From Rhipicephalus microplus (Eukaryota; Arthropoda; Arachnida; Ixodida; Ixodidae), in the NCBI RefSeq assembly GCF_043290135.1, contig NC_134701.1:35863501-35927500 (forward strand): a stretch of 64,000 nucleotides of DNA. The letters are read 5' to 3'. This document shows, one piece after another, positions 1 through 64,000 of the stretch. The notes below the pieces were generated by a model. That model worked only from the letters and a program-made list of their open reading frames with translations. It was not told the DNA's origin and did no database searches. How positions within the stretch are numbered: position 1 is the first letter of the stretch; each line of letters starts with the position of its first letter. The translations under genes were made by a program, and so were the position numbers.

Positions 1-720
1 CCCCTGACCAATCCCCGTCGTACGCACCATCTGATGAAAGCTTGCCCGTGGGCAACGTTACACACCACGCTGTTCGTAAATTTATTTTTTGCCCTACGAA
101 ACGGCACCTTGACCCTGCAGCAATGCAGTTTCAGCCACGCATTCTGTATTTTCATTTTTGCGTGTTGCCCTCTGTTGTTTTGTAACACCTGGAACTCCAG
201 GGGAAGTGGTTGGAGATGTGCGTCGTGGCAGATTTGACCAGTGGCAACGTCGCGATTGTTCTAAGTCGCTGGTGCACAGCTGCTTTTCATCGACAGCGCC
301 AGCGAGGAAACCGAAACTACTAGTTCAAAAAGCTATTTTACGGTGTTTTCTTTGCGAAAATTATTAGCTGAGATTCGAGGCTTCTAACACTAAGGGCTGA
401 GAGAACAGCATAGATATTTGCTAGAAGTCAGAGAACTGGCAAAAGTTTCCCAAATGTTTTCTTTTCAGCGCACATACTGAAAATTTTAAAACATAGGTGA
501 GGTGAGGGCAGTTATGTCAATTCATGTACAGTGTATCGATTTCTGGAGTCTTATGTATACTGTTACCATGTTATGAACATGTGGCCCGCCGCAATGAACT
601 GCTCCGAAAGTTTCAAACACGTGGGATTTATTGAGGTGCAGACATAATTTAGCATCCCTCAAAATGCGTACTCAGTGGCTATGAAAACGGCGCTCAAGTG
701 CTCGAACATGCGATGAAGCA
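1..720. other. No gene recognised
   Basis: AT-rich sequence with only short random open frames. I see no domain, splice-flanked exon, tRNA or repeat structure that I can name. It lies upstream of the first NOSIP exon seen here, so it may be an earlier intron of that gene or intergenic DNA. Confidence 0.6.
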
Positions 721-1475
721 TTAAAGGGCCAGTAAACAGCCTCGAGGTAGAAAAATTGTTGTGAAAAATAATATGCACACTTTTGTTTTGTGAAGATGCT
801 GCCACAAAAGTTTTACGAATACGTACGTGTTGTAAAAAAGAAGTTACAGGGGGTAAGACAGTTCATTTCAGCTGATTTCAAATTTTCGCAAGGTGTGGCC
901 ACTATTACCTATTATAAGGAGGAGAAAGGCGTAGGCGGTATTTGTGGCTCCACTTAATTCGACAACGGGACACGACATCAGCGATTCGTTATTGACACGC
1001 AGCTGACGACAAAGCAGGCCATTCTGAACGCTAGCGCATATCATAGTGGTGCGGGCAGGAAGTGCAGTTCAAGGAGCACAGTTCTCCCAACAGTAAAGTA
1101 GTGAGACACTTCTTATCTCCGAGGCTTTCGTTCTGGCAATACCGCTTCTCCCAGTCTCGGGCTCTACAAAACAGCAGAGGGAAGCACAGGAAAATGAAAA
1201 TGCGGACTGAATGGGGCCAAGGCACCGTTTCATAGGACAGAGGCCTTTTGAGCGAGCTCAGTGGTATGTCAAGTTGCCTGTGTTCAAGCTTGCGTAGGGG
1301 GGGAGGGGATGGGTCTGAAAGAAAGATGTGCAAGAATTGTTTTTTGAAATGGAGTGTCTGCATGGTGCGCAGCGCTGTAATATTCGGAAAATGGGATCGT
1401 CGCAGTCTACTGTACGAATTGGTGAACTTTATTGGTGTGTGAAGAAAAGTTGGAGCCTCTTTAATGGCCCTTTAA
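721..1475. mobile_element. MITE-like element with TTAA-containing inverted ends
   Basis: The two ends are inverted copies of one another over 16 bp with one mismatch (TTAAAGGGCCAGTAAA at 721-736; the reverse complement of 1460-1475 reads TTAAAGGGCCATTAAA). The outer TTAA on each side could be a target duplication of the piggyBac kind, or simply part of the inverted repeat. The 755-bp interior has no transposase-like frame, so this is best read as a non-autonomous DNA transposon. The family was not established. Confidence 0.55.
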
Positions 1476-2835
1476 CTGTGGAATGCTTATAACTATCAGA
1501 AAAGTGTATATAAATCTTTTTATTAAACTAGAGCTCTGTAACGCTGTGGCATTAATAGATACATCTAAATTAGCATGGGTGTCCTGTCATAAGCTTATGT
1601 AAAATAATACGCACAAATGCTTTACCTATTGCTGTACCTATTTTCGAGCCGTCTGGGCTATTTAGTGACAAGCCATCCCCTATTGAAAGCACTTTTCTGA
1701 CTAATTTCAAAAAAGGAATGCTCTCAGCAGCAGACTGCTCACAACTAGGTAGGGTAGACAGCGATTTTGCTCGTGCGTCCGTGGCTCATGTACTTTTGCT
1801 CATGAGTGTACATGAAGAGAGCTGTAGCGTAAATGGCACTAAAAAAGGTAGAACAAACGAGGATGCGCACAAAATTTATCTTGCTGGTCACTGAAAATAT
1901 ACAGTGGATAAGAGCACATGCAAACGTGAAAAGCTAGGGAGGGCAAAAGTCAAAGAAAAAATCGTGGAAGAAAAATCTCTGAAAAGAAGTAGCCCATATG
2001 TGCGCATTAATGCTTTTGAAGTAGAATTACTCAAGTCTCATTTGCATGACCTCAACAATGATCGTCCTCATGTTTATATGGCTGCGTAGTGCACCCTTCG
2101 CGCATATAAGCCATCCTTGTTCCTTCACGAGTAGCAAGCACATCATGTAGAAGGCATTCATGCACGCACTGTTTAGAGGGGGTCATAGAACACACGCGAC
2201 ACTCATGGCTTCTGCAGCATCTTATAATGAGTCATGGTTCCTCCTATACCGTTTTGGGGTGGTGCAATTGACGTCAACTCAGAAAAAGGATGCAACTTTG
2301 GGTTCTCCGGCTGTTCCAGTATACAGGTGTTGTCACTGCCGGTACAAAAAGCGTATGACTGGGAGTAAACTAGTTATCACATGCAAAAAGGAGGTCCTCA
2401 GGCAAGTAACAACTACATAGCCAGAGAGACTGATACTGGTCTAACATTATGGCTGCGCTAAATCCAAAGAGACTGATGCTGGTGTTACATTATGGCTGTG
2501 CCAAATTAAAGACTGAGCCAAAGCGCACGTTGTTCCAATTGACTTCTTTAGTCGTTTTTTCTGGACGTGGGCTCGTGCTTGCCATAGTTCATTACCAGCT
2601 GACAGTATATTCTTGGAAGCTGTGTAGTGAAATTTCCTGTTATTTGGCACATGAACTCTGAGCTTGCATATAGTGTGCCACACTAGTAGATGGTGTGGCA
2701 CACTTTATGGGGAAGGACTCTTAGTTAATCAAAAGTCAACTTTCAGTCAAGCAAACCTAATGGTGACAGGACAATTTTTCGTTTGTCACTGGCATTCAGA
2801 GAAATTTGAATACAGGCTATGTTTGTTATAATGAA
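1476..2835. other. No gene recognised; holds a small tandem duplication
   Basis: Apart from the 43-bp imperfect tandem pair at 2425-2510 I see no gene, RNA or element with definable ends. Short open frames here lack any recognisable domain. Confidence 0.5.
2425..2510. repeat. Imperfect 43-bp tandem duplication
   Basis: Two adjacent units begin with AGAGACTGAT at 2425 and 2468 and share the pattern of ACTGAT, TTA/CAT, TATGGCTG and AAAT. Several substitutions separate the two, so the duplication is not recent. Confidence 0.7.
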
Positions 2836-3330
2836 TCGGTATACAACGGACTTTCGCATACAACAGACCATTATTCAGCCTAAGCTTGGTCGGCGTAATA
2901 AGTTAATGGAGAGAAGTTAGCTTTAAACGGACCGCAATACAACAGACTGTCAGCTACAGTGGATGAAATTAGCAGCAATTTTTGTTTAAATTGGGTGCTT
3001 AAAGTGGACTTATGCCGTGTTGACGCGGGCTGATAACAGATTTCACCACGCCACTCTTTGAGAGCTAAAGCCACGATAATATTAAATGGTAGCTGGCAAC
3101 ATTGGTGAGCCAAGCGCCACTCTTTGAGAGCTAAAGCCACGATAATATTAAATGGTAGCTGGCAACATTGGTGAGCCAAGCGTCTAGCCAAGCCAGTCTG
3201 AGAGCATGTTGGCAAAGTTGGTCATGCACGGACGTAGCTAGTTGGTGCCATTTCGTGGTTGTGTTCCCATGCTTGACTGTTCTGTCTGTTCACAAATTTT
3301 GATGTATTGGCCTCCGCAAACCAGAAGCAA
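2836..3330 (+). mobile_element. Tigger/pogo-like 5' non-coding region
   Basis: The motif TACAAC(G/A)GAC recurs at about 2841, 2860 and 2938. Tandem copies of such a motif are the kind seen near the termini of Tigger/pogo elements, where transposase binds. It lies directly before a CENP-B/Tigger-type DNA-binding frame. The outer terminus is not clearly defined and I could not place the opposite inverted end, so the element is probably truncated. The family call is inference. Confidence 0.45.
3049..3180. repeat. Exact 66-bp tandem duplication
   Basis: Units 3049-3114 and 3115-3180 are identical base for base. The exact identity points to a recent replication slip or unequal exchange within the Tigger-like leader. 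The length is a multiple of three, so the minus-strand open frame that crosses it simply repeats 22 residues. Confidence 0.97.
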
Positions 3331-3860
3331 ATTTCGATGAGCGACAAGCTCAAGATAGTGAACGCGGTCGCGCATAGTGAAAAGCAGGCACATATTGTAA
3401 AAGCAACGGGACTGTTCAAGCAGACTGTGAGTTCAATTGGGAACAACAAGAGTACCACTGGCAAGCAAGTTGGAGAGGAAATAAATCCCAAGCGCTTAAG
3501 ACTCCGTGAGACGACATATGCGGACGTTGAGTATGCACTTTTAATTTGGCTATGTGATGTCCCATCTGGTGATATTCCAGTCAACAAACTATTGTTGAGG
3601 AAGTGGGCCGAGCAGATAGCTGTGGTCCTCGGACTCGATGACGGCGTCACTTTCAGCGATGGATGGCTGGAGAGATACCTTGGTGCTGTTCAGTTCAGAA
3701 CTTTTAGACGAACTTGGGGCTGTCCAGCGATCCTTGAAACAGGAGGAGGGGGAGGGGGCTGCACTCCTGGCAATAGGCGACCTACTTCAGCAGATATGCC
3801 TTCCCCCGTCCACACAAATAAGAATTTATTTAAAGCTGATCAACAGGAGCGTATGAAATA
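3307..3860 (+). pseudogene. Tigger/CENP-B-like transposase, N-terminal fragment
   Basis: The frame encodes a basic N-terminal helix-turn-helix (MSDKLKIVNAV then IVKATG with QTVSSI) followed by a second helix-turn-helix of the Tc5/CENP-B type (DVEYALLIWL, then LRKWAEQIA, then FSDGWLERYL). These are the two DNA-binding modules of Tigger/pogo transposases and of CENP-B. The DDE catalytic domain is missing. After the W-L-E-R-Y motif the frame becomes glycine-rich and loses resemblance; an acidic stretch (LKQEEGEGAALLAIGD) continues in another frame and ends at about 3856, which suggests a frameshift near 3690. The first in-frame ATG is at 3337, so the real start is uncertain. It could instead be a domesticated Tigger-derived gene, but the broken frame argues against that. 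Confidence 0.6.
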
Positions 3861-4904
3861 GCCTACTAGAAACGTCTTATTATCAGGATAAGTTTCGTTG
3901 CGAGAGCAATTATATGAACAATCTCAGCTGGTTTTTTGCCATCGTCGCCGTCATTCACCATGTATGTACAGGTAATGCAGTTTATTTGTAAAAGATGAAA
4001 TAATGCTCATAAAAGACAAACAGAAAAATAGAACATAAAGCTAGCTTGCTAAATTGGGGTGGCTAGGATTACTATGACAAGCAATCAGCTGCTGGGCATT
4101 TTATCTGTGAAAGAAATGTGTTTGTGGTGGCAGTGCGATACGTGGCACTGACCACATTTTGGGATAAGTAACCATGGGAGTGTGGCACCATAGTTGCTAG
4201 TAAACAGTCAGAGGATGATGAAAATTGTGTTCTTCACTCTGCTCTTGGGAAAAATAAGTATAGGACCTATGTATTAAACAAGAAAACAAAAATGTATTGA
4301 TGTAATAGATATATGTAATCTTGATACTTTCAATAATTTGGTATTCGATTAACTTGGGCATTTTGTTGGTGCTTTGAAATTCAAATTAACAAGCTTTTAC
4401 TTTATTCTTCTTTAGTACTGCAATGTTTACTTACTTGGGTACATCTCATGAGCTTGGCAAGCAGTTTTGCTAACATGAATGGAGCAACGAAAAGGGTATG
4501 TATTGCTGTGGGTTTCTTCAAGTTACTGGCAGGGCAACCATGCACACATGGTGTAATGCCTCCAAAGTCTGCCACATGTTCTTCATGAAGTCATTTTAGC
4601 AGCATTTCGGCAAGAGCAAAAAAGAGCGTTTAGAAGAAACCTGCCTTCCGCAGCATCTGTGCTTCTTGGAGGCTGAAGCTTTCTGCTAACTTTTGTAGGC
4701 AAGAGGGCTGCCCTGAAACATGATTAGGCGTTTTCCTTTTTAAAGAGGAACAGAAAAAAAGAATAAGAGAAACTTATAAAACTTCATAATTCTACTCGGA
4801 AGATGCAACTGCTCTGATAAAGAGTTAATTTCTCATAGTTTAATAGTGGGCTGTATTTTTGATGTTTTGTTTTTCGAAGCAGTATTTGTGTGATGCCTCC
4901 TTGT
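3861..4904. other. No gene recognised
   Basis: AT-rich sequence with no frame above about 60 codons that resembles a protein, and no repeat structure I can delimit. It may include the unrecognised remainder of the Tigger-like element. Confidence 0.5.
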
Positions 4905-4982
4905 GACCGGAGTCACCTTTTGTTACATCCTGCCCTTATGTAATGCCCCTTGAGGGGCCCTTCAGGGTCAATAAATAAATGA
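4905..4982 (+). mobile_element. Possible LINE 3' end with AATA tail
   Basis: A CCCCTTGAGGGGCCC segment followed by (AATA)n resembles the 3' end of the CR1-like copy at 20330-20400 in this window (TGCCCCTCGCGGG then AAATAAATAAAT). No coding part is attached. The SINE that follows inserted into this tail, since its target duplication is made of tail sequence. Confidence 0.4.
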
Positions 4983-4990
4983 TAATCGTC

Positions 4991-5222
4991 CCACGGTGGT
5001 GATCTAGTGGCTAAGGTACTCGGCTGCTGGTCGTGGGATCGAATCCTGGCTGCGGCGGCTGCATTTTCGATGGAGGTGGAACTGTTGTAGGCTTTTGTAC
5101 TCAGGTTTCGGTGCACGTTGAAGAACCCCAGGCGGTCGAAATTTACGGAGCCCTCCACTATGGCCTCTCTCATAATCATATAGTGGTTTTGAGACGTTAA
5201 ACCCCACGTATCACTCAATCAG
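4991..5222 (+). mobile_element. tRNA-derived SINE (tick Ruka-like), copy 1
   Basis: The head resembles a tRNA with an internal Pol III promoter: an A-box region GTGATCTAGTGGCTAAGG and a B box GGATCGAATCC near 5038-5048. The body (GAAGAACCCCAGGCGG, GAGACGTTAAACCCCA) matches copy 2 at 9040-9283. The insert is flanked by a 16-bp target duplication, ATAAATGATAAT(C/T)GTC, at 4975-4990 and 5223-5238, with one mismatch. SINEs of this kind have been described in ticks under the name Ruka; the name is from memory. Pol III transcribes such elements and a LINE supplies reverse transcriptase. Confidence 0.85.
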
Positions 5223-5238
5223 ATAAATGATAATTGTC

Positions 5239-5903
5239 AGCGCACGGCGGCTGCTTGCAAGCTAGAGCCCCGACGACACAATCACCCAGGCGCGTGCAGA
5301 GGGCTCGAGTTCATTCCACTCTCCCCCTTCCACAGAAGCACTGATACTTCCACAGAAGCACTGGTAGTTCTGTGAATTGTAAGGGAAGATGAGTGAGTCG
5401 AGAGACACGGGTGAGTTCTGGGATTGTTGGCTTGCCCGTTTCGGGTGGGTATGACGTCATCAAACGTCACCTGTGGTAGTTCACGGTGCTGCCGCTAGAC
5501 GCGGCAGTTTGTGACAAATGCATTGATTCATTGTTTTTTTGCAGTTTTTGCTTGGAATGAAGGCTGTTTCTTCGATTTCAGGACCCAATCTTTCAGTTTG
5601 GTTCAAAACATTGGCGGCAGAAATTTTGTTCAGTATCCCTTGAATCACTTTAGAATGGGAGGAATCAAAGTGCAGAAGAGCTGTCTTGGTTCTTGGCCTA
5701 TAGTGCGTGTTCCATGTGTCCCATTCATTAGGCTTCATTTTTTCAATTTTATGATGAAATTATGGTTTCTGTTATGGATTTAAGAATGTTCAGGCTGTCG
5801 ACTTGTGTGTGTTTTCATTGATTTCAGTCGCATGTGGTTGCTGAATTGTGCAGCTCAGCCAACATTTATGAGCATCAATTAAGAATCTATGTCCACTTTT
5901 CAG
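5239..5903. other. Upstream intron sequence of NOSIP (presumed)
   Basis: No gene is recognised before the splice acceptor TTTTCAG at 5897-5903. A short duplicated segment (TTCCACAGAAGCACTG) occurs near 5329 and 5349. The preceding NOSIP exon was looked for here and not found. Confidence 0.5.
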
Positions 5904-6020
5904 AGAAACGTTGTGCTTTGCCCTATGAGTGGAAACCCAATCAAGGCCAAGGACTTAATTCCGATCAAGTTTACTCCCGTGGTGGACCCCGATGAGAAGG
6001 CATCCCTCATTACAAAAAAG
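5904..6020 (+). CDS. NOSIP: NOSIP internal exon (C-terminal U-box-like half)
   Basis: NOSIP is a nuclear/cytoplasmic RING/U-box-type E3 ubiquitin ligase that binds nitric oxide synthases; this is known for the family. The exon encodes 39 codons including LCPMSGNPIKAKDLIP and then FTPVVDPD and KASLITKK. They match the family's conserved C-P-M-S-G-K-P-L segment and the following D-L-x-P-V-x-F-T segment. The exon follows a good acceptor (CCACTTTTCAG) in phase 0 and ends at AAAAAAG before a GC donor. The next exon, 47 kb downstream, continues the protein in the same phase (residues RYMCAV). By comparison with vertebrate NOSIP of about 300 residues, this is roughly residues 215-255. The gene reads on the plus strand. 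I recognise the protein by memory of the family; a protein search would confirm it. Confidence 0.88.
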
Positions 6021-6026
6021 GCAAGC
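6021..6026 (+). promoter_or_regulatory. Minor-class GC splice donor of NOSIP
   Basis: Exon end AAAAAAG is followed by GCAAGC. GC donors work with U2-type splicing when the rest of the site is a good match to U1, as here (AAG|GCAAG). The call depends on the NOSIP exon being real. Confidence 0.75.
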
Positions 6027-6894
6027 ATGTGCAGTTTCATCATTCTTTGTGTGCCCTTTTCAAATGGCAAAAAGTGCAACTTGCATAGAAGCAGTTTGGG
6101 CTATTGGTGCCGGTGTTGCTTGTGTTGGTTCCTTTAGTGTGTGTGCTGTTAGTCGTAAACGTGCCTTTTGGGGAAGGGGGAAGGCAATCTGATGCAGCAT
6201 AGTTTTTGGATGAATTTTTGTCACAGCCTTCATATTCGTTCAGTCTCCAACTCATTAATGGCTGGTGGATGTTGTGTAGCCAAATTGAGAATGAAACAAC
6301 TGCTCAGGGCTGGAAGTGCTGCGCCATTTGCACCAATTTGACCTGCTGCTCCAAGGGCGCCTAAACGGCAATTCGCATGTGCAAATTTAGTCGAGTTTTA
6401 TCATTGACCGAGCAACGCGCGTGTGCTACACTAAGGACGCAACTGCGTCCATATCAAATCAGTTCGGTCACGTCTATTAGTTCCGTTTCACTAGTCAGGT
6501 TGTATTTCGGTTCATGCATTAATCTTGTTAAGGTGGCGTGCGTGTGCATAACTCATTGTGCGACTCTATATATGTTTGAACAGCAAAGTTGTTAGCCGAA
6601 TCATATAAACTGAAAAAAAAAAAAAAACTATAGATCAGTTTCACCGGCGAAGCGATGACTGCAACAGCAAGAATTTGTTATGTTGTAATGCTGATGCTGC
6701 ACGCGCTCCTTTCTATTTTTGCCACCACACCATTACGCGTGTAAAGCTGCCTTGTGGAAACGGCGCCTGAATTACTGGGAACAATCTAGATAATCTTAGA
6801 ACCTTCCAATGAGATTACGCGCAGAACGCGTACTTTAGAGTTCTGGAACTTACGCGGCCGCTAGCGGTAACGCCAGAATCTTTGATGGCACATG

Positions 6895-6901
6895 TATAAA
6901 A
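6895..6901 (+). promoter_or_regulatory. TATA box in the 1.2-kb repeat, copy 1
   Basis: TATAAAA preceded by CACATG and followed by GCCGACGCACG. In copy 2 the same place reads TATGAAT, so the box has decayed there. This is consistent with an LTR promoter, but there is no expression evidence. Confidence 0.45.
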
Positions 6902-7314
6902 GCCGACGCACGTTGCTGCTTGACAGATTATTGATGGTCGACACTCTGGTTTGCTGTTATTAGTCTACAGCGTGTATTGTTCGTAGAGTGACATTTAGTT
7001 TCTCGGGCACAGGTTTGCTCAAATGAAAAGCTCACTTGTGAAAACAGCGGCTGCTGCTTTCGTCAACATCACGACTGCGTGACAATACGAAGGCTGAAAG
7101 CTATTTTGTTTGGATCCCTCATCGCAACACTCTACAAAACGCTGGTGTAAGAGAATAACGATGGCCGATCCAGGGAGAAATGCTCTTATCGCACAATCTC
7201 TTTCCATTGAGAGCTCACCACGTAGAAGGGTTTATGAGCCGCGTGTTGATGCTTGCCGGTAGCGCGCGCTCCAGCTTATCGCAACCATGCCTTAGAATCA
7301 AAGCCCCCTCCACT

Positions 7315-7331
7315 CCCCCCCCCCCCCCCCC
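7315..7331 (+). repeat. C17 homopolymer
   Basis: An uninterrupted run of 17 C sits within copy 1 of the 1.2-kb repeat. The corresponding place in copy 2 (about 52328) has only CCCCCAGG. Such runs are G-quadruplex or i-motif prone and their length in an assembly is unreliable. Confidence 0.9.
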
Positions 7332-7484
7332 AGGGTCTTTTTTCGTGCTCGTTGAAGACGGGCGGTGTGTTTTATCTCTGTTTGAGCATTCGACAGCAGG
7401 TGTAACACGCGGTGGGATACTATCACGTGCGCCGCCCTCCGAATGAGCGATGGAGATCGGCAGCCTCGTTTAATCTCTGCTTTA

Positions 7485-8351
7485 ACAGCGCTCACCACCC
7501 CAGCTTGTTCAATGTTACGCGCGGATAGAACGTACGATGCGCGGAGATTGTTACCAACTTGTAGTTTATGCGGAAAATAGCGGTGATAGCGAAAACCCGT
7601 CAAGTGTCCATATAGTGCATATCGTAATAAAAACAAATCACTTAATTGCTTAGCGATAGGGAGTTTTAGAATAGCGCACCGCGAGCCCTTGGGGTGCGGT
7701 CGCTGCCACTGCGCAAGCGTCGCAAGGTGAGCCGCCGTTCGCGTTCGCGGTTCGTACGCAGAAAATCCGAAATAGTGGGCGGCTTGTGCGACCCAAACGC
7801 TGGTTTTGAGGCTACGGTGTCGCTGGGATCGTGCGTTGTGGTTTGCAGGAGGGCAAAGGCTGTTCTAAAACTCGTATGGCACTAGCTATGCCCGCAGCAC
7901 CAGCAAACGTTATTCTAAAGCTCCTTAATGGCATGGCGAGTCCATCTAAATTTTTTCACGGTTCTCATGTGAGCTGTAGCACTTTAATGACCGGAACATA
8001 AAATTTTTACTCATTTTTATAGAGCCCCATTGGTTTAGTATAAAAATAGCTTTCATTAGTTCATCTCTAGTCTAATTGACTTGCTGTTCATGTAGGATGC
8101 GTTGTTTTATTCACATCTTGAACATTTTTCCTTCATTGGTCTGAGTTCTGGTAGCTGTCCAGGGTACCGTTTAAATTTTTTCTTTGGGTTGCTGTGCTTT
8201 CAGCTTTGATGTTGTAAGATTTAATATATTTATCAATTTGGGGTAAGTCTGGTCACTTGATCAGCATTGAATGCTTAGTAAAAAAACACGGAAATTTTTT
8301 GGTTTTATGAGAAAGCAACCCTTCTAATTAACAATGATGTGTGACCCGAAA
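7485..8351. other. No gene recognised
   Basis: Intronic DNA with no domain-bearing frame. An arginine-rich plus-strand frame at 7694-7885 has no recognisable domain and is unlike any NOSIP exon. Confidence 0.5.
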
Positions 8352-8475
8352 AATCTGCTCCAAAGCTAAATTTTGCTGCTCCAAAATACATACTTTGGTG
8401 TTCCAGAGCGGCTCCAAAACTCCCCTTTGACTGCTCCAAGTCTGCTCCAAAACTGTAATATTCCTGCTCCCAAAG
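8352..8475. repeat. Degenerate CTGCTCCAAA repeat patch
   Basis: The motif (T/G)CTCCAAA or a close variant occurs about seven times in 120 bp with irregular spacing. On the minus strand it encodes repeated W-S-R or W-S-S. It directly follows, in the minus-strand sense, the decayed gypsy pol below and may be part of that element's 3' non-coding region. Confidence 0.55.
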
Positions 8476-8718
8476 CTAAATTAGGAATAATAAGAAGAAA
8501 GGCAAAAGGCATTGTGGTCTAAAACAAGGCATGGATAAAAGCTAGGTGCTTACACTTGAATTACCATGTCTCTGTCTGCTTCTCTCTTAAAGGCGTGACC
8601 GTTCCACTCTTCCTTTAAGAGTGCCATCTTAATGTTCAACCTAGTGTTTAGGTTAAACACGAAAGCCTAGTGTCCCAAAAACGATCACAATAGGTCATAT
8701 GGTTTTTTAAGAGTATCG

Positions 8719-9521
8719 CGTGTGCAGTCTTTGGTCATGGCTTCAGTGGATGGCTTCTGTCCAGAACTTCATAAGTAACTTTGCCCACTAGCTGCAGCTT
8801 TTTATTAGGGCAAAAATACTAGCTGTCAAGTTTTTCTAAAAGACTTTTGCAATAGCTGGAGGTCGAAACTAACACTTGGTCACCTGGTTGGAACTTGCCT
8901 TGTCTGTGGCGGAACTATTATTGCCAAATGTCAATGCCTTTTTGTTTATTGATGTTCACACAAACCAGTTCGCATGCTTTTTCAATACAGTGCACAAAAC
9001 GCACAGTGTCTTCTTCAAGGCTGTGTGTGTTTTCTCATGGCCCCACCGCAGTGGTCCAATGGCTAAGGTACTCGGCTGCTGACCCGCAGTTCGCGGGATC
9101 GAATGCCGGCTGCGGCGGCTGCATTTTCGATGGGAGGCGGAAAGGCTGTAGGCCCCTGTTCTCAGACTTGGGTGCACGTTAAAGAACCCCAGGTGGTGAA
9201 AACTTGCGGAGGCCTCCACTACAGCATCTTTTATAATCATATGGTGGTTTTGGGACGTTAAACCCCACATATCAATCAATAAATGTGTTTTCTCATGTAG
9301 CAGCACATTCAAGATTATTATGACATCACAGTTGTACACAAGAATAAACAATATGCACATGTGGTCTGTTGTGTAATGGTATTGTGTGCAAATGTTATGT
9401 GTGGCAGTACTTCATCCCACACCTTGTGCTGTACATCCATGTACATAGACAGCTTATTAGTGGTCGTTTTGTTCAGGCATTTGTTCGAGCCATTTCTCTG
9501 GGGGTGATAACTTCTTTGCAT
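8719..9521 (-). pseudogene. Gypsy integrase pseudogene split by a SINE
   Basis: On the minus strand, 9521 down to about 9360 encodes an integrase core end (SYHPQRNGSNKCLNKTTT, then HKVWDEVLPHITFAHNT), the usual Y-H-P-Q-x-N-G and F-A-Y-N-T region of Ty3/gypsy. Below the SINE (9040-9283), 8719-9039 encodes the C-terminal end of integrase: a G-D-Q-V-L-V segment and then KVTYEVLDRSHPLKP, in a different frame and with stops. Reverse transcriptase and gag are absent. Stops and frameshifts make it inactive. The element predates the SINE, which has perfect target duplications within it. Confidence 0.75.
9040..9283 (+). mobile_element. tRNA-derived SINE (tick Ruka-like), copy 2
   Basis: Same family as 4991-5222: GTGGTCCAATGGCTAAGG A-box region, B box GGGATCGAATGCC, body with AAAGAACCCCAGGTGG and GGACGTTAAACCCCA, ending CAATCAATAAA. 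It is flanked by an exact 14-bp target duplication TGTGTTTTCTCATG at 9026-9039 and 9284-9297, so both ends are certain. It sits inside a dead gypsy integrase. Confidence 0.9.
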
Positions 9522-9653
9522 GATGCAACTTAGTTGGAAAGCGTGTTTCAGCGACTTTTTTGTAAATGCTGTTCCTCGGTATGTGATTATGCATGATAGA
9601 AGGAAAGAAATGTGAATTTAAGGGCTCGTTTTCTTTGTTAGAGGCAACAATAT

Positions 9654-10012
9654 TGTCACGAAGTCGTGATGTGGATGAAGGGAGCAGACTGCATGTCGAA
9701 TAATAAACTGTTTATTCGGGCCGAACTTGTGGCCACATAAAATGAAGTTGGATTACAGCAAACCACTTGCACTGATAGCGGCGAGCAAAGTGCAGGCCAT
9801 CGATCAACTGACAAGCGGCGAAGCACGGCAGAATTTATACATGTGCCATGGAATTTTCTAGCGTTATCGCTAGCGGCGGCGTAGATTCTATAATGATCTG
9901 TAATGTTCGCGATGTGAACGTAATCTTAACAAAACTATCTACTACAGCCTTGAAGCTTTTCAAACATTGTAGGCACGATTTGCACTGAATGTAATGCAAC
10001 AGGGTGATAACA
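9654..10012 (-). repeat. Candidate solo gypsy-type LTR
   Basis: Begins TGTCACGAAGTCGTGATG and ends GGTGATAACA, with a TTTATT/AATAAACTG polyadenylation-like signal near 9702. Tick gypsy LTRs often begin TGTCACG and carry AATAAA near this place. No matching second copy is in the window and no clear target duplication was seen, so the boundaries are approximate. Confidence 0.4.
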
Positions 10013-10059
10013 AAACTTGAGGGAAGGAACGTGGCAACATCAGTTTTTATTATTACATC

Positions 10060-10237
10060 TGAAAAGGGGTTTATTGGTGACTGTTGCGACAGTGGCCCTA
10101 CGATGAAAACACGATCGGGACAGAGCAACGGTCTATCAGATTCCGGCAATGATCGGCACGAGCCGAGCGAGAAAAGCCCAGCACCCAGTACCCAAGTGGT
10201 AGCGATGTTGCTTGCCAACGATGCGTTTTCTTCTTCA
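10060..10237 (-). repeat. 3' LTR of gypsy element 10060-15317
   Basis: Plus-strand sequence starts TGAAAAGGGG and ends TTCTTCA, so the LTR has TG...CA ends. The inner side adjoins the purine tract. Compared with the 5' LTR there are many substitutions (for instance around GATTCCGGCAATGATCGGCACG against ATGCCGGCGATGATCAGCATG), so the insertion is old. Confidence 0.92.
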
Positions 10238-10274
10238 CGATTTGCCCCCGCCGAAAAAGAGCCATCCTGGCGAC

Positions 10275-13200
10275 CTAAGAGTCTGGAGGCAGAGGGCTAT
10301 GATATGGCTTAAGGCGGGCGACATGGACGATGTCACGTCCACGCTGGCGCATGTCGTCAAATGGGGAAAGTGGCTCAATAAAAAATTCATCGGCAAGGTT
10401 TGCTCCAAAACGCGGTATGGGCCCTCGTACTTTGGAACGAGCTTTGAGGAAAGGCCGGGGGTTTGGTAAGGAACAGCCTGCCATACAAGTGAACCCGGGG
10501 AATAGCTGTGGCTTTGTGAAGAGTCGGCGTTGTTTTCTTTCTGGCGCTGCTGTTCTTGTGATGTAAAGGTGCACTCTTCCGCATTTCAGGCAGCTTCAGA
10601 CACAGGGGGGCATTCGGATGCATCAGGACGGTATGGAAGGAGAGTGTCGATGGTGTGGGATGGTTCGCGTTCATAAAGAAGAAAGAAAGGTGAAAATCCA
10701 GTGGTAGACTGTGTCGCGGTGTTGTATGCGAAAGTGATGAATCGAAGAATGCGGTCCCAGTTAGTATGATTAGATGTCACATACATCGCGAGCATATCGC
10801 CAAGGGTGCGGTTAAATCTCTCCGTGAGCCCATTAGTCTGCGGGTGGTATGCCGTGATCTTGCGATGAACAACATCGCATTCAGAAAGCAGAGACGTGAC
10901 GACTTCTGATAGGAAGGCTCGACCTCGGTCACTTAGTAGTTCACGAGGTGCACCATGTCGTAGTAGGAAGAGATGAAGGACGAAGGATGCTACGTCCCAC
11001 GCAGTAGCACTTGGAAGGGTGGCAGCCTCAGCGTAGCGTGTTAAATGGTCCACAGGGACTATGATTCACCGATTTTCATCTGATGTTGTCGGTAGAGGGT
11101 CATAGATATCAACTCCGATCTGATCGAAAGGTTTGGCAGGGCACGGAAGTGGTTGAAGCGCACCGGACGATTGGAAAGGTGGTGATTTGCGGCATTGACA
11201 GTCAGGGCAGCCCATAACGAATTTTCGAACAAAATTATACATTCCGCGCCACTAGAAGCGATGGCGAATGCATTTGTAAGTTTTGAAAACTCCGGCATGA
11301 CCACATTGGGGATCGTCGTGAAAGGAGGCACAGATTTCTGATCGCAAGCTGTGCGGGACAACCAAGAGCCACTTACGACCTTCAGGGGCGTAGTTGCGTC
11401 GGTGTAGCAGCCGATCACGAATGGTGAAATGAGCAGCTTGATGTCGGAGAGATCGTGGTACCGCAGTGGTTGACGATCCAGAGAGACAGTCAAAAATGGA
11501 AGCAATCTACGGGTCCTTGTGTTGTTCACTGGCAAAGGAGTCGAGGTCGAGAGGTGCGACGGAGTTGGTACCAGTGGTTCCGCAGGACGAGTTGGGAGGT
11601 AAAGGCGAACGCGACAGGGCGTCGGTGTCAGAATGCTTGCGTCCACTGCGATAGACGACGCGAATGTCGTACTCCTAGATTTGCAGTGCCCACCGAGATA
11701 GGCGGCCAGAAGGATCTTTCAATGTGGCGAGCCAACAAAGTGCATGGTGGTCCGTTACCAGGTCGAATGGGTGACTGTACAAATAAGGGCGGAACTTGCA
11801 AAGCGCCCACACTAGCGCCAAGCACTCCTTTTCAGTCACGCTGTAATTGGCCTCAGCTTTAGTAAGCGTGCGACTCGCATAAGCAACAACGTATTCGGAA
11901 TAGCCCGGCTTGCGTTGGGCGAGGACAGCGCCAAGGCCAACCCTGCTAGCGGCTGTGTGAACTTCCGTTGCAGCTGTTGGGTTGAAATGCCGAAGAATTG
12001 GAGGAGATTAGCAGACTACAGAGCGTGGCAAATGCGACGTCGCAGTCAGGAGACCAGGTTGAAAGATCAGTGTCACCGCATAGGATGTTGGTCAGTGGTG
12101 ACATGATCGATGCAAAATTTCGCACGAAGCGCCGGAAATACGAGCATAGCCCGACAAAACTGCGTAATTCTTTCATTGCAGTAGGTTTCGGGAACTCAGC
12201 AACTGCTCGCAGTTTTGCAGGGTCGGGTAGAACACCATGCTTGGACACGATGTGCCCTAAGATGGACAGCTCTCTCCGGCGAAGCGGCACTTTTTAAGGC
12301 TCAGTTGGAGACCAGCGTTGGTTCAACACGTCAGAACCAGTAGGTGCCAAAGCAGATGTGTAGGAAAATCGGGAGAGAAAACGACAATGTCGTCGAGGTA
12401 GCATGGACACACAGACCACTTCAGTCCACGCAGTGTAATGTTCATGAGTCTTTCAAACGTGGCAGGAGCATTACAAAGCCCAAATGCCATTACGTTAAAT
12501 TCGTACAGGCCATCTGGTGTAATGAACGCAGTTTTCTGGCGATCAGCTTCTGCCATAGGAACCTGCCAGTATCCAGATCGTAAGTCTAAGGAGGAGAAGA
12601 ATTCGGCTCCTTGGAGGCTGTCAAGGGCGTCGTCGATGCGCAGTAATGGGTAGACGTCTTTTCGCGTCACCTTGTTTAATCGCCGGTAGTCGATGCAAAA
12701 TCGAATCGATCCATCCTTCTTTCAAACTAGAACAACAGGAGATGCCCAAAGACTGTGCGATGGTTGAATAACGCGACGGTGTAGCATCTCTTCGACCTGG
12801 TCGTTGATGACGTGACGTTCTGCAGCAGAGACACGGTACAGTCTTTGACACATTGGCTGGTGCGAACCAGTGTCAATGTAGTGGTGCACTGCGGAAGTCC
12901 GACCCAATTGCGGCTGAGAAACGTCGAATGAATTCATGAAGTGCTGGAGGAGATTAAGAAGCTCGGCGCGTTCATGGGCACTTAAGGTGTCGGCGACGGA
13001 ACTCGAGAAGGTGTCACTCAACGAGCATTCCAGTGGGGAAAGGGCATGAAGTTCGGTCGAGGCGCTACTGCACGATTCGTCTGGCATGTTAAGGAATAAG
13101 GAGGAATCGGGGTGCTCCACTCGACCGAGACATTCGCTGGCGAGTAGCGGAAGCGGTGCAGAAAGGGGGTTGTGGACGAAAATACTGCTTCGGCCAGCAG

Positions 13201-13870
13201 TGACGTCAAGTGTAGCGAAAGGCAAGGAAACCGCTCTGGGGCTCATGAAAATGTCGGAAGGTGTAAATATTACTGTAGCATCGTTATGGTCATCGCAGCA
13301 AACAGGGACGACGGCAAGAGAGACTGGCGGAATTTCAGTGTCTTCATGCACGACGAGTTTTGGGGACCGCTCAAGAGTTTCGTGCAAACGTTCGTCAGAC
13401 AGGTGCGAAAATTGAACTTCAGCACGTGTGCAGTTGATGACGGCATGATGATGCGACAGGAAGTCCCACCCGAGGATAACGTCATGCGAGCACACCGAAA
13501 GGACGATGAACTCGACAACGTACATAGAGCCTTGGATGAATATGCGGGCTGTACAGGTGCCAAGAGGTCGAACTGGTTGTGCGCTAGCCATACGAAGCGA
13601 TAGCCCAGAGAGCGGCATGGTCACTTTGCGTAGGGAGCGGCAGAGCTGGGCGGCTATAACAGAAACGGCAGCACCTGTGTCGATGAGGGCAAAGGTAGAA
13701 ACACCATCGACAGATATGGTGACGACGTTAGCAGGTGAAGTGCGAGGACTTGGGCATTTCGACGACGGCGCAGTTCTTGCCTCTGGAACTGCGGCGTACA
13801 GTTTTCGCAGTTGGAGGAAGCGGGTCAGGGACGCATTGGGGACAGAGATCGCCTGCGAGGAGACGGCGAG
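10275..13870 (-). pseudogene. pol of gypsy element 10060-15317
   Basis: Domains in order: protease with D-T-G-A at 13670-13681 and VILGWDFLSHH; reverse transcriptase starting WASPVVLV, with an in-frame TGA at 12722-12724, then TRKDVYPLLRIDDALDSL, FSSLDLRSGYWQV and the catalytic CYLDDIVVFSPDF; a frameshift near 12310; RT thumb ([30 protein letters not shown]); RNase H around 11650-11900 ([10 protein letters not shown] in frame pieces); zinc-binding H-H-C-C region near 11190-11330; integrase core from 11053 (LSDRGRAFLSEV, AYHPQTNGLTERFN, FAYNTATQ); another shift near 10580; and an end with DIVHVARLKPYHS. The catalytic YLDD is intact but the frame is broken at least four times. Confidence 0.88.
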
Positions 13871-13929
13871 CGGGGAGAGTGAGTCGGAGATGGGGGCTGG
13901 GGTGACTGAGACTTGGGAAGGTTAGTGTA

Positions 13930-15110
13930 ACCTTACTGCGGTGAGGGATAGGGAGCAGGTAGGTGCGTGGGCTGTGGATTATACGGTAACGGCCAAGTAG
14001 CATTGTGTTGTGATTGGAAGCGACGACGACAATATCGTGTCACGTGTCCTGGAGTACCGCACGCGTAGCAGATCGGTCGATTGTCAGCAGTGCGCCAGGA
14101 ATTGCTGACTTGCGGTGCGGCCCAGGGTGACGAAAGAGGGGTAGAGTGGGGAGCAAATGCAGACATGGGTGGCAAATGCTGCTGGCGGGGTCTCTGGGCA
14201 TAAGTAAAAGGCGCGGCCACGGGCTGCATAGCCGGCGCATGGGGAACAGGCATGGCCACAGGCTGCTGGTGGACAGCGACGGGAACAGCCTGAGCTACCT
14301 CTTCGGCAATAATGTCGCGGAATGGTGAGGGCAGATGAGAGGATGGCGGCTGCTGCTAAGGGAATCAACGACAGCTGCCGCGCTACTTCTTCACGCACAA
14401 AGTCTTTAATCTTTTGCAGGACTGGTGAGTAATCAGGAACAGAAGTAAGACTGGATAGTGAGTCGGCGTGTGAGGAAAATGGCCGAGTCAGGGGGCGCTG
14501 CTTCCTCAACTCGTCGAAACTTTGACATAAAGTCACAAGTTCCGCAATGGTGGCAGGATTGTGCGTCAGGAGCATCTGAAATGCGCCGTCATTTATCCCT
14601 TTGAGGATGTGCTGAATCTTCTCCGACTCGGGCATGGCTGTGTTCTTTGCAGAGACCAATAATGTCTTCGATGTAACTGGTGAACGATTCAGATGGCTTC
14701 TGTGCGCGAGTCCGCAAGCGTTGTTCGGCTTTGGACTTGTGGACAGCGGGTCGGCCGAAAACGTCAGCAAACAACGTTTTGAAGATGGACCACGTCGTAA
14801 TGTCATTTTTGTGGTGGTTATACGACATTTCGTCCATGTTAGTGAGGTAAAAGATGACGTTAGTCAACTTGTCCGCGTCATCCCACTTGTTGTTTGCGCT
14901 CACCAGTTCGTAGTTAGCGAACCAGTCTTCCACGTCGGTCTCATTGGCTCCGCTAAAGACCTTGGGCTCTCGCAAACGAAGAACGCCGGGGTTGCTGGGG
15001 GATGGAGTGGAAGAGCCAGGTTGCGCGTTGTTGGTGGCCATGATGGGAGGTAGCGTTCGGTTGAGCAGCTCCAGGTTTAGGCAACCGCGAATGGCAGCAC
15101 CCAGGTTCAA
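13930..15110 (-). pseudogene. gag of gypsy element 10060-15317
   Basis: The frame from 15110 encodes a gypsy capsid-like region: FSGANETDVEDWF, then FLTADV-like FKTLFADVFG, then SKAEQRLRTRAQKP and FTSYIEDIIGLC. It shifts frame near 14650 and continues as MPESEKIQHILKGINDGAF and PATIAELVTLCQSFDEL. Another shift precedes the zinc knuckle CYACGTPGHVTRYC at about 14040 (C-X2-C-X4-H-X4-C), the RNA-binding nucleocapsid module. Gag would assemble the particle in which reverse transcription takes place. At least two frameshifts make it inactive. The same gag type (F-x-G-x-x-x-x-D-V-E-x-W) occurs in the intact gypsy at 36440-41529. Confidence 0.85.
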
Positions 15111-15139
15111 GCGACGGGGAATGTCAGCAGCTCACCAAT

Positions 15140-15317
15140 TGAAAAGGGGTTTATTGGCGACTGTTGCGACGGTGGCCCTACGATGAAAACACGATCGGGA
15201 CAGAGCAACGGTCAAGCATATGCCGGCGATGATCAGCATGAACTGAGCGAGAAAAGCCCAGCACACAGTACCCAAGCGGTGGCGATGTTGCTTGCCAACG
15301 ATGCGTTTTCTTCTTCA
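15140..15317 (-). repeat. 5' LTR of gypsy element 10060-15317
   Basis: Same 178-bp length and same ends as the 3' LTR. Downstream in element sense is the likely primer-binding region ATTGGTGAGCTGCTGACA. The AATAAACCCC near the U5 end may serve as polyadenylation signal. Confidence 0.92.
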
Positions 15318-17156
15318 CACATAATGGAGTGCCGCAGAATATATGACAACATAGTGCATGTCCGTGCGCGTCACGATGATGAAGCAGATGCCAGAAACGC
15401 TACTTGGCCAATCAGATGCCTACGTTTTGGCACGTGCCCCAAGCAGCCGATAGAGTTTTATCATGGTTTCGGTGCCAGTTTTGAGCCTGTTGTTTGGGCC
15501 GCTAGAGGGTGTTGTACATATGCATATATAGTGTGGATTTCCCTGGTTGGTGTATTCGCGTCGCACGATACTACAAATAGAATCGCGCGATGACGCGTTT
15601 TTTCTGAAAAAACCAATGAGCAAGGGGAGCCAGTGGTTGCAGGAAATTTAATATGAAGAACGACCCTTGCAAACGAGGCAAAGAAGACCATGATAGCTCG
15701 TGTGTAACGGAATCGGTTCGGTGCGGAAAAAGCGGGATTTTACCATCTATTTGCACTGGTACTCATCTCACAGTGGTGTTGTGAATTGATTTTGCGCCAT
15801 AAGTAATGATGCGAAAAGCTAGAAATTTCTCAGATAAGTGCAAAAATAGGTATAGATTCAAAAAAGTCAGCTTCAAAAAGTAGATTTTTTCATGATTTTC
15901 GGCCTTCTAAGACCTGTGTTTCCTCTTAAAGGAGCCCGGCAACACTCTTCCAAGGAGTCATTAAACTGATTTACGAAAGGAGCTTATTGTCTTATGAATT
16001 GACCACTGCAAAAATGGATAGAAATTGTCCAGTATGAGTGGAGTTAAAGATTTGTTGCATGTTGCAATTGCTTTCTCTTGTTGTTCGTCACGACGAAATC
16101 GCTGGAAACTAGGCAGGAACAAGAGGAAAAGGCAAAACGTGCTCGGCTTTTCATTCAGTGCGATCATGCACACACGCGCAAACAGGTTGCGGTCTTTTGC
16201 GGCGGCCCCAGTAACTCCTGAGCGCGTCATGCTCAAATCAGCCAGTGATGGGATACTGTCCTGTCCTGCACTTATCTTTGTTTGAGCCTGTAGTGTCATT
16301 GCTTGAAAGATGAGAAAACGATTTTCAGCCGTCTTTTTTGTTAATTTTTGGTAAATTTTAAGTTGCGTACTGCACTATAATATTTGGTTTGCGTGTTCTC
16401 AGGAGCTTCAACTACCCAAAGGCAGCATTTTCTGGCAATACTCAAAAAGTGTAGTAAGTCCCTTTCAAAGGGTCACAAAGTGCTTTTTGGGCTTGTTGAA
16501 AAAACACAGCCTGGGGAAAGCAAACAGGGCTATTTACTGCACAGCATAACAGTCTTGCAGCTGTGCAAGCCTCGTAAAGGCCATACGTGGAGAGCAAAGT
16601 TGCTGTTTCTTTAGGAGCTCTTTTTTCAAAAATATACCAGTTCTCACTTTAGCAGTTAAGCGGGTGGGTGTCTGTCATCGGATGTCACCTTCCTGTCATC
16701 CAACATCGCAAAAGAATATTTGCCAACAGCCAACATAAATTGAGAGCGGTGTTTGGATCAGATGCCCTTGTTCGTGTTGACACTGTGAGTAACGGTTGTA
16801 GTCAAATAAACAGGCTGAAATACAGAAAAATGTTGCCAGTTTTCCAAGAGATGGCTGATTTCCGGTACATGTAAACTGTCGGCTGAATTCAGTGTACCTG
16901 TACATGTTCCAGCGAGTACACATGGAAGTTTGCTTGGATAAGAAGACAGCTGACAACTGCGGTTAAGTGGACACTGAAATCATATAACAATTTATGTCAG
17001 AGTGAAAGCTCAATGTATTATAATGTCTAAAATGACAATATTATCAATAGCAGTGCCCTATTTACGGAGAAATTAGGGTAAATGCTTGAAAACACTTACA
17101 CTACGCATAGGACATTTGCAAAATGATCTTAACGATGTGAGAAGTACCGCCTACAA
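15318..17156. other. No gene recognised
   Basis: Intronic sequence without domain-bearing frames. A TTAAAGGAGCCCGGCAACACT motif at about 15926 resembles the end of tick MITEs but no inverted partner was found. AATTTC- and TTTTTC-rich patches at 15820-15920 give no further clue. Confidence 0.5.
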
Positions 17157-17160
17157 TTAA

Positions 17161-18502
17161 CACTTTCGTGACCTTCAGAAATTTGGCCATTCTTGTGTTG
17201 TCCAGAAAACCTTATTTTTTTATGGCACCCAAAGTTACTGATGTTAATGTTCATGGTGTCAAATTGTACAGGTAGGAGTTATCTTTCAAACACGGGGAGT
17301 TTTAATCCAAAAACTTATTAAGAACAGTACGAAAAAAATCATAAAACAAACAACTTTGTAAATGTGAACAAAGAAATTTTATATAACCATCAACACTGCT
17401 CTGAACAGGCTAAGCATAAGAAGAAATGGAAATATAAATTTTAAGCGCAAGAAGAACACAATTATCCTGTAGATATAAGCGCTGTAAATACAAAAGTTTT
17501 TGTGTACATAAAATATCATTACACCTAGTGTCTTTCATGCCACCGTGCGAAGCAGTTTCACAATGCGGTAAAACACAGGTTTGCTACGCATGTTTAGCAG
17601 AAAACACTTACTTTCTGTTAAACTTTTTTTTGTTCATAGCACAATTTGCAGTTCCAGATTTTTTATTTATTTATTTTTTCTGGTGTTGTTAGCTCTGAGG
17701 AGCGTTTTGTGTAGGAGATGAACTGTGTAGGAGAGATCAAGATGAACTGTGGGACCTTCAAGAACCGTCATTTTTCCTGTACGTCAGCTTTAGAAAAATA
17801 TGCGTTCAAGCATATTTATCTGTGCTTTTGCATAGCTCTCCAACTATTTGAACAGTAAAAAACAAAAAGTCGACAGCCCTCGCAAAGCGCCGCGCCGCAC
17901 CACACTACGTAACGCGGCTCCAAGGTTCACTCCCGGCTGCCTCCGCGCACGAAACCGCACTCTCTGTGCTGCGGCCAGCAAGTAGTCCTGTCCGGAGGAA
18001 GTGCACGCCCTGCAGATAAGAGCTCTAACCTTCAGAACACATCTGGTCAACTTCACCGAGGTGTGCCGGCAATAACGCAGCCCGAGCACAAAGCTAAACT
18101 CACCAGTGGGTGACCGCTGATGTTCCGGGGCGGTTTGAAGAACTCTCGTTCGCGCTGAAATCAGAAGTGTCGATGTCGTCTTCCGAGCCTGTGCTGTTGT
18201 TGTCATTTGAATATTTCAGCCCAGATGCATGAGGATCCTCCAAAGTTCATCGTTTTCGTGAAGCGGTCACATGCGACGTCGTCGGCATAATTGAAACTAT
18301 GCATGCTCACTCGCGTGCATAGAAAGACGCTTTAAAACCATCACACGAAAAAAAAAAACACAAAAGCAAAACTGATAAAATACTTTTTATTTTACGCATT
18401 AGATAGTACAAGGGGTTCAAAAGCGTTCAAAACAGGGCAAATGTACAAGTTGTAAACATCGAAAACATACTATCTAAGGAGATAGGTGTGGTCACGAAAG
18501 TG
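17161..18502 (-). mobile_element. piggyBac-like deletion derivative flanked by TTAA
   Basis: Left end TTAA|CACTTTCGTGACC (TTAA at 17157-17160) and right end GGTCACGAAAGTG|TTAA (TTAA at 18503-18506) form a perfect 13-bp terminal inverted repeat next to TTAA targets, the defining insertion site of piggyBac transposons. The 1,342-bp interior is too short for a transposase gene. On the minus strand, near 18090-18290, it keeps an acidic serine-rich frame (NSTGSEDDIDTSDFSANE) of the type found at piggyBac transposase N termini. So this is an internally deleted, non-autonomous copy that full-length relatives could mobilise. Confidence 0.8.
18085..18290 (-). pseudogene. piggyBac transposase N-terminal remnant
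   Basis: Minus-strand frame starting near 18285 (MPTTSHVTASRKR), a stop, then an acidic D/E/S-rich stretch ending SAVTHW and a stop. A GTGAGT directly after it could be a fossil splice donor. N-terminal acidic regions are usual in piggyBac transposases, but no catalytic DDD residues remain. The assignment rests mainly on the TTAA-flanked inverted ends around it. Confidence 0.45.
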
Positions 18503-18506
18503 TTAA

Positions 18507-18769
18507 TCACAAGTAATCGAGCTAGCTGCACTAAATAAAAAACCTTCTGTGCATTAAGAGACGTAATAAAATGTTGCTTGTTCATTTCTGTTTGATTCAT
18601 GGAAAAAAGAAATGCCAGACGTTACTATAGGGAACGGCATGAGTTGTTCAAAAGTTCAATTTTCGCCTGGTTGTATGGAGGAATGGATGCATCTGGCCGT
18701 GCCCTTTAAATAGGGCGGCAGCTCACGCCACCTAGCCATAAAGTTAAGTACTATCACTATGTGTTGAAG
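18507..18769. other. Intronic spacer, nothing recognised
   Basis: Short AT-rich stretch between the piggyBac derivative and the 3' end of the LINE on the minus strand. The 18700-18769 part (GCTCACGCCACCTAGCC) may belong to that LINE's 3' non-coding end. Confidence 0.4.
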
Positions 18770-18835
18770 GGTGGAATTTCACTCGCGCCTTGATTGTAAC
18801 CACCAATCAGTTAGCCTCCTCCTGGTTATTTCTAC

Positions 18836-19280
18836 TCACTTAAAGTCTATTTTGCCTTCACTGTCCCTAAACTCCAATGCTTTGAAAAATTCCGCGCCAT
18901 TATCTTGCACTATAGGGTGGAGCCTTTTACAGAACAGTATCACATGTTCATCCGTTTCCTCCTCCTCTCCACACGCATTACATAGTGTGTTTGGGCCTAC
19001 GTATTTGGCTCGGTACGTCTTGGTCCACAATACTCTCGTTCTGGCATCGAATTGCAGAGAACTACCCCGATAATTATCATCGATCTTTTCTTTTGCAATT
19101 TAATGCTTGAATGTTCAGTAGGTCTTCAGTGATGGTTTCGTATTCAGTCCAATCTTCTACATGTCCTTCTCTGTTTCCTTCACCTTCTTCTTAACCAATG
19201 TTTCCTGTTGGCTTGGTATTCTGCTGTTGTCTAAATACTTGCTTGACAATTTTCGAGTTTGCTTCTTCCCTTTAGTATCA
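18836..19280 (-). pseudogene. LINE ORF2 C-terminus with CCHC finger
   Basis: Frame pieces on the minus strand read TEKDM, then DARTRVLWTKTYRAKY and CNACGEEEETDEHVILFC, then ALEFRDSEGKIDFK and a stop near 18836. The C-X2-C...H-X4-C spacing is that of a LINE C-terminal nucleic-acid-binding finger. One or two stops break the upstream part. It continues the frames at 20400-21110 once the inserted LINE is removed. Confidence 0.65.
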
Positions 19281-19282
19281 AC

Positions 19283-20400
19283 ATTCTTTATGAAAAAAAT
19301 CATGTCTTGGTGTTCGACTTGGAACATGACACTCAACCTGTCCAAATGCAACCTCTTAAGATTCACAAACAAAAGACACCCGCTGATGGCAAGCTATGTC
19401 ATGAATACAACACAGCTGTCCCTTGTAACAGAATATAAGTACTGAGGAGTCATTTTTTCCAGCAATTTGACTTGGAATGCCCACATAAATTACATCGTAA
19501 CAAAGGCCAGCAACACATTAAACTTCTTAAGACGTAACTTTAAACAAGCACCGGCCAGCCTGAAAGAAATCCTGTATATGTCGAATGTACGCCCACTTTT
19601 GGAATACGCGTGCAGCACGTGAGACCCTTTTACTAAGGTGAACATCGACGCTCTAGAACGCGTGCAGCTGAGAGCGGCCCGTTTCGTCACGGGTGATTAC
19701 AACTTTTCTAAAAAATCTTTCGAAATCAGGAGTACTTTAGGATGGCCTCTTCTTGAAGACAGGCGCAAATTCTTACGTTTATCTCTGTTTCACAAAATAT
19801 TCCATGGTTTAACGGGTATTCACAAAGAAAACTACATATCGGAGCCTTCGTATATATCTGCTCGTACTGATCACCCCCTTAAAGTGTGCGAGTTCGCTAC
19901 CAGAATTAACCTTTTTAAATATTAATTTTTTCCGCGATCAATTAAGTAATGGAACAAACTACCTCATGAAATTGTAGCCGCGTCCAGGGAAACATTCGCC
20001 ACTGCGCTGGAACATCATATTTTATCGTAGCCTGAGCACACATTAAAGTTGCCTACACTTTCGTTTCATCTCTCTAGCGATCTACGGTTCAGCTTTTTTT
20101 TTCCGCCTGCTTTTATTTGTGTGTGTATATATATGTATATATATATATATGTGTGTGCGCGTATGCATTTTATATATATATTTTTTTCTTGCTGCTGTAC
20201 CTTCACACACGTCAATGTTTATTACGTGTCATCATTGGATGCTTTATTATGTATCTGTATTTCTTTCATGTTCAACTCAGTGTTAATGGACTGTTGCCTT
20301 TCTGCATTTCGAAATCGTTATCTCCCCCCTACACTAATGCCCCTCGCGGGTGCTGTAGGTACTGTAAATAAATAAATAAATAAATAAACAAACAAACAAG
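19283..20400 (+). mobile_element. 5'-truncated CR1-like LINE inserted in the minus-strand LINE
   Basis: The plus-strand frame begins after the RT catalytic site: IMSWCSTWNMTLNLSKCN, then a stop, SSNLTWNAHINYIVTKAS, ILYMSNVRPLLEYACS, a stop, ALERVQLRAARFVTGDY and SLFHKIFHGLTG. It ends at about 20028 and is followed by a 3' UTR with an AT microsatellite and the tail AAATAAATAAAT...AACAAACAAG at 20367-20400. It matches the C-terminal part of the ORF2 of LINE A and LINE B in this window in motif order. At least three stops make it dead. Orientation and tail show that it entered the other LINE by target-primed reverse transcription. Confidence 0.8.
20125..20182. repeat. TA/TG microsatellite
   Basis: Runs of TATATA and TGTGTG lie in the 3' UTR of the inserted CR1-like copy, followed by TTTTTTT. 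Low complexity. Confidence 0.9.
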
Positions 20401-21110
20401 GAGCTGTAGACTTTCCTAGTCCTACGCTCCTCTCCCATTTTTCTCAATTGCTTCTCAAATTCTATCTTGCTGCTAGCTTCCCCACGCTCGAAGGATGTCC
20501 ATCCTATGTCACCCTGTGCCCCCTGATCTGGGTTATTTCCGTGTGCTCCCAAAGCAAGTCTATCTATGCCACATTGTTTAATTTCCTATCTTGCTTGAAT
20601 CGCTCTGATTTTATGCACAAGACTGCATTGCTGAATGTCGAACCCGGGACCATGACACCTTTCCTAATTCTTCTCACAACATCAGACCTATTGTAATTTC
20701 AGATTTACATAATTTTAATTACAGCTGCATTCCTGTTACTCTTAGTCATTACAAATCTTTCGTGCTCCTGTAAGTACTCGGCCCCGTTTATCCATACGCC
20801 CAAATATTTGTATTTATCCACTATTTTTAGTGTGACTTCCTGTATGTTATGCTCACTGCCTGGATTATCATTAAAATCATGGTTGCCGATTTTTCCCTAC
20901 TGAACTTCAAGTTTAACCCATCTCTCTCATTATTGCAGATATCTATCAATCCCTGCAGATCTTCCTTTTTGTCGGCTATTAATATGCTATATCATCTGCC
21001 TACGTCAATGCTAGTAATGACTGTTCAACGTGTTTTACTTGCTTGGCAAAAAAGAGGCTGAAGCCCAATCGACTCCCCTCTAATTTGGCTTCTAGTCCCT
21101 GTAGATACAG
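20401..21110 (-). pseudogene. LINE ORF2 reverse transcriptase, 3' part
   Basis: Minus-strand frame pieces include GLIDICNNERDGLNLKFS, YKYLGVWING, NRSDVVRRIRKGVMVPGS, IDLLWEHTEI and RGEASSKIEFEKQLRKM. These are typical of the region after the Y-A-D-D motif in many tick LINEs. Frameshifts and stops are frequent. Upstream of about 21110 the resemblance stops, which marks the 5' truncation. Confidence 0.65.
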
Positions 21111-21593
21111 TTAAGTAACAAAGTTGACAAGGAACATCACTGTTGAAACTAGATAGGTCATGCCATCTAGCGGGGCCCAGTGGAACCAAGCACATCTGCC
21201 ATCTAAGAGGCTTTGGCAGGAAATTGTTTAGTGGTTGTTATTGCTGCTCGTGGCTCCCACTAGTTTCGTTCTGCTGCTACTTGTGTCGGCAGCCGCGGAG
21301 TAAAGGCGGGCAACGTTGTGCACATCAACAGTGATGCGAGACGTTCCGCTTGAGGCAGGTAATTTGAAGTGTGCTCACCCGATGCAAACCACTAAAATGT
21401 GATTGTATTTAGAAATAAGCACTTCCTTGGATCAAAAATAACATTATGAGGTTTCTAGATTATTTCAACAATAAACGTCAACTTAATAGTTTCTTTTAGT
21501 GTCCCTTAAAAGTTAACAAGTTTTTAGACAAAATTTTCTAGATGCATACGTTCTGGGCAACACACAAAAAACAAATGAACTATTTTCTGTTAC
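21111..21593. other. No gene recognised
   Basis: A GC-richer patch at 21140-21360 holds a short plus-strand frame with CGGCAGCCGCGGAGT and an ATG before GCAG|GTAATT. It looks exon-like but cannot be tied to any protein, so I make no gene call. Confidence 0.4.
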
Positions 21594-21837
21594 ATTTTTA
21601 TTTATTTATTTTATTTTATTTCCAATACTGCTAACCCCAATGATAGGTGCTCTAGCAGGGTGGTACAAAACATATAACAAGGTTTCTTAACAAATACAAC
21701 AAATTCAGACAATACAAAATTCAACTGACAATGCAGACAAGCCTTTCGTAATACAAAATACATCAGGGTTACAATTGAAAGAGAGCCTGAACTGTATCAC
21801 AGTCAACTACCGTTACTACGGCTTTATCGAGTTCATT

Positions 21838-24538
21838 TCATTCTGTTACAGTTCGGGGAAAAAAAGAATATTTAAAAACATTGTTCTTGCATTTAAATGG
21901 CACTAATGAGTATGGATGTCGTAGCCTTGTAGAATAACCGCTGGAAAAAGAAATGTAGTCACACGTTTGGCTCTGTAACTTACCCTTGACAATTTTAAAC
22001 ATGAACTTAAGGCGAGCGATTTTATTTCTAACTGTAATGCTTTTCAAGTCTGCTTGGTGAAGTAACTGAGTAATAGATGATGGATCGTAACTGTTAAAAA
22101 TAAATCGTACAGCCTTACTCTGAACTCTATCCAACTTACGTGTGTTTGTCTGTGTAAACGGATCCCAAATAATATTTGCATATTCTAAAATTGGCAGGAT
22201 TAATGCTTTGAAAGCGGCGAGCTTACAGATGGTAGATGCCCTCTTGAGAGACCTCCTTAAAAAATGAAGTTTAGACAATGCCTTATTAGAAATAGCTGTG
22301 ATATGACTATCCCAGTGAATGTTATCAGTTATAATAAGACCTAGATATTTGAACTCATTGACACGATTTAATGATTTACGATCAACTGTATATGTATATA
22401 AAAGAGGATTTTTCTTGTTACTTATGGTCATTACAGCGCATTTGTCGTAATTCACAGCCATCTGCCATGTCCTGCACCAACGCATCACTTTATCTAATTC
22501 AAAATTCAGTGCATTTTGATCTGAAGTTGAATTTATCTCACTATACAAAACACAATCGTCGGCATATAGTCTTATTTTAACGCCACAGTCATCCACCATG
22601 TCATTTATAAAAAAGAAGGAACAATAACGGTCCTAAAACTGATCCCTGGGGGACACCCGAATCTACAGGCAGCTTTTGTGAGAAATGTTCAATAAAAACA
22701 ACATACTGTTTTCGACATCCCAGGTATGCTTGTATCCATTGACAAAGCTGTGTGTTTTTTAATACTGTCCAAAGTTTCATAAGTAGTCTGGAATGAGAGA
22801 TTTTGTCGAAGGCCTTCGCGAAGTTTAAAAAAACAGCATCTATCTGTGACTGGTTATTTATGACTAGTGCAAAGTCATGGACAATTTCAACCAATTGTGT
22901 TACTGTGGAAAACCCACGCCTAAAACCATGCTGAGCTGGTGAAAGTACCGAGTGCGACTCCAAAAAGCAGGAAATGTGTTTATGTATTATGTGTTCCAAT
23001 AACTTGCAGCATGTGCAAGTCAAAGCTATTGGGCGATAATTACAAACCAACTGTTTATCTCCATGTTTGAATAAAGGCTTAACTTTAGAGAATTTCCAAT
23101 CCTCAGGCAGGACACCTCTGGATAACGATTCATTAAAAATAATTGTCCAAAATTTTGAGGACCATTCAGCATATCTCTTTAAAAAGGCATTTGGTAAGTC
23201 ATCTGGGCCACAAGATTTTCTTACATTCAAATTCAGTAATAATTCAAATACGCCAGCTTCTGTGACTTCCAGATTTTCAATGGGAGGCTGGTCTTTAAAC
23301 TTGCTAAAAGTGGGGGTGGTTTTGTCATCACAAGTAAAAACAGATGCGAAGTGTTCGTTAAATGCATTGGCTATTTCTGTTTCATCTGATGTGCAAACAT
23401 TATTTATAACAAACGTGTCTCTATTGGATGACTTTGGCCTTATAAAATGCCAAAAATGAGACGACGATTCCTTCATCATGTGAGTTAACTTTACATCGTA
23501 AAAACTGCGTTGTTCGATCTTCATCTTATCTTTTAGTTGTCGAGACAGATCGCGGATCGGAGAACGTGTTGTGACACTCGTGTGCTTTTTTAGTGATTTC
23601 CGAAGACGATTAATTTTTCTCTTAATGTGAATTATATCTCGTGTAATCCAGAGTTTCGACATATGTACCTTCTTTTTCTTGAAAGGAACAAAAAGCTGCA
23701 TGCACGCATGCGCAGTGTTCTTATACTTTAACCCTAGAGCGTTAAGATCACTCAAACCCAGATTAACACTTTCGCAAAGTTCGTCGTAGGCTATCTCCAG
23801 TCTGTCTATGATGGATGCATCGTCGGAAGAATGAAATACTGGCACACGTGTGTATTTAACATCATTTTTGTACTTCAGCGAGTGAAGCTCAACCAAAACT
23901 GCCATGTGATCTGAAATACCTGTAACCACTTCGCAGTCAATTTTTCCGGAAATATTACCATTCACAAAGACAAGATCAAGAATAGATTTACTGTTATCTT
24001 GCACACGAGTGCAATCACTAACTAGTTGCGTTAAATCAAAATGTAAGGCAATGTCAATAAGCGCTTCATCGTTAATGGGATCAGAACTTCCTGCGCTAAA
24101 CGAAGACCAGTTGATGCCTGGAAGGTTGAAGTCTCCACATAAAATAAGCTTGGTAGTGTGATTTGTTTTAGACGAAATATATAGCTGTAATTGTTCTAAA
24201 ACCTCAGGGATTGAGACGGGGGGCCTATACACAACTCCAATAATAAGGCTTTCTTTTCTATCGATAAGCTTACAAAATAAAGCCTCAACGCCAGAAGCAT
24301 CAGGCATGCGTGCTATCCTGTAAATATTTTTAACCAGCAACGCAACTCCGCCCCCTCTGGAACCACGATCCCTTCTGTACACGTTGAACCCCGAAGGCCC
24401 AATTTCGCTGTCATAGACACCGTCATAAAGCCATGTTTCTGTGAGTGCGACTACGTCGGGGTCATGACGTGCTATCAGGTGTTCAAGATCGAGCTCTTTG
24501 TTCAGAATGCTACAGCAATTCACATTTAACAGTTTCAA
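21838..24538 (-). pseudogene. LINE A ORF2: endonuclease and reverse transcriptase
   Basis: The polyprotein nicks target DNA and copies the LINE RNA into it. The N-terminal apurinic-type endonuclease shows LNVNCCSILNKELDLEH, ALTETWLYDG, RRDRGSRGGGVALLV, CGDFNLPGINW and TGISDHMAVLV. The RT shows CNYRPIALTCTCCKLLEHI, HGFRRGFSTVTQLVE, NFAKAFDKISH and SGVPQGSVLGPLLFL, then, after a frameshift, the catalytic RLYADDCVLYSE. The frameshift is a +1 in a T run (the A6 at 22609-22614 on the plus strand; five would keep frame), which separates 22601-24538 from 21838-22599. Without it the frame would be about 900 codons, usual for CR1/L2-type ORF2. No RNase H. Key catalytic residues are present, so only one base change separates this gene from an open frame. 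Confidence 0.92.
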
Positions 24539-24556
24539 TGAACGCGGGCTTTCCTG

Positions 24557-25476
24557 TCACTTCGGCACGTACCTGGGAAGGGCAACCATATCATTCCTGG
24601 CCTCGTCCCAAACGAACAGCTTTCCATTCACAGACACCTTATCGAAGAGTAGTTTAACACGTTCATTTCGTTCCCTGTTTACAACTGTGCTGTCCCATAG
24701 ATTCTTCCTGGCCTGACGCACCTTTTGTGAAAAGTCCTCAGTTACATATAAGCCCGAGTCTTTAAGTTTCACACAGTTCCTCAAAATTTCCAGTTTTTCG
24801 CGATAATCTATTAATTTGACAATTACAGGTCTTGTTTTATCAGGCCGCTTTGAGCCAAGCCGATGGCATCTTTCGATGCCGGTTACTGTTAAGTCTAACT
24901 TGCCCTTAAAGAAGTCATCAGTTATGCGGGAAGTATCATCTTGAGGTTCAGAGACACCATGAATGATAATGTTGTTCCTCCGACTTCGATTTTCAAGGTC
25001 ATCTACTTTTTCTGCTATGGAAGTAATGGCGCTTTTCATCGTGCTTACGTGCAACTCAACAGCAGCAACCTTGTTTTGGCATACTGATAGATTTTCTAAA
25101 CCGCATTCCAATGATTCTAGTCGATCTTTAAATTGAGCTAATGTGTTTGTTATGTCTTTCTGTGAACTGTCAAATTTGTCCGCTTCATCAACTCTTTTTG
25201 GCCTGCGAGTACCTCGAGAAGTAGGCTGTGATCACTTGAGTTTTCTGATGATGATTCTTTGCCACGCACAGACTCACTAGATCCCTTGGGTCCAGGATTC
25301 GACTCAACGTCACCACAGAGGGATAATAAATCCAGTAAGTGCAGGCAAATCACAACAATACGCTCTAGACATTAAGGGCAAGGTAGCAGCACGAGAAAAA
25401 CATTATTACTTTTAAATGATTTATCTCCAGGTAAATAACTAACCTGTATAAGAAACAGAAAAGGCTTGTAGTGCAT
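24557..25476 (-). pseudogene. LINE A ORF1: leader, 2A-like motif, nucleic-acid-binding protein
   Basis: The start is taken as the ATG at 25474-25476, inside the last monomer, because it lies 29 nt below the predicted transcription start equivalent. After about 34 codons (HYKPFLFLIQ, then KSFKSNNVFLVLLPCP) there is a TAA at 25372-25374. Then a hydrophobic run (IVVICLHLLDLLSLC) leads into the 2A-like motif GDVESNPGP at 25288-25314. A frameshift near 25195 (A/T run) precedes the main ORF1 body at 24557-25111: a coiled-coil-like part (KVDDLENRSRRNNIIIHG) and an RRM/C-terminal-domain-like part (RPVIVKLIDYREKLEILR, LYVTEDFSQKVRQARKNLW). LINE ORF1 proteins bind the RNA as chaperones. The layout matches LINE B ORF1, which is open throughout. 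Confidence 0.82.
25288..25314 (-). promoter_or_regulatory. 2A-like ribosome-skipping motif, LINE A
   Basis: Encodes G-D-V-E-S-N-P-G-P, an exact match to the 2A consensus D-(V/I)-E-x-N-P-G-P. In known 2A peptides the ribosome fails to join the last Gly-Pro and releases the upstream product. The upstream residues are hydrophobic (LLDLLSLC), as in functional 2A. Activity is not shown here. Confidence 0.8.
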
Positions 25477-25630
25477 AGTTGCAGACGCGCTGCCACCTTG
25501 CCCACTGGAGCTGCAGGACCAAGCCGGCGAAGTTATAAGGTTCTCCGTTGATGACGCTCCCCGGAAGGTGACGTGGAAGTCAGCAGGTAGGATGGGCGGT
25601 TCCAGTGAAGGTGGCTCCGTAAAACAGCAG

Positions 25631-25865
25631 TGTTGTGTCTTCGCGGTTTCTGTGTGTGTGTGCGCGCGCACCTGTTGACGCCTCAGCTGGCCGCCTGCAC
25701 CACATCGGACTTTTGTTACTACCACGTGCGCATCGTTATCTGACTAACACTACGCTGCCTATAAATACGTCATACACTTTTGAATAAACGTTCTTTTCAT
25801 TCTGCTGACTACGTTGACACATTGCTGGTCCGGCGCTGCTATGCGCACACCATGGCTATGCTACA
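25631..25865 (+). repeat. 5' LTR of gypsy 25631-30149
   Basis: Starts TGTTGTGTCTTCGCGG, ends GGCTATGCTACA. It carries a TATAAAT box at about 25761 and AATAAACG polyadenylation signal at about 25784. It differs from the 3' LTR by one T/C in the GT/GC run and one C/T (GGCCGCC against GGCTGCC). Confidence 0.95.
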
Positions 25866-25877
25866 GTGGCGACGAGG

Positions 25878-28800
25878 ATGTTCACCACCCATGCAGTGAA
25901 AGACGACCCTGAACCTGACACTACGGAAAATCGAGTAACCAAGGCGATCATGGCTCACCACCAGCTTCCGGACTTCGAAGAGAGCAAAGATAAGTGGACG
26001 CCATACCTTATCAAAGTCGAAGCATACTTTGAAGCGAATGCCATTGAAGACTCGACTAAGAAAAGAGCATTGCTGGTTGCTGCCTTAAGCACACACACGA
26101 TACAAGTGCTGGCAGGGAAGGTGGCTCCACGCAAGCCGAATGCGCTGACTTAAGAAGAAGTCGTGGCAGTGTTGAGTGAGCACTACGACCCCAAGCGACA
26201 TGAAATCACAGAAAGTTACAAGTTTTTCAGTCGATGTCAAGCGGAGGGTGAGCCCATTAATGAATTCCTGGTCGACATTCGCCGAATAGCTGATAATTGC
26301 AATTTTGGCAGTGCATTAAATCGCATGCTACGAGATCGCATTGTGTGTGGTGTCCGGTCAAGTGCACTACAGAAGCAGCTACTTGCGAAGCGGGAATTAA
26401 CATTAGAAGACGCTGAAGCGATGGTCCTTTCAGCTGAAGCTGCAGATAGTGGCGTGAAAAACATAAACGGATCTGGATTGACACCAGTGTTAAAAGTACA
26501 AGCGTATCAGCAGAAAACACCGCAAGACGAGAGACGGAGGGCTACACGTCAAGAATGCTCAAGGTGCGGTAGTGCAAAGCACAATGAGAGCGGTTGCACC
26601 TGGTCTAACGCTCGCTGTTATCGCTGTGGAGGACGCGGTCACCTTGCGAGGAAATGCCGAAGCCGCGGTCCTCACGAGCAAGGAACAGCAAGCAGGGCAC
26701 AAACCAACATTCTCACGGGGACGGAAGGTTCGACAGACGACGAACACGAAGCAGCGCACATCTGGACCTTGGCTTCGGAACGGAAGAGTTGTCTGGTGCC
26801 ACCAATTCGCCGAACGTTCTCTTGGTGCGGTGTGCAGCTTACCATGGAAGTTGATACTGGGTCGCCCGTTTGTGTTATCCCACGTCAACTGTACGAGAAG
26901 CACCGCGACCAATGGCCGAAACTGAGACCATCCAGTGTGAAATTATCCTGCTACACAGGACGACTGCCAGTGCTTGGGGAGCTTGCGCTCAGTGTTTCTC
27001 ATAAGGGAGTGACGGCGGAGTGTGCGCTGACCATGTTAGACTGTGCGGGACCAAGCCTCTGTGGTCGAGATTTAATTCAGCTGCTGAACGCCGCTGGTGC
27101 TCCGGTGGTTCGCGTTGCAGGAGACTCTGAGCCCACAGAACAAACGGGGAAGCCCAGTGTGAATAGCATATTCAACGACTTCAACGACGTGTTTTCCGAG
27201 GAACTGGGGCTCATCACAGGCCCTCCGGTCAGTCTGCACCTGAAAGAAGGTGCCGTACCTAAGTTCTGTAAGTCCAGACCCATTCCATATGCGCTACGCG
27301 ACCGCGTGTCACTTGAACTTGATCGGTTAGTGTCCTTAGGCGTGTTATCACCAGTGGCACACTCGGAATGGGCGTCACCTATAGTCGTAGTTCTTAAGAA
27401 AGACGGCGCAGTGAGAATCTGCGGTGATTTCAAGGCCACAGTGAATCCCGCATGCGCCACTGAACAATATCCCTTGCCTATCATTGAAGATATGTTTGCG
27501 CAACTACACGATGGGGATTGTTTCAGCACACTGGATTTACGGGACGCATACAATCAAGTGGCACTGGATGAGTCGGCAAAGAAAATTTGCGTCATTAACA
27601 CACCAAGAGGGCTTTTTTGCTACAACCGACTGCCTTTCGGAATAGCCTCTGCACCCGCGATATTCCAAAGAAAAATGGATGAGGTTCTAGCTGGTCTGGT
27701 GGGTGCACAAGCTTACCTTGACGATGTGCTCATTTCTGAAAAATCAAGCGACAGTGGTGAAAGGCTGAAAAACGTTTTGAAGCGGTTTCGAGAGAGAGGC
27801 GTAAAGTTGAGACACGATAAGTGCAAGCTGCGCAGCCCAGCAGTTACCTATCTCGGGCATCGCATCGATCGCGATGGGCTTCAACCGACAGAGAAAAACC
27901 TCAATGCTATCATGCAGGCGCAGAGCCCCCGTAATGTCAGCGAACTGCGGTCTTTTTTGGGAATGATCACGTTCTACGCGAGGTTTCTGCCTAACATGTC
28001 GACCACACTTTTTCCTTTGTATCAGCTGCTGGAAAAGAATGCGCGCTGGCACTGGGAACAGCCTCAAGAGCTTGCGTTTAAGGTGGCTAAGGAAAGCCTC
28101 AAAGCAGCCAAGGTTCTCGTCCATTTCGACCCTTCGAAGGAACTAAAACTTGAGTGCGACGCGTCGCCATACGGAGTGGGCGCGGTCTTGTTTCACACGA
28201 TAGGAAACGTCCACAGGCCGATCGGCTTTCGCTCGCGTACGTTAACACAGGCGGAGCGCAACTATTCACAGCTCGAGCGAGAGGCACTGGCACTGGTATT
28301 TGGCGTAACTAAATTCCGGGACTACCTTCTAGGTCGGGAATTCACCTTGGTGACTGACCACCAACCGTTGCTGGGCCTGTTGAGGTCAGACAGGCAGACG
28401 CCCACAATGGCCGCTGCCCGGATCCAACGTTGGGCGCTTCAGCTGGGGGCCTACCAGTACCAGCTGCAGTACGCCCCAGGACGACAGATGCTGAATGCTG
28501 ATGCCTTAAGCCGCCTGCCGCTGCAAACTACGGAAACTGACGAAGATGGTGAGCCACCCGAATATGTACTCTCGCTAAACCAGCTGAACAACGGTGTCGT
28601 GACAACGCGTGAGCTGAAGGCTTTCACCGCTTCGGATCCTGTCCTGGCAAAAGTCAAACGGTACATATTACATGGGTGGCCCAGACACGCCAACGGGCTG
28701 GCAAGGGACATACTGCCATTTTTTGACCGTAAGCTAGAGCTATCCGTTGCACATGACCTTGTTTATTGGGGCAATAGGGTCATAATACCAGCCGAAGCAA

Positions 28801-29846
28801 GAGTGCAAGTGCTGCAGCTTTTACATGAGACTCACCAGGGTTCGCCGGCAATGAAATCTGTCGCGCGCTCTTTGTTTTGGTGGCCAGGCCTAGACAGAAA
28901 TATTGAAGAGGTGTCTACTCAGTGCCAGAACTGTGTTCAAAATTTGCCGATGCCAACCGCGGCGCCCGTTGTCAAGTGGCCAGAAACCGGCGAAAGGTGG
29001 TCCCGCATTCACATTGACTACGCGGGGCCGATCGGCGGAAAAATGATACTCGTCATAGTTGACGCCCACACGAAATGGCTCGAAGCCGTACCTCTGTCAC
29101 ATGCTTCAACAGAAACCACCATTAACTGCTTACGTGCCATTTTCAGCAGGTTTGGGGTACCACGCACAATCGTGTCCGACAACGGGACTCAGTTTTCCAG
29201 CCATGATTTTGAGGAATTCGTAGCAAACAACAACATAGTGCACCTCCGATGTGCGCCCTACCACCCCTAGTCTAATGGTGCAGCGGAAAGGGCAGTGCGT
29301 ACTATAAAAGATGGCCTTCGAAAAATGAGGAGAGGAAAGCTAGAGGAGAATCTGATACGCTTGCTGTTTAACTATCGGAGGACACCACAAAAGTGCGGTA
29401 AATCCCCAGCAGAGTTGCTCTTGGGTTACCAAATACGCTCACGGCTGGACACATGTTTTCCTCCAGCCCTTACAGGATCAAAAGAAGACCAAGAGGACTG
29501 GCTGCCGCTACCAGGAAGTGACGTATACGCCCGCAATTATGGTGTGGGGAGCAAATGGACGCCTGGCAATGTGAAGGCGGCGTCTGGAGCGAGAATGGTG
29601 ACCGTGAACACTCCGTACGGGGTCGTCCAGCGGCATGTTGATCAACTTCGCCCGCGACAGGACTCGCCACCAGTAACAACTGCCACAAGTCCCAGCGAGT
29701 CAGACCAAGCAACGGAACCATCGCCTCCGGAAGCGGTAAGCTCGAATGCAGGCATGTCTTCTCGGCTCATCCCTAATGATGCTGGTTCTGCACAACGTGC
29801 ATCACCGAAGATCACGGCCGTCCCGATGAGTACCGGTGTCGCCTAA
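25878..29846 (+). pseudogene. gag-pol of gypsy 25631-30149 with two nonsense codons
   Basis: One continuous frame holds gag (HHQLPDFEESKDKWTPYL, YKFFSRCQAEGEPINEF), two zinc knuckles (CSRCGSAKHNESGC and CYRCGGRGHLARKC), protease with D-T-G-S (MEVDTGSPVCVIP), reverse transcriptase (SEWASPIVVVLKKDG, FSTLDLRDAYNQV, AYLDDVLIS), RNase H (CDASPYGVGAVL), integrase zinc region (H-E-T-H, C-Q-N-C), and core with IDYAGPI and VSDNGTQF. A TAA at 26151-26153 in gag and a TAG at 29268-29270, in the integrase core at the place of the usual Gln of Y-H-P-Q-S-N-G, are the only breaks; the second looks like C-to-T of a CAG. Frames on either side are in register. All catalytic residues are present. The gag-pol fusion without frame change is as in Mag-type gypsy elements. 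The start is the ATG at 25878, just past the primer-binding site. Confidence 0.93.
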
Positions 29847-29914
29847 CAAGCCCTCAGGCGTTCAACAAGAGAACGCAAGACAGTACAACGCTTTTAATTC
29901 TAAGGGGGAAGGAA

Positions 29915-30149
29915 TGTTGTGTCTTCGCGGTTTCTGTGTGTGTGTGTGCGCGCACCTGTTGACGCCTCAGCTGGCTGCCTGCACCACATCGGACTTTTGT
30001 TACTACCACGTGCGCATCGTTATCTGACTAACACTACGCTGCCTATAAATACGTCATACACTTTTGAATAAACGTTCTTTTCATTCTGCTGACTACGTTG
30101 ACACATTGCTGGTCCGGCGCTGCTATGCGCACACCATGGCTATGCTACA
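29915..30149 (+). repeat. 3' LTR of gypsy 25631-30149
   Basis: 235 bp, preceded by the purine tract and followed by the AGCAG target copy. Same TATA and AATAAA elements as the 5' LTR. Confidence 0.95.
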
Positions 30150-30357
30150 AGCAGGAATTTTCGTTCATCTTTACGGCGCTGTCCATGCGATGATTACCAT
30201 GGCTGAGGTCAAAAGATGAGCAGATATGGCCCTCCGTTGACGCATGCATTATCCAACCAAGGGTCAGGATCTGTATAAGAAACAGAAAAGGCTTGTAGCG
30301 CATAGTTGCAGACGCGCTGCCACCTTGCCCACTGGAGCTGCAGGACCAAGCCGGCGA

Positions 30358-30364
30358 ATTTATA
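30358..30364 (-). promoter_or_regulatory. TATA box of LINE A monomer 2
   Basis: TATAAAT on the minus strand. Counting 32 nt downstream gives the G at 30332, the exact equivalent (303 bp away) of the last LINE base at 30635. So the genomic 5' end agrees with a TATA-directed start. In monomer 1 the box reads TATAACT, slightly weaker. Confidence 0.75.
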
Positions 30365-30644
30365 AGGTTCTCCGTCGATGACGCTCCCCGGAAGGTGACA
30401 TGGAAGTCAGCAGGTAGGATGGGCAGTTCCAGTGAAGGTGGCTCCATATAACAGCAGGAATTTTCGTTCATCTTTACGGCGCTGTCTATGCGATGATTAC
30501 CATGGCTGAGGTCAAAAGATGAGCAGATATGGCCCTCCGTTGACGCATGCGTGATCCAACCAAGGGTCAGGATCTGTATAAGAAACAGAAAAGGCTTGTA
30601 GCGCATAGTTGCAGACGCGCTGCCACCTTGCCCACCTATAAGTG

Positions 30645-30682
30645 CTCTCAGTGCTCGCATCAGTTGATGCGAGCACTGAGAG
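30645..30682. repeat. Perfect 18-bp hairpin next to the LINE A 5' end
   Basis: CTCTCAGTGCTCGCATCA at 30645-30662, loop GT, and its perfect complement at 30665-30682. It lies 9 bp outside the LINE A 5' end. It could be a target-site fold-back made at integration, or a remnant of another small element. Confidence 0.9.
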
Positions 30683-31193
30683 ATAGAAAACAGCATTTTT
30701 AAACTGGGTGATGAAAAGGCATCAGGTGTAAAATAAAAACACCATGCTCCGCCTTTGAAGAGTAGTGTAGTGGTAGCTTCACATTACAGTGTTAGGCGAC
30801 GATTCGAACCTCGCTCACTCATTGTTTTTTTTGTGTTTTTTTGTTGCTGTTATTGTGAAAATTTCGATCGGGCTATGAGCAGAATTTTCAGAAGCAATTT
30901 GAAAGCCTGATTTCGGCTCAACAAAGTTGTGACGTGTGCCAGCATCAAGTGTGTATCATCCTCCCAGTTACCTGTGCCACACTGGTCCAATAATTATCTA
31001 TCGCACTGGGATAGTTCCATTGGGTTTTTCGATAGGGTAGCACATAGTGAATTCATGAAGCATGGTACCTGCGCTACTGAGAAAACATGATAATATCTGC
31101 CGATTTATGTGATGTCAGTGCTGTTGATGCTACACTTACAGTGGGACCTCACTCAAGACATCTGCCACTGCAGAATCAGACACAGAAAGCCTG
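30683..31193. other. Spacer with tRNA-like patch; otherwise nothing recognised
   Basis: Contains the tRNA-like sequence described separately; the remainder, up to the BEL element, shows no gene. Confidence 0.4.
30750..30833 (+). other. tRNA-Val-like Pol III unit with T-run terminator
   Basis: An A box TAGTGTAGTGG at 30763-30773 and a B box GATTCGAACC at 30801-30810 are spaced as in tRNA genes. The A-box half followed by TAGCTTCACATTACAG resembles tRNA-Val (TAGTGTAGTGGTTATCACATT from memory). A run of eight T begins at 30825, a good Pol III terminator. The T arm and acceptor stem pair poorly, so it is more likely a tRNA-derived SINE head or pseudogene than a working tRNA. Confidence 0.45.
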
Positions 31194-31367
31194 TGTTTAA
31201 AATGGCATACAGTTCACTGGCAAGAAGTGAGGTTCAAACATTATGAACAACATTTATTTTCAGCTGTTTTTGTCTATTCCTGGCTGCCAGTGCCTGTGAG
31301 CACGGACATGCTCATGGAAGCAGACACTTCTTCCTCGGTTTGACCTGGCGCTGCGCTTGATTAAACA
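31194..31367 (-). repeat. 3' LTR of the BEL element
   Basis: Plus-strand sequence begins TGTTTAAAATGGCATAC and ends CTTGATTAAACA. Pairs with 41834-42010. Differences include ACAGTTCACTGGCAAGAAGT against ACGGTTGACTGGAAAGAAGC, so insertion is of middle age. Confidence 0.92.
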
Positions 31368-31519
31368 TACTCCCGGCCGCCAAATCACTAGTTCAGCTCG
31401 AGCGAATAAAGTTTTTTTATCGGCCTTGTGGTAACAACCCCTCGCTGTTGTTAAATCTTGCACGAACGGACATGGTTATCAGCTCCTCTGTAGACTTCCA
31501 AAACCCTTGCAAGTTTCCA

Positions 31520-34500
31520 CATTTGTCGGGGTAATTTTTCTTCATGAACTATGACGATGTCTCCTGCTTAAACTTCTTTTGGTGGGTCCAGAACGCGAGA
31601 AGTGCGCTGATCGAAGTTGAAGCAGATATTCTTTTGTATACCAGTTCCAAAAGTTTTCACTTAGCCGTTTTCTGTATGCATGCCGTCGTAAAGCTTCCAT
31701 GTGCATTAGGTTCATTGGCGTGTCATTGCCGCCCTGTGGTAGCACCGTAAGTTTCTTTCCAATAATGAGGTCTGCTGGGGTTAACGAACAAGGTTTCCCG
31801 CTGTCAGACTCGATGTAGGTGAGAGGCCTCGAGATCACAACCGCCTCCACTTCTGATAGCACAGTAGTCAGCTCCTCAAAGTTAAGTCAAGCTTTGCTGA
31901 GAACCTTTCTCAGTGCAAGCTTGATAGTCCAGACCAGACGCTCCCATCGTCCGCTTCACCTTGGAGCGCTGGGAAGAATAAAATTCCAGGTGATCCTCTT
32001 GTGACCCAAATATGCTGATACGTCCTCTTGGGAAACCATCAGACAGAGCTTCTCCAAGTCTCGACGTCTTTTTTATAGTTCTTGCAGTGTCTGAATAAAT
32101 TACGTGAGGGAGACCCCTTCATGCTACAAAGTGTCGTAAACACATAAGCAAGGCGTCTGAGGTCAGGTTCAAAACCAGTTCCAGGTGGACTGCTCTGGAT
32201 GTAGCACATACGAAAAGTGCTGTGTAGCATTTGCTCTCTGCGGCTCGACTGTAGTCACAACAAAGAGTGGTCCTGCAAGTCGACTCAAGTGACTTCGAAT
32301 GGGTTCGTTGTTGCCAAACAATGGCGTGCTATAGAAGCTGTTAGAGCGTCGCCTGGGCTTATACTGAAGCATCTGCACGTATAGCATCCGTGTATCACTT
32401 TCTTCACCAGTGTTCATGCCCGGCAGATCCAGTATTGCTCTCTTAACTGTGACAAAGTGTCTCTCACGCCTCCATGTAAAGTTTTGCAGTGTGCTCATAC
32501 TGTCAATAATGTGCAAAAGCGATGATTGTGCGGGAGGATGACTGGGTGTTTTACCTCTTCAGATGCTTTAAGGTGTAACAAGCGTCTACCGACCCGAAGT
32601 TTACTGTTGTCATCCTAGAACGGGTTGAGGTCTTTGATTATAGAGTCCTCCTTTGCACTTGTGCCTTTCCGAATTGAGCTTATTTCTTCTCTGAAGGATG
32701 GTTGCTGCACATGCCTGATCCAATAATTTTCAGCTTTAGCAATCTCTTCAGCTACTAGAAATCCAGCGTGCGCTGTGATTTTCATTCGGCAGCGTTCAAT
32801 GAATCTGAATACCCAGGCCGTGACCCTGAGTAGCCTTTAAATTTTGCTGTAACTGTTTATGTCCAGGACTGGTACCGACGTTGTCTTACTGGACATCGCA
32901 ATGTGCACGGCAATCATTTCAAAAGAGATCCTGTCGTCGGTGCTGATAGCTTCTGACGGTGGTTGAGGCCATCAGTCTTCTTATTTGCATAGCCAGTCTT
33001 ATTTCTCCATAAAAACTCCATGTGTGAACAGGTCGGCTGAATTCACATGACCAGGGCAATACCTCCACATAGAAGGATCTGGTTTTTCCCTAATCTCTTT
33101 CACTCTGTTCGACACGAACTGCTTCCATTTCGTTATGTCGCCTTTAATCCAGGAAAGTGTGATTGTGGAATCCGACCACAACGTACAGTGGATCTCGAAG
33201 CCCGTGAGTGCACTTGACTCATAGAAAAGTAGCTTTGCTCCAATTAAGGCTCATAGAAGCTCTAGCCGTGGTAGTGTCATTGTCTTGATAGGTGCTACAT
33301 GGGCTTTTGCGATCAGCAATTCGGGCTTCGCTGAACAGCTCGGTACGACGTAAAGCGCTGCACCGTATGCCGAAGGGCTTGCGTTGCAAAATACATGCAC
33401 TTGTAGCTCTCTGGGTGATGTGGGTGATTTGGCTCCGCTGCCAAGATAGCACGGCATGGAAACATTCTGCAAAAGTGGTAGCTGATGCATCCATTCACGC
33501 CACTCATCCTGAAGATCTGGAGGTAGCTGCTCATCCCATGCTATTCTACGTGTTCATTACTTCTGGGAGAAGATTTTTATAGCAATGGTGAATAGCACAA
33601 CAAATCCCATGGGGTCGAATATTCTGGAAGCAGCTTGTAGAACGAACCGCTTTGTATCACGTTTTTTTTTCATAAAATCGAGAAGGCCCCTCAAAGAAAA
33701 TGTGAAATTATTCATGTGTGGATTCCATGTAATTCCAAGTACTTTTTCGCACTTGTCTTATGGAGGATAGCCAATTCCTTGCCTGCGGTATGTTTCTCGT
33801 GCTCTAATGCGATAATCAATCCATCCGAGTTAGTCGTCCATTTCCTCAGTGTCATTCCTGCTTGCTGCATAACCTTTTTGGCTTCTCTGCAGATTGGAAG
33901 TGCTTATTCATCTGACTCTGCTCCAGCCACTAGATCATGCACGTAGAATGATTCACTGAGAAGTCTTGCGGTTCTGGTTTTGCTTGAATGCACGCTCCTC
34001 AGATGGTGGAGTATAGTTGCCGTCAGTAGGTAGGGACTGCAGATCACTCTGAATAGCACTCTCGTCATTCTGCACTCTTGAATATCCGCCTCTGAGAAAT
34101 GCAGTGCTTTCTTCTCTCGAATTCAGAGGAACCTAAAGGCATCTCTGTCTTTCTCAGGGATTGAAATTTCAAAGAATGCCTTTTTAATGTCGCCAAGAAG
34201 AGCTATATGGTGCATTCTGAAACGTAATAATACTTTCACGAGATCCTGGTACAGGTTCTCACCCTTTTCCAGGCATTCACTCAATGAAAAGCATCCTTTT
34301 GCGTGAGAGGAATCGTCGAAAACGATCTGGACCTTTGTGGTGAGTGCGTGTTCTCGGATCACTTCTCTATGCGGCATATAATAAACTTTTGACAAATCCA
34401 GGGGTGGCCCGTTGACAACTTCTGCATGTCCCGCTCATAGGTACTCCCATATGGTTGTGTCATACGTCTCCAAAAGTCCTTGCTTATTCGACAGTCGGGA

Positions 34501-34740
34501 GAGAAGTTTCCAAAGTCTAGTCATAGCCACTTGCTTGTTGTCCGAGAGCTCCACGTCTTTCTTCCAGGGCAGCGTCATCTCGTATCTTCCGCTCCTAAGG
34601 CAGACGGTCTGTTCAAATTGATGGAGTGCTGGACTGAGCTTGCTCTCACTATCGACGGCGTCTTTTATTCCTACGCTCTCGAGTTCCCAAAACGAACGAA
34701 GGAATTCGTAGCTCTCTTGTACACTGGTTTTTGAATACAC
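31520..34740 (-). pseudogene. BEL pol: reverse transcriptase, RNase H, integrase
   Basis: Reading down from 34740: FWELESVGIKDAVD and SGRYEMTLPWKKDVEL (pol start of BEL elements), KVYYMPHREVIREHALTT and SSHAKGCFSLSECLEKG (RT fingers), LGDIKKAFFEISI (motif A), then SFYVHDLVAGAE near 33920-33950, where BEL elements have Y-V-D-D. RNase H is seen as WSDSTITLSWIKGD and WRYCPGHVNSADLFT at 33000-33180. The integrase core region near 31870-32060 gives KRITWNFILPSAP and GRWERLVWTIKLALRK, and the end shows VEAVVISRPLTYIESDS and FWNWYTKEYLLQLRSAH (DUF5641-like). Stops at 34744, 34435 and 34123 and later frameshifts make it dead, as does the D-to-H change (codon at 33937-33939). Confidence 0.87.
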
Positions 34741-34743
34741 AGA

Positions 34744-36439
34744 TCATAATCCGGGAGTGTGTAACGTCCGATGCCATGCTGGTGTTTCTTTGAAACATCC
34801 ACCCCAGCTTCGACTTGATAGCAATAAGCGTGTTGTGCGTGGGCATCGAGTGACCTCTCCTGTCATCACCGTCCACATTTGGGCGGAACCGATGAGAACA
34901 CTAATGCCTTCTTCCCCAACAACGGATCCGTATAGTAGTTGATCAGCGATGTCTTTTCCAGCTCTTTGTATTTCTGCAATGAACGGTGAACTTGTTGTAC
35001 TTGCTTCGATATCTTGGCATATGTGTGGAATTTCTATTGCTTTCAAGATAACTTCAGTGTGTGAAAACTGACTCTTCAAACGAAGCTGCACAACACGTCG
35101 CCTTTGCGCTGCTCGACTTGACTTGCTTGCGAAAGTGTTCAGTGCAATAATAGTGGATCCCACACATGGCAACTTCAGCTGTTTTGATAGCCTCTGTGTG
35201 ACGAATGTGCGCTGACTTCCTACGTCTATGACAGCACTGACATACCGACATGTAACATCTGTTACGGCCCTAGCCAAAACGTCTGAAGAAGTTCGCTCGT
35301 CGATAAACTCTCGAGGGTGTGTCGATTCTTCTCTAGAGATGCATATAGTCATTTTGGTGCTTGGCTTACTTGCCGGTATTCTAGTATTTGTAATGCCGGT
35401 TTCTCGTGCTTTCTGGCTTAATTTCTGCGGATCATGCACACTTGTGACATGACACCCTTGACAGGTAGAGCACGTAATCTTGCACCTGCAATGACACGTC
35501 CTGTGACCTTTTGTCATGCATCGAAAACACTTCATGTCTCCTGATAGAATGCGCTTCTTTTTTGGTAGCGGGAGATCCAACGAGCACTCTTCCGTGAAAT
35601 GTTGGCTCGATTTGCAAAACACACAGTTCTCAGGTACCCTGTTTGTGTTGTTATGGAGAACTGAGGACGTGGGTTTTGAGCTATGAGACTGCCGTGATTT
35701 CTTCTGCGCGTTCTCATTACGACTGTCTTTTCGACGATGGTTAGCGAACTCACTCTTTTCTAAGCTTTCCACTGCGATAGACAAGAAACTTAAGAGGCGT
35801 TTCAGCTCCGTGTTAGAGGCTTCATTACTGCTGTAGCTCGCCGCCCGATTGGCGTATGACCGATGGTACTGTGAAACGAGATTGTGTGGTAGAGCCCGTA
35901 GCAATATGTCGCACGGCATTGCCAAAAAGAATGTCTTGCTCACCCCAAGGGTCTCTAGTCTTCTGATGTTAGTGATGACCTGGTTGTACAGCTTGGGAAG
36001 AGCCGTCGGGTCACTTGAACGGACTGAAGGCAACATACGAAGCGTGTAGAGATACTCCTGCTCAAGTCTCGTTCTGTTACCGAAGCATTTCTTAAGTATG
36101 TTGATGGCATTTTTGTAGCAAGCTTCTGTGGTTGGCAGGCCCACAATAGCTGAAGCTGCGTCGCCTCTTAGGAAGAACCTCGGGTAGTTGAACTTGTTCA
36201 TTGTCGTGAGGTTTCCGTTCCGGTGAATCATCTGGTCAAATTGCTCCCAAAAGTCGTTCCATTGGCACAGGTCACCAGCAAATGGGGCGATAGTAAGCTT
36301 AAAAAGCTTGGCACTAGAGGCTCTAGCGGTACTCGCTTCGGATGAAGTTTGAAGCTCCGGTGCTGGTGACGTGGCCGCAACAATACGGTCGCGCTTGCTA
36401 AGAAGCTCACTCATGACGCTGTTAGCGTTGTCTTCGTAT
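34744..36439 (-). pseudogene. BEL gag (3' part) and protease
   Basis: The frame holds a DUF1759-type capsid region (FAGDLCQWNDFWEQFDQMIH, FNYPRFFLRGDAASAIVGL, FGNRTRLEQEYLYTLRML), two cysteine/histidine clusters (CVFCKSSQHFTEEC, then CFRCMTKGHRTCHC), and a DUF1758-type protease (SAVIDVGSQRTFVTQRLSK). The protease motif reads D-V-G-S where D-x-G-S is usual. It ends at a TGA (34744-34746), after which pol continues in the same frame, so BEL gag-pol was once a single frame. The first 78 codons lie at 41534-41757, beyond the inserted gypsy. Confidence 0.88.
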
Positions 36440-36578
36440 TGTTACGGGGAGAAGGCGTCTGAAAAATGCCTTTACTTTCGGTAAACAGGCAGGCATACAA
36501 TATGGAGCCCGGTCTGCACGAACTCGCCCTAAACATCGTCCTCTTTTCTACAATGTTCATTTGTGGCGCCCCGTAGCA
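36440..36578 (-). repeat. 3' LTR of gypsy 36440-41529
   Basis: Plus-strand TGTTACGGGGAGAAGG to GCGCCCCGTAGCA, 139 bp. Pol's last codons overlap it: the RNase H-integrase frame ends at 36529 within the LTR. Confidence 0.95.
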
Positions 36579-38379
36579 TCACCCCCGGCGGCGAAGGCAC
36601 CGTCTCGGTGCCTCGTTGGTCTGAGTAAAATCGTTTCAGCCGAGTGACGTGAACAACGTCAGAACACGATCGCGCGCTGGTGGCGTTAAGAGGTTCAATT
36701 TCATATGTCACGTCGGTGACTTGGCGCACCACACGGTACGGACCCGAGTACGGTGAAGTCAGTTTTTCGCACAGGCCAACTCGCCGCGACGGCATCCAGA
36801 GAAGGACTGTGTCACCTTGACTGAAGTGGACATCACGATGGCACGCGTTGTAGACCTGTCGTTGTCGTTCCTGGGAATCGCTCAGACGCTGGCGAGCAAT
36901 CTCACGTGCCTCTAGAGCTCTAGAAATCACATCGCGGGCATATTCTGACGTGTGGCCAACGGCAGGAAGGGGCGTGTCGAAAGGCAACGTAGGTTCTCGT
37001 CCGTACAGGAGGAAAAATGGCGAGAAACCTGCAGTGTCATGCCGAGATGTATTATAGGCAAATGTTACAAATGGAAGGGCGGTGTCCCAGTCACGATGGT
37101 CGGAAGAAACATACATGGCGAGCATGTCCGTGATGGTTCTATTCAGCCGCTCCGTGAGCCCGTTGGTTTGAGGATGATACGCCGTTGTGAACTTGTGCTT
37201 TGTAGCGCAAGAGTGCAATATGTCTTGGATAACTTGTGATAAAAAGTAGCGACCCCGATCGGTAAGCAGTTGCCGAGGAGCGCCGTGGTGTAATATGACG
37301 TCTTCTAGAAGAAAGTCAGCGACGTCGGTCGCACAACTGGTAGGAAGGGCCCGTGTGATGGCATACCGAGTGGTGTAATCCGTGGCGACTGCTATCCACT
37401 TGTTTCCGCTGGCCGATAAAGGAAACGGTCCTAGTAAGTCAACACCTATTCTATAAAATGGTTCGGATGGGATCTGAATGGGTTGAAGGTGTCCCGCTTT
37501 AAGTGTTGCTGGTTTTTTGCGGTGTTGACAGGATTTGCATGAGGCGACGTAACGGCAGACGGATCGGTAAATACCGGGCCAAAAGAAGCGACGTCGAACG
37601 CGGTCATAAGTTCTTGAAACTCCCAGGTGACCAGCTGCCGGAATATCATGCAGCTGTGCAAGGACAGTCTGACGCATATGTTGTGGTATGACCAACAGCA
37701 GCTCAGGTCCGTCAGGATGCATGCTGTAGCGATATAAGACGCCATCTTGGAGCAGGAACATACGGAGAGACGGAGGATTTGTGGGACCACTAAGCCGAAG
37801 GATTATATCTCTGAGGTGAGGATCACGGCGTTGCTGATCTCCGATGTTGCTAAACGCAGAAAGTGCCAAAACGCAAGTAGCGTCATCGCTCTCAGAAAGG
37901 TCTGCTGGGTCTACTGGATGACGCGACAAGCAATCAGCATCCTCATGGTGGCGACCTGATTTGTAGACAACCGTGTAGGAATATTCCTGTAGCCGTAGAG
38001 CCCACCGGCCGAGACGTCCACAAGAATCTTTTAAGGACGACAACCAGCATAAGGCGTGGTGATCAGTGACAACCGTGAACGGGCGTCCATACAAATACGG
38101 CCGAAATTTAGCCACTGCCCAGACGAGTGCGAGGCATTCGCGTTCTGTGATGGAGCAATTTCGCTCTGCTGGCGATAAAAGACGGCTAGCGTATGCAATA
38201 ACGCGCTCGCAGCCATGCTGTCGTTGTGCCAAAACGGCTCCGATTCCGTGGCCGCTGGCGTCGGTACGCACTTCCGTTGGAGCGCATATATCAAAGTGGC
38301 CGAGAATCGGTGGCGTCGTAAGTCTACTCGTCAGTTCAACGAATGCTCTGGTTTGTTCAGGTCCCCACACAAAAGTCAC
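36529..38379 (-). CDS. RNase H-integrase of gypsy 36440-41529
   Basis: Second part of pol. RNase [54 protein letters not shown]. Integrase zinc region: LHDIPAAGHLGVSRTYDRV with CKSCQ. Integrase core: IGVDLLGPFPLSASGNKW (first D), LLTDRGRYFLSQV (second D), AYHPQTNGLTERLNRT (E), FAYNTSRHDTAGFSPFFL. The C-terminal part has GDTVLLWMPSRRVG, SPYSGPYRVVRQ and VVHVTRLKRF. It is open over 616 codons. It joins to the RT by a -1 shift at the A10 run or by correction of that run. Confidence 0.92.
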   Translation of the reverse strand: MTFVWGPEQTRAFVELTSRLTTPPILGHFDICAPTEVRTDASGHGIGAVLAQRQHGCERVIAYASRLLSPAERNCSITERECLALVWAVAKFRPYLYGRPFTVVTDHHALCWLSSLKDSCGRLGRWALRLQEYSYTVVYKSGRHHEDADCLSRHPVDPADLSESDDATCVLALSAFSNIGDQQRRDPHLRDIILRLSGPTNPPSLRMFLLQDGVLYRYSMHPDGPELLLVIPQHMRQTVLAQLHDIPAAGHLGVSRTYDRVRRRFFWPGIYRSVCRYVASCKSCQHRKKPATLKAGHLQPIQIPSEPFYRIGVDLLGPFPLSASGNKWIAVATDYTTRYAITRALPTSCATDVADFLLEDVILHHGAPRQLLTDRGRYFLSQVIQDILHSCATKHKFTTAYHPQTNGLTERLNRTITDMLAMYVSSDHRDWDTALPFVTFAYNTSRHDTAGFSPFFLLYGREPTLPFDTPLPAVGHTSEYARDVISRALEAREIARQRLSDSQERQRQVYNACHRDVHFSQGDTVLLWMPSRRVGLCEKLTSPYSGPYRVVRQVTDVTYEIEPLNATSARSCSDVVHVTRLKRFYSDQRGTETVPSPPGVMLRGATNEHCRKEDDV

Positions 38380-40077
38380 ATTTTTTTTTTAGTAGTTCCG
38401 TGAGTGGTCGTGCAACGTCAGCAAAATTCCGCACAAATCTACGAAAGTAAGAACAAAGGCCCACAAAGCTTCGAACATCGTTCACAGAGGTCGGCACAGG
38501 GAAATCTTTGACGGCACGGATTTTCTCAGGATCGGGACGAACACCAGAAGAATCGACAAGGTGTCCAAGGACAGTGAGCTGTCGGCGGCCGAAGTGACAT
38601 TTGGACGAGTTTAGTTGGAGCCCTGCTTTGCGGAAAACCGAAAGAATTGTTGAGAGACGCTCGAGGTGAGTTTCGAAAGTTGGCGAAAAAACAATGACGT
38701 CATCAAGGTAACATAAGCAGATTGACCACTTGAAACCGTGAAGAAGAGCGTCCATCATTCGTTCGAATGTAGCTGGGGCATTGCATAACCCGAACGGCAT
38801 TACTTTGAACTGATAGAGCCCGTCGGGAGTTATAAATGCCGTCTTTTCACGGTCCAGATCATCAACTGATATCTGCCAGTACCCGGAACGGAGGTCGATG
38901 GAAGAGAAATAATTTGCTCCACTAAGGCAGTCAAGAGCGTCGTCTATCCGCGGCAGAGGATACACGTCTTTTTTTGTAACCTTGTTAGGATTTCTGTAGT
39001 CGACACAGAAGCGCCAGCTGTTATCCTTCTTTCTCACAAGCACAACGGGCGAAGCCCAAGGACTTGAAGAAGGTTCAATGATGTCTCGGGCAAGCATCTT
39101 GTCGACTTCTTGCTGGATCACGTGGCGCTCGGTGGAGGAAACTCGATAGGGTCGCCGGTGTACTGGATTTGCGTCACCGGTGTTGATCCGATGCTTTACG
39201 ACGGTCGTTTGACCTAGGGGTCGGTCGCAGAAATCAAAGACGTCTTGATACGACGCAAGAAGGCCACGAAGCGCAGACACATGCTCTGCCGGGAGATCAG
39301 AGGCAATCATTCCAGTTATGCAGTCTAGTGTACTACGCGACTGAATACTTGCAGATGACAGTGTATCCTCTGTTAGGGCCGATATGTGGTAGTCGCCGGC
39401 CGGGGCAAGGGTTGCAAGGGATATTCCTCGTGGCAGCACTTCAGGGCAAAGTCCAAAGTTTACAATAGGGAGACATGCCACGTTGTTCTTCATTGTGATG
39501 ATGGTGTGGGGGAACGTAACATTGAGCGAACAGAGTACTGTAGGATTAGGCGAAATGACATAATCGCCGTCAGCCACAGGTGGATCAGAAGAGATGTCGA
39601 TATACGTCACAGCTCGACAAGATAGGCCAACAAAGTCGGCGGAGCATAGCTTTGGCAGCGCAGGATCAGGAGGGTCAACGGCGTGTGGTAGGACAAGCTG
39701 AACAACACCAGCAGAACAGTCAATTAGGGCGGAATGCTCCGACAGAAAATCGAGTCCCAGTATGATGTCATGTGGGCAGTGGTCCAGTACGTGAAACAGA
39801 ACAGTGGTATGACGTCCAGCAACAGTGACACGGGCGGCACACATCCCGGTGACCGCTGGTGTTGCACCATCAGCTACTCGGACAAGAGTGATCGGAGCAG
39901 GAGTGAGCACTTTCTTGAGTCGAGCACAAAGGTTGGAGTTCATGACTGATATGTGAGCGCCGGTGTCAATGAGTGCTGCCACAGAAGTACCGTCAACATT
40001 TACTTTAATCAAGTTGTTGTGTCCGGGTATCGTTTGTAGAGGAATTTTGGGTCGGGTCGTCGAAGCAGGCTCACCTC
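38357..40077 (-). CDS. protease-reverse transcriptase of gypsy 36440-41529
   Basis: Pol's first part, in the -1 frame relative to gag and overlapping its end, so a -1 ribosomal shift is needed. Protease: VAALIDTGAHISVMN (D-T-G-A) and DIILGLDFLSEHSALIDC. RT: SPWASPVVLVRKKDNSWRF, YPLPRIDDALDCLSG, FSSIDLRSGYWQISV, MPFGLCNAPATFERMMD and the catalytic CYLDDVIVFSPTF, then LGHLVDSSGVRPDPEKI and [18 protein letters not shown]. The frame ends shortly after an A10 run (plus-strand T10 at 38381-38390), and RNase H continues in the other frame. Confidence 0.9.
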
Positions 40078-40092
40078 TAGGAGCTGCGCCCG

Positions 40093-41390
40093 TCAGTTTT
40101 CCGAGGACTGGTGGTAGGAGGGGGAGCGACGTCGGTTAGTTGAGCGGGACATGCGTCCAGAGGGCGACGGGGAGCAGCTTGGTCGGGCGGGCCTGGATGG
40201 CGAAGCATCATCTTGTGCCGTGTAGATCGGCATCCGAGAGCCAGAAGGGGGGCGTCGGGTGTTGGCATAATGCAACCATGGCTGCCAACCCCAGGAAGTG
40301 CGGCAATGACGTGAAATATGGCCCACTCGTCCACAGTTGAAGCAGATCGGCCTGTCATCGGAAGTTCGCCATTCTGCCGGGTTCCGGTAACGTGGGCGGT
40401 TGTTCAGTCCGCGGGACATATTAGGTGTACTGGGCAATCGGTAGTCAGGTCGGTTAACGGGGCATAGTGTCTGAAGTCCGGCGTTGGCCAGTTCCTGGCG
40501 TACGACACTCTTGATTAAAGAAATCGTGGCGCGAGAATCGTCAGGGGCCTCGACTTGGTCAGACAGGGGAGATGCTGCCTCGATTTCGTGGCGCACAATG
40601 CGCACGATATTTTCGGAAGCAGCAGGGGCTGGTGCCAAACGGGCGTCCTCGCAGGTTGATGTTGCAGCCGTGTTGGGAAGACGTGAAAAGTGTGGAGTGA
40701 TACGGCGACTTTTCGCGTCTTCGAAGCGTCGGCATTCTTTAATAACGTCGTCTACGGTCGATGAGTTGCGAAATACGAGGAGATTAAAGGAGTCATCGGC
40801 GATTCCTTTGAGGATGTGCGCGACCTTTTCAGATTCCGGCATCTTGTCATCAACCTTCCGGCAGAGGGCGAGCACATGCTGTATGTATGTGACGTATGAC
40901 TCGGTGCCGGACTGGAGTCGGGACGCTAGTTCTTTTTGCGCAGCACGACGACGCCCGATGGGCTTGCCGAAGAGATCGATGAGTTTCTGCTTACAGATGT
41001 CCCAACTCGTGATATCTTCCTCGTGGTTGGAAAACCAAACTTTAGCTGTACCGTCAAGGTAGAGAATAATATTGGCCAACATGAGCGTCGGATCCCAGTT
41101 GTAAAGAGCGCTCACCCTTTCGTACAGCTGAAGCCATTCCTCCACGTCGGTACTGTCACTGCCCGAAAATGTGCCTGGGTCACGCGGTTGAGTCAGGACG
41201 ATGGTGCGGTTAGTTGCAGCTGGATGCGGTGCTGTTGGTTGCTGCGTAGTTGGACGAAGCACGGTTGGGGTAGTCTCCGAAGAATCCTCGTGTTCGTCTT
41301 GATCAGGCATCGCACAGGCAGCCAAGGAACGTCCGCTGCGTAGAATCGTCGTGGTGTTGACTGTGGAAAGACCCGCACTCTCCACCAAAA
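40093..41390 (-). CDS. gag of gypsy 36440-41529
   Basis: Gag forms the particle and packages RNA. The element's own gag begins after the 5' LTR, probably at the ATG near 41310 (MPDQDEHEDSSETTPTVL); the open frame also runs on through the LTR into BEL gag by chance. The capsid region shows FSGSDSTDVEEWLQLYERV, KVWFSNHEEDITSWDICK, LIDLFGKPIGRRRAAQKEL and SYVTYIQHVLALCRKVD, then MPESEKVAHILKGIADDSF. One zinc knuckle CFNCGRVGHISRHC lies near 40320. It ends TGA at 40093-40095. Pol starts in the -1 frame within the last gag codons. The same gag type as in 10060-15317, but open. Confidence 0.9.
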
Positions 41391-41529
41391 TGTTACGGGG
41401 AGAAGGCGTCTGAAAAATGCCTTTACTTTCGGTAAACAGGCAGGCATACAATATGGAGCCCGGTCTGCACGAGCTCGCCCTAAACATCGTCCTCTTTTCT
41501 ACAATGTTCATTTGTGGCGCCCCGTAGCA
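41391..41529 (-). repeat. 5' LTR of gypsy 36440-41529
   Basis: 139 bp, one difference from the 3' LTR (GCACGAGCTCG against GCACGAACTCG). The minus-strand sequence after it, TTTTGGTGGAGAGTGCGGG, contains the TGGTGGAGAG primer-binding region. Confidence 0.95.
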
Positions 41530-41533
41530 GTAT

Positions 41534-41757
41534 TTAAGGATGGTGTCGTACTCTTTCTCAAACTCTCCATCTGGTATGTAGCTCTCTAACTCCCTGTTGA
41601 TTTGGTTCAGCTCATCGTTGTTCCCCTTCAAACATCCGTACATGGCATTAAGCTGATTGATGGTGGTTGTCGCATCGCCGAGAAGAGCTCTTGCCTCGTT
41701 CATAATCCTGGTGTTGAGAGATCGTCTCGATGTCCGCTTCGGTTTCAGCCTCTCCAT
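41534..41757 (-). pseudogene. BEL gag, N-terminal part
   Basis: Starts at the ATG 41755-41757 with MERLKPKRTSRRSLNTRI, then DATTTINQLNAMYGCLKG and REL-rich helical sequence ending DTILKYC, where the gypsy begins. Long charged helices at the N terminus are usual for BEL gag. The frame is in register with 34744-36439 after removal of the insert. Confidence 0.85.
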
Positions 41758-41833
41758 AGTGTTCAGTTCACTCGTAGCCTTCCGTAGTCTTCCGTGGTCC
41801 CTCGTAGCAGTTCCTGGATCTTCGGCACCAAAC

Positions 41834-42010
41834 TGTTTAAAATGGCATACGGTTGACTGGAAAGAAGCGAGGCCTAAACATTATGAACGACATTTATTTT
41901 CAGCTGTTTTTGTCAATTCCTGGCTGCCAGTGCCCGTGAGCACGGACTTGCTCGGGGAAGCAGACGCTTCTTCTTCCCCGGTTTGACCTGGCGCTGCTCT
42001 TGATTAAACA
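41834..42010 (-). repeat. 5' LTR of the BEL element
   Basis: 177 bp with the same TGTTTAAA...TTAAACA ends as the 3' LTR, 3 bp longer. On the minus strand U5 leads into the gag leader at about 41833. Confidence 0.92.
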
Positions 42011-42014
42011 CCTG

Positions 42015-44884
42015 GACCAAATATATTGCGAACAAAGTGTGACAGCATACATTTTGCTCTTCCTGCCCTTCGAGTTCATTTTGTAGTGCGCAAACAAAAA
42101 TGCAGGTGATGATTAACAATCATACCTCTCTGCTTATTTCCTTGTATAAGACGGGCAAAACTTGATACGATATCCAGGTACCTTCTCATGAAACATCTTT
42201 CTTGAAGACTTTTCTAGTCTGGGTGAGCAGTTTGCAGTGCTGCTAGTAGGCATTGTTTTGAAATGAAAAAAAAAAAAATGCTGGCTCACCAACAACAAAA
42301 TGTACTTGGGGACAACTTTTTGTGGCAATGAAGGGGGTGGAGCTACAGCACATGTAGTCCTCTGCAAAGAAGTCTGGCTTGACTCGCTTTTTGAATGCAG
42401 GCCGTATTTGAGGAATATCAGCCCATAGCATAGGCTGGTCTGCTTACACAGCTATTTGTGAGTAGAATTCGACACAAGCTCCTTAGGTGAGTAGCCGGAA
42501 AAAGCCGGAGGGCATCGAGCACTCACCTAAAGACAAAGACACCGTTTTAATTGTGAGGTTCACCTAAAACGTGCAACGTTTTCAGACATCTAAACATAAA
42601 ATGACGCTTCATAAAGCAAAACAAATAATAATATTCTCTTGGTTCCTGCAGCGTTTCCTTAGAAACAACATTCTGTAGAAAACAAAGTAATGTTTTTTAT
42701 TACGTGGAAAACATAGTTGCGTTTGTGGGACTACATTCTTCAGCAGTGGCACACACCCACTTGGGTTTCATAGCTTTCCCTTCATTGCCGCAGAAAGTTT
42801 TTCCGCAATATAGTAGTCGTGGGCTTGCTTGCAGGACGAAATGCTGGTTTGAACTTTTAACTTTATTTTCTAACAAAAAATGTTAGGGGGTGGGCCCCAG
42901 GCAAAAAGCTGTCGAAAACAGCTTGAAGGGACTTGAGGGACATTAGAGGCAGTAGCAAATAAATAGTGACATGAAAAAAAGCGATAATAACTTGATTGAG
43001 AACATAGTTGAGAACACTAAGTAGCAGAAAGATCTTAAAAAAGCGTACAATAAAAAAGCATTATTACAGGTAAACGTACACTACATGCATGAAGACACAG
43101 AATCAAAGTAAAAAAAATAGTCATAGTAGAAAAATAATACATGTTCAAGTAATGCAAACATACGTCACTCCGATTGCATAAAAAATAGAACAATGCAAAC
43201 ACAATGGTGTAGTGACATAAATGAGCCTATGTTGCATTGGCTGAAGAATCATTCACTTGAAAAAAAAATCTTATTTGTTCTTAAAATTGAGGTAGTGGAA
43301 CACAAAAGTTTATTCGGGAAGACACACGATTTATTAAAATGGATATCTGATAAGTTAGGGTTGACATTCCGTACATTGTGCACGTTCGTGGTTTTGGTAT
43401 CTGTTTTTTACATAGTGGATACTGTCCAAATGTTTCATGTGCCTTGTTTGACAGATTATGGTTGTGTACAGGCAGTAGAAGTTGGTAATCATATAATTTA
43501 CTCACTTTGAGCAAATTATGTTAAAGAAATAAAGTGTTGCGCTTACTTCACTGGCGCATGCTTGTAGCGCCATCCAGTTCTTTTGAGTGGAGACACCACG
43601 CCAGATCGCAGTGCTACAGCACTACAGTGCAACGAAAAGCAGTGGACCATAACTATGAGTTGCCAGCAGCAGCCGTCAGCACCACCATGTTAAATGAAAA
43701 GGAAACCACACAACATTGAAGCGAGGCGAAACAATGCACTGGGTGGAGCGCCACGAATGCTGCTGCTCTCTCCTGCGGAAGAAAGCCAGTTGAGTGGGAA
43801 TGCGTCAGGCAAATGTTGTGATCACTGTAATTCTGGTCCTGCATTAACAGTGATTCCACTCCTGTGCTAACTGCGTCAAAGTGTGCGAAATGAGATTTAC
43901 TGCGCCATCCTGATATCAACATAAATTGTGCCAAGCTGCGCCAGTCCCGAGTTCGGAGGGAGTCCATCTCCAGCATTAGCCATGCCGGCGCGTCAAAACA
44001 TGTGCAGTTTGTTCTCAGAGCCATCAAAGTCACAACCATGTGCTGAGAATTATTCTGCTGAATAAACTGAGGTTGCACGTGCGTCCCAAGTTATCCACGT
44101 TTCTGTACATGGTGCTGACGTAGCTTCTATTGTGAAGGTCAATTCAATGGCAAATCGTGCTCTCCGCACAGGCTCGGGACGCAAAGGCCAATCAGTGGCG
44201 TGTAAATGTGGCGGTGATTCATCAGTGGAAGTCGTTCATTCCAGAAACACTGCTTGTTTCAAGACTCTCACTGCATGTCTATAATACAGCAATTCTCACT
44301 ACAGCAGGCATCTCGGCAGAATGCCTGTCACATATATTTCTGGACATAGGGGAATGAAATCTAAAAGGAACAATATCGAATTTTTCGTGCTTTTCGTCCA
44401 TAGAAAAGCACATGAACGGTGAGATTGACACTCTTCTTCAAATATACTTTTCGTGTGAATATCCGACCAGACAAGTTTTTTTGTGATTCCTTTCACCAGA
44501 ACATTCTCATTTGTAATAGCTGTTCTGGTAAATGCCTCTAAAAAGCCCTATCCTTTCGAGCTGGTGAGTTTTAGGGTCCCAATTGGAATTTTGTGCTTGC
44601 TTTTTTTAAAAATACCATCTTATTAATAAATTTATGCCTCTAGGTTGGAGCAGCCACAATTGTGTTTCAATACCCGCTTACTGTGAAGCGGCTGAACCAT
44701 GTTACATGTCCGCCCCTCACTTTCTAGGGTTAGTAGTTGATGGTTAAAAAAGGCAGCACTGCTTGAAGGGCATAGTCGCTCGTGCACGCTATTCGACTGA
44801 GATTGGGCTTGGGCTATAGCTGGCAATACTGTCACCGCGCTAGTATAGGGAAGCAGCTAGTGGCATGCATACAAATGTGCACAT
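42015..44884. other. Intronic DNA; possible LINE 3' fragment, otherwise nothing
   Basis: No gene recognised. The stretch 42855-43510 has on the minus strand a GTTAGAAAATAAAGTT tail and CGACAGC/GCTGTTTTCGACAGC, which may be the 3' UTR of a CR1-like LINE, but no coding part is attached. A plus-strand frame of 105 codons at 43193-43510 has a hydrophobic stretch yet no domain I know. The rest, 43520-44884, shows nothing. Confidence 0.4.
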
Positions 44885-44892
44885 CATTAAGG

Positions 44893-44998
44893 GACCTTTC
44901 CCAAGAAGCCGGAGAGGCCGTGTTTTTCTACTGGCTCTCACAGATCACTTCACGAAATGGGCCGAGTTGTTTCCTCTTCAAAAGTTGGCGGCACATGC
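44893..44998 (+). pseudogene. Gypsy integrase core, upstream piece
   Basis: Encodes GPFPRSRRGRVFLLALTDHF and then TKWAELFPLQKLAAHA, the segment with the first catalytic Asp of gypsy integrases (usually L-T-D-x-F-T-K-W). It is cut by LINE B and continues at 49504. The sequence before 44893 does not resemble gypsy pol, so the element is truncated upstream. Confidence 0.8.
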
Positions 44999-45194
44999 AA
45001 TATGAGACAAGTTTTATTTTATTTTATTCATACTGCAGACTACAAAACGTGGTCCAAGCAGGACGGGCAATCAGGAATCACAAAAACAGAGGACTAAGAT
45101 TGATCACGAACGTAATAAATAACAAAGTGAGTAAGATGAGGAAATATATACAGTGCTACATCAACAAATATACACTATGAGACAAACATACATA

Positions 45195-47930
45195 CTATGC
45201 AAGGCGGTCACACTCAGACAAGGTGTTCCACTCAGACACTGTTCGCGGAAAAAATGAAAATTTATATGTATCTGTTCTAGCAAAATATGGTGTAAAAGAG
45301 TTTGGTTGGTGATGTCGTGTATATCTGGTTGACAAAGGGGTTAAATACAATGAAGGGTCAATCGCCACTCTATGGTTAAGCAAGGAACTCAGGAAGTCTA
45401 AGCGCAGTTGCCTTCTTCTAGACTGAAGTAGTGGAATGTTGTTACCTGACATTAGTTCAGATGGAGAATCCGTGTGACGAAATTTAGAATATATAAAGCG
45501 AACTGCTTTTCTCTGAATTCTTTCCAATTTGTCTATGTTACATTTGGTGTAGGGATCCCACACTACGCATGCGTACTCCAATTTTGGTCGAATGTAGGAT
45601 TGATAACACAGAAGTTTTACACTTGATGGCGAATTGCGGAGCTTGTGTCTCAGGAAGCATAATTTTCTGAAAGCAGATGCACAAATGTTTTCAATGTGTG
45701 AATTCCAAGACAGGTTAGTAGTGAACGTAACACCTAGATATTTGTAGTTATTGACCTGTTTAAGTGTAGAAGAACCAAGGGAGTAAGCATAGTGAAGGGG
45801 ATATTTTTTTCGAGTTATACACATGGAAACTGTTTTTTCTGTATTTACAATCATACCCCATTTGTTGCACCATTTGTATATGTAGTCTAGATTTTTGTGT
45901 AGCTCTATTTGATCATGTTTGTTATGAATTTCACGGAATAAAACGCAGTCGTCTGCGAACAAACGAATCTGGACGGTTGGCTCAATTACATCTACAATAT
46001 CATTTATGTAACACAAGAATAGCAAGGGCCCCAATACACTGCCTTGGGGCACACCCGACGTGACTGGCAAAAGACTCGAATTTTGACCCTCGATGGCGAC
46101 GTACTGCACCCGATTATTCAGGTATTCAGCTACCCATGCGACCAATACCTTCGGAAGACCTATTTTATTTAATTTGTAGATTAATTTCTCATGAGGAACT
46201 TTATCAAAGGCCTTACAAAAGTCTAGAAAAATGGTGTCTATCTGAATGTTGTCATCGAGGGCGCTGGCAAATGCATGCGCAATGGTAACAAGCTGCGTCA
46301 CGGTCGAATACTTTTTTCTAAACCCGTGCTGAAAATGTGTTAGTATGGAGTGTGTTTCAAGAAATTCTGTAATCTGGTTCGCTATAATGTGTTCTATTAG
46401 TTTACAGCATGAGGAAGTTAGCGATATTGGCCTGTAATTAGGTACTGATAATCTGTCGCCTTTTTTGAAGATAGGCGCCACTCGGGCCATTTTCCAGTCA
46501 CGCGGCAAAGTTGCTGTTGACAGGGAAGCATTGAAGATTATAAAGAGGAATTTGCCAACGTATTCGGCATAACGTCGGAGAAAGACATTGGGCAGTTCGT
46601 CAGGACCACAACTCTTTTTCGTATTTAGGTTTACAAGCATGGAAACCAATCCAGCATATGAAATGAAATTGACCTCGAATGGTTGAGATGACGCTACAGA
46701 AAACGTAAATGCTCCGGAAACATTAAACACGCTATGAAAGTATGTGTTGAAATGATTTGCAATGTCGCCAGGATTTGTAACTATGCGGCTGTCAAGTACA
46801 ATCTTTGAAATGGGTTTCTTCCTATCTTTAAGATAATTCCAGAACTTGGAAGGATCATTCTTTATAAAGTCGGGCATTAAGGTTTTAAAGTAGTATTCTT
46901 TTGAGCGATGCATTTTTTCAGCAAGGACTCTTTGGTGCTCCTTGATAACTGCGCGCTGCGCATGCTGCTTTCTTAGCCGTTTAACTTTTCTTTTTAGTTT
47001 AACAATTTCATGCGTCATTCATTGCGTACGTTTATGCGTTCGTTTGGGTTTGCTAGGGATAAAGTTGTTAATACAGTATTGGCACGTCTCAACAAATTTT
47101 TCCCAGAGAGCGCACGTGCCTAAAGCGTCATCGTTAAATTCTGCAAGTACAGTTTCCATGTATTCTATTACACGGTCATCATCAGCTCTCGAGTAATCCT
47201 TAAAATACTGCATGGGTGATTTTTGGTGGCTACTGCATTGGAACAGAGGAATTGTCACGCTTACAAGTTCATGATCTGAAAGCCCCTGTTCCACGACTAC
47301 AGTATATCCTGAAAAAGCACGTTTTACGAATACCAAATCTAGTATAGAGCTTGCATGTCCTTGGACGCGTGTTGGTTGCCTGACTATTTGAGTTAGATCG
47401 TGAGCGAGCATAATATCAAAAACAGCGTTAGCATTTTTACTGAACTGGGAACAGGTCAGCGCCTCCCAGTCTACACTTGGCAAATTTAGGTCTCCTACCA
47501 AAAAGATTTGCTTATTAAAAAACCTTGACATATGTTCTTTCAGAAAAGTTAGGTACTCCGGGATCGCATCTGGAGGCCTGTAACATGCGTACAAGATAAA
47601 GCTATGTCCCCAGCAGGACAATTGTACGCACAAGCATTCAAGAATGCCAACATCAGCAGCAATCGTTGCTTCGATATCTGGTTTGACAAGGATGGCTACT
47701 CCCCCTCCTCTGGCAGATCGGTCTTTTCGATACACGTTGTAACAGGGGGGAAATACCTCGTCATCACTAATCTCCTCTCGCAACCACGTCTCCGTTATCA
47801 CCGCAATATGGGGATCATACTGCATGAGCATGCTTTCCAAGGAATCTATTTTATTAGTGACACTGCGCAAGTTTATGTTAACTAGTCTAAGTTCTTTTCG
47901 TTTGTAGGTGTTCCCGCTATTTTTACACAA
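45195..47930 (-). pseudogene. LINE B ORF2: endonuclease and reverse transcriptase, one nonsense codon
   Basis: Endonuclease part (47022-47930): RLVNINLRSVTNKIDSLE, VITETWLREEISDDE, RKDRSARGGGVAILVK, VGDLNLPSVDW, LSDHELVSVTI. RT part (45195-47018): VPNYRPISLTSSCCKLIEHI, HGFRKKYSTVTQLVTIA, DFCKAFDKVPHEKLI, TSGVPQGSVLGPLLFLCYIN, catalytic LFADDCVLF, and a thumb with YKYLGVTFTTNLSW, YIRPKLEYACVVWDPY and RIQRKAVRFIYS. It ends FFPRTVSEWNTLSE. A TGA at 47019-47021 splits the frame; both halves are in register, and a Trp at this place would fit the family. The product would nick the target and prime reverse transcription of the LINE RNA. No other break is seen in 911 codons, so this copy is one base from open. 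Confidence 0.93.
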
Positions 47931-47992
47931 CCTAGCTTTGTTTTTATAGGGAGGGGTGACAGAAGGAATTTGGTCTGTAATACATTCCTCAG

Positions 47993-48886
47993 TTATGATT
48001 GTCGCGGCTTGTGGCTTCGCGTATTTGGCCGACGGATTTCGGTTTCTACGGTACTTCTGGCATCGTTTTTTTGAACGGGCACTATATCATTTTTGTCTTC
48101 GTCCCAGACGTATTCCTTCTTGTTGATATATAGCTTGTTGTACACTAGCGAGGCTTTATCGCCATTATCTCGATTCGTTTTACAGCTCCGCCATAGTTTT
48201 CTTCTGATTTCCCGTACTCTTACAGAGAAATCCTCCCCAATAGAAAAATCTGTGTTTTTTAGTTTGAAACACTGTTTCAAAATTTTTGTCTTGTCTCTTG
48301 AATCTAGTAGTTTGAGAATCACGGGCCTGACCTTTCCGGGTGATGGCCGCCCCAGTCTATGGATACGTTCAATAGTCACCGGATCTAGCTCAAGAATACC
48401 CTTTATTATATCATTGTTCACAGTGGACTCTAGCGACTCGTTTGTCTCTTCTTTCGATTCAGGTAGTCCGTAAACAATGATATTGGACCTTCTGCTTTGG
48501 TTTTCAAGATCATCAATCCTTGCTTCAAGATTCGCAATCTGTTGCTGACATGACGTGACCTTTATCTCTAGGTTGGCTAATGAATCTAATTTTTTGTCTA
48601 TATCGGTCAAGCGTTTTTCCTTAATTTCCTTGATGTCAGTTGCAATTTCACTAAGTTGCTTTGCTATTTGTTCTAGAGTAGGGCCGGGGTTAGTCTCAAT
48701 ATCGCCACTTAGCAGAAGGATCCTCCTAACAGATGACGCCACATCAAACAATATGCAACATATTCCGCAACCGAACAACCGTGGGCACGGCAACATCACC
48801 AAGAATGGATCGCTAGAACGAAAGCTCTTTCCGTATCGTTTGCTTACCTGTACAAAATACAGGAAGGGATTAGATGCGACCCACAT
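47993..48886 (-). CDS. LINE B ORF1: leader, 2A-like motif, RNA-binding protein
   Basis: The start is the ATG at 48884-48886 in the last monomer: it has a strong CACCACC context and is the first ATG, 23 nt after the predicted cap site, for a transcript starting in that monomer. Residues 1-59 (MWVASNPFLYFVQ..., then LFGCGICCILFDVASSVRRI) are partly hydrophobic. Residues 61-69 are GDIETNPGP, a 2A motif. After it come coiled-coil heptads (SEIATDIKEIKEKRLTDIDK, IANLEARIDDLENQSRR), an RRM-like part (NIIVYGLPESKEE, IERIHRLGR, VRPVILKLLDSRDKTKIL) and a basic C-terminal end. Length 297 residues. The same frame runs unbroken upstream through both complete monomers (to 49486), giving longer possible leaders. 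Fully open, so it may be made. Confidence 0.88.
   Translation of the reverse strand: MWVASNPFLYFVQVSKRYGKSFRSSDPFLVMLPCPRLFGCGICCILFDVASSVRRILLLSGDIETNPGPTLEQIAKQLSEIATDIKEIKEKRLTDIDKKLDSLANLEIKVTSCQQQIANLEARIDDLENQSRRSNIIVYGLPESKEETNESLESTVNNDIIKGILELDPVTIERIHRLGRPSPGKVRPVILKLLDSRDKTKILKQCFKLKNTDFSIGEDFSVRVREIRRKLWRSCKTNRDNGDKASLVYNKLYINKKEYVWDEDKNDIVPVQKNDARSTVETEIRRPNTRSHKPRQS
48680..48706 (-). promoter_or_regulatory. 2A-like ribosome-skipping motif, LINE B
   Basis: Encodes G-D-I-E-T-N-P-G-P, matching D-(V/I)-E-x-N-P-G-P exactly, preceded by IRR/ILLLS-type hydrophobic residues. Skipping would release a 68-residue leader and start the ORF1 protein with Pro. 2A motifs near the N terminus of ORF1 are known in some trypanosome and invertebrate LINEs. 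Confidence 0.82.
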
Positions 48887-48934
48887 GGTGGTGATGCCGC
48901 CGTGCCCAGTGCCAGCCCAGTCCTCGGGAGTGCC

Positions 48935-48941
48935 TTTTATA
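48935..48941 (-). promoter_or_regulatory. TATA box of LINE B monomer 1
   Basis: TATAAAA on the minus strand in the context GGCTATAAAAGGCAC, with TGACGTC at 48956-48962 and CACGTG at 48977-48982 upstream. The predicted start 32 nt downstream is at 48909. Confidence 0.8.
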
Positions 48942-49234
48942 GCCGAACCAGCAGATGACGTCCCCCAGCTACTGGTCACGTGGTGATGTGGTGGTATCTT
49001 GCTTTGGAAAACTGATGGGCTTGTCCACGATAAAGCCGGGAGATTGTCAGTCGGTTTGTGGCAGTCGGAGGCGTTCCACCCATGCGACGGCGCAACTTTC
49101 GTCGCACCAGCGTACGTTTCGTTGATGATGTGCACCAGGCCAAATATCTGTACAAAATACAGGAAGGGATTAGATGCGACCCACATGGTGGTGATGCCGC
49201 CGTGCCCAGTGCCAGCCCAGACCTCGGGAGTGCC

Positions 49235-49241
49235 TTTTATA
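49235..49241 (-). promoter_or_regulatory. TATA box of LINE B monomer 2
   Basis: Identical TATAAAA. Its first T is 32 nt from 49209, which is exactly one period from the element's last base at 49509. So the inserted copy ends where TATA-directed transcription from a third monomer would begin. Confidence 0.82.
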
Positions 49242-49503
49242 GCCGAACCAGCTGATGACGTCCCCCAGCTACTGGTCACGTGGTGATGTGGTGGTATCTT
49301 GCTTTGGAAAACTGATGGGCTTGTCCACGATAAAGCCGGGAGATTGTCAGTCGGTTTGTGGCAGTCGGAGGCGTTCCACCCATGCGACGGCGCAACTTTC
49401 GTCGCACCAGCGTACGTTTCGTTGATGATGTGCACCAGGCCAAATATCTGTACAAAATACAGGAAGGGATTAGATGCGACCCACATGGTGGTGATGCCGC
49501 CGT

Positions 49504-50195
49504 GCCCAGGCCTTCACCGAGGCCTTGACCGAGGCCTTCACCCGTTTTGACTTGCCAGTGGAGTTGATCCTGGACAATGCGTCTTATTCCATGGCCAAGG
49601 TGTTTGTGGGTATGTGTGCTACCTTTGGTATTAAGCATCGCAAAACAGCCACATATCACCCACAGGCCAATCCTACTAAGCAGCTGAACTGGAACCTCAA
49701 GCCCTTGCTGACATCCTTCGCATAGCAATACAGGGATTGGGAAGCCTGTCTTGATGAGATCGGCTTTTCCTAGTGAACAGTGGTCAATCGTTTGACCAGA
49801 TACTGCTTCGGGAGAGATATGCCTAACCCTATGGACCACCTTCTGCGGGTGGCAGTGGGACGTGCGCCACGAAAGCTAGCCCATTTGTCTACACAGTAGA
49901 ACGGTGTTCGCAGATGGACGCAGCCCTCGACGTGGTGCATTCAAACTTGGCAAAAGCGCGAGTTGGATAGAAGGGTCAGTACGACTGGTCGTACAGGGAC
50001 GTGCACTACAATGTCGGTGATCTCGTCCTCTGGCGCCGCCACGTCTTGAGTTATGCCATAAAGTCCATCTTGGCCTCCCTGTCGGCCAAGTCGGCCAATG
50101 TGTCGCCTCTGGTGTTCAAGCTGGCTGACTCTCAAGGGAGACAAGATGGCAGTCCAGTTAACGTCTCCAATCTCAAACTTTTCGTTGCCCGCTGA
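49504..50195 (+). pseudogene. Gypsy integrase core and C-terminus, downstream piece
   Basis: Resumes as AQAFTEALTEAFTRFDLPVE, LILDNASYSMAKVFVG (second Asp), ATYHPQANPTKQLNWNLKPL (the usual Glu place reads Lys-Gln), then a TAG and further stops and frameshifts (near 49725-49930). The end KVNVSNLKLFVAR-like sequence finishes with TGA at 50193-50195. Together with 44893-44998 it forms one gypsy integrase split by LINE B. It is inactive both by stops and by the loss of the catalytic Glu. Confidence 0.82.
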
Positions 50196-51193
50196 AATGA
50201 CTTAGAAAGGAGGGAGACGGTTACTGAACCACAGGAAAACTGTGAGAAGGCTGGTCCCAAGTCAAACCACCGGTACAACCTGCGGAAAGGCACTTAAGCA
50301 CCACCCTTTCTCCCAATAGAAGGTAGCTGGACTTTATTTCATGCCATGTTAGTAAAGGGAGAGTAACTACTATGGTGTACTGACGCACATCTGGAAGCGG
50401 CACAAGGCCTACCTGGCGGAAAATACCCTCTGATGTGCTTGTCCAAGCCTTACCCTTACAAGCGCCCCCTTTGTTGGGTAGCACCGTCAGGTAGGCATTC
50501 TTTTCGGCAAGCTGACTATGCCGGAGCCTTTCCGATGTCTTCCAGCACCCAACTCTACCGTGCGGCCAGTCTGTTTCTGACGGGCGGACTGATGTCCCCT
50601 GATTTTTTCCGCTGTGGCCTGGTTCTCACCTTCCGCCCCTGCTGACACCACCATCCAGCCCAACTCTCCTGACGGCATTGGCAGCCGCTTGCAGTGGCTG
50701 GTCCACCCACTCAAGCTATGACCAAGGCTCGAGTGTGGTCACTGAGGCTTCTGTTCCAGGCTGCGTGCCATTCGTGCAAGCCCTCGTCCCATCAACTTCC
50801 GGTGGTTCACTGCTGCACGCACCTTGCAGCCACGTCTCGCATGTTCCTGGCTGCAATTTTTTTCCATCCGGCAAACTTCAAAGAAGCTGGTAACCACCTG
50901 TTGTGCAGTTCTACACCGTTTCTTTTGAGCCGCGAACCTCGTTTCTGGCAATTGGTTCTCTCTATTGTGGTGAAACTTTTGGGGGAACTGTGTAACCTTG
51001 GCCGACCATGGACTCGTGTCAACGTAAGCGACAACCTCGCCTCTCTGTGTTCTATGACACTCTTCTTCCATCCTGGCCTTCATGGGGAGGACATTTTCCT
51101 GCTGGACATTGCCCTGTTGACCAGCCCCCTGAGAACTGAGCCGAACTTGCTACTTGGCCTCGGACAGCCTCTTTCACAGGCTTACCTCAATGG
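50196..51193 (+). other. Presumed 3' region of the split gypsy; no gene
   Basis: After the integrase stop the plus strand continues with no recognisable domain. A 205-codon frame at 50694-51311 is proline- and serine-rich with no known motif. It lies between gypsy integrase and the 1.2-kb repeat, so I take it as gypsy 3' non-coding or a lost envelope-like region; nothing supports an envelope. Confidence 0.4.
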
Positions 51194-52474
51194 AAGTGCT
51201 GTGCCAATTGCGCCATTCTACGCCCATCTGACCTGCTGTGCCTCAACGGCAATTTGCACGTGCAACACAAAATTTAGTAGAGTTTTACCATCGACCGAGC
51301 AACACGAGTGAGCTACACAACGGACACAACCACGTTCATATCAAATTAGTTCGAGCACGTTGTATTTCTGTTCATGCATGAATCTTGCCTAAGTGGACAG
51401 AATGCATGAACCCGGTTAAGAAGGCGTTTGTGTGCATACCTCATTATGCCACTCTATACGTTTTTTAACAGCAAAACTGTTAGTCAAACTGTAAAGACGG
51501 CAGTGGGGTAGCAAAAGACTCGCCGCATCGTTGCCGCGCAACCGCCGAGTATCACACGGGCTCTGTGATGGAGACTCTCAAACCATATTAACTGCAAAAA
51601 AATAATAATACAAATAAAAATCAGTTTCACCGGTGAAACGATGATTGCAAGAAAAAAATTTGTAGTGTAATGGTAACGCCGCAAGCGCTCTTTTTGTTTT
51701 TATTGTTGCCGCACCATTACGGGTGTAACACTGCCTTGCACAAACCCTGCCCGAATGACTGGGAACCATCTTGATAATCTTAGAACCTTCCGATGAGATT
51801 ACGCGCACAACGCATACATTAGAGTTTGTTCTGGACCTTACGCGCCCACTAGCGATAACTCCGGACTCTTCGAGAGCACATGTATGAATGCCAATGCACT
51901 TCGCTGCTTGGCACCTTATCGATGACCAACATTCTATGTTCACTGCTATATGTGTATAGCATGTATTTCTTGTAGAGTGACGTTTTGTTTTCCCAGCAGA
52001 GGTTCATTCAAATAAAAAGTTCACTCATGAAAACAGCGGCTGCTGCCTTCGTCAGCATCCCGACCCCGTGACAATACAAAGGTTGGCAGCTAACTCTTTT
52101 GGATGTGGCATCACGACCCTCAAGGAAATGCTGGTCGAAGAGAATAAGTAAGGCCTCTCCAGGGAGAAATGTTCTTATCGCACAATCTCTTCTCGTTGAG
52201 AGTGCACCATGTATAATGGCTTGCGAGCTGTGCGTTAATGCTTGCCGATAGCTCGCGTGCGAGCTATCACAACCACGCTCTCAGAATCGAAGTTCATCGC
52301 TGCTGCTCAAGCGACCCACGCTTTCCCCCAGGTCTTTTCATGCTCGTTTAAGACAGGCGGTGTGTTCCCTCTCTGCTTGACATTCGATGGCAGGTCTAAC
52401 ACAAGGTGCGATGCTATCGCGTGTGCCCTTTGAGCGACGAATATCGGCCGCTTCTTCTATTGTCTGCTTTTCCT
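51194..52474 (+). repeat. Dispersed 1.2-kb repeat, copy 2
   Basis: Aligns in direct orientation to 6310-7484. Anchors shared: CCGAGCAACACG, ATCTTAGAACCTTCCGATGAG, AAAACAGCGGCTGCTGCCTTCGT, CAGGGAGAAATG. It has an AATAAAAAG polyadenylation-like signal near 52013. It is about 100 bp longer owing to indels. It may be the 3' end and LTR of the gypsy whose integrase ends at 50195. Confidence 0.6.
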
Positions 52475-53257
52475 CTCATTGTCATCCCTATGACTCTTAT
52501 CACCTTTTTTTATTACTTGTCGGGTGTGAACACTCCATTTGCAGTTTGTAATATTTTATATTTTTGGCACTCCAAAATGGCCTGAGCCAGTAGCGTTATT
52601 GCAACAATAAAGAAGAAGTGAACCTTGTGTGTTGGATTTGGCGTGGTGATTTTCAAGTAATTATTCTGTTCTTCAGAACCGCAAGGTCTTTTTCAATAGA
52701 ATAACTCTGAAACGAATTCAGTAATATCCAATAGACAAACCGGGTATAGCCATATTCAAGCTGAAGTAGTGCATGTTGTTGGGCTAGTGTGTCAATTGAT
52801 CTTGAAAGCATGTTTAAACTGCACTTCATGTGTGTGTGTTATGTATGTCTACCGTGTTAAATGTGTCCTCGCGCAGTTCAAACATGTCTTCAAAATAGAT
52901 TAGCCAACTAGCCCAACAACATGGATTGCTGAAGTATATTTCTTCTACACTAGGCTCCCCTGTGCTTCGTTTGTGCGTGTTCTATATCGAGCATGTCTTT
53001 TTTGTTCAGTTTAAACATGCGATATTCGTACAGGGGGTTACATCACCCTCGTACATCAGTTTAAAAATGATTTGACAATGACAAATTGCAACTGTTACAC
53101 TTTAAGCCACCAGTATTCAGCTTCCAGCTTGCGGTAATGTAACTACTATATTCAGAAAACATTTGCTGCTGCTGAAGTTATAGTAAATGTACGTGTTCCT
53201 CACAAATTCTCCTGGCATTAGTTATTTCCTTATATGTGTTCTCCCTTGCCTTTTCAG
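52475..53257. other. End of the NOSIP intron
   Basis: Apart from the inverted repeat at 52772-52923 and an AATAAAGAAGAAG tail-like patch near 52606 nothing is recognised. The last bases, TTCTCCCTTGCCTTTTCAG, are a normal polypyrimidine tract and acceptor. Confidence 0.5.
52772..52923. repeat. 50-bp inverted repeat, Penelope-terminal-like
   Basis: Arm 52772-52821 (CATGTTGTTGGGCTAGT...GTTTAAACTG) is complementary, with a few mismatches, to 52874-52923 (CAGTTCAAACATG...CTAGCCCAACAACATG), loop 52 bp. The GGGC(T/G)AGTTGG motif also occurs at 53771-53781, beside the Penelope-like element. So this may be a stray pair of Penelope terminal sequences. Confidence 0.6.
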
Positions 53258-53328
53258 GCACGATACATGTGCGCTGTGACGCATGACATCCTTGGTAACT
53301 CCGTGCCTGTCGCAGCGCTGCGAACCTC
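53258..53328 (+). CDS. NOSIP: NOSIP next internal exon
   Basis: 71 nt encoding ARYMCAVTHDILGNSVP and then VAALRTS, which continues the previous exon in phase 0. It corresponds to the NOSIP family segment R-Y-V-C-A-V-T-x-D-x-L-x-N-x-x-P-C-A-V-L-R-P-S. Here the Cys of P-C-A is Val (P-V-A) and R-P-S reads R-T-S. It is preceded by a good acceptor and ends before GTGAGT (53329), a consensus GT donor, in phase 2. Length and both splice sites support a real exon rather than a retrocopy. The following exons (with the E-C-V-E-K-L-I-R-K-D-M segment of the family) are not in the window up to 64000. Confidence 0.88.
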
Positions 53329-53334
53329 GTGAGT
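53329..53334 (+). promoter_or_regulatory. GT splice donor of the NOSIP exon
   Basis: ACCTC|GTGAGT, a strong U2-type donor. The intron it opens is at least 10.6 kb, since no further exon is seen. Confidence 0.8.
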
Positions 53335-53800
53335 CCCTTTTTGTCATAATTTGCGAAATGTGTGTGTAAAATATGCTGCGATTTAAGATTTGTTTGCCTA
53401 CATAAAGTAGTGCACTATTAAAAAACAAGTAAAGGAGGTAGTTAAATGAACTGCTGCAACTAATATTTGATTACTTGACAACAAAAATTAGGAAGATGCA
53501 AACAGTTTAAAGTCTTGTAAAATGCATAAACACTTGCATGTTTATTGAAGTTTGTAGACCTTGAGAGTGAAGGTTAAATTCTAGTGATATAGTTTGTAAC
53601 TGTCAGTGTCAATGATGTTGGGAGGCCCTGCCGATCTAAAAACGATGTTGTGGCAGACTCAGAAACTTCCACTTTACGTTTAGGCCTGCGACGCCTTAAA
53701 GGGACCTTGAAACGTTTTTTTTTTTTTTTTTAAGTTTTGTCAGTGTTTAGAAGGGTTGCGGTTGCTGATCGGGCGAGTTGGTCATCCATGAACGTAGCGT
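53335..53800. other. Start of the next NOSIP intron; MITE-like end at 53695
   Basis: Nothing coding. TTAAAGGGACCTTGAAACG at about 53695 followed by T16 resembles the start of tick MITEs, but its partner was not found. GGGCGAGTTGGTCATCCATG at 53771-53790 is probably the edge of the Penelope-like element. Confidence 0.45.
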
Positions 53801-53868
53801 TGAACGTAGCGTGTATTAGCGCAGTACATAAAAGAAAGGGACACGACACAGACGTATAGATAGGTAGG
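53801..53868 (-). repeat. Penelope terminal repeat, arm 1
   Basis: Reads TGAACGTAGCGTGTATTAGC... and is the reverse complement of 58116-58183 with roughly one mismatch in ten. It lies 3' of the endonuclease. Confidence 0.8.
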
Positions 53869-53926
53869 CCCTATTTTTTTTTCTTGCCAATAACACCCAT
53901 TTTATACATCCGCGACCGAGCACAAC

Positions 53927-54307
53927 TCATCTTGCGCGTGTTCTTAAACCAAGGAACGTCATCTCCTTTTCTGACAAGGAAATCAATGACGAGCTTATAC
54001 ACAAATGGCCTAATTCTTCTATAGCCTCGGCTTCTTTTATCTCCCGTGTGAGCCGATCTCTAGAACGACCGATAATTATGCAACCATACAGATCAGGGGA
54101 GCACCCACAACCTTTGCAGTGTGCCGCCAGGAATCCTCCCGCCGTAAGCTTATTTTTCACATTATAGCAGTGCTCGCGTAATCTGTCATTCAGACACCGT
54201 TTTGTTTGCCCAATATAATACATCCCGCAGGATAATGGAAACTTGTAGATGACACAGGATACACAAACAACGAATATAATGTGGTGTTTCTTATCACAAG
54301 CTGGGAG
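53927..54307 (-). pseudogene. Penelope GIY-YIG endonuclease domain
   Basis: Minus-strand frame: LPACDKKHHIIFVVC, then VIYKFPLSCGMYYIGQTKRC with LNDRLREHCYNVKN (GIY-YIG core with the conserved Arg), HCKGCGCSPDL, then IIIGRSRDRLTREIKEAEAI, the usual E-containing helix. It would cut the target DNA. The domain itself is open to its stop at 53927, but it is separated from the RT by the gypsy. The CCHH-like C/H residues between core and helix are in the normal places. Confidence 0.85.
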
Positions 54308-54441
54308 TGTTACGTCCCGAGTGAACGGCGCAGTAACCAAGCAAGAACATGGAAGGTTTATTTTGCGTGTCTCGCTTTTATGTGCTCGGCGATGGCGATG
54401 ACGTCATGTCATGATTGGCGACACGCTTGCATGACGTAGCA
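54308..54441 (-). repeat. 3' LTR of gypsy 54308-56762
   Basis: 134 bp, TGTTACGTCCCGAGTG to GCATGACGTAGCA. Very short for an LTR. It contains TGACGTCATGTCATG, a CRE-like palindrome. Confidence 0.93.
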
Positions 54442-54453
54442 CATCTCCCCCTT

Positions 54454-55138
54454 TTACCAGTTGAACTGTTGAGGTGGTCGCCGTAGCCTGTTGGACCGGC
54501 GAAGCGGCGGCGGTGCCTCAGGTTGGCTAGAGGGCGGCGACCCCGCCGGCGTGGGGTCAGCCATGCCGGCTGGCATCGGCGAGGTTTCGTTAGCGGTGGT
54601 GGTGGATGTTGTAGCGCCCCCTGGCTGCGTCGTGTTCAAGTCCTTCGGAGTGCGCAGCCGCAGTTGGTTCGCATGACGACGTTGCTCGCCGTCCGGCGTA
54701 GACTCAGTCGTCATCCAAGCCCCTTGGGTACTGCTGACCACTCCCGGCAGCCATTTTGGCCGGCTGTGGAAACTTCTCAGCCACACCGGCTGTCCTGCAC
54801 AGAACGGCATGGTGGAGGAGCGCTCTTCAAGACGCGGTTCCCCGCCTGCACTCGGGAGGCAACAGTCTAGCCAGGTCCGTAGCTGATAACCCAGCAGTAG
54901 TTCGGACGGAGACTTCCCAGCCTTTAATGGTGTTCGTCGGTATCGGCATAAAAACTCACTGAGACATTTAATAAATGTGCCACCCCCTTGGCTTTTTCGA
55001 AGGCCTTCCTTGATCGTGCGAACCGCGCGTTCCGCCAGGCCACTTGACTGCGGGTGGTAAGGTGTCGTCGTCACGTGGTTGATCCCGTTCATTCTTACGA
55101 ACTTCTGAAACTCGGCTGAGACGAACTGTGGCCCATTC
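54454..55138 (-). pseudogene. Integrase core and tail of gypsy 54308-56762
   Basis: Directly after the joint: NGPQFVSAEFQKFVRMNGI, TTPYHPQSSGLAERAVRTIK (catalytic Glu), LCRYRRTPLKAGKSPSELL, WLPGVVSSTQGAWMTTES, then a proline-rich tail and RRSNRLRRPPQQFNW ending at 54454. The first catalytic Asp and the zinc region are lost in the deletion. The joint, at 55130-55137, reads AATGGGCC on the minus strand and fits both the RT E-W-A codons and the integrase N-G-P codons. Confidence 0.87.
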
Positions 55139-56560
55139 GGCCGATGTTACCGGTGATAACACCCCTTCGTTTACCAGCCAATCTAACTCTGCTGATACCA
55201 TTTGTTTGAGCGCATACGGCACCGTCCGTGCCTTACAAAACCGGGGTCTTGCGCCTTCTTTGACGGTCAGGTGTACCGGTGGCCCTTGGAGCAAACCCAA
55301 CCCCGGAGCAAAGACATCACTGTACTTTGATAGCGTGGTTTCCACCATTCTGTCCGCATTTTTGCCTGCACACTCGCCACCTCGTTTCCAGTGAGTACCG
55401 GCACGCCTGCCGTATTGAAGCTGCAGATAGTGTCACGGCCGCAAAGCATCGGTCCCGGACAGTCGATGACGAAAAGTTCGGCCTTAATGGTCGCGCCACT
55501 CATGGTCGCATTGAGTTGCAATTTTCCGTTGATAGGAAGTGGGCCCTTGAAACACGACAGCTTCATTGTTGTGGCTTGCAAATGTGGCCATTTGCCTCGG
55601 TGTCGCTCGAGCACTGACCCCGGAATAACACTCACAGGTGAACCCGTGTCTACCAACATCGTGAGCGGCACTGCTTTCCAACTTATCTGGCGCAAAATAG
55701 GCTTTATGTGCGCGCTGTCCGTCACTTGATGCGCAGTCAGCGTGTATAAAGCTTCGCAGTCCTCCGAACTCTCTTGTGGGTCTTGCGAAAGGGCGTTCGT
55801 TTGTTGCCTCCGATCAGTGTCTTCGTCCGACGCTCTACACACTCGTGCCAAGTGGCTGCATTTCCAGCATCGATGGCACACTGTTCGGAGATGACGACAA
55901 TCATCCGCTTGGTGCGAGGATGCACCACAGCGGATGCAAGGCCGATGCTCATTGCGAGATAGCCCACTTGCTTTCTTCGACTTCGAACATGAGAGGCCCG
56001 GCCGGATAAAATTCGTTGTGTCGGCTACCGGGGAGGGCAGTGGCTGCATGTGTTGCGCGTTTTCCCGCGGCGGCCTCAGCAGCCATTACGAAGTCTTCTG
56101 CTTCCTTCAAAGTCAGGGAACCGCGGGTCAACAACAGACGTCTTACGTCACCGTCTCGAACACCACATACAATGCGGTCCCGCAGCATGCAGTGCAACAT
56201 GTCGCCGAAATTGCAGTCTTCGGCCATGCGGCGAAGGGCGGCTACAAAATCCCGCACTCGCTCACCTTCTGTCTGTGTGCGCGTGAAGAATCGGTAGCTG
56301 GCTGTTGTTTCGTTGACCTGTGGCTCGTAGTGGCTCTGCAGATGCTTGATGACATCGCTGTAGGTGAGGTCGTTCACGCTTTTGGGGTGGCATCGTCCCT
56401 GAAGTACTTTGACGGCGCCATTGGACAGAGCCGCCACCAGCAGGGCTCGTTGTTTTGCCTCGTCTGTGATTTCCTGTGCTTGAAAGTATGCTTCCAAGCG
56501 TACCATGTAGGCGGACCAGCCTCCTTCTTCCGTGAATGCAGGCGCCTGTCCCGGCGCCAT
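55139..56560 (-). pseudogene. gag, protease and RT start of gypsy 54308-56762
   Basis: Start at the ATG 56558-56560 (MAPGQAPAFTEEGGWSAYMV). Gag: LEAYFQAQEITDEAKQRALL, YRFFTRTQTEGERVRDF, MLRDRIVCGVRDGDVRRLLL, close in motif order to the gag of 25631-30149. A frameshift near 56000 precedes the zinc knuckle region (CIRCGASSHQADDC, CHRCWKCSHLARVC) and protease (MLVDTGSPVSVIPGSV). A second shift near 55300 precedes the RT start YSDVFAPGLGLLQGPPV, RTVPYALKQMVSAEL and SPVTSAEWA, where the deletion joint lies. Confidence 0.87.
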
Positions 56561-56628
56561 CGCTGCCTGTTTCAGCAGCCGCACTTCAAAGCCTCCTCCC
56601 ACCGCGTCGATTCGTGCCTCGTCGCCGC

Positions 56629-56762
56629 TGTTACGTCCCGAGTGAACGGCGCAGTAACCAAGCAAGAACAAGGAAGGTTTATTTTGCGTGTCTCGCTTTT
56701 ATGTGCTTGGCGATGGGGATGACGTCATGTCATGATTGGCGACACGCTTGCATGACGTAGCA
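56629..56762 (-). repeat. 5' LTR of gypsy 54308-56762
   Basis: 134 bp, three differences from the 3' LTR (AACAAGG/AACATGG, GCTTGG/GCTCGG, GGGGAT/GGCGAT). Confidence 0.93.
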
Positions 56763-56767
56763 GGGAG

Positions 56768-58063
56768 AGCAACAATTCTTGGACAAGTGAGCTTGCAAAG
56801 CTCCCCTAGTTTCTCGGGCGCTGAAAAAACGACACGTACATTAGCTTTCTGGGCCACTTTCTTTAAGTTGCGAGAAATTGTGTGCATGCAAGGGATAACA
56901 CCTACTCTGCAGCCCGAGTACTCCAAAACTTTACGCCTGTTTTCTTTTCGAGACTCTTCGAGAGTGCGTTCGGCAACAGAAACCGGTAACAGAACTGGGT
57001 AGCCTGCTTCGGTTAGACGCTTGCTTTGGGTCTCGAAACTGGACGCCATCTTGTGGTGACACGATTTAGTCACGGCATTTTTAAAACACAAGTTTGCGAT
57101 GCCCCTCTTAATGAGTTTTGAATGCGCAGAAGCGAACAAAAGAAGAGGCTTATTCGCTCGCGGCTCATATCACCAGCACGTGTGGTTTTCCAAGAAAAAT
57201 AACCTGAGGTCCAAAAACCAAATAGAACCCCCTTGTGGAAGTTCGCAAGTGACCTCCAGGGGCGCGAGACATCCCTTAATCGCGGGCAATACGTCATCAA
57301 CCTTCGCCTCGACGTCAACAGAAGTGCAGTCAATGAAAAACAGGAAGTTGTCGACAAAGCGAAAAACTTTGTGCACTTTGGTGTTTTGTAGTGTTTTAGA
57401 CAAGGTAATACTAATACGAGATAAAAACAAATCACTAAGAATGGGTGCTATACACAAATCGATGCACATGCCCTTTTTTTGCAAATACAGTGCGTTGTTC
57501 CAACAAATAAAAGTGGACGATAAGTAAAACGATAAAAGTTCTAAAGAATGACTCATCGACAATGAAGCTTCGTCTTGCAAGTGCATGGTGCCATATTCAT
57601 CGATGGCATGTTCAATAAAAGACAACAGAGCACTGTGAAGGATTTAATAATACAAATCTTTTATATCTACCGAAAATGCTTGATAGCCTGTTCGGGGATG
57701 GTCCTTCAAGAACTCTACCTCTTGATCAGAGTTCCTAATCAAGAACGGATCAGTCACGGGCAAACAATTAAGCTTGGCTTGAAGAAACAAAGCGACTGAC
57801 TTCTGCCAGGTGTCATTCTCTGATACAATTACTCTTAAAGGGACGTCTGGTTTGTGAGTTTTTACACTGAACAATACCTGGAGGTGACATCGTTTGCTAT
57901 CATTAATACTCTTCCGTAGCTTATCGAGATTGAGCCTGCCACAAAGTTTTTTGGCCTGCGCTTTAGCCTTAGTCAGAGTGATGTCATCATTTCGTTTGAA
58001 AACACTGGATGGCCTCGTCTGCCTTGGCACAAAACGTGCCTGTAGGCAAAACGGCGAAGCCAC
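56768..58063 (-). pseudogene. Penelope reverse transcriptase
   Basis: In one frame from 58063: KRCHLQVLFSVKTHKPDVPL with RVIVSEND, RTGYQAFSVDIKDLYY (motif A), a TAA at 57644-57646, then FIEHAIDEYG, YLQKKGMCIDLCIAPILSDL (motif B-like), and RFVDNFLFFI where the family has R-(Y/F)-V-D-D-F. So the second catalytic Asp is Asn (codon at 57347-57349). Then GGSIWFLDLRLFFLENHTCW, a TGA at 57170-57172, and helical sequence to the gypsy. Two nonsense codons plus the D-to-N change make it dead. The RT of this class is related to telomerase. Confidence 0.85.
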
Positions 58064-58115
58064 CTTTCTTAGCGCCTACTTATCTCTACGTCTGTGTCGC
58101 GCCTACTATCTAGCG

Positions 58116-58183
58116 CCTACCTATCTCCCTGTCTGTGTCAAGTCCCTTTATTTTATGTACTGCGCTAATACACGCTATGTTCA
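58116..58183 (+). repeat. Penelope terminal repeat, arm 2
   Basis: CCTACCTATCTCCCTGTCTG ... CACGCTATGTTCA, the inverted copy of 53801-53868. Upstream of it, CTACTTATCTCTACGTCTGTGTCG at 58077-58100 repeats part of the same motif. Confidence 0.8.
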
Positions 58184-58883
58184 TGTCAGTGTTTAGCCTA
58201 GAACATCATCAAACAATTCGCATCACAAATTTAGTGATGCACCGTGTACCAAGACCGCTAGAGACAATTATATTATACCCTCCTTTTTCACCTCTTCCTG
58301 GCCTCCCTTGTTTGTGCGAGCAGACGTTTGGTGTGTGGAGACACCATAGACTCGAGCTAACAGGGTGGGGTTCGACTCTCCCCCACTCATAGCCATGCGT
58401 GGCTTAGCCGTGTCTGGGGAAAAGCTGATCTTGAGGGTTGAGGCGATGCTGGATGTTTGGACCTTCGAGGCCCCCCGTTAGAGGCAATACACCCCTTTGG
58501 CCCCGGCTTCACCTAGACTGCACCCCTGGGCTGACCCACCCAGAGGAAATCGTCAGTCGCCTTTCCTATCTCTTTCTTCCCTACATCTTTGTCTTTATTA
58601 TTTTTATCTGTCTTGTTTACTCCTCTCTTCTATCTACTTCTTCATTTCTCGGGGACAAGGGTTACCCTGGTGTAAATATCCAATCTTGGGTAGATATATT
58701 AGGTTTTAGCAGCCATATAGCGCTTACGCTTACGTTCCCTCGTTGAGCTCGATGATGAGTGCCTAGCATGGGTGGCTAGCATAACCACTGAATAAGAAAC
58801 ACAACCGATGGGATCCCTTAATCCTCAACGAACCGATCCTCCCTGCAAAAGGTGGTGAACCAACGTAATTTTCTAACTGCCCC
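58184..58883 (+). other. Leader of a dead LINE (presumed 5' UTR)
   Basis: No coding frame with a domain. A B-box-like GGGTTCGACTCTC near 58368 and GC-rich patches (GACCTTCGAGGCCCCCCG, CCCCTGGGCTGACCCACCC) resemble the leaders of tick LINEs that encode the ORF1 below. I infer a 5' UTR from position only. Confidence 0.4.
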
Positions 58884-60135
58884 ATGAAAAAAGTCAGCTT
58901 TCCCAAGTACCACATTATTCAATTCGACTGTGCAGAAAAGAAGGTGAGAAACATCTCATCATTTCTTGTGACAAAGTGCCTGGTTGAAACATTAGGTGCA
59001 GGCTGCAAATTCACCAAGACCGCCAGTGGTGACCTCCTGTTAGGATTGAAAGACTACTTGCAATTCCGGAGACTGCATAACCTAAGAGCATTTGACGATC
59101 AGCCCACTATCACACCACACTTAATATAGAACACCGTTAAGGAAGTTGTCTCGGACAGCTACCTGCTGGATCTAACAGAAGAACTCTTGACAGGCTAGAA
59201 GGATGGGAATGTCATCCAGGTGCAACGCATAACAATAGGAAGAGACTCCGAAGAAATTCCCACAAACACATCATACTTACCTTTGGATCTACAACACTTC
59301 CCACTAAAATATCAAGTGGATACCTCAAACTGCCTGTCAGACCCTTACATACCCAACCTGTGACACTGCTTTAAATGCCAGCGGCTTGACCATGGCTTCC
59401 AAAGTTGCCGAGGCCAGCTTACCTGCACCAAATATGGCACCGTTGGACATTCGGTTTATGATGAATGCAATTTCTAAGTTCACTGTGGCAACTGTGATGG
59501 AGACCATCCGGTATATTCCAGCTCCAGTGCAGCCTGGAAGAGGGAAAAAGAGATCATTACTATGAAACTGAAACTGAACACCAGTTTCCATGAAGTTAGC
59601 CAGTGCGTTTCCACGCATATTGCAGGGAACACATCATACGCCGAAGTGTTGTGAGGGGGGTCAGCATCACTACAGTTTTCAGTGATGCCCTGGACAATGC
59701 TTGGCATTACAAGGCAAACGCCATCAGCCCCCACAGCCTCGATTGCTCCTCCTACCCTGAACTTGGCCCCACCAAAGGTCGCTGTGAACCCTGGCAGCAG
59801 CCAGGGCACGACGCAAACTAAAAAGGTCCCCTCGACCTCGGGCTCAGTAGAGTTGAAGGCTGCATCTGTGGTGATGAAGTCTACCTCAAGAACAGGACTG
59901 TCTGGTGCCTTTCCATAGGTGTCGGGGATCACAAGTGAAGAGAAGAAAGAAGAGCGAAACCAGAGCTAGACAAGATAATGAATGGGCGAAAGAGAAAAAC
60001 TGGTTGAAGGAAAAGAAGCAAGAACTGCACGCGGGGACACCATATTGAATGTGCACGCACAGTGGAGAACAGGGGTCGACACAGCGGAGAAAGGGGTGAA
60101 TGGTCCAAGCAGCCTGGGTCCTGCCCCAGTATTGC
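58884..60135 (+). pseudogene. LINE ORF1 (gag-like, zinc knuckle) pseudogene
   Basis: Frame pieces: VTKCLVETLGAGCKFTKTAS and GDLLLGLKDYLQFRRLHNL, TITPHLI then a stop, SYLLDLTEELLTG then a stop, SDPYIPNL then a stop, HCFKCQRLDHGFQSC with RGQLTCTKYGTVGHSVYDEC, which is a decayed pair of C-C-H-C knuckles. Then a proline/serine-rich part (TASIAPPTLNLAPPKVAV) with frameshifts, and after 59980 EKLVEGKEARTARGDTILN and SSLGPAPVLPNLRKERSAL. This is the ORF1 type of jockey/I-like tick LINEs, which packages LINE RNA. No ORF2 follows within the window, so the copy is 3' truncated or deleted. At least five stops. Confidence 0.7.
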
Positions 60136-60142
60136 CAAACCT

Positions 60143-60171
60143 CAGGAAAGAGCGCAGCGCGCTCTTTCCTG
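60143..60171. repeat. Perfect 13-bp hairpin at the end of the dead ORF1
   Basis: CAGGAAAGAGCGC, loop AGC, GCGCTCTTTCCTG. It sits at the very end of the recognisable ORF1, where the LINE copy stops, and may mark a fold-back truncation. Confidence 0.9.
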
Positions 60172-60659
60172 TCTCCCTTGTTTTCTTTCAAGTTTGTGCA
60201 GTAATTAAATTTTTCAAGTATTAATCAACTAGTCTGTAAAAAAGTATTGCTTCAGCAGAGCTTATCAGCGTCGGTGGGGAGCAGGGCACAACCGAGCTGC
60301 CTAAAGACCGCAGGTCTCCGCACACCTCCAGAGTTCAAGGTGGTGTAGGGGTTGGTGACTTCTTAAATTGTTGTCGCCACACGCACGTACACACGCACAC
60401 ACACCTCCGATGGTCAGGTCTCTTCTCCAAATGCGCCCCGCAAAGAAAGGCACAGTGTCCTTTGTTCCTCTCCCCACGCTAATGCACCAATTCACGATCC
60501 CCTCCTCCAGCGAGGAGAAAAAAAAACACGAAATAAACATCAAGCAAACAACAACACTCAAATGAAAATCAGCAGCAGCAACTGGGCGGAAACGACTTCT
60601 TTGCAAGCACTGGCTGTAAAGAAGTTAGCTAACTGAGACTAGACAGTAAAAATGAGAGC
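60172..60659. other. No gene recognised
   Basis: Intronic DNA with a CACACGCAC-rich patch near 60380-60400. No domain-bearing frame. Confidence 0.5.
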
Positions 60660-60697
60660 CTTCGGTTGCGGAAATAAGCCCGCTGTTCGGCGCGAAA

Positions 60698-61570
60698 TCA
60701 CTCAGGTGACCGCTTCCTCAGATTATACCGGCGCGTGGTCCGAATGTGGTCCGCCGCGCCGGGTATGCGCCGTTGCTTGCGTGAAGAGCCACTGGGCGCT
60801 GGCGCAGGCTCGTCAGACCTCGATGCAAAAGCTTTCAGGTCTGCGATGTTGGCATGGCTGAGTTTTCCCGAAAGCGGGTCTTTCAGCAAGTAAGCAAATG
60901 GAGTCCAAGCTTTCTCCATTCGGTACGGACCAAGCCACTTTGGAGAGAGCAAAGCTGAGAAACCCTTCCTCGTGTCGCTAAGAGTGTGGGTTGCGCTTCA
61001 GGACGAGGTCACCTACCTTAAATGAAAGGTGGCGATGTTTTCGATTGTACTGGGCCTTTTGCTCAGCCCTGGCCGATGCAAATTCTGCCTTGCTCTACTG
61101 AGAGCTCGACAAAGCCTGTCTCAAAGTGTTGAAGCGTTAGCAGAACAGTCTGCCGGTTCTTCCTCGTCCCCGAGCTGGCATTGCATGACACTGGTCACCG
61201 GATTTGCCAACTCCCTTCCAAAATTAACGCAGGCGGAAGAGAAACCAGTAGAGCGACTCTCGGAGGTTTGGATTGCAAATGCGAGTTCACTCAAATGGTC
61301 TGCCCAATCCTTCTGACTTTCGGCAAAGGCCGCCAACATTGGTTCGAGCGTGCGATTGGTTCGCTCCGTCAAGTTGGACTGGGAATAGTAGGGCGAAGTG
61401 ATGCAGTGATCTATTCCTAGGGAACGACACGTATCACCAAACACCCGAGCGGTGAAATATGAAGCATTGTCCCTGATCAATCTTTTCGGAAAGCGGAACC
61501 GACACAACACTTCCTCTAGCCTCTCTAGCACCGCTCGCGCTGTCACTTTTCGCAGCGGAAACAACTCCAA
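60698..61570 (-). pseudogene. Integrase core and tail of the edge gypsy
   Basis: Core: ELFPLRKVTARAVLERLEEV, RLIRDNASYFTARVFGDTC (second Asp), SPYYSQSNLTERTNRTLEPM (Glu in T-E-R), AFAIQTSESRSTGFSSACV. The tail 60698-60952 holds LSPKWLGPYRMEKAWTPFAY (the G-P-Y module), LKDPLSGKLSHANIADLKAF and a basic end TTRRYNLRKRSPE. A frameshift lies between about 60950 and 61120. This integrase subtype (D-N-A-S-Y, then N-L-T-E-R-x-N-R) also fits the split copy at 44893-50195. Confidence 0.85.
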
Positions 61571-63790
61571 CTATTTGAAAAAATGATCAACCACTACTAT
61601 CAGATGTATGAACCCCTGCTTACTGCTGGGGAATGGCCGCATTAGATCGTAGATGGCTACTTGCCACGCACACTCACTGACAGTCGGTTTCATCAAGCCA
61701 GGCGGCTTGCCACACCTTGACTTCACCACTTGACAGGCGTAGCAGGAACGGCAATAGCGAAAAATGTCATGCTTCATGCAAAGCCAAGTCACAACCTTGT
61801 TCAGTGTCGCAAAAACTTTGTAGCCACTCAGGTGACCGGCCATGGGCTCATCGTGAGAGGCTCGTAACAGTGCGCCTCTCAGACTTTTGGGCACAACCAC
61901 CTTAAACGGGTCCACTGACTCCTCATCGGTGCCTATGCATTTCAGCAGGAGTCCATCATGGTCCATCAAGTATGTATTCGCGGGGGAACCAGCGACACAC
62001 GCCGGTTCCCGTCCCCCTGCGACCGCCGCACTACCAGCAGCGTCTCGGCGCTCCGTCTCCCTGAGACCATCGCTCAACTGGCGACAAAACGGATCATCTT
62101 GCTGGGCCTTCAGTAACTTCTGTCTGCTGAAAGCGATTCCCATTCTCCCAATGGGAAGCCTGGTATCGTTCCCACTCAAGACTGCAGCCATCGCCTCCGC
62201 TCGCATTGGCGTCATAGGTTCGCTTCCCTTTCGCTCCAGGAGCCCTCTCGTCCGCTTCGCGGCGTGCTGCTTGCTTGGTCCGTGGAAAGGATTTGCTCGT
62301 CGGCGCACTCACCCTTTTCTCCGCTCGGCAACTCCGCCCCCGTTTCGCCAGCGCCGCTTGCTTGTGCAAAGGCACCGCTAGCGGTTGTCGCACCAGGAAC
62401 TAGGCTTCTTGTAGACACTGGGGCACGATATAGCACGTCAGCTACCACGCTAGTGCTCCTTTTCTTATACTGCACTCAAAAGTCATATAGCTGTTTTAGG
62501 AGAGCCCAGCGCGCTAGCCTACCTGCAGGCTCACCGAGCCGCATCAGCCAGCTAAGCACGCTGTGATCTGTTTGCACCACAAATTTTGTCCCATCAAGAT
62601 AGGCATCAAACTTCGCAGTGCAAACACGATGGCGAGGCACTCTCTCTCGGTCACGGAATAATTCCTTTCCGCGGGTATCAATGAGCTGCTGGCAAAGGCC
62701 AACGGCTGCAACACACTATCGTATTCCTGTAAGAGAACTGCTCCTAATCCCAGATAGCTTGGTTCAGTCTGGACAACAAACGGTCTGGGCAGGTCTGGGA
62801 GCTTGAGCTGCGCCGTCTCTACAATGGCGCTAGACAGACGGCAAAACGCCTCTTGCTGCTCAGGTCCCCATCGCCACGCAGCTGACTTACCTAAGAGCTT
62901 GGTCAAGGGCGCCTGCACTCGGGCACAGTACGGAATGAACGGCCGGTAAAAATTGGCCATTCCGACGAAACGGTGCAGGCCGCGTACGTCCTTGGGCGCA
63001 GGGAAATCGTGGATTGCTCGAAGTTTCTCCCAATCTGGCTCAATGGAACCTTCGCCCAGCGTGAAGCCAAGTAACTGAACTCGGGTTTGCGCTAGTTGGG
63101 CCTTTACGGGATTTATCGTCATCCCGGCGGCTCTCACCCTCTCGAGCACATCGGCAATGTGGGCCAAGTGCTCTTCGAAGGCTCGTGAATAAATCACGAT
63201 GCCGTCGAGGTAGCACATGCAGTAAGACCACTTTGCTTCCCCGAGGACGCGGTTCATGAGTCTCTGAAAAGTCGCAGGAGCATTGCAAAGACTAAAGGGC
63301 ATACGAGTGATCTCCAATAACCCTCTGTGGGAAGTGAATGCGGTCTTGCACCGGTCACGCTCATCCATCCCGACCTGTAGGTGACCTTTGAGGCATCTAA
63401 TGTGGTAAAATACCATGCAGTGCCGAGGTTTCCTACGATAGAGCTAATCCTGGGGAGCGGATAGGCATCCTTACGAGTCACTCCGTTCAAACGGCGTAAG
63501 TCTACGCACAGGCGATGACTGCCATCTTTCTTAGGCACCAACACAATTGGAGACACCGAAGCGCTGGACGAACGGCGAACAATGCCAGCTGAGAGCATCT
63601 CGTCCAGCAAGCCGTCAATTACCTGCCTCTTGGCCTAGCTGACGAGGCTGGGGTTACACTTAAAAGGAAGCGCGTCGCCAATTTCGATCGAATGGCTCAC
63701 CAAATCGGTACAGCCGGATAGATCGGTGAAGAGCTCACCGTATTCGCGTAACAGTGCCGACAAACGAGCCTTCTGTGTATCATCCAATTG
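61571..63790 (-). pseudogene. RT, RNase H and integrase zinc region of the edge gypsy
   Basis: RT: VIDGLLDEMLSAGIV and PIVLVPKKDGSHRLCVDLRR, DAYPLPRISSIVGNLG, frameshift near 63400, TRMPFSLCNAPATFQRLMN, then CYLDGIVIYSRAFEEH, where YLDD is usual: the second Asp is Gly (GGC, complement of 63201-63203). Thumb: LLGFTLGEGSIEPDWEKL, FVGMANFYRPFIP. RNase H: QTEPSYLGLGAVLLQEYD and SVTERECLAIVFALRSL, then a shift near 62550 and STSVVADVLYRAPV. Linker and zinc region: DGLLLKCIGTDEESVDPF, ASHDEPMAGHLSGYKVFATL, CRSCYACQVVKSRCGKPPG. In-frame stop near 63637. Dead by frame and by catalytic residue. Confidence 0.85.
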
Positions 63791-64000
63791 AGTCGCCCAG
63801 GGGATCAAAGAATTCGGAGCCTTTTCGTGTCGTGCCGCTCAATTCCGATGGGGATTTTGAGGAAACGAGTGCATAGCCTAGGTGCCTGCCCCTGAAGTTT
63901 GCACGTGACACGGTTTCGACGCTTTTACTGCACTGGCAACGAAAAGCGCCGGTGAGCTGATGAACGGCTTTAGCTCGGAAAAAGGTCTGTCGCAATAGCC

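What the first reader, a model, noticed from the sequence alone, without database searches (positions are those of the whole stretch)
48848..49509. LINE B: 300-bp tandem promoter monomers open in frame with a 2A-bearing ORF1
The monomers repeat with a period of exactly 300 bp (100 codons), and the minus-strand frame runs unbroken through both full units into ORF1, which carries GDIETNPGP at residues 61-69 from the last ATG. Transcripts that start in an outer monomer would use an earlier ATG and make leaders longer by 100 residues per unit. A working 2A would then cut every such leader off and give the same ORF1 protein whatever the monomer number. I know of 2A motifs in LINE ORF1 and of tandem L1 monomers, but not of the two combined so that a variable in-frame leader is removed.
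Basis: partly seen in the sequence, partly recalled or inferred. Interest (0 to 1): 0.92.

Follow-up and report, generated by a model that had tools for sequence, protein, structure and literature searches.

The report
In-frame promoter repeats removed by 2A
In ticks, a large group of jumping genes (LINEs) carries tandem copies of its own promoter that double as protein-coding sequence: each extra copy would lengthen the front of the element's first protein by about 100 residues, and a built-in 2A cutting signal very probably removes that front again, so the reading frame is kept although the encoded sequence is free to drift.

Summary
LINE B has a 62-nt partial unit and two 300-bp units, open only in the ORF1 frame and joined to an ORF1 with a canonical 2A motif. 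Twelve families in this genome share the plan with units of 288-309 bp, all multiples of three. In one chosen copy per family the ORF1 frame is open in 12 of 12, the other frames in 0 of 60. Between families the unit body is no more alike than a shuffled control. Copies begin about 24 nt upstream of a unit's ATG, 31 nt after a TATA box. With unit-free queries, 35 of 37 such insertions in two families came from RNAs carrying at least one leader unit. A 2A-trimmed, variable leader is the best explanation; skipping itself is untested, and one in-frame stop is shared by two copies. New here: the unit/ORF1 boundary is a conserved splice donor (CAG|GTRAG, 12 of 12 families), and each unit ends in a splice-acceptor-like stretch. 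That layout forbids removing units in cis but would allow gaining units by splicing in trans.

The parts
49448..49509 (-). Partial outermost unit: 5' end of the insertion, 23 nt 5'UTR, ATG at 49486, ends in CAG
49148..49447 (-). Whole unit 2 (300 nt, CAG-to-CAG), open in ORF1 frame; contains TATAAAA 49241-49235, inferred start site about 49210, ATG 49186-49184
48848..49147 (-). Whole unit 1 (300 nt), open in ORF1 frame; contains TATAAAA 48941-48935, inferred start site about 48910, ATG 48886-48884
48842..48847 (-). GTAAGC: splice-donor-like start of the inner leader, directly after the pyrimidine tract and CAG (acceptor-like) that also ends each unit
48680..48847 (-). Inner leader B, not repeated, ends in the 2A motif
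48680..48706 (-). 2A motif GDIETNPGP
   Evidence: motif definition in PMC12846837 (passages)
47993..48679 (-). ORF1 protein body after the 2A site, with stop codon
48065..48071 (-). A AAA AAC heptamer in the ORF1 frame; ORF2 lies in the -1 frame
45195..47930 (-). ORF2: endonuclease (PF14529/PF03372) and reverse transcriptase (PF00078); in this copy the frame is interrupted by one stop at about 47019

Best explanation
Each unit is a complete start module: TATA box, start site about 31 nt later, a 24-nt 5'UTR, an ATG in good context, then about 250 nt of spacer that holds the next module's promoter. An RNA that starts in an outer unit is translated from its first ATG straight through all inner units into ORF1, giving an N-terminal leader of about 100 residues per unit. 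The 2A site at the end of the inner leader then separates leader and ORF1 protein during translation, so every RNA yields the same ORF1 protein whatever the unit number. Selection keeps units a multiple of three and free of stops because most RNAs that get reverse-transcribed start in an outer unit; it cares little what the leader spells. Shown: unit structure, frame, family spread, lack of sequence conservation, position of 5' ends, share of multi-unit RNAs. Inferred: that the 5' ends are start sites, translation from the outermost ATG, and skipping at the 2A.
For: Twelve families, unit lengths 300, 300, 297, 294, 288, 306, 306, 297, 294, 300, 309, 300; ORF1 frame open 12 of 12, other frames 0 of 60 (representatives were picked after one search had shown open leaders). 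Unit-body amino-acid identity between families 0.325 against 0.341 for shuffled controls, inner leader 0.633. Family 1 vs 2: differences at codon positions 42/41/51 in the unit (99 codons), 48/38/135 in the ORF1 body (223 codons). F3 vs F5, the only pair I could align over the whole unit: 80.6% identity, indels of 3 and 6 nt, body differences 15/13/18. 5' ends 22-28 nt upstream of a unit ATG in 29 of 40 loci and 20-28 nt in 23 of 31 loci with a unit. Unit-free queries: 20 of 21 start-anchored family 1 insertions (L010 at 32 nt counted, two flank-sharing pairs merged) and 15 of 16 F8 insertions have at least one whole unit. Base -3 is A or G in 12 of 12, and the first ATG after the start is the in-frame one in 11 of 12. 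D[VI]E.NPGP in 112 of 128 related proteins.
Against: No RNA or protein data. One in-frame stop in an F8 unit is shared by L061 and L095 of one sub-lineage: either it recurred or a broken leader was transmitted. Both units of L091 carry the same 1-nt deletion, so a frameshifted unit was duplicated. Seven of 44 F8 units and 3 of 56 spacings in the mixed sample are not multiples of three. Start-anchored copies with no unit exist (L030; L087; L105). Within families, unit variants show no sign of constraint. The unit dN/dS between families 1 and 2 is 0.59, not 1, so some sequence constraint is possible. Families are related, so the 12 are not independent. The cross-family, unit-free protein search did not complete.
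Confidence: 0.78

Rival explanations
1. The leader is a product in its own right: each outer-start RNA makes a signal-peptide-bearing leader protein routed to the ER, and 2A serves to co-express it with ORF1p.
For: The 12 residues after each unit boundary have a positive mean Kyte-Doolittle value in 12 of 12 families (0.40 to 1.53, against -1.54 to -0.57 after the inner boundary), and T is 68 of 144 at codon position 2 against 26 and 36 at positions 1 and 3. PMC4981915 (abstract and passages) reports an N-terminal 2A-like signal sequence in sea urchin.
Against: The rest of the unit shows no conservation above shuffled controls; windows elsewhere in the body reach higher values in some families (F5 1.51, F12 2.11), and other frames of the same stretch are positive in several. 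Unit number varies freely.
Confidence: 0.13
2. Only the innermost ATG matters; the open frame upstream is incidental and outer-start RNAs are not translated for ORF1.
For: A 24-nt 5'UTR could allow some leaky scanning (inference). One shared stop and the duplicated frameshift of L091 show that broken units are sometimes passed on or duplicated.
Against: 35 of 37 start-anchored insertions in two families came from RNAs with one or more units; the outer ATG is the first in 11 of 12 families and in good context; frame kept without sequence conservation.
Confidence: 0.06
3. Open units are chance plus recent common descent.
For: P(open) for a single shuffled unit is 0.037-0.16, and the representatives were chosen after open leaders had been seen.
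Against: The product over 12 families is about 6e-15 if independent and unselected (my product of the values); most bodies cannot be aligned and six different lengths are all multiples of three.
Confidence: 0.02

Closest known systems
2A-bearing APE-type non-LTR retrotransposons (Odon et al. 2013, seen only in the reference lists; paper not held)
   Same: APE-type endonuclease and RT, canonical 2A motif in frame with the element's proteins
   Different: No tandem in-frame promoter units were described in anything I saw
Mouse L1Md tandem promoter monomers (PMC6454616, PMC9022269, PMC2176070; passages)
   Same: Variable number of tandem promoter units upstream of ORF1; copy starts vary with unit number
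   Different: Mouse monomers are about 200 nt and separated from ORF1 by a non-monomeric tether; here the units are TATA-bearing, coding, in the ORF1 frame, and the start codon lies inside the unit
N-terminal 2A-like signal sequences of sea urchin NLR proteins (PMC4981915, abstract and passages)
   Same: Hydrophobic N-terminus with a 2A that separates it from the downstream protein
   Different: Those are single fixed leaders of cellular genes, not a repeated leader of variable length
Recursive splice sites (acceptor fused to donor; recalled, no call)
   Same: Pyrimidine tract, CAG and GTRAG directly joined at the unit/ORF1 boundary
   Different: Here the acceptor half is repeated upstream at every unit, with a single donor at the end; no RNA evidence

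Membership tests
APE-type non-LTR retrotransposon (LINE) | APE-type endonuclease and reverse transcriptase in ORF2 | tested here: met
   PF14529/PF03372 and PF00078 above cut-off
APE-type non-LTR retrotransposon (LINE) | RT clade placement (CR1, L2, Jockey and so on) | not tested
   no RT tree was built
2A (StopGo) element | D(V/I)ExNPGP core motif | tested here: met
   GDIETNPGP in the window; 112 of 128 related proteins
2A (StopGo) element | Separation of the two products during translation | not testable with these tools
   needs a reporter assay
LINE with tandem promoter monomers | Variable number of tandem units upstream of ORF1 | tested here: met
   0 to 8 whole units
LINE with tandem promoter monomers | Units drive transcription | tested here: inconclusive
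   TATA at about -31 and clustered 5' ends fit; no expression test
Mouse L1Md-type monomer array | Monomers lie outside ORF1, separated by a tether | tested here: not met
   units are in the ORF1 frame and hold its start codon
Recursive splice site | Acceptor directly joined to donor (Y-tract CAG|GTRAG) | tested here: met
   12 of 12 families; GTRAG in 36 of 38 single copies
Recursive splice site | Use by the spliceosome | tested here: inconclusive
   protein models fused to non-LINE sequence at the unit start; no RNA data

The most novel reading that the evidence does not exclude
The promoter array regrows by splicing. Every retrotransposition starts downstream of the TATA box it used, so each round loses a promoter unit. 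The only donor sits after the last unit and an acceptor ends every unit. Within one RNA no unit can be spliced out, but the donor of one transcript can join an acceptor of another (or of a neighbouring copy), stacking whole in-frame units upstream of ORF1. The element would thus use the spliceosome to rebuild its promoter, while 2A makes ORF1 indifferent to the array length.
Probability: 0.15. Interest if true: 0.96.

Novelty: new variant of a known kind. Interest (0 to 1): 0.87.

Why it matters
It shows how a LINE can keep promoters inside its transcribed, coding part without paying for it: a self-removing leader makes the protein independent of promoter copy number. It is also a clean case where selection seems to act on the reading frame but hardly on the encoded sequence. 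The splice-site pair makes an open question testable: how LINEs regain promoter monomers (PMC6454616 says the mechanism remains unclear and names second-strand priming and unequal crossing-over; passages).

Tried and rejected
Subgenomic ORF2 mRNA from the conserved donor: in the first 1.5 kb of families 1 and 2 the acceptor-like sites found besides the boundary lie at different places, and ORF2 can be reached by a -1 frameshift at A AAA AAC, so I set it aside; the rest of ORF2 was not scanned.

A core-promoter role for GTRAG: rejected, because the unit starts of the 12 representatives, which lie at the same distance from their own start sites, do not carry it.

Mechanism of unit gain from array mosaics: undecided. 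L031 alternates two unit types with the switch inside about 30 nt around the boundary, but L037 has one switch inside a unit.

Variant classes within families gave no sign of constraint: private unit variants were 63 nonsynonymous, 32 synonymous, 3 stops in family 1 (close to random expectation) and 39, 5, 0 in family 2, where synonymous changes are even fewer than the expected 31%.

LINE A of the window (21838-25111) has no 2A in the one upstream frame I translated (25003-26101, minus strand); not followed further.

Paper searches (two searches returned nothing) listed no paper whose title or shown start of abstract describes in-frame promoter monomers with a 2A. Five of the listed papers were opened, by passages only. 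The library is open-access only, and the key 2013 paper is not held.

Counting limits: 40 of the 67 listed non-family-1/2 hits were fetched; 4 of these 40 (L043, L049, L056, L067) gave no 2A motif to the script and were dropped (L049 was later read and has two open 297-nt units). F8: 27 of the 37 listed copies reaching the boundary were analysed, and in one of them (L082) the boundary was not found. Searches scored only 40 or 150 candidates, so copy numbers are lower bounds.

Full report
What is there. The finding holds at the stated coordinates. LINE B on the minus strand has a 300-bp tandem unit whose only open frame of six is that of ORF1. Measured from the conserved CAG boundary, the array is a 62-nt partial unit and two whole units (49447-49148 and 49147-48848), followed without a gap by the unrepeated inner leader B, the 2A motif and the ORF1 body. 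ORF2 follows with an APE-type endonuclease and a reverse transcriptase; in this copy its frame has one stop. The genome is 3.26 Gb. Its contig lengths 513293480, 136578153 and 5129040 are those listed for Rhipicephalus microplus proteins P0001, P0051 and P0047, so I take it to be the cattle tick.

Other copies of the same family. A search with the unit region and an independent one with ORF1 only (40 of 168 candidates scored) lead to the same set, L001-L030: 30 copies reach the boundary, two pairs of which share flanks (L019/L021, L020/L027), leaving 28 insertions. Their 5' ends are not random. In 29 of 40 loci of families 1 and 2 the element begins 22-28 nt upstream of a unit's ATG. That is about 31 nt after the T of TATAAAA at unit position 245. 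The simplest reading is that these are RNA start sites. Of 21 start-anchored family 1 insertions (20 at 22-28 nt, plus L010 at 32 nt), one has no whole unit, nine have 1, eight have 2, two have 3 and one has 5. So 20 of 21 were copied from RNAs that carried at least one leader unit. The other 7 insertions are cut elsewhere or were not resolved.

Other families. A protein search of the same genome gave 8494 first-look candidates, 150 of them scored. Its query held a unit, so it may favour copies with units. I fetched 40 of the 67 listed hits outside families 1 and 2; 36 could be read by script. (On reading, L041 and L042 proved to be family 2.) A frame-blind measurement of the spacing between boundaries gave 56 spacings in 31 loci, 53 of them multiples of three; the exceptions are 298, 296 and 287, each in one copy of a family whose other copies have 300, 297 and 294; five loci had no whole unit by this measure. 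I told twelve families apart by their units. Their lengths are 300, 300, 297, 294, 288, 306, 306, 297, 294, 300, 309 and 300. I then took one copy of each that had shown an open leader: the ORF1 frame is open in 12 of 12 and 0 of the 60 other frames are. The start pattern is the same: 23 of 31 loci with a unit begin 20-28 nt upstream of the ATG, and where the script's pattern found a TATA it lies 55-56 nt upstream of it, 53 in L061. The -3 base is A or G in 12 of 12.

Frame kept, sequence hardly. Between the 12 families the unit body (without the last 30 codons) has a mean amino-acid identity of 0.325, against 0.341 for shuffled bodies; the inner leader has 0.633. Between families 1 and 2 the unit differs at codon positions 1, 2, 3 by 42, 41 and 51 over 99 codons, while the ORF1 body differs by 48, 38 and 135 over 223; the unit's dN/dS is 0.59, so weak constraint is not excluded. 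F3 and F5 are the only pair I could align along the whole unit: 80.6% identity, two indels of 3 and 6 nt, body differences 15, 13 and 18. This is what one expects if the leader must be translatable but is then thrown away. One part is different: the 12 residues after each unit boundary are on average hydrophobic in all 12 families, with T in 68 of 144 second codon positions against 26 and 36 at the other two; in some families other windows of the body are more hydrophobic still. A signal-peptide-like start may therefore be under selection.

Unit-free sample of a second family. With 222 nt of the F8 inner leader as query, 37 of the 40 listed hits reach the boundary. I analysed 27: the 7 already held and the next 20 in list order; in L082 the boundary was not found. 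They hold 44 whole units, 37 of them multiples of three. The other 7 carry deletions of 1 or 5 nt, none shared between different copies, but the two units of L091 share one: a frameshifted unit was duplicated there. Start-anchored (20-30 nt): 16 of 27, with 0, 1, 2 and 3 units in 1, 6, 6 and 3. Five further 1-kb pieces and L049 add: L105 is a start-anchored F3 copy with no unit, L049 has two open 297-nt units, and of four F5-like copies three have 288-nt units and two (L101, L104) are closed by a stop.

Are disruptions inherited? Over five families (F1, F2, F3, F4, F8) 142 whole units hold 22 different stops or frameshifts (L020 and L082 not placed). One is found in two copies: a stop in unit 2 of L061 and unit 1 of L095, which share four other variants of one sub-lineage while the stop itself is in no other unit compared. 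It either arose twice or was passed on by a broken leader. This and L091 are the clearest results against strict maintenance.

Decay. In family 1, 49 units (14.7 kb) hold 7 frameshifts and 4 stops; 30 ORF1 regions (26.8 kb) hold 36 and 17, of which 15 and 5 come from L030 alone, whose ORF1 does not align to the end. In family 2, 32 units hold none and 10 ORF1 regions hold 9 and 3. The leader is thus no more broken than ORF1; units of one copy are not independent. Within families, unit variants show no constraint by class, so the selection is visible only between families.

Spread. The named hits of the two protein searches (64 listed; 120 listed of 133) are all ticks: Rhipicephalus, Haemaphysalis, Dermacentor, Amblyomma, Ixodes and Ornithodoros. 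Among 31 predicted proteins with a measurable repeat, unit lengths are 98-108 and 111 residues, with one of 78. Gene models are biased towards open frames, so this supports the spread, not the frame argument. P0082, a Rhipicephalus pulchellus entry listed without a genome contig, has two 108-residue units in front of ORF1; I recall, but did not check, that such entries come from a transcriptome.

A second signal at the boundary. At nucleotide level the inner leader begins GTRAG after CAG in 12 of 12 families, although valine could be GTY, arginine CGN and serine TCN. The product of the codon-choice probabilities, treating families as independent, is 6.6e-9. The motif AGGTRAG occurs 12 times in 9054 nt (each unit taken twice plus the inner leader), and GTRAG stands at this boundary in all 12. 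Among single copies it is intact in 36 of 38 (L058 and L072 differ) and in the 26 F8 copies whose boundary was found. In predicted tick proteins a script placed the boundary Q in 106 of 128; in 75 the next two residues are V plus R, S, G or C (31, 29, 12, 3), and most of the other 31 look misplaced, with P0009 and P0098 as real exceptions. Apart from serine's TCN these are residues with G at the second codon position, as a donor GTNNG would demand. Before the boundary, in the units as well, lie a pyrimidine-rich stretch (12-14 of 16) and CAG in all 12 families. Several predicted proteins join non-LINE sequence exactly at a unit start, among them P0047 (sphingosine-1-phosphate lyase isoform X5), P0071, P0056 and P0030, as if the acceptor were used; whether RNA reads support these models I could not see.

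What the splice pair could do. There is one donor, after the last unit, and an acceptor-like stretch at the end of every unit. Linear splicing within the array cannot remove units. Joining two RNAs could add them, in whole and in frame. Since each round of copying starts below the TATA it used, such a gain is needed. Other uses are possible: recruitment of U1 to aid transcription, or circular RNA. Array mosaics do not decide. I hold trans-splicing at 0.15.

Against the literature. Mouse L1 monomers are separated from ORF1 by a non-monomeric tether (PMC9022269, passages), and how monomers are duplicated is described as unclear (PMC6454616, passages). 2A motifs in LINEs and N-terminal 2A-like signal sequences are known (PMC4981915, abstract and passages; PMC12846837, passages). 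In the searches named under Tried and rejected I saw no description of promoter monomers that are coding, in frame and placed before a 2A.

Noticed in passing
window 48065-48071 (-): A AAA AAC slippery heptamer in the ORF1 frame, some 20-25 codons before its stop, in families 1 and 2; ORF2 is in the -1 frame without an ATG near its start, so ORF2 is probably made by -1 frameshifting.
   Followed up: partly
P0002 and P0004 (Haemaphysalis longicornis) against families 1 and 2: The freely drifting unit is 90 of 100 residues identical between H. longicornis P0002 and the window unit, and P0004 looks family-2-like; this hints at recent horizontal transfer between tick genera.
   Followed up: no
P0047, P0071, P0056, P0030, P0072: Predicted proteins with non-LINE N-termini joined exactly at a LINE unit start, two of them host genes by name (P0047) or Pfam domain (P0071).
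   Followed up: partly
L031 and L037: Arrays of 6 and 8 units; L031 alternates two unit types three times, L037 is a mosaic with one switch inside a unit.
   Followed up: partly
window 21838-25111 (-): A second APE-type LINE (LINE A) with endonuclease and RT but no 2A in the one upstream frame translated.
   Followed up: no
window about 45012-45033 (-): LINE B seems to end in a short AATAAAATAAAATAAAA run rather than a plain poly(A) tail.
   Followed up: no
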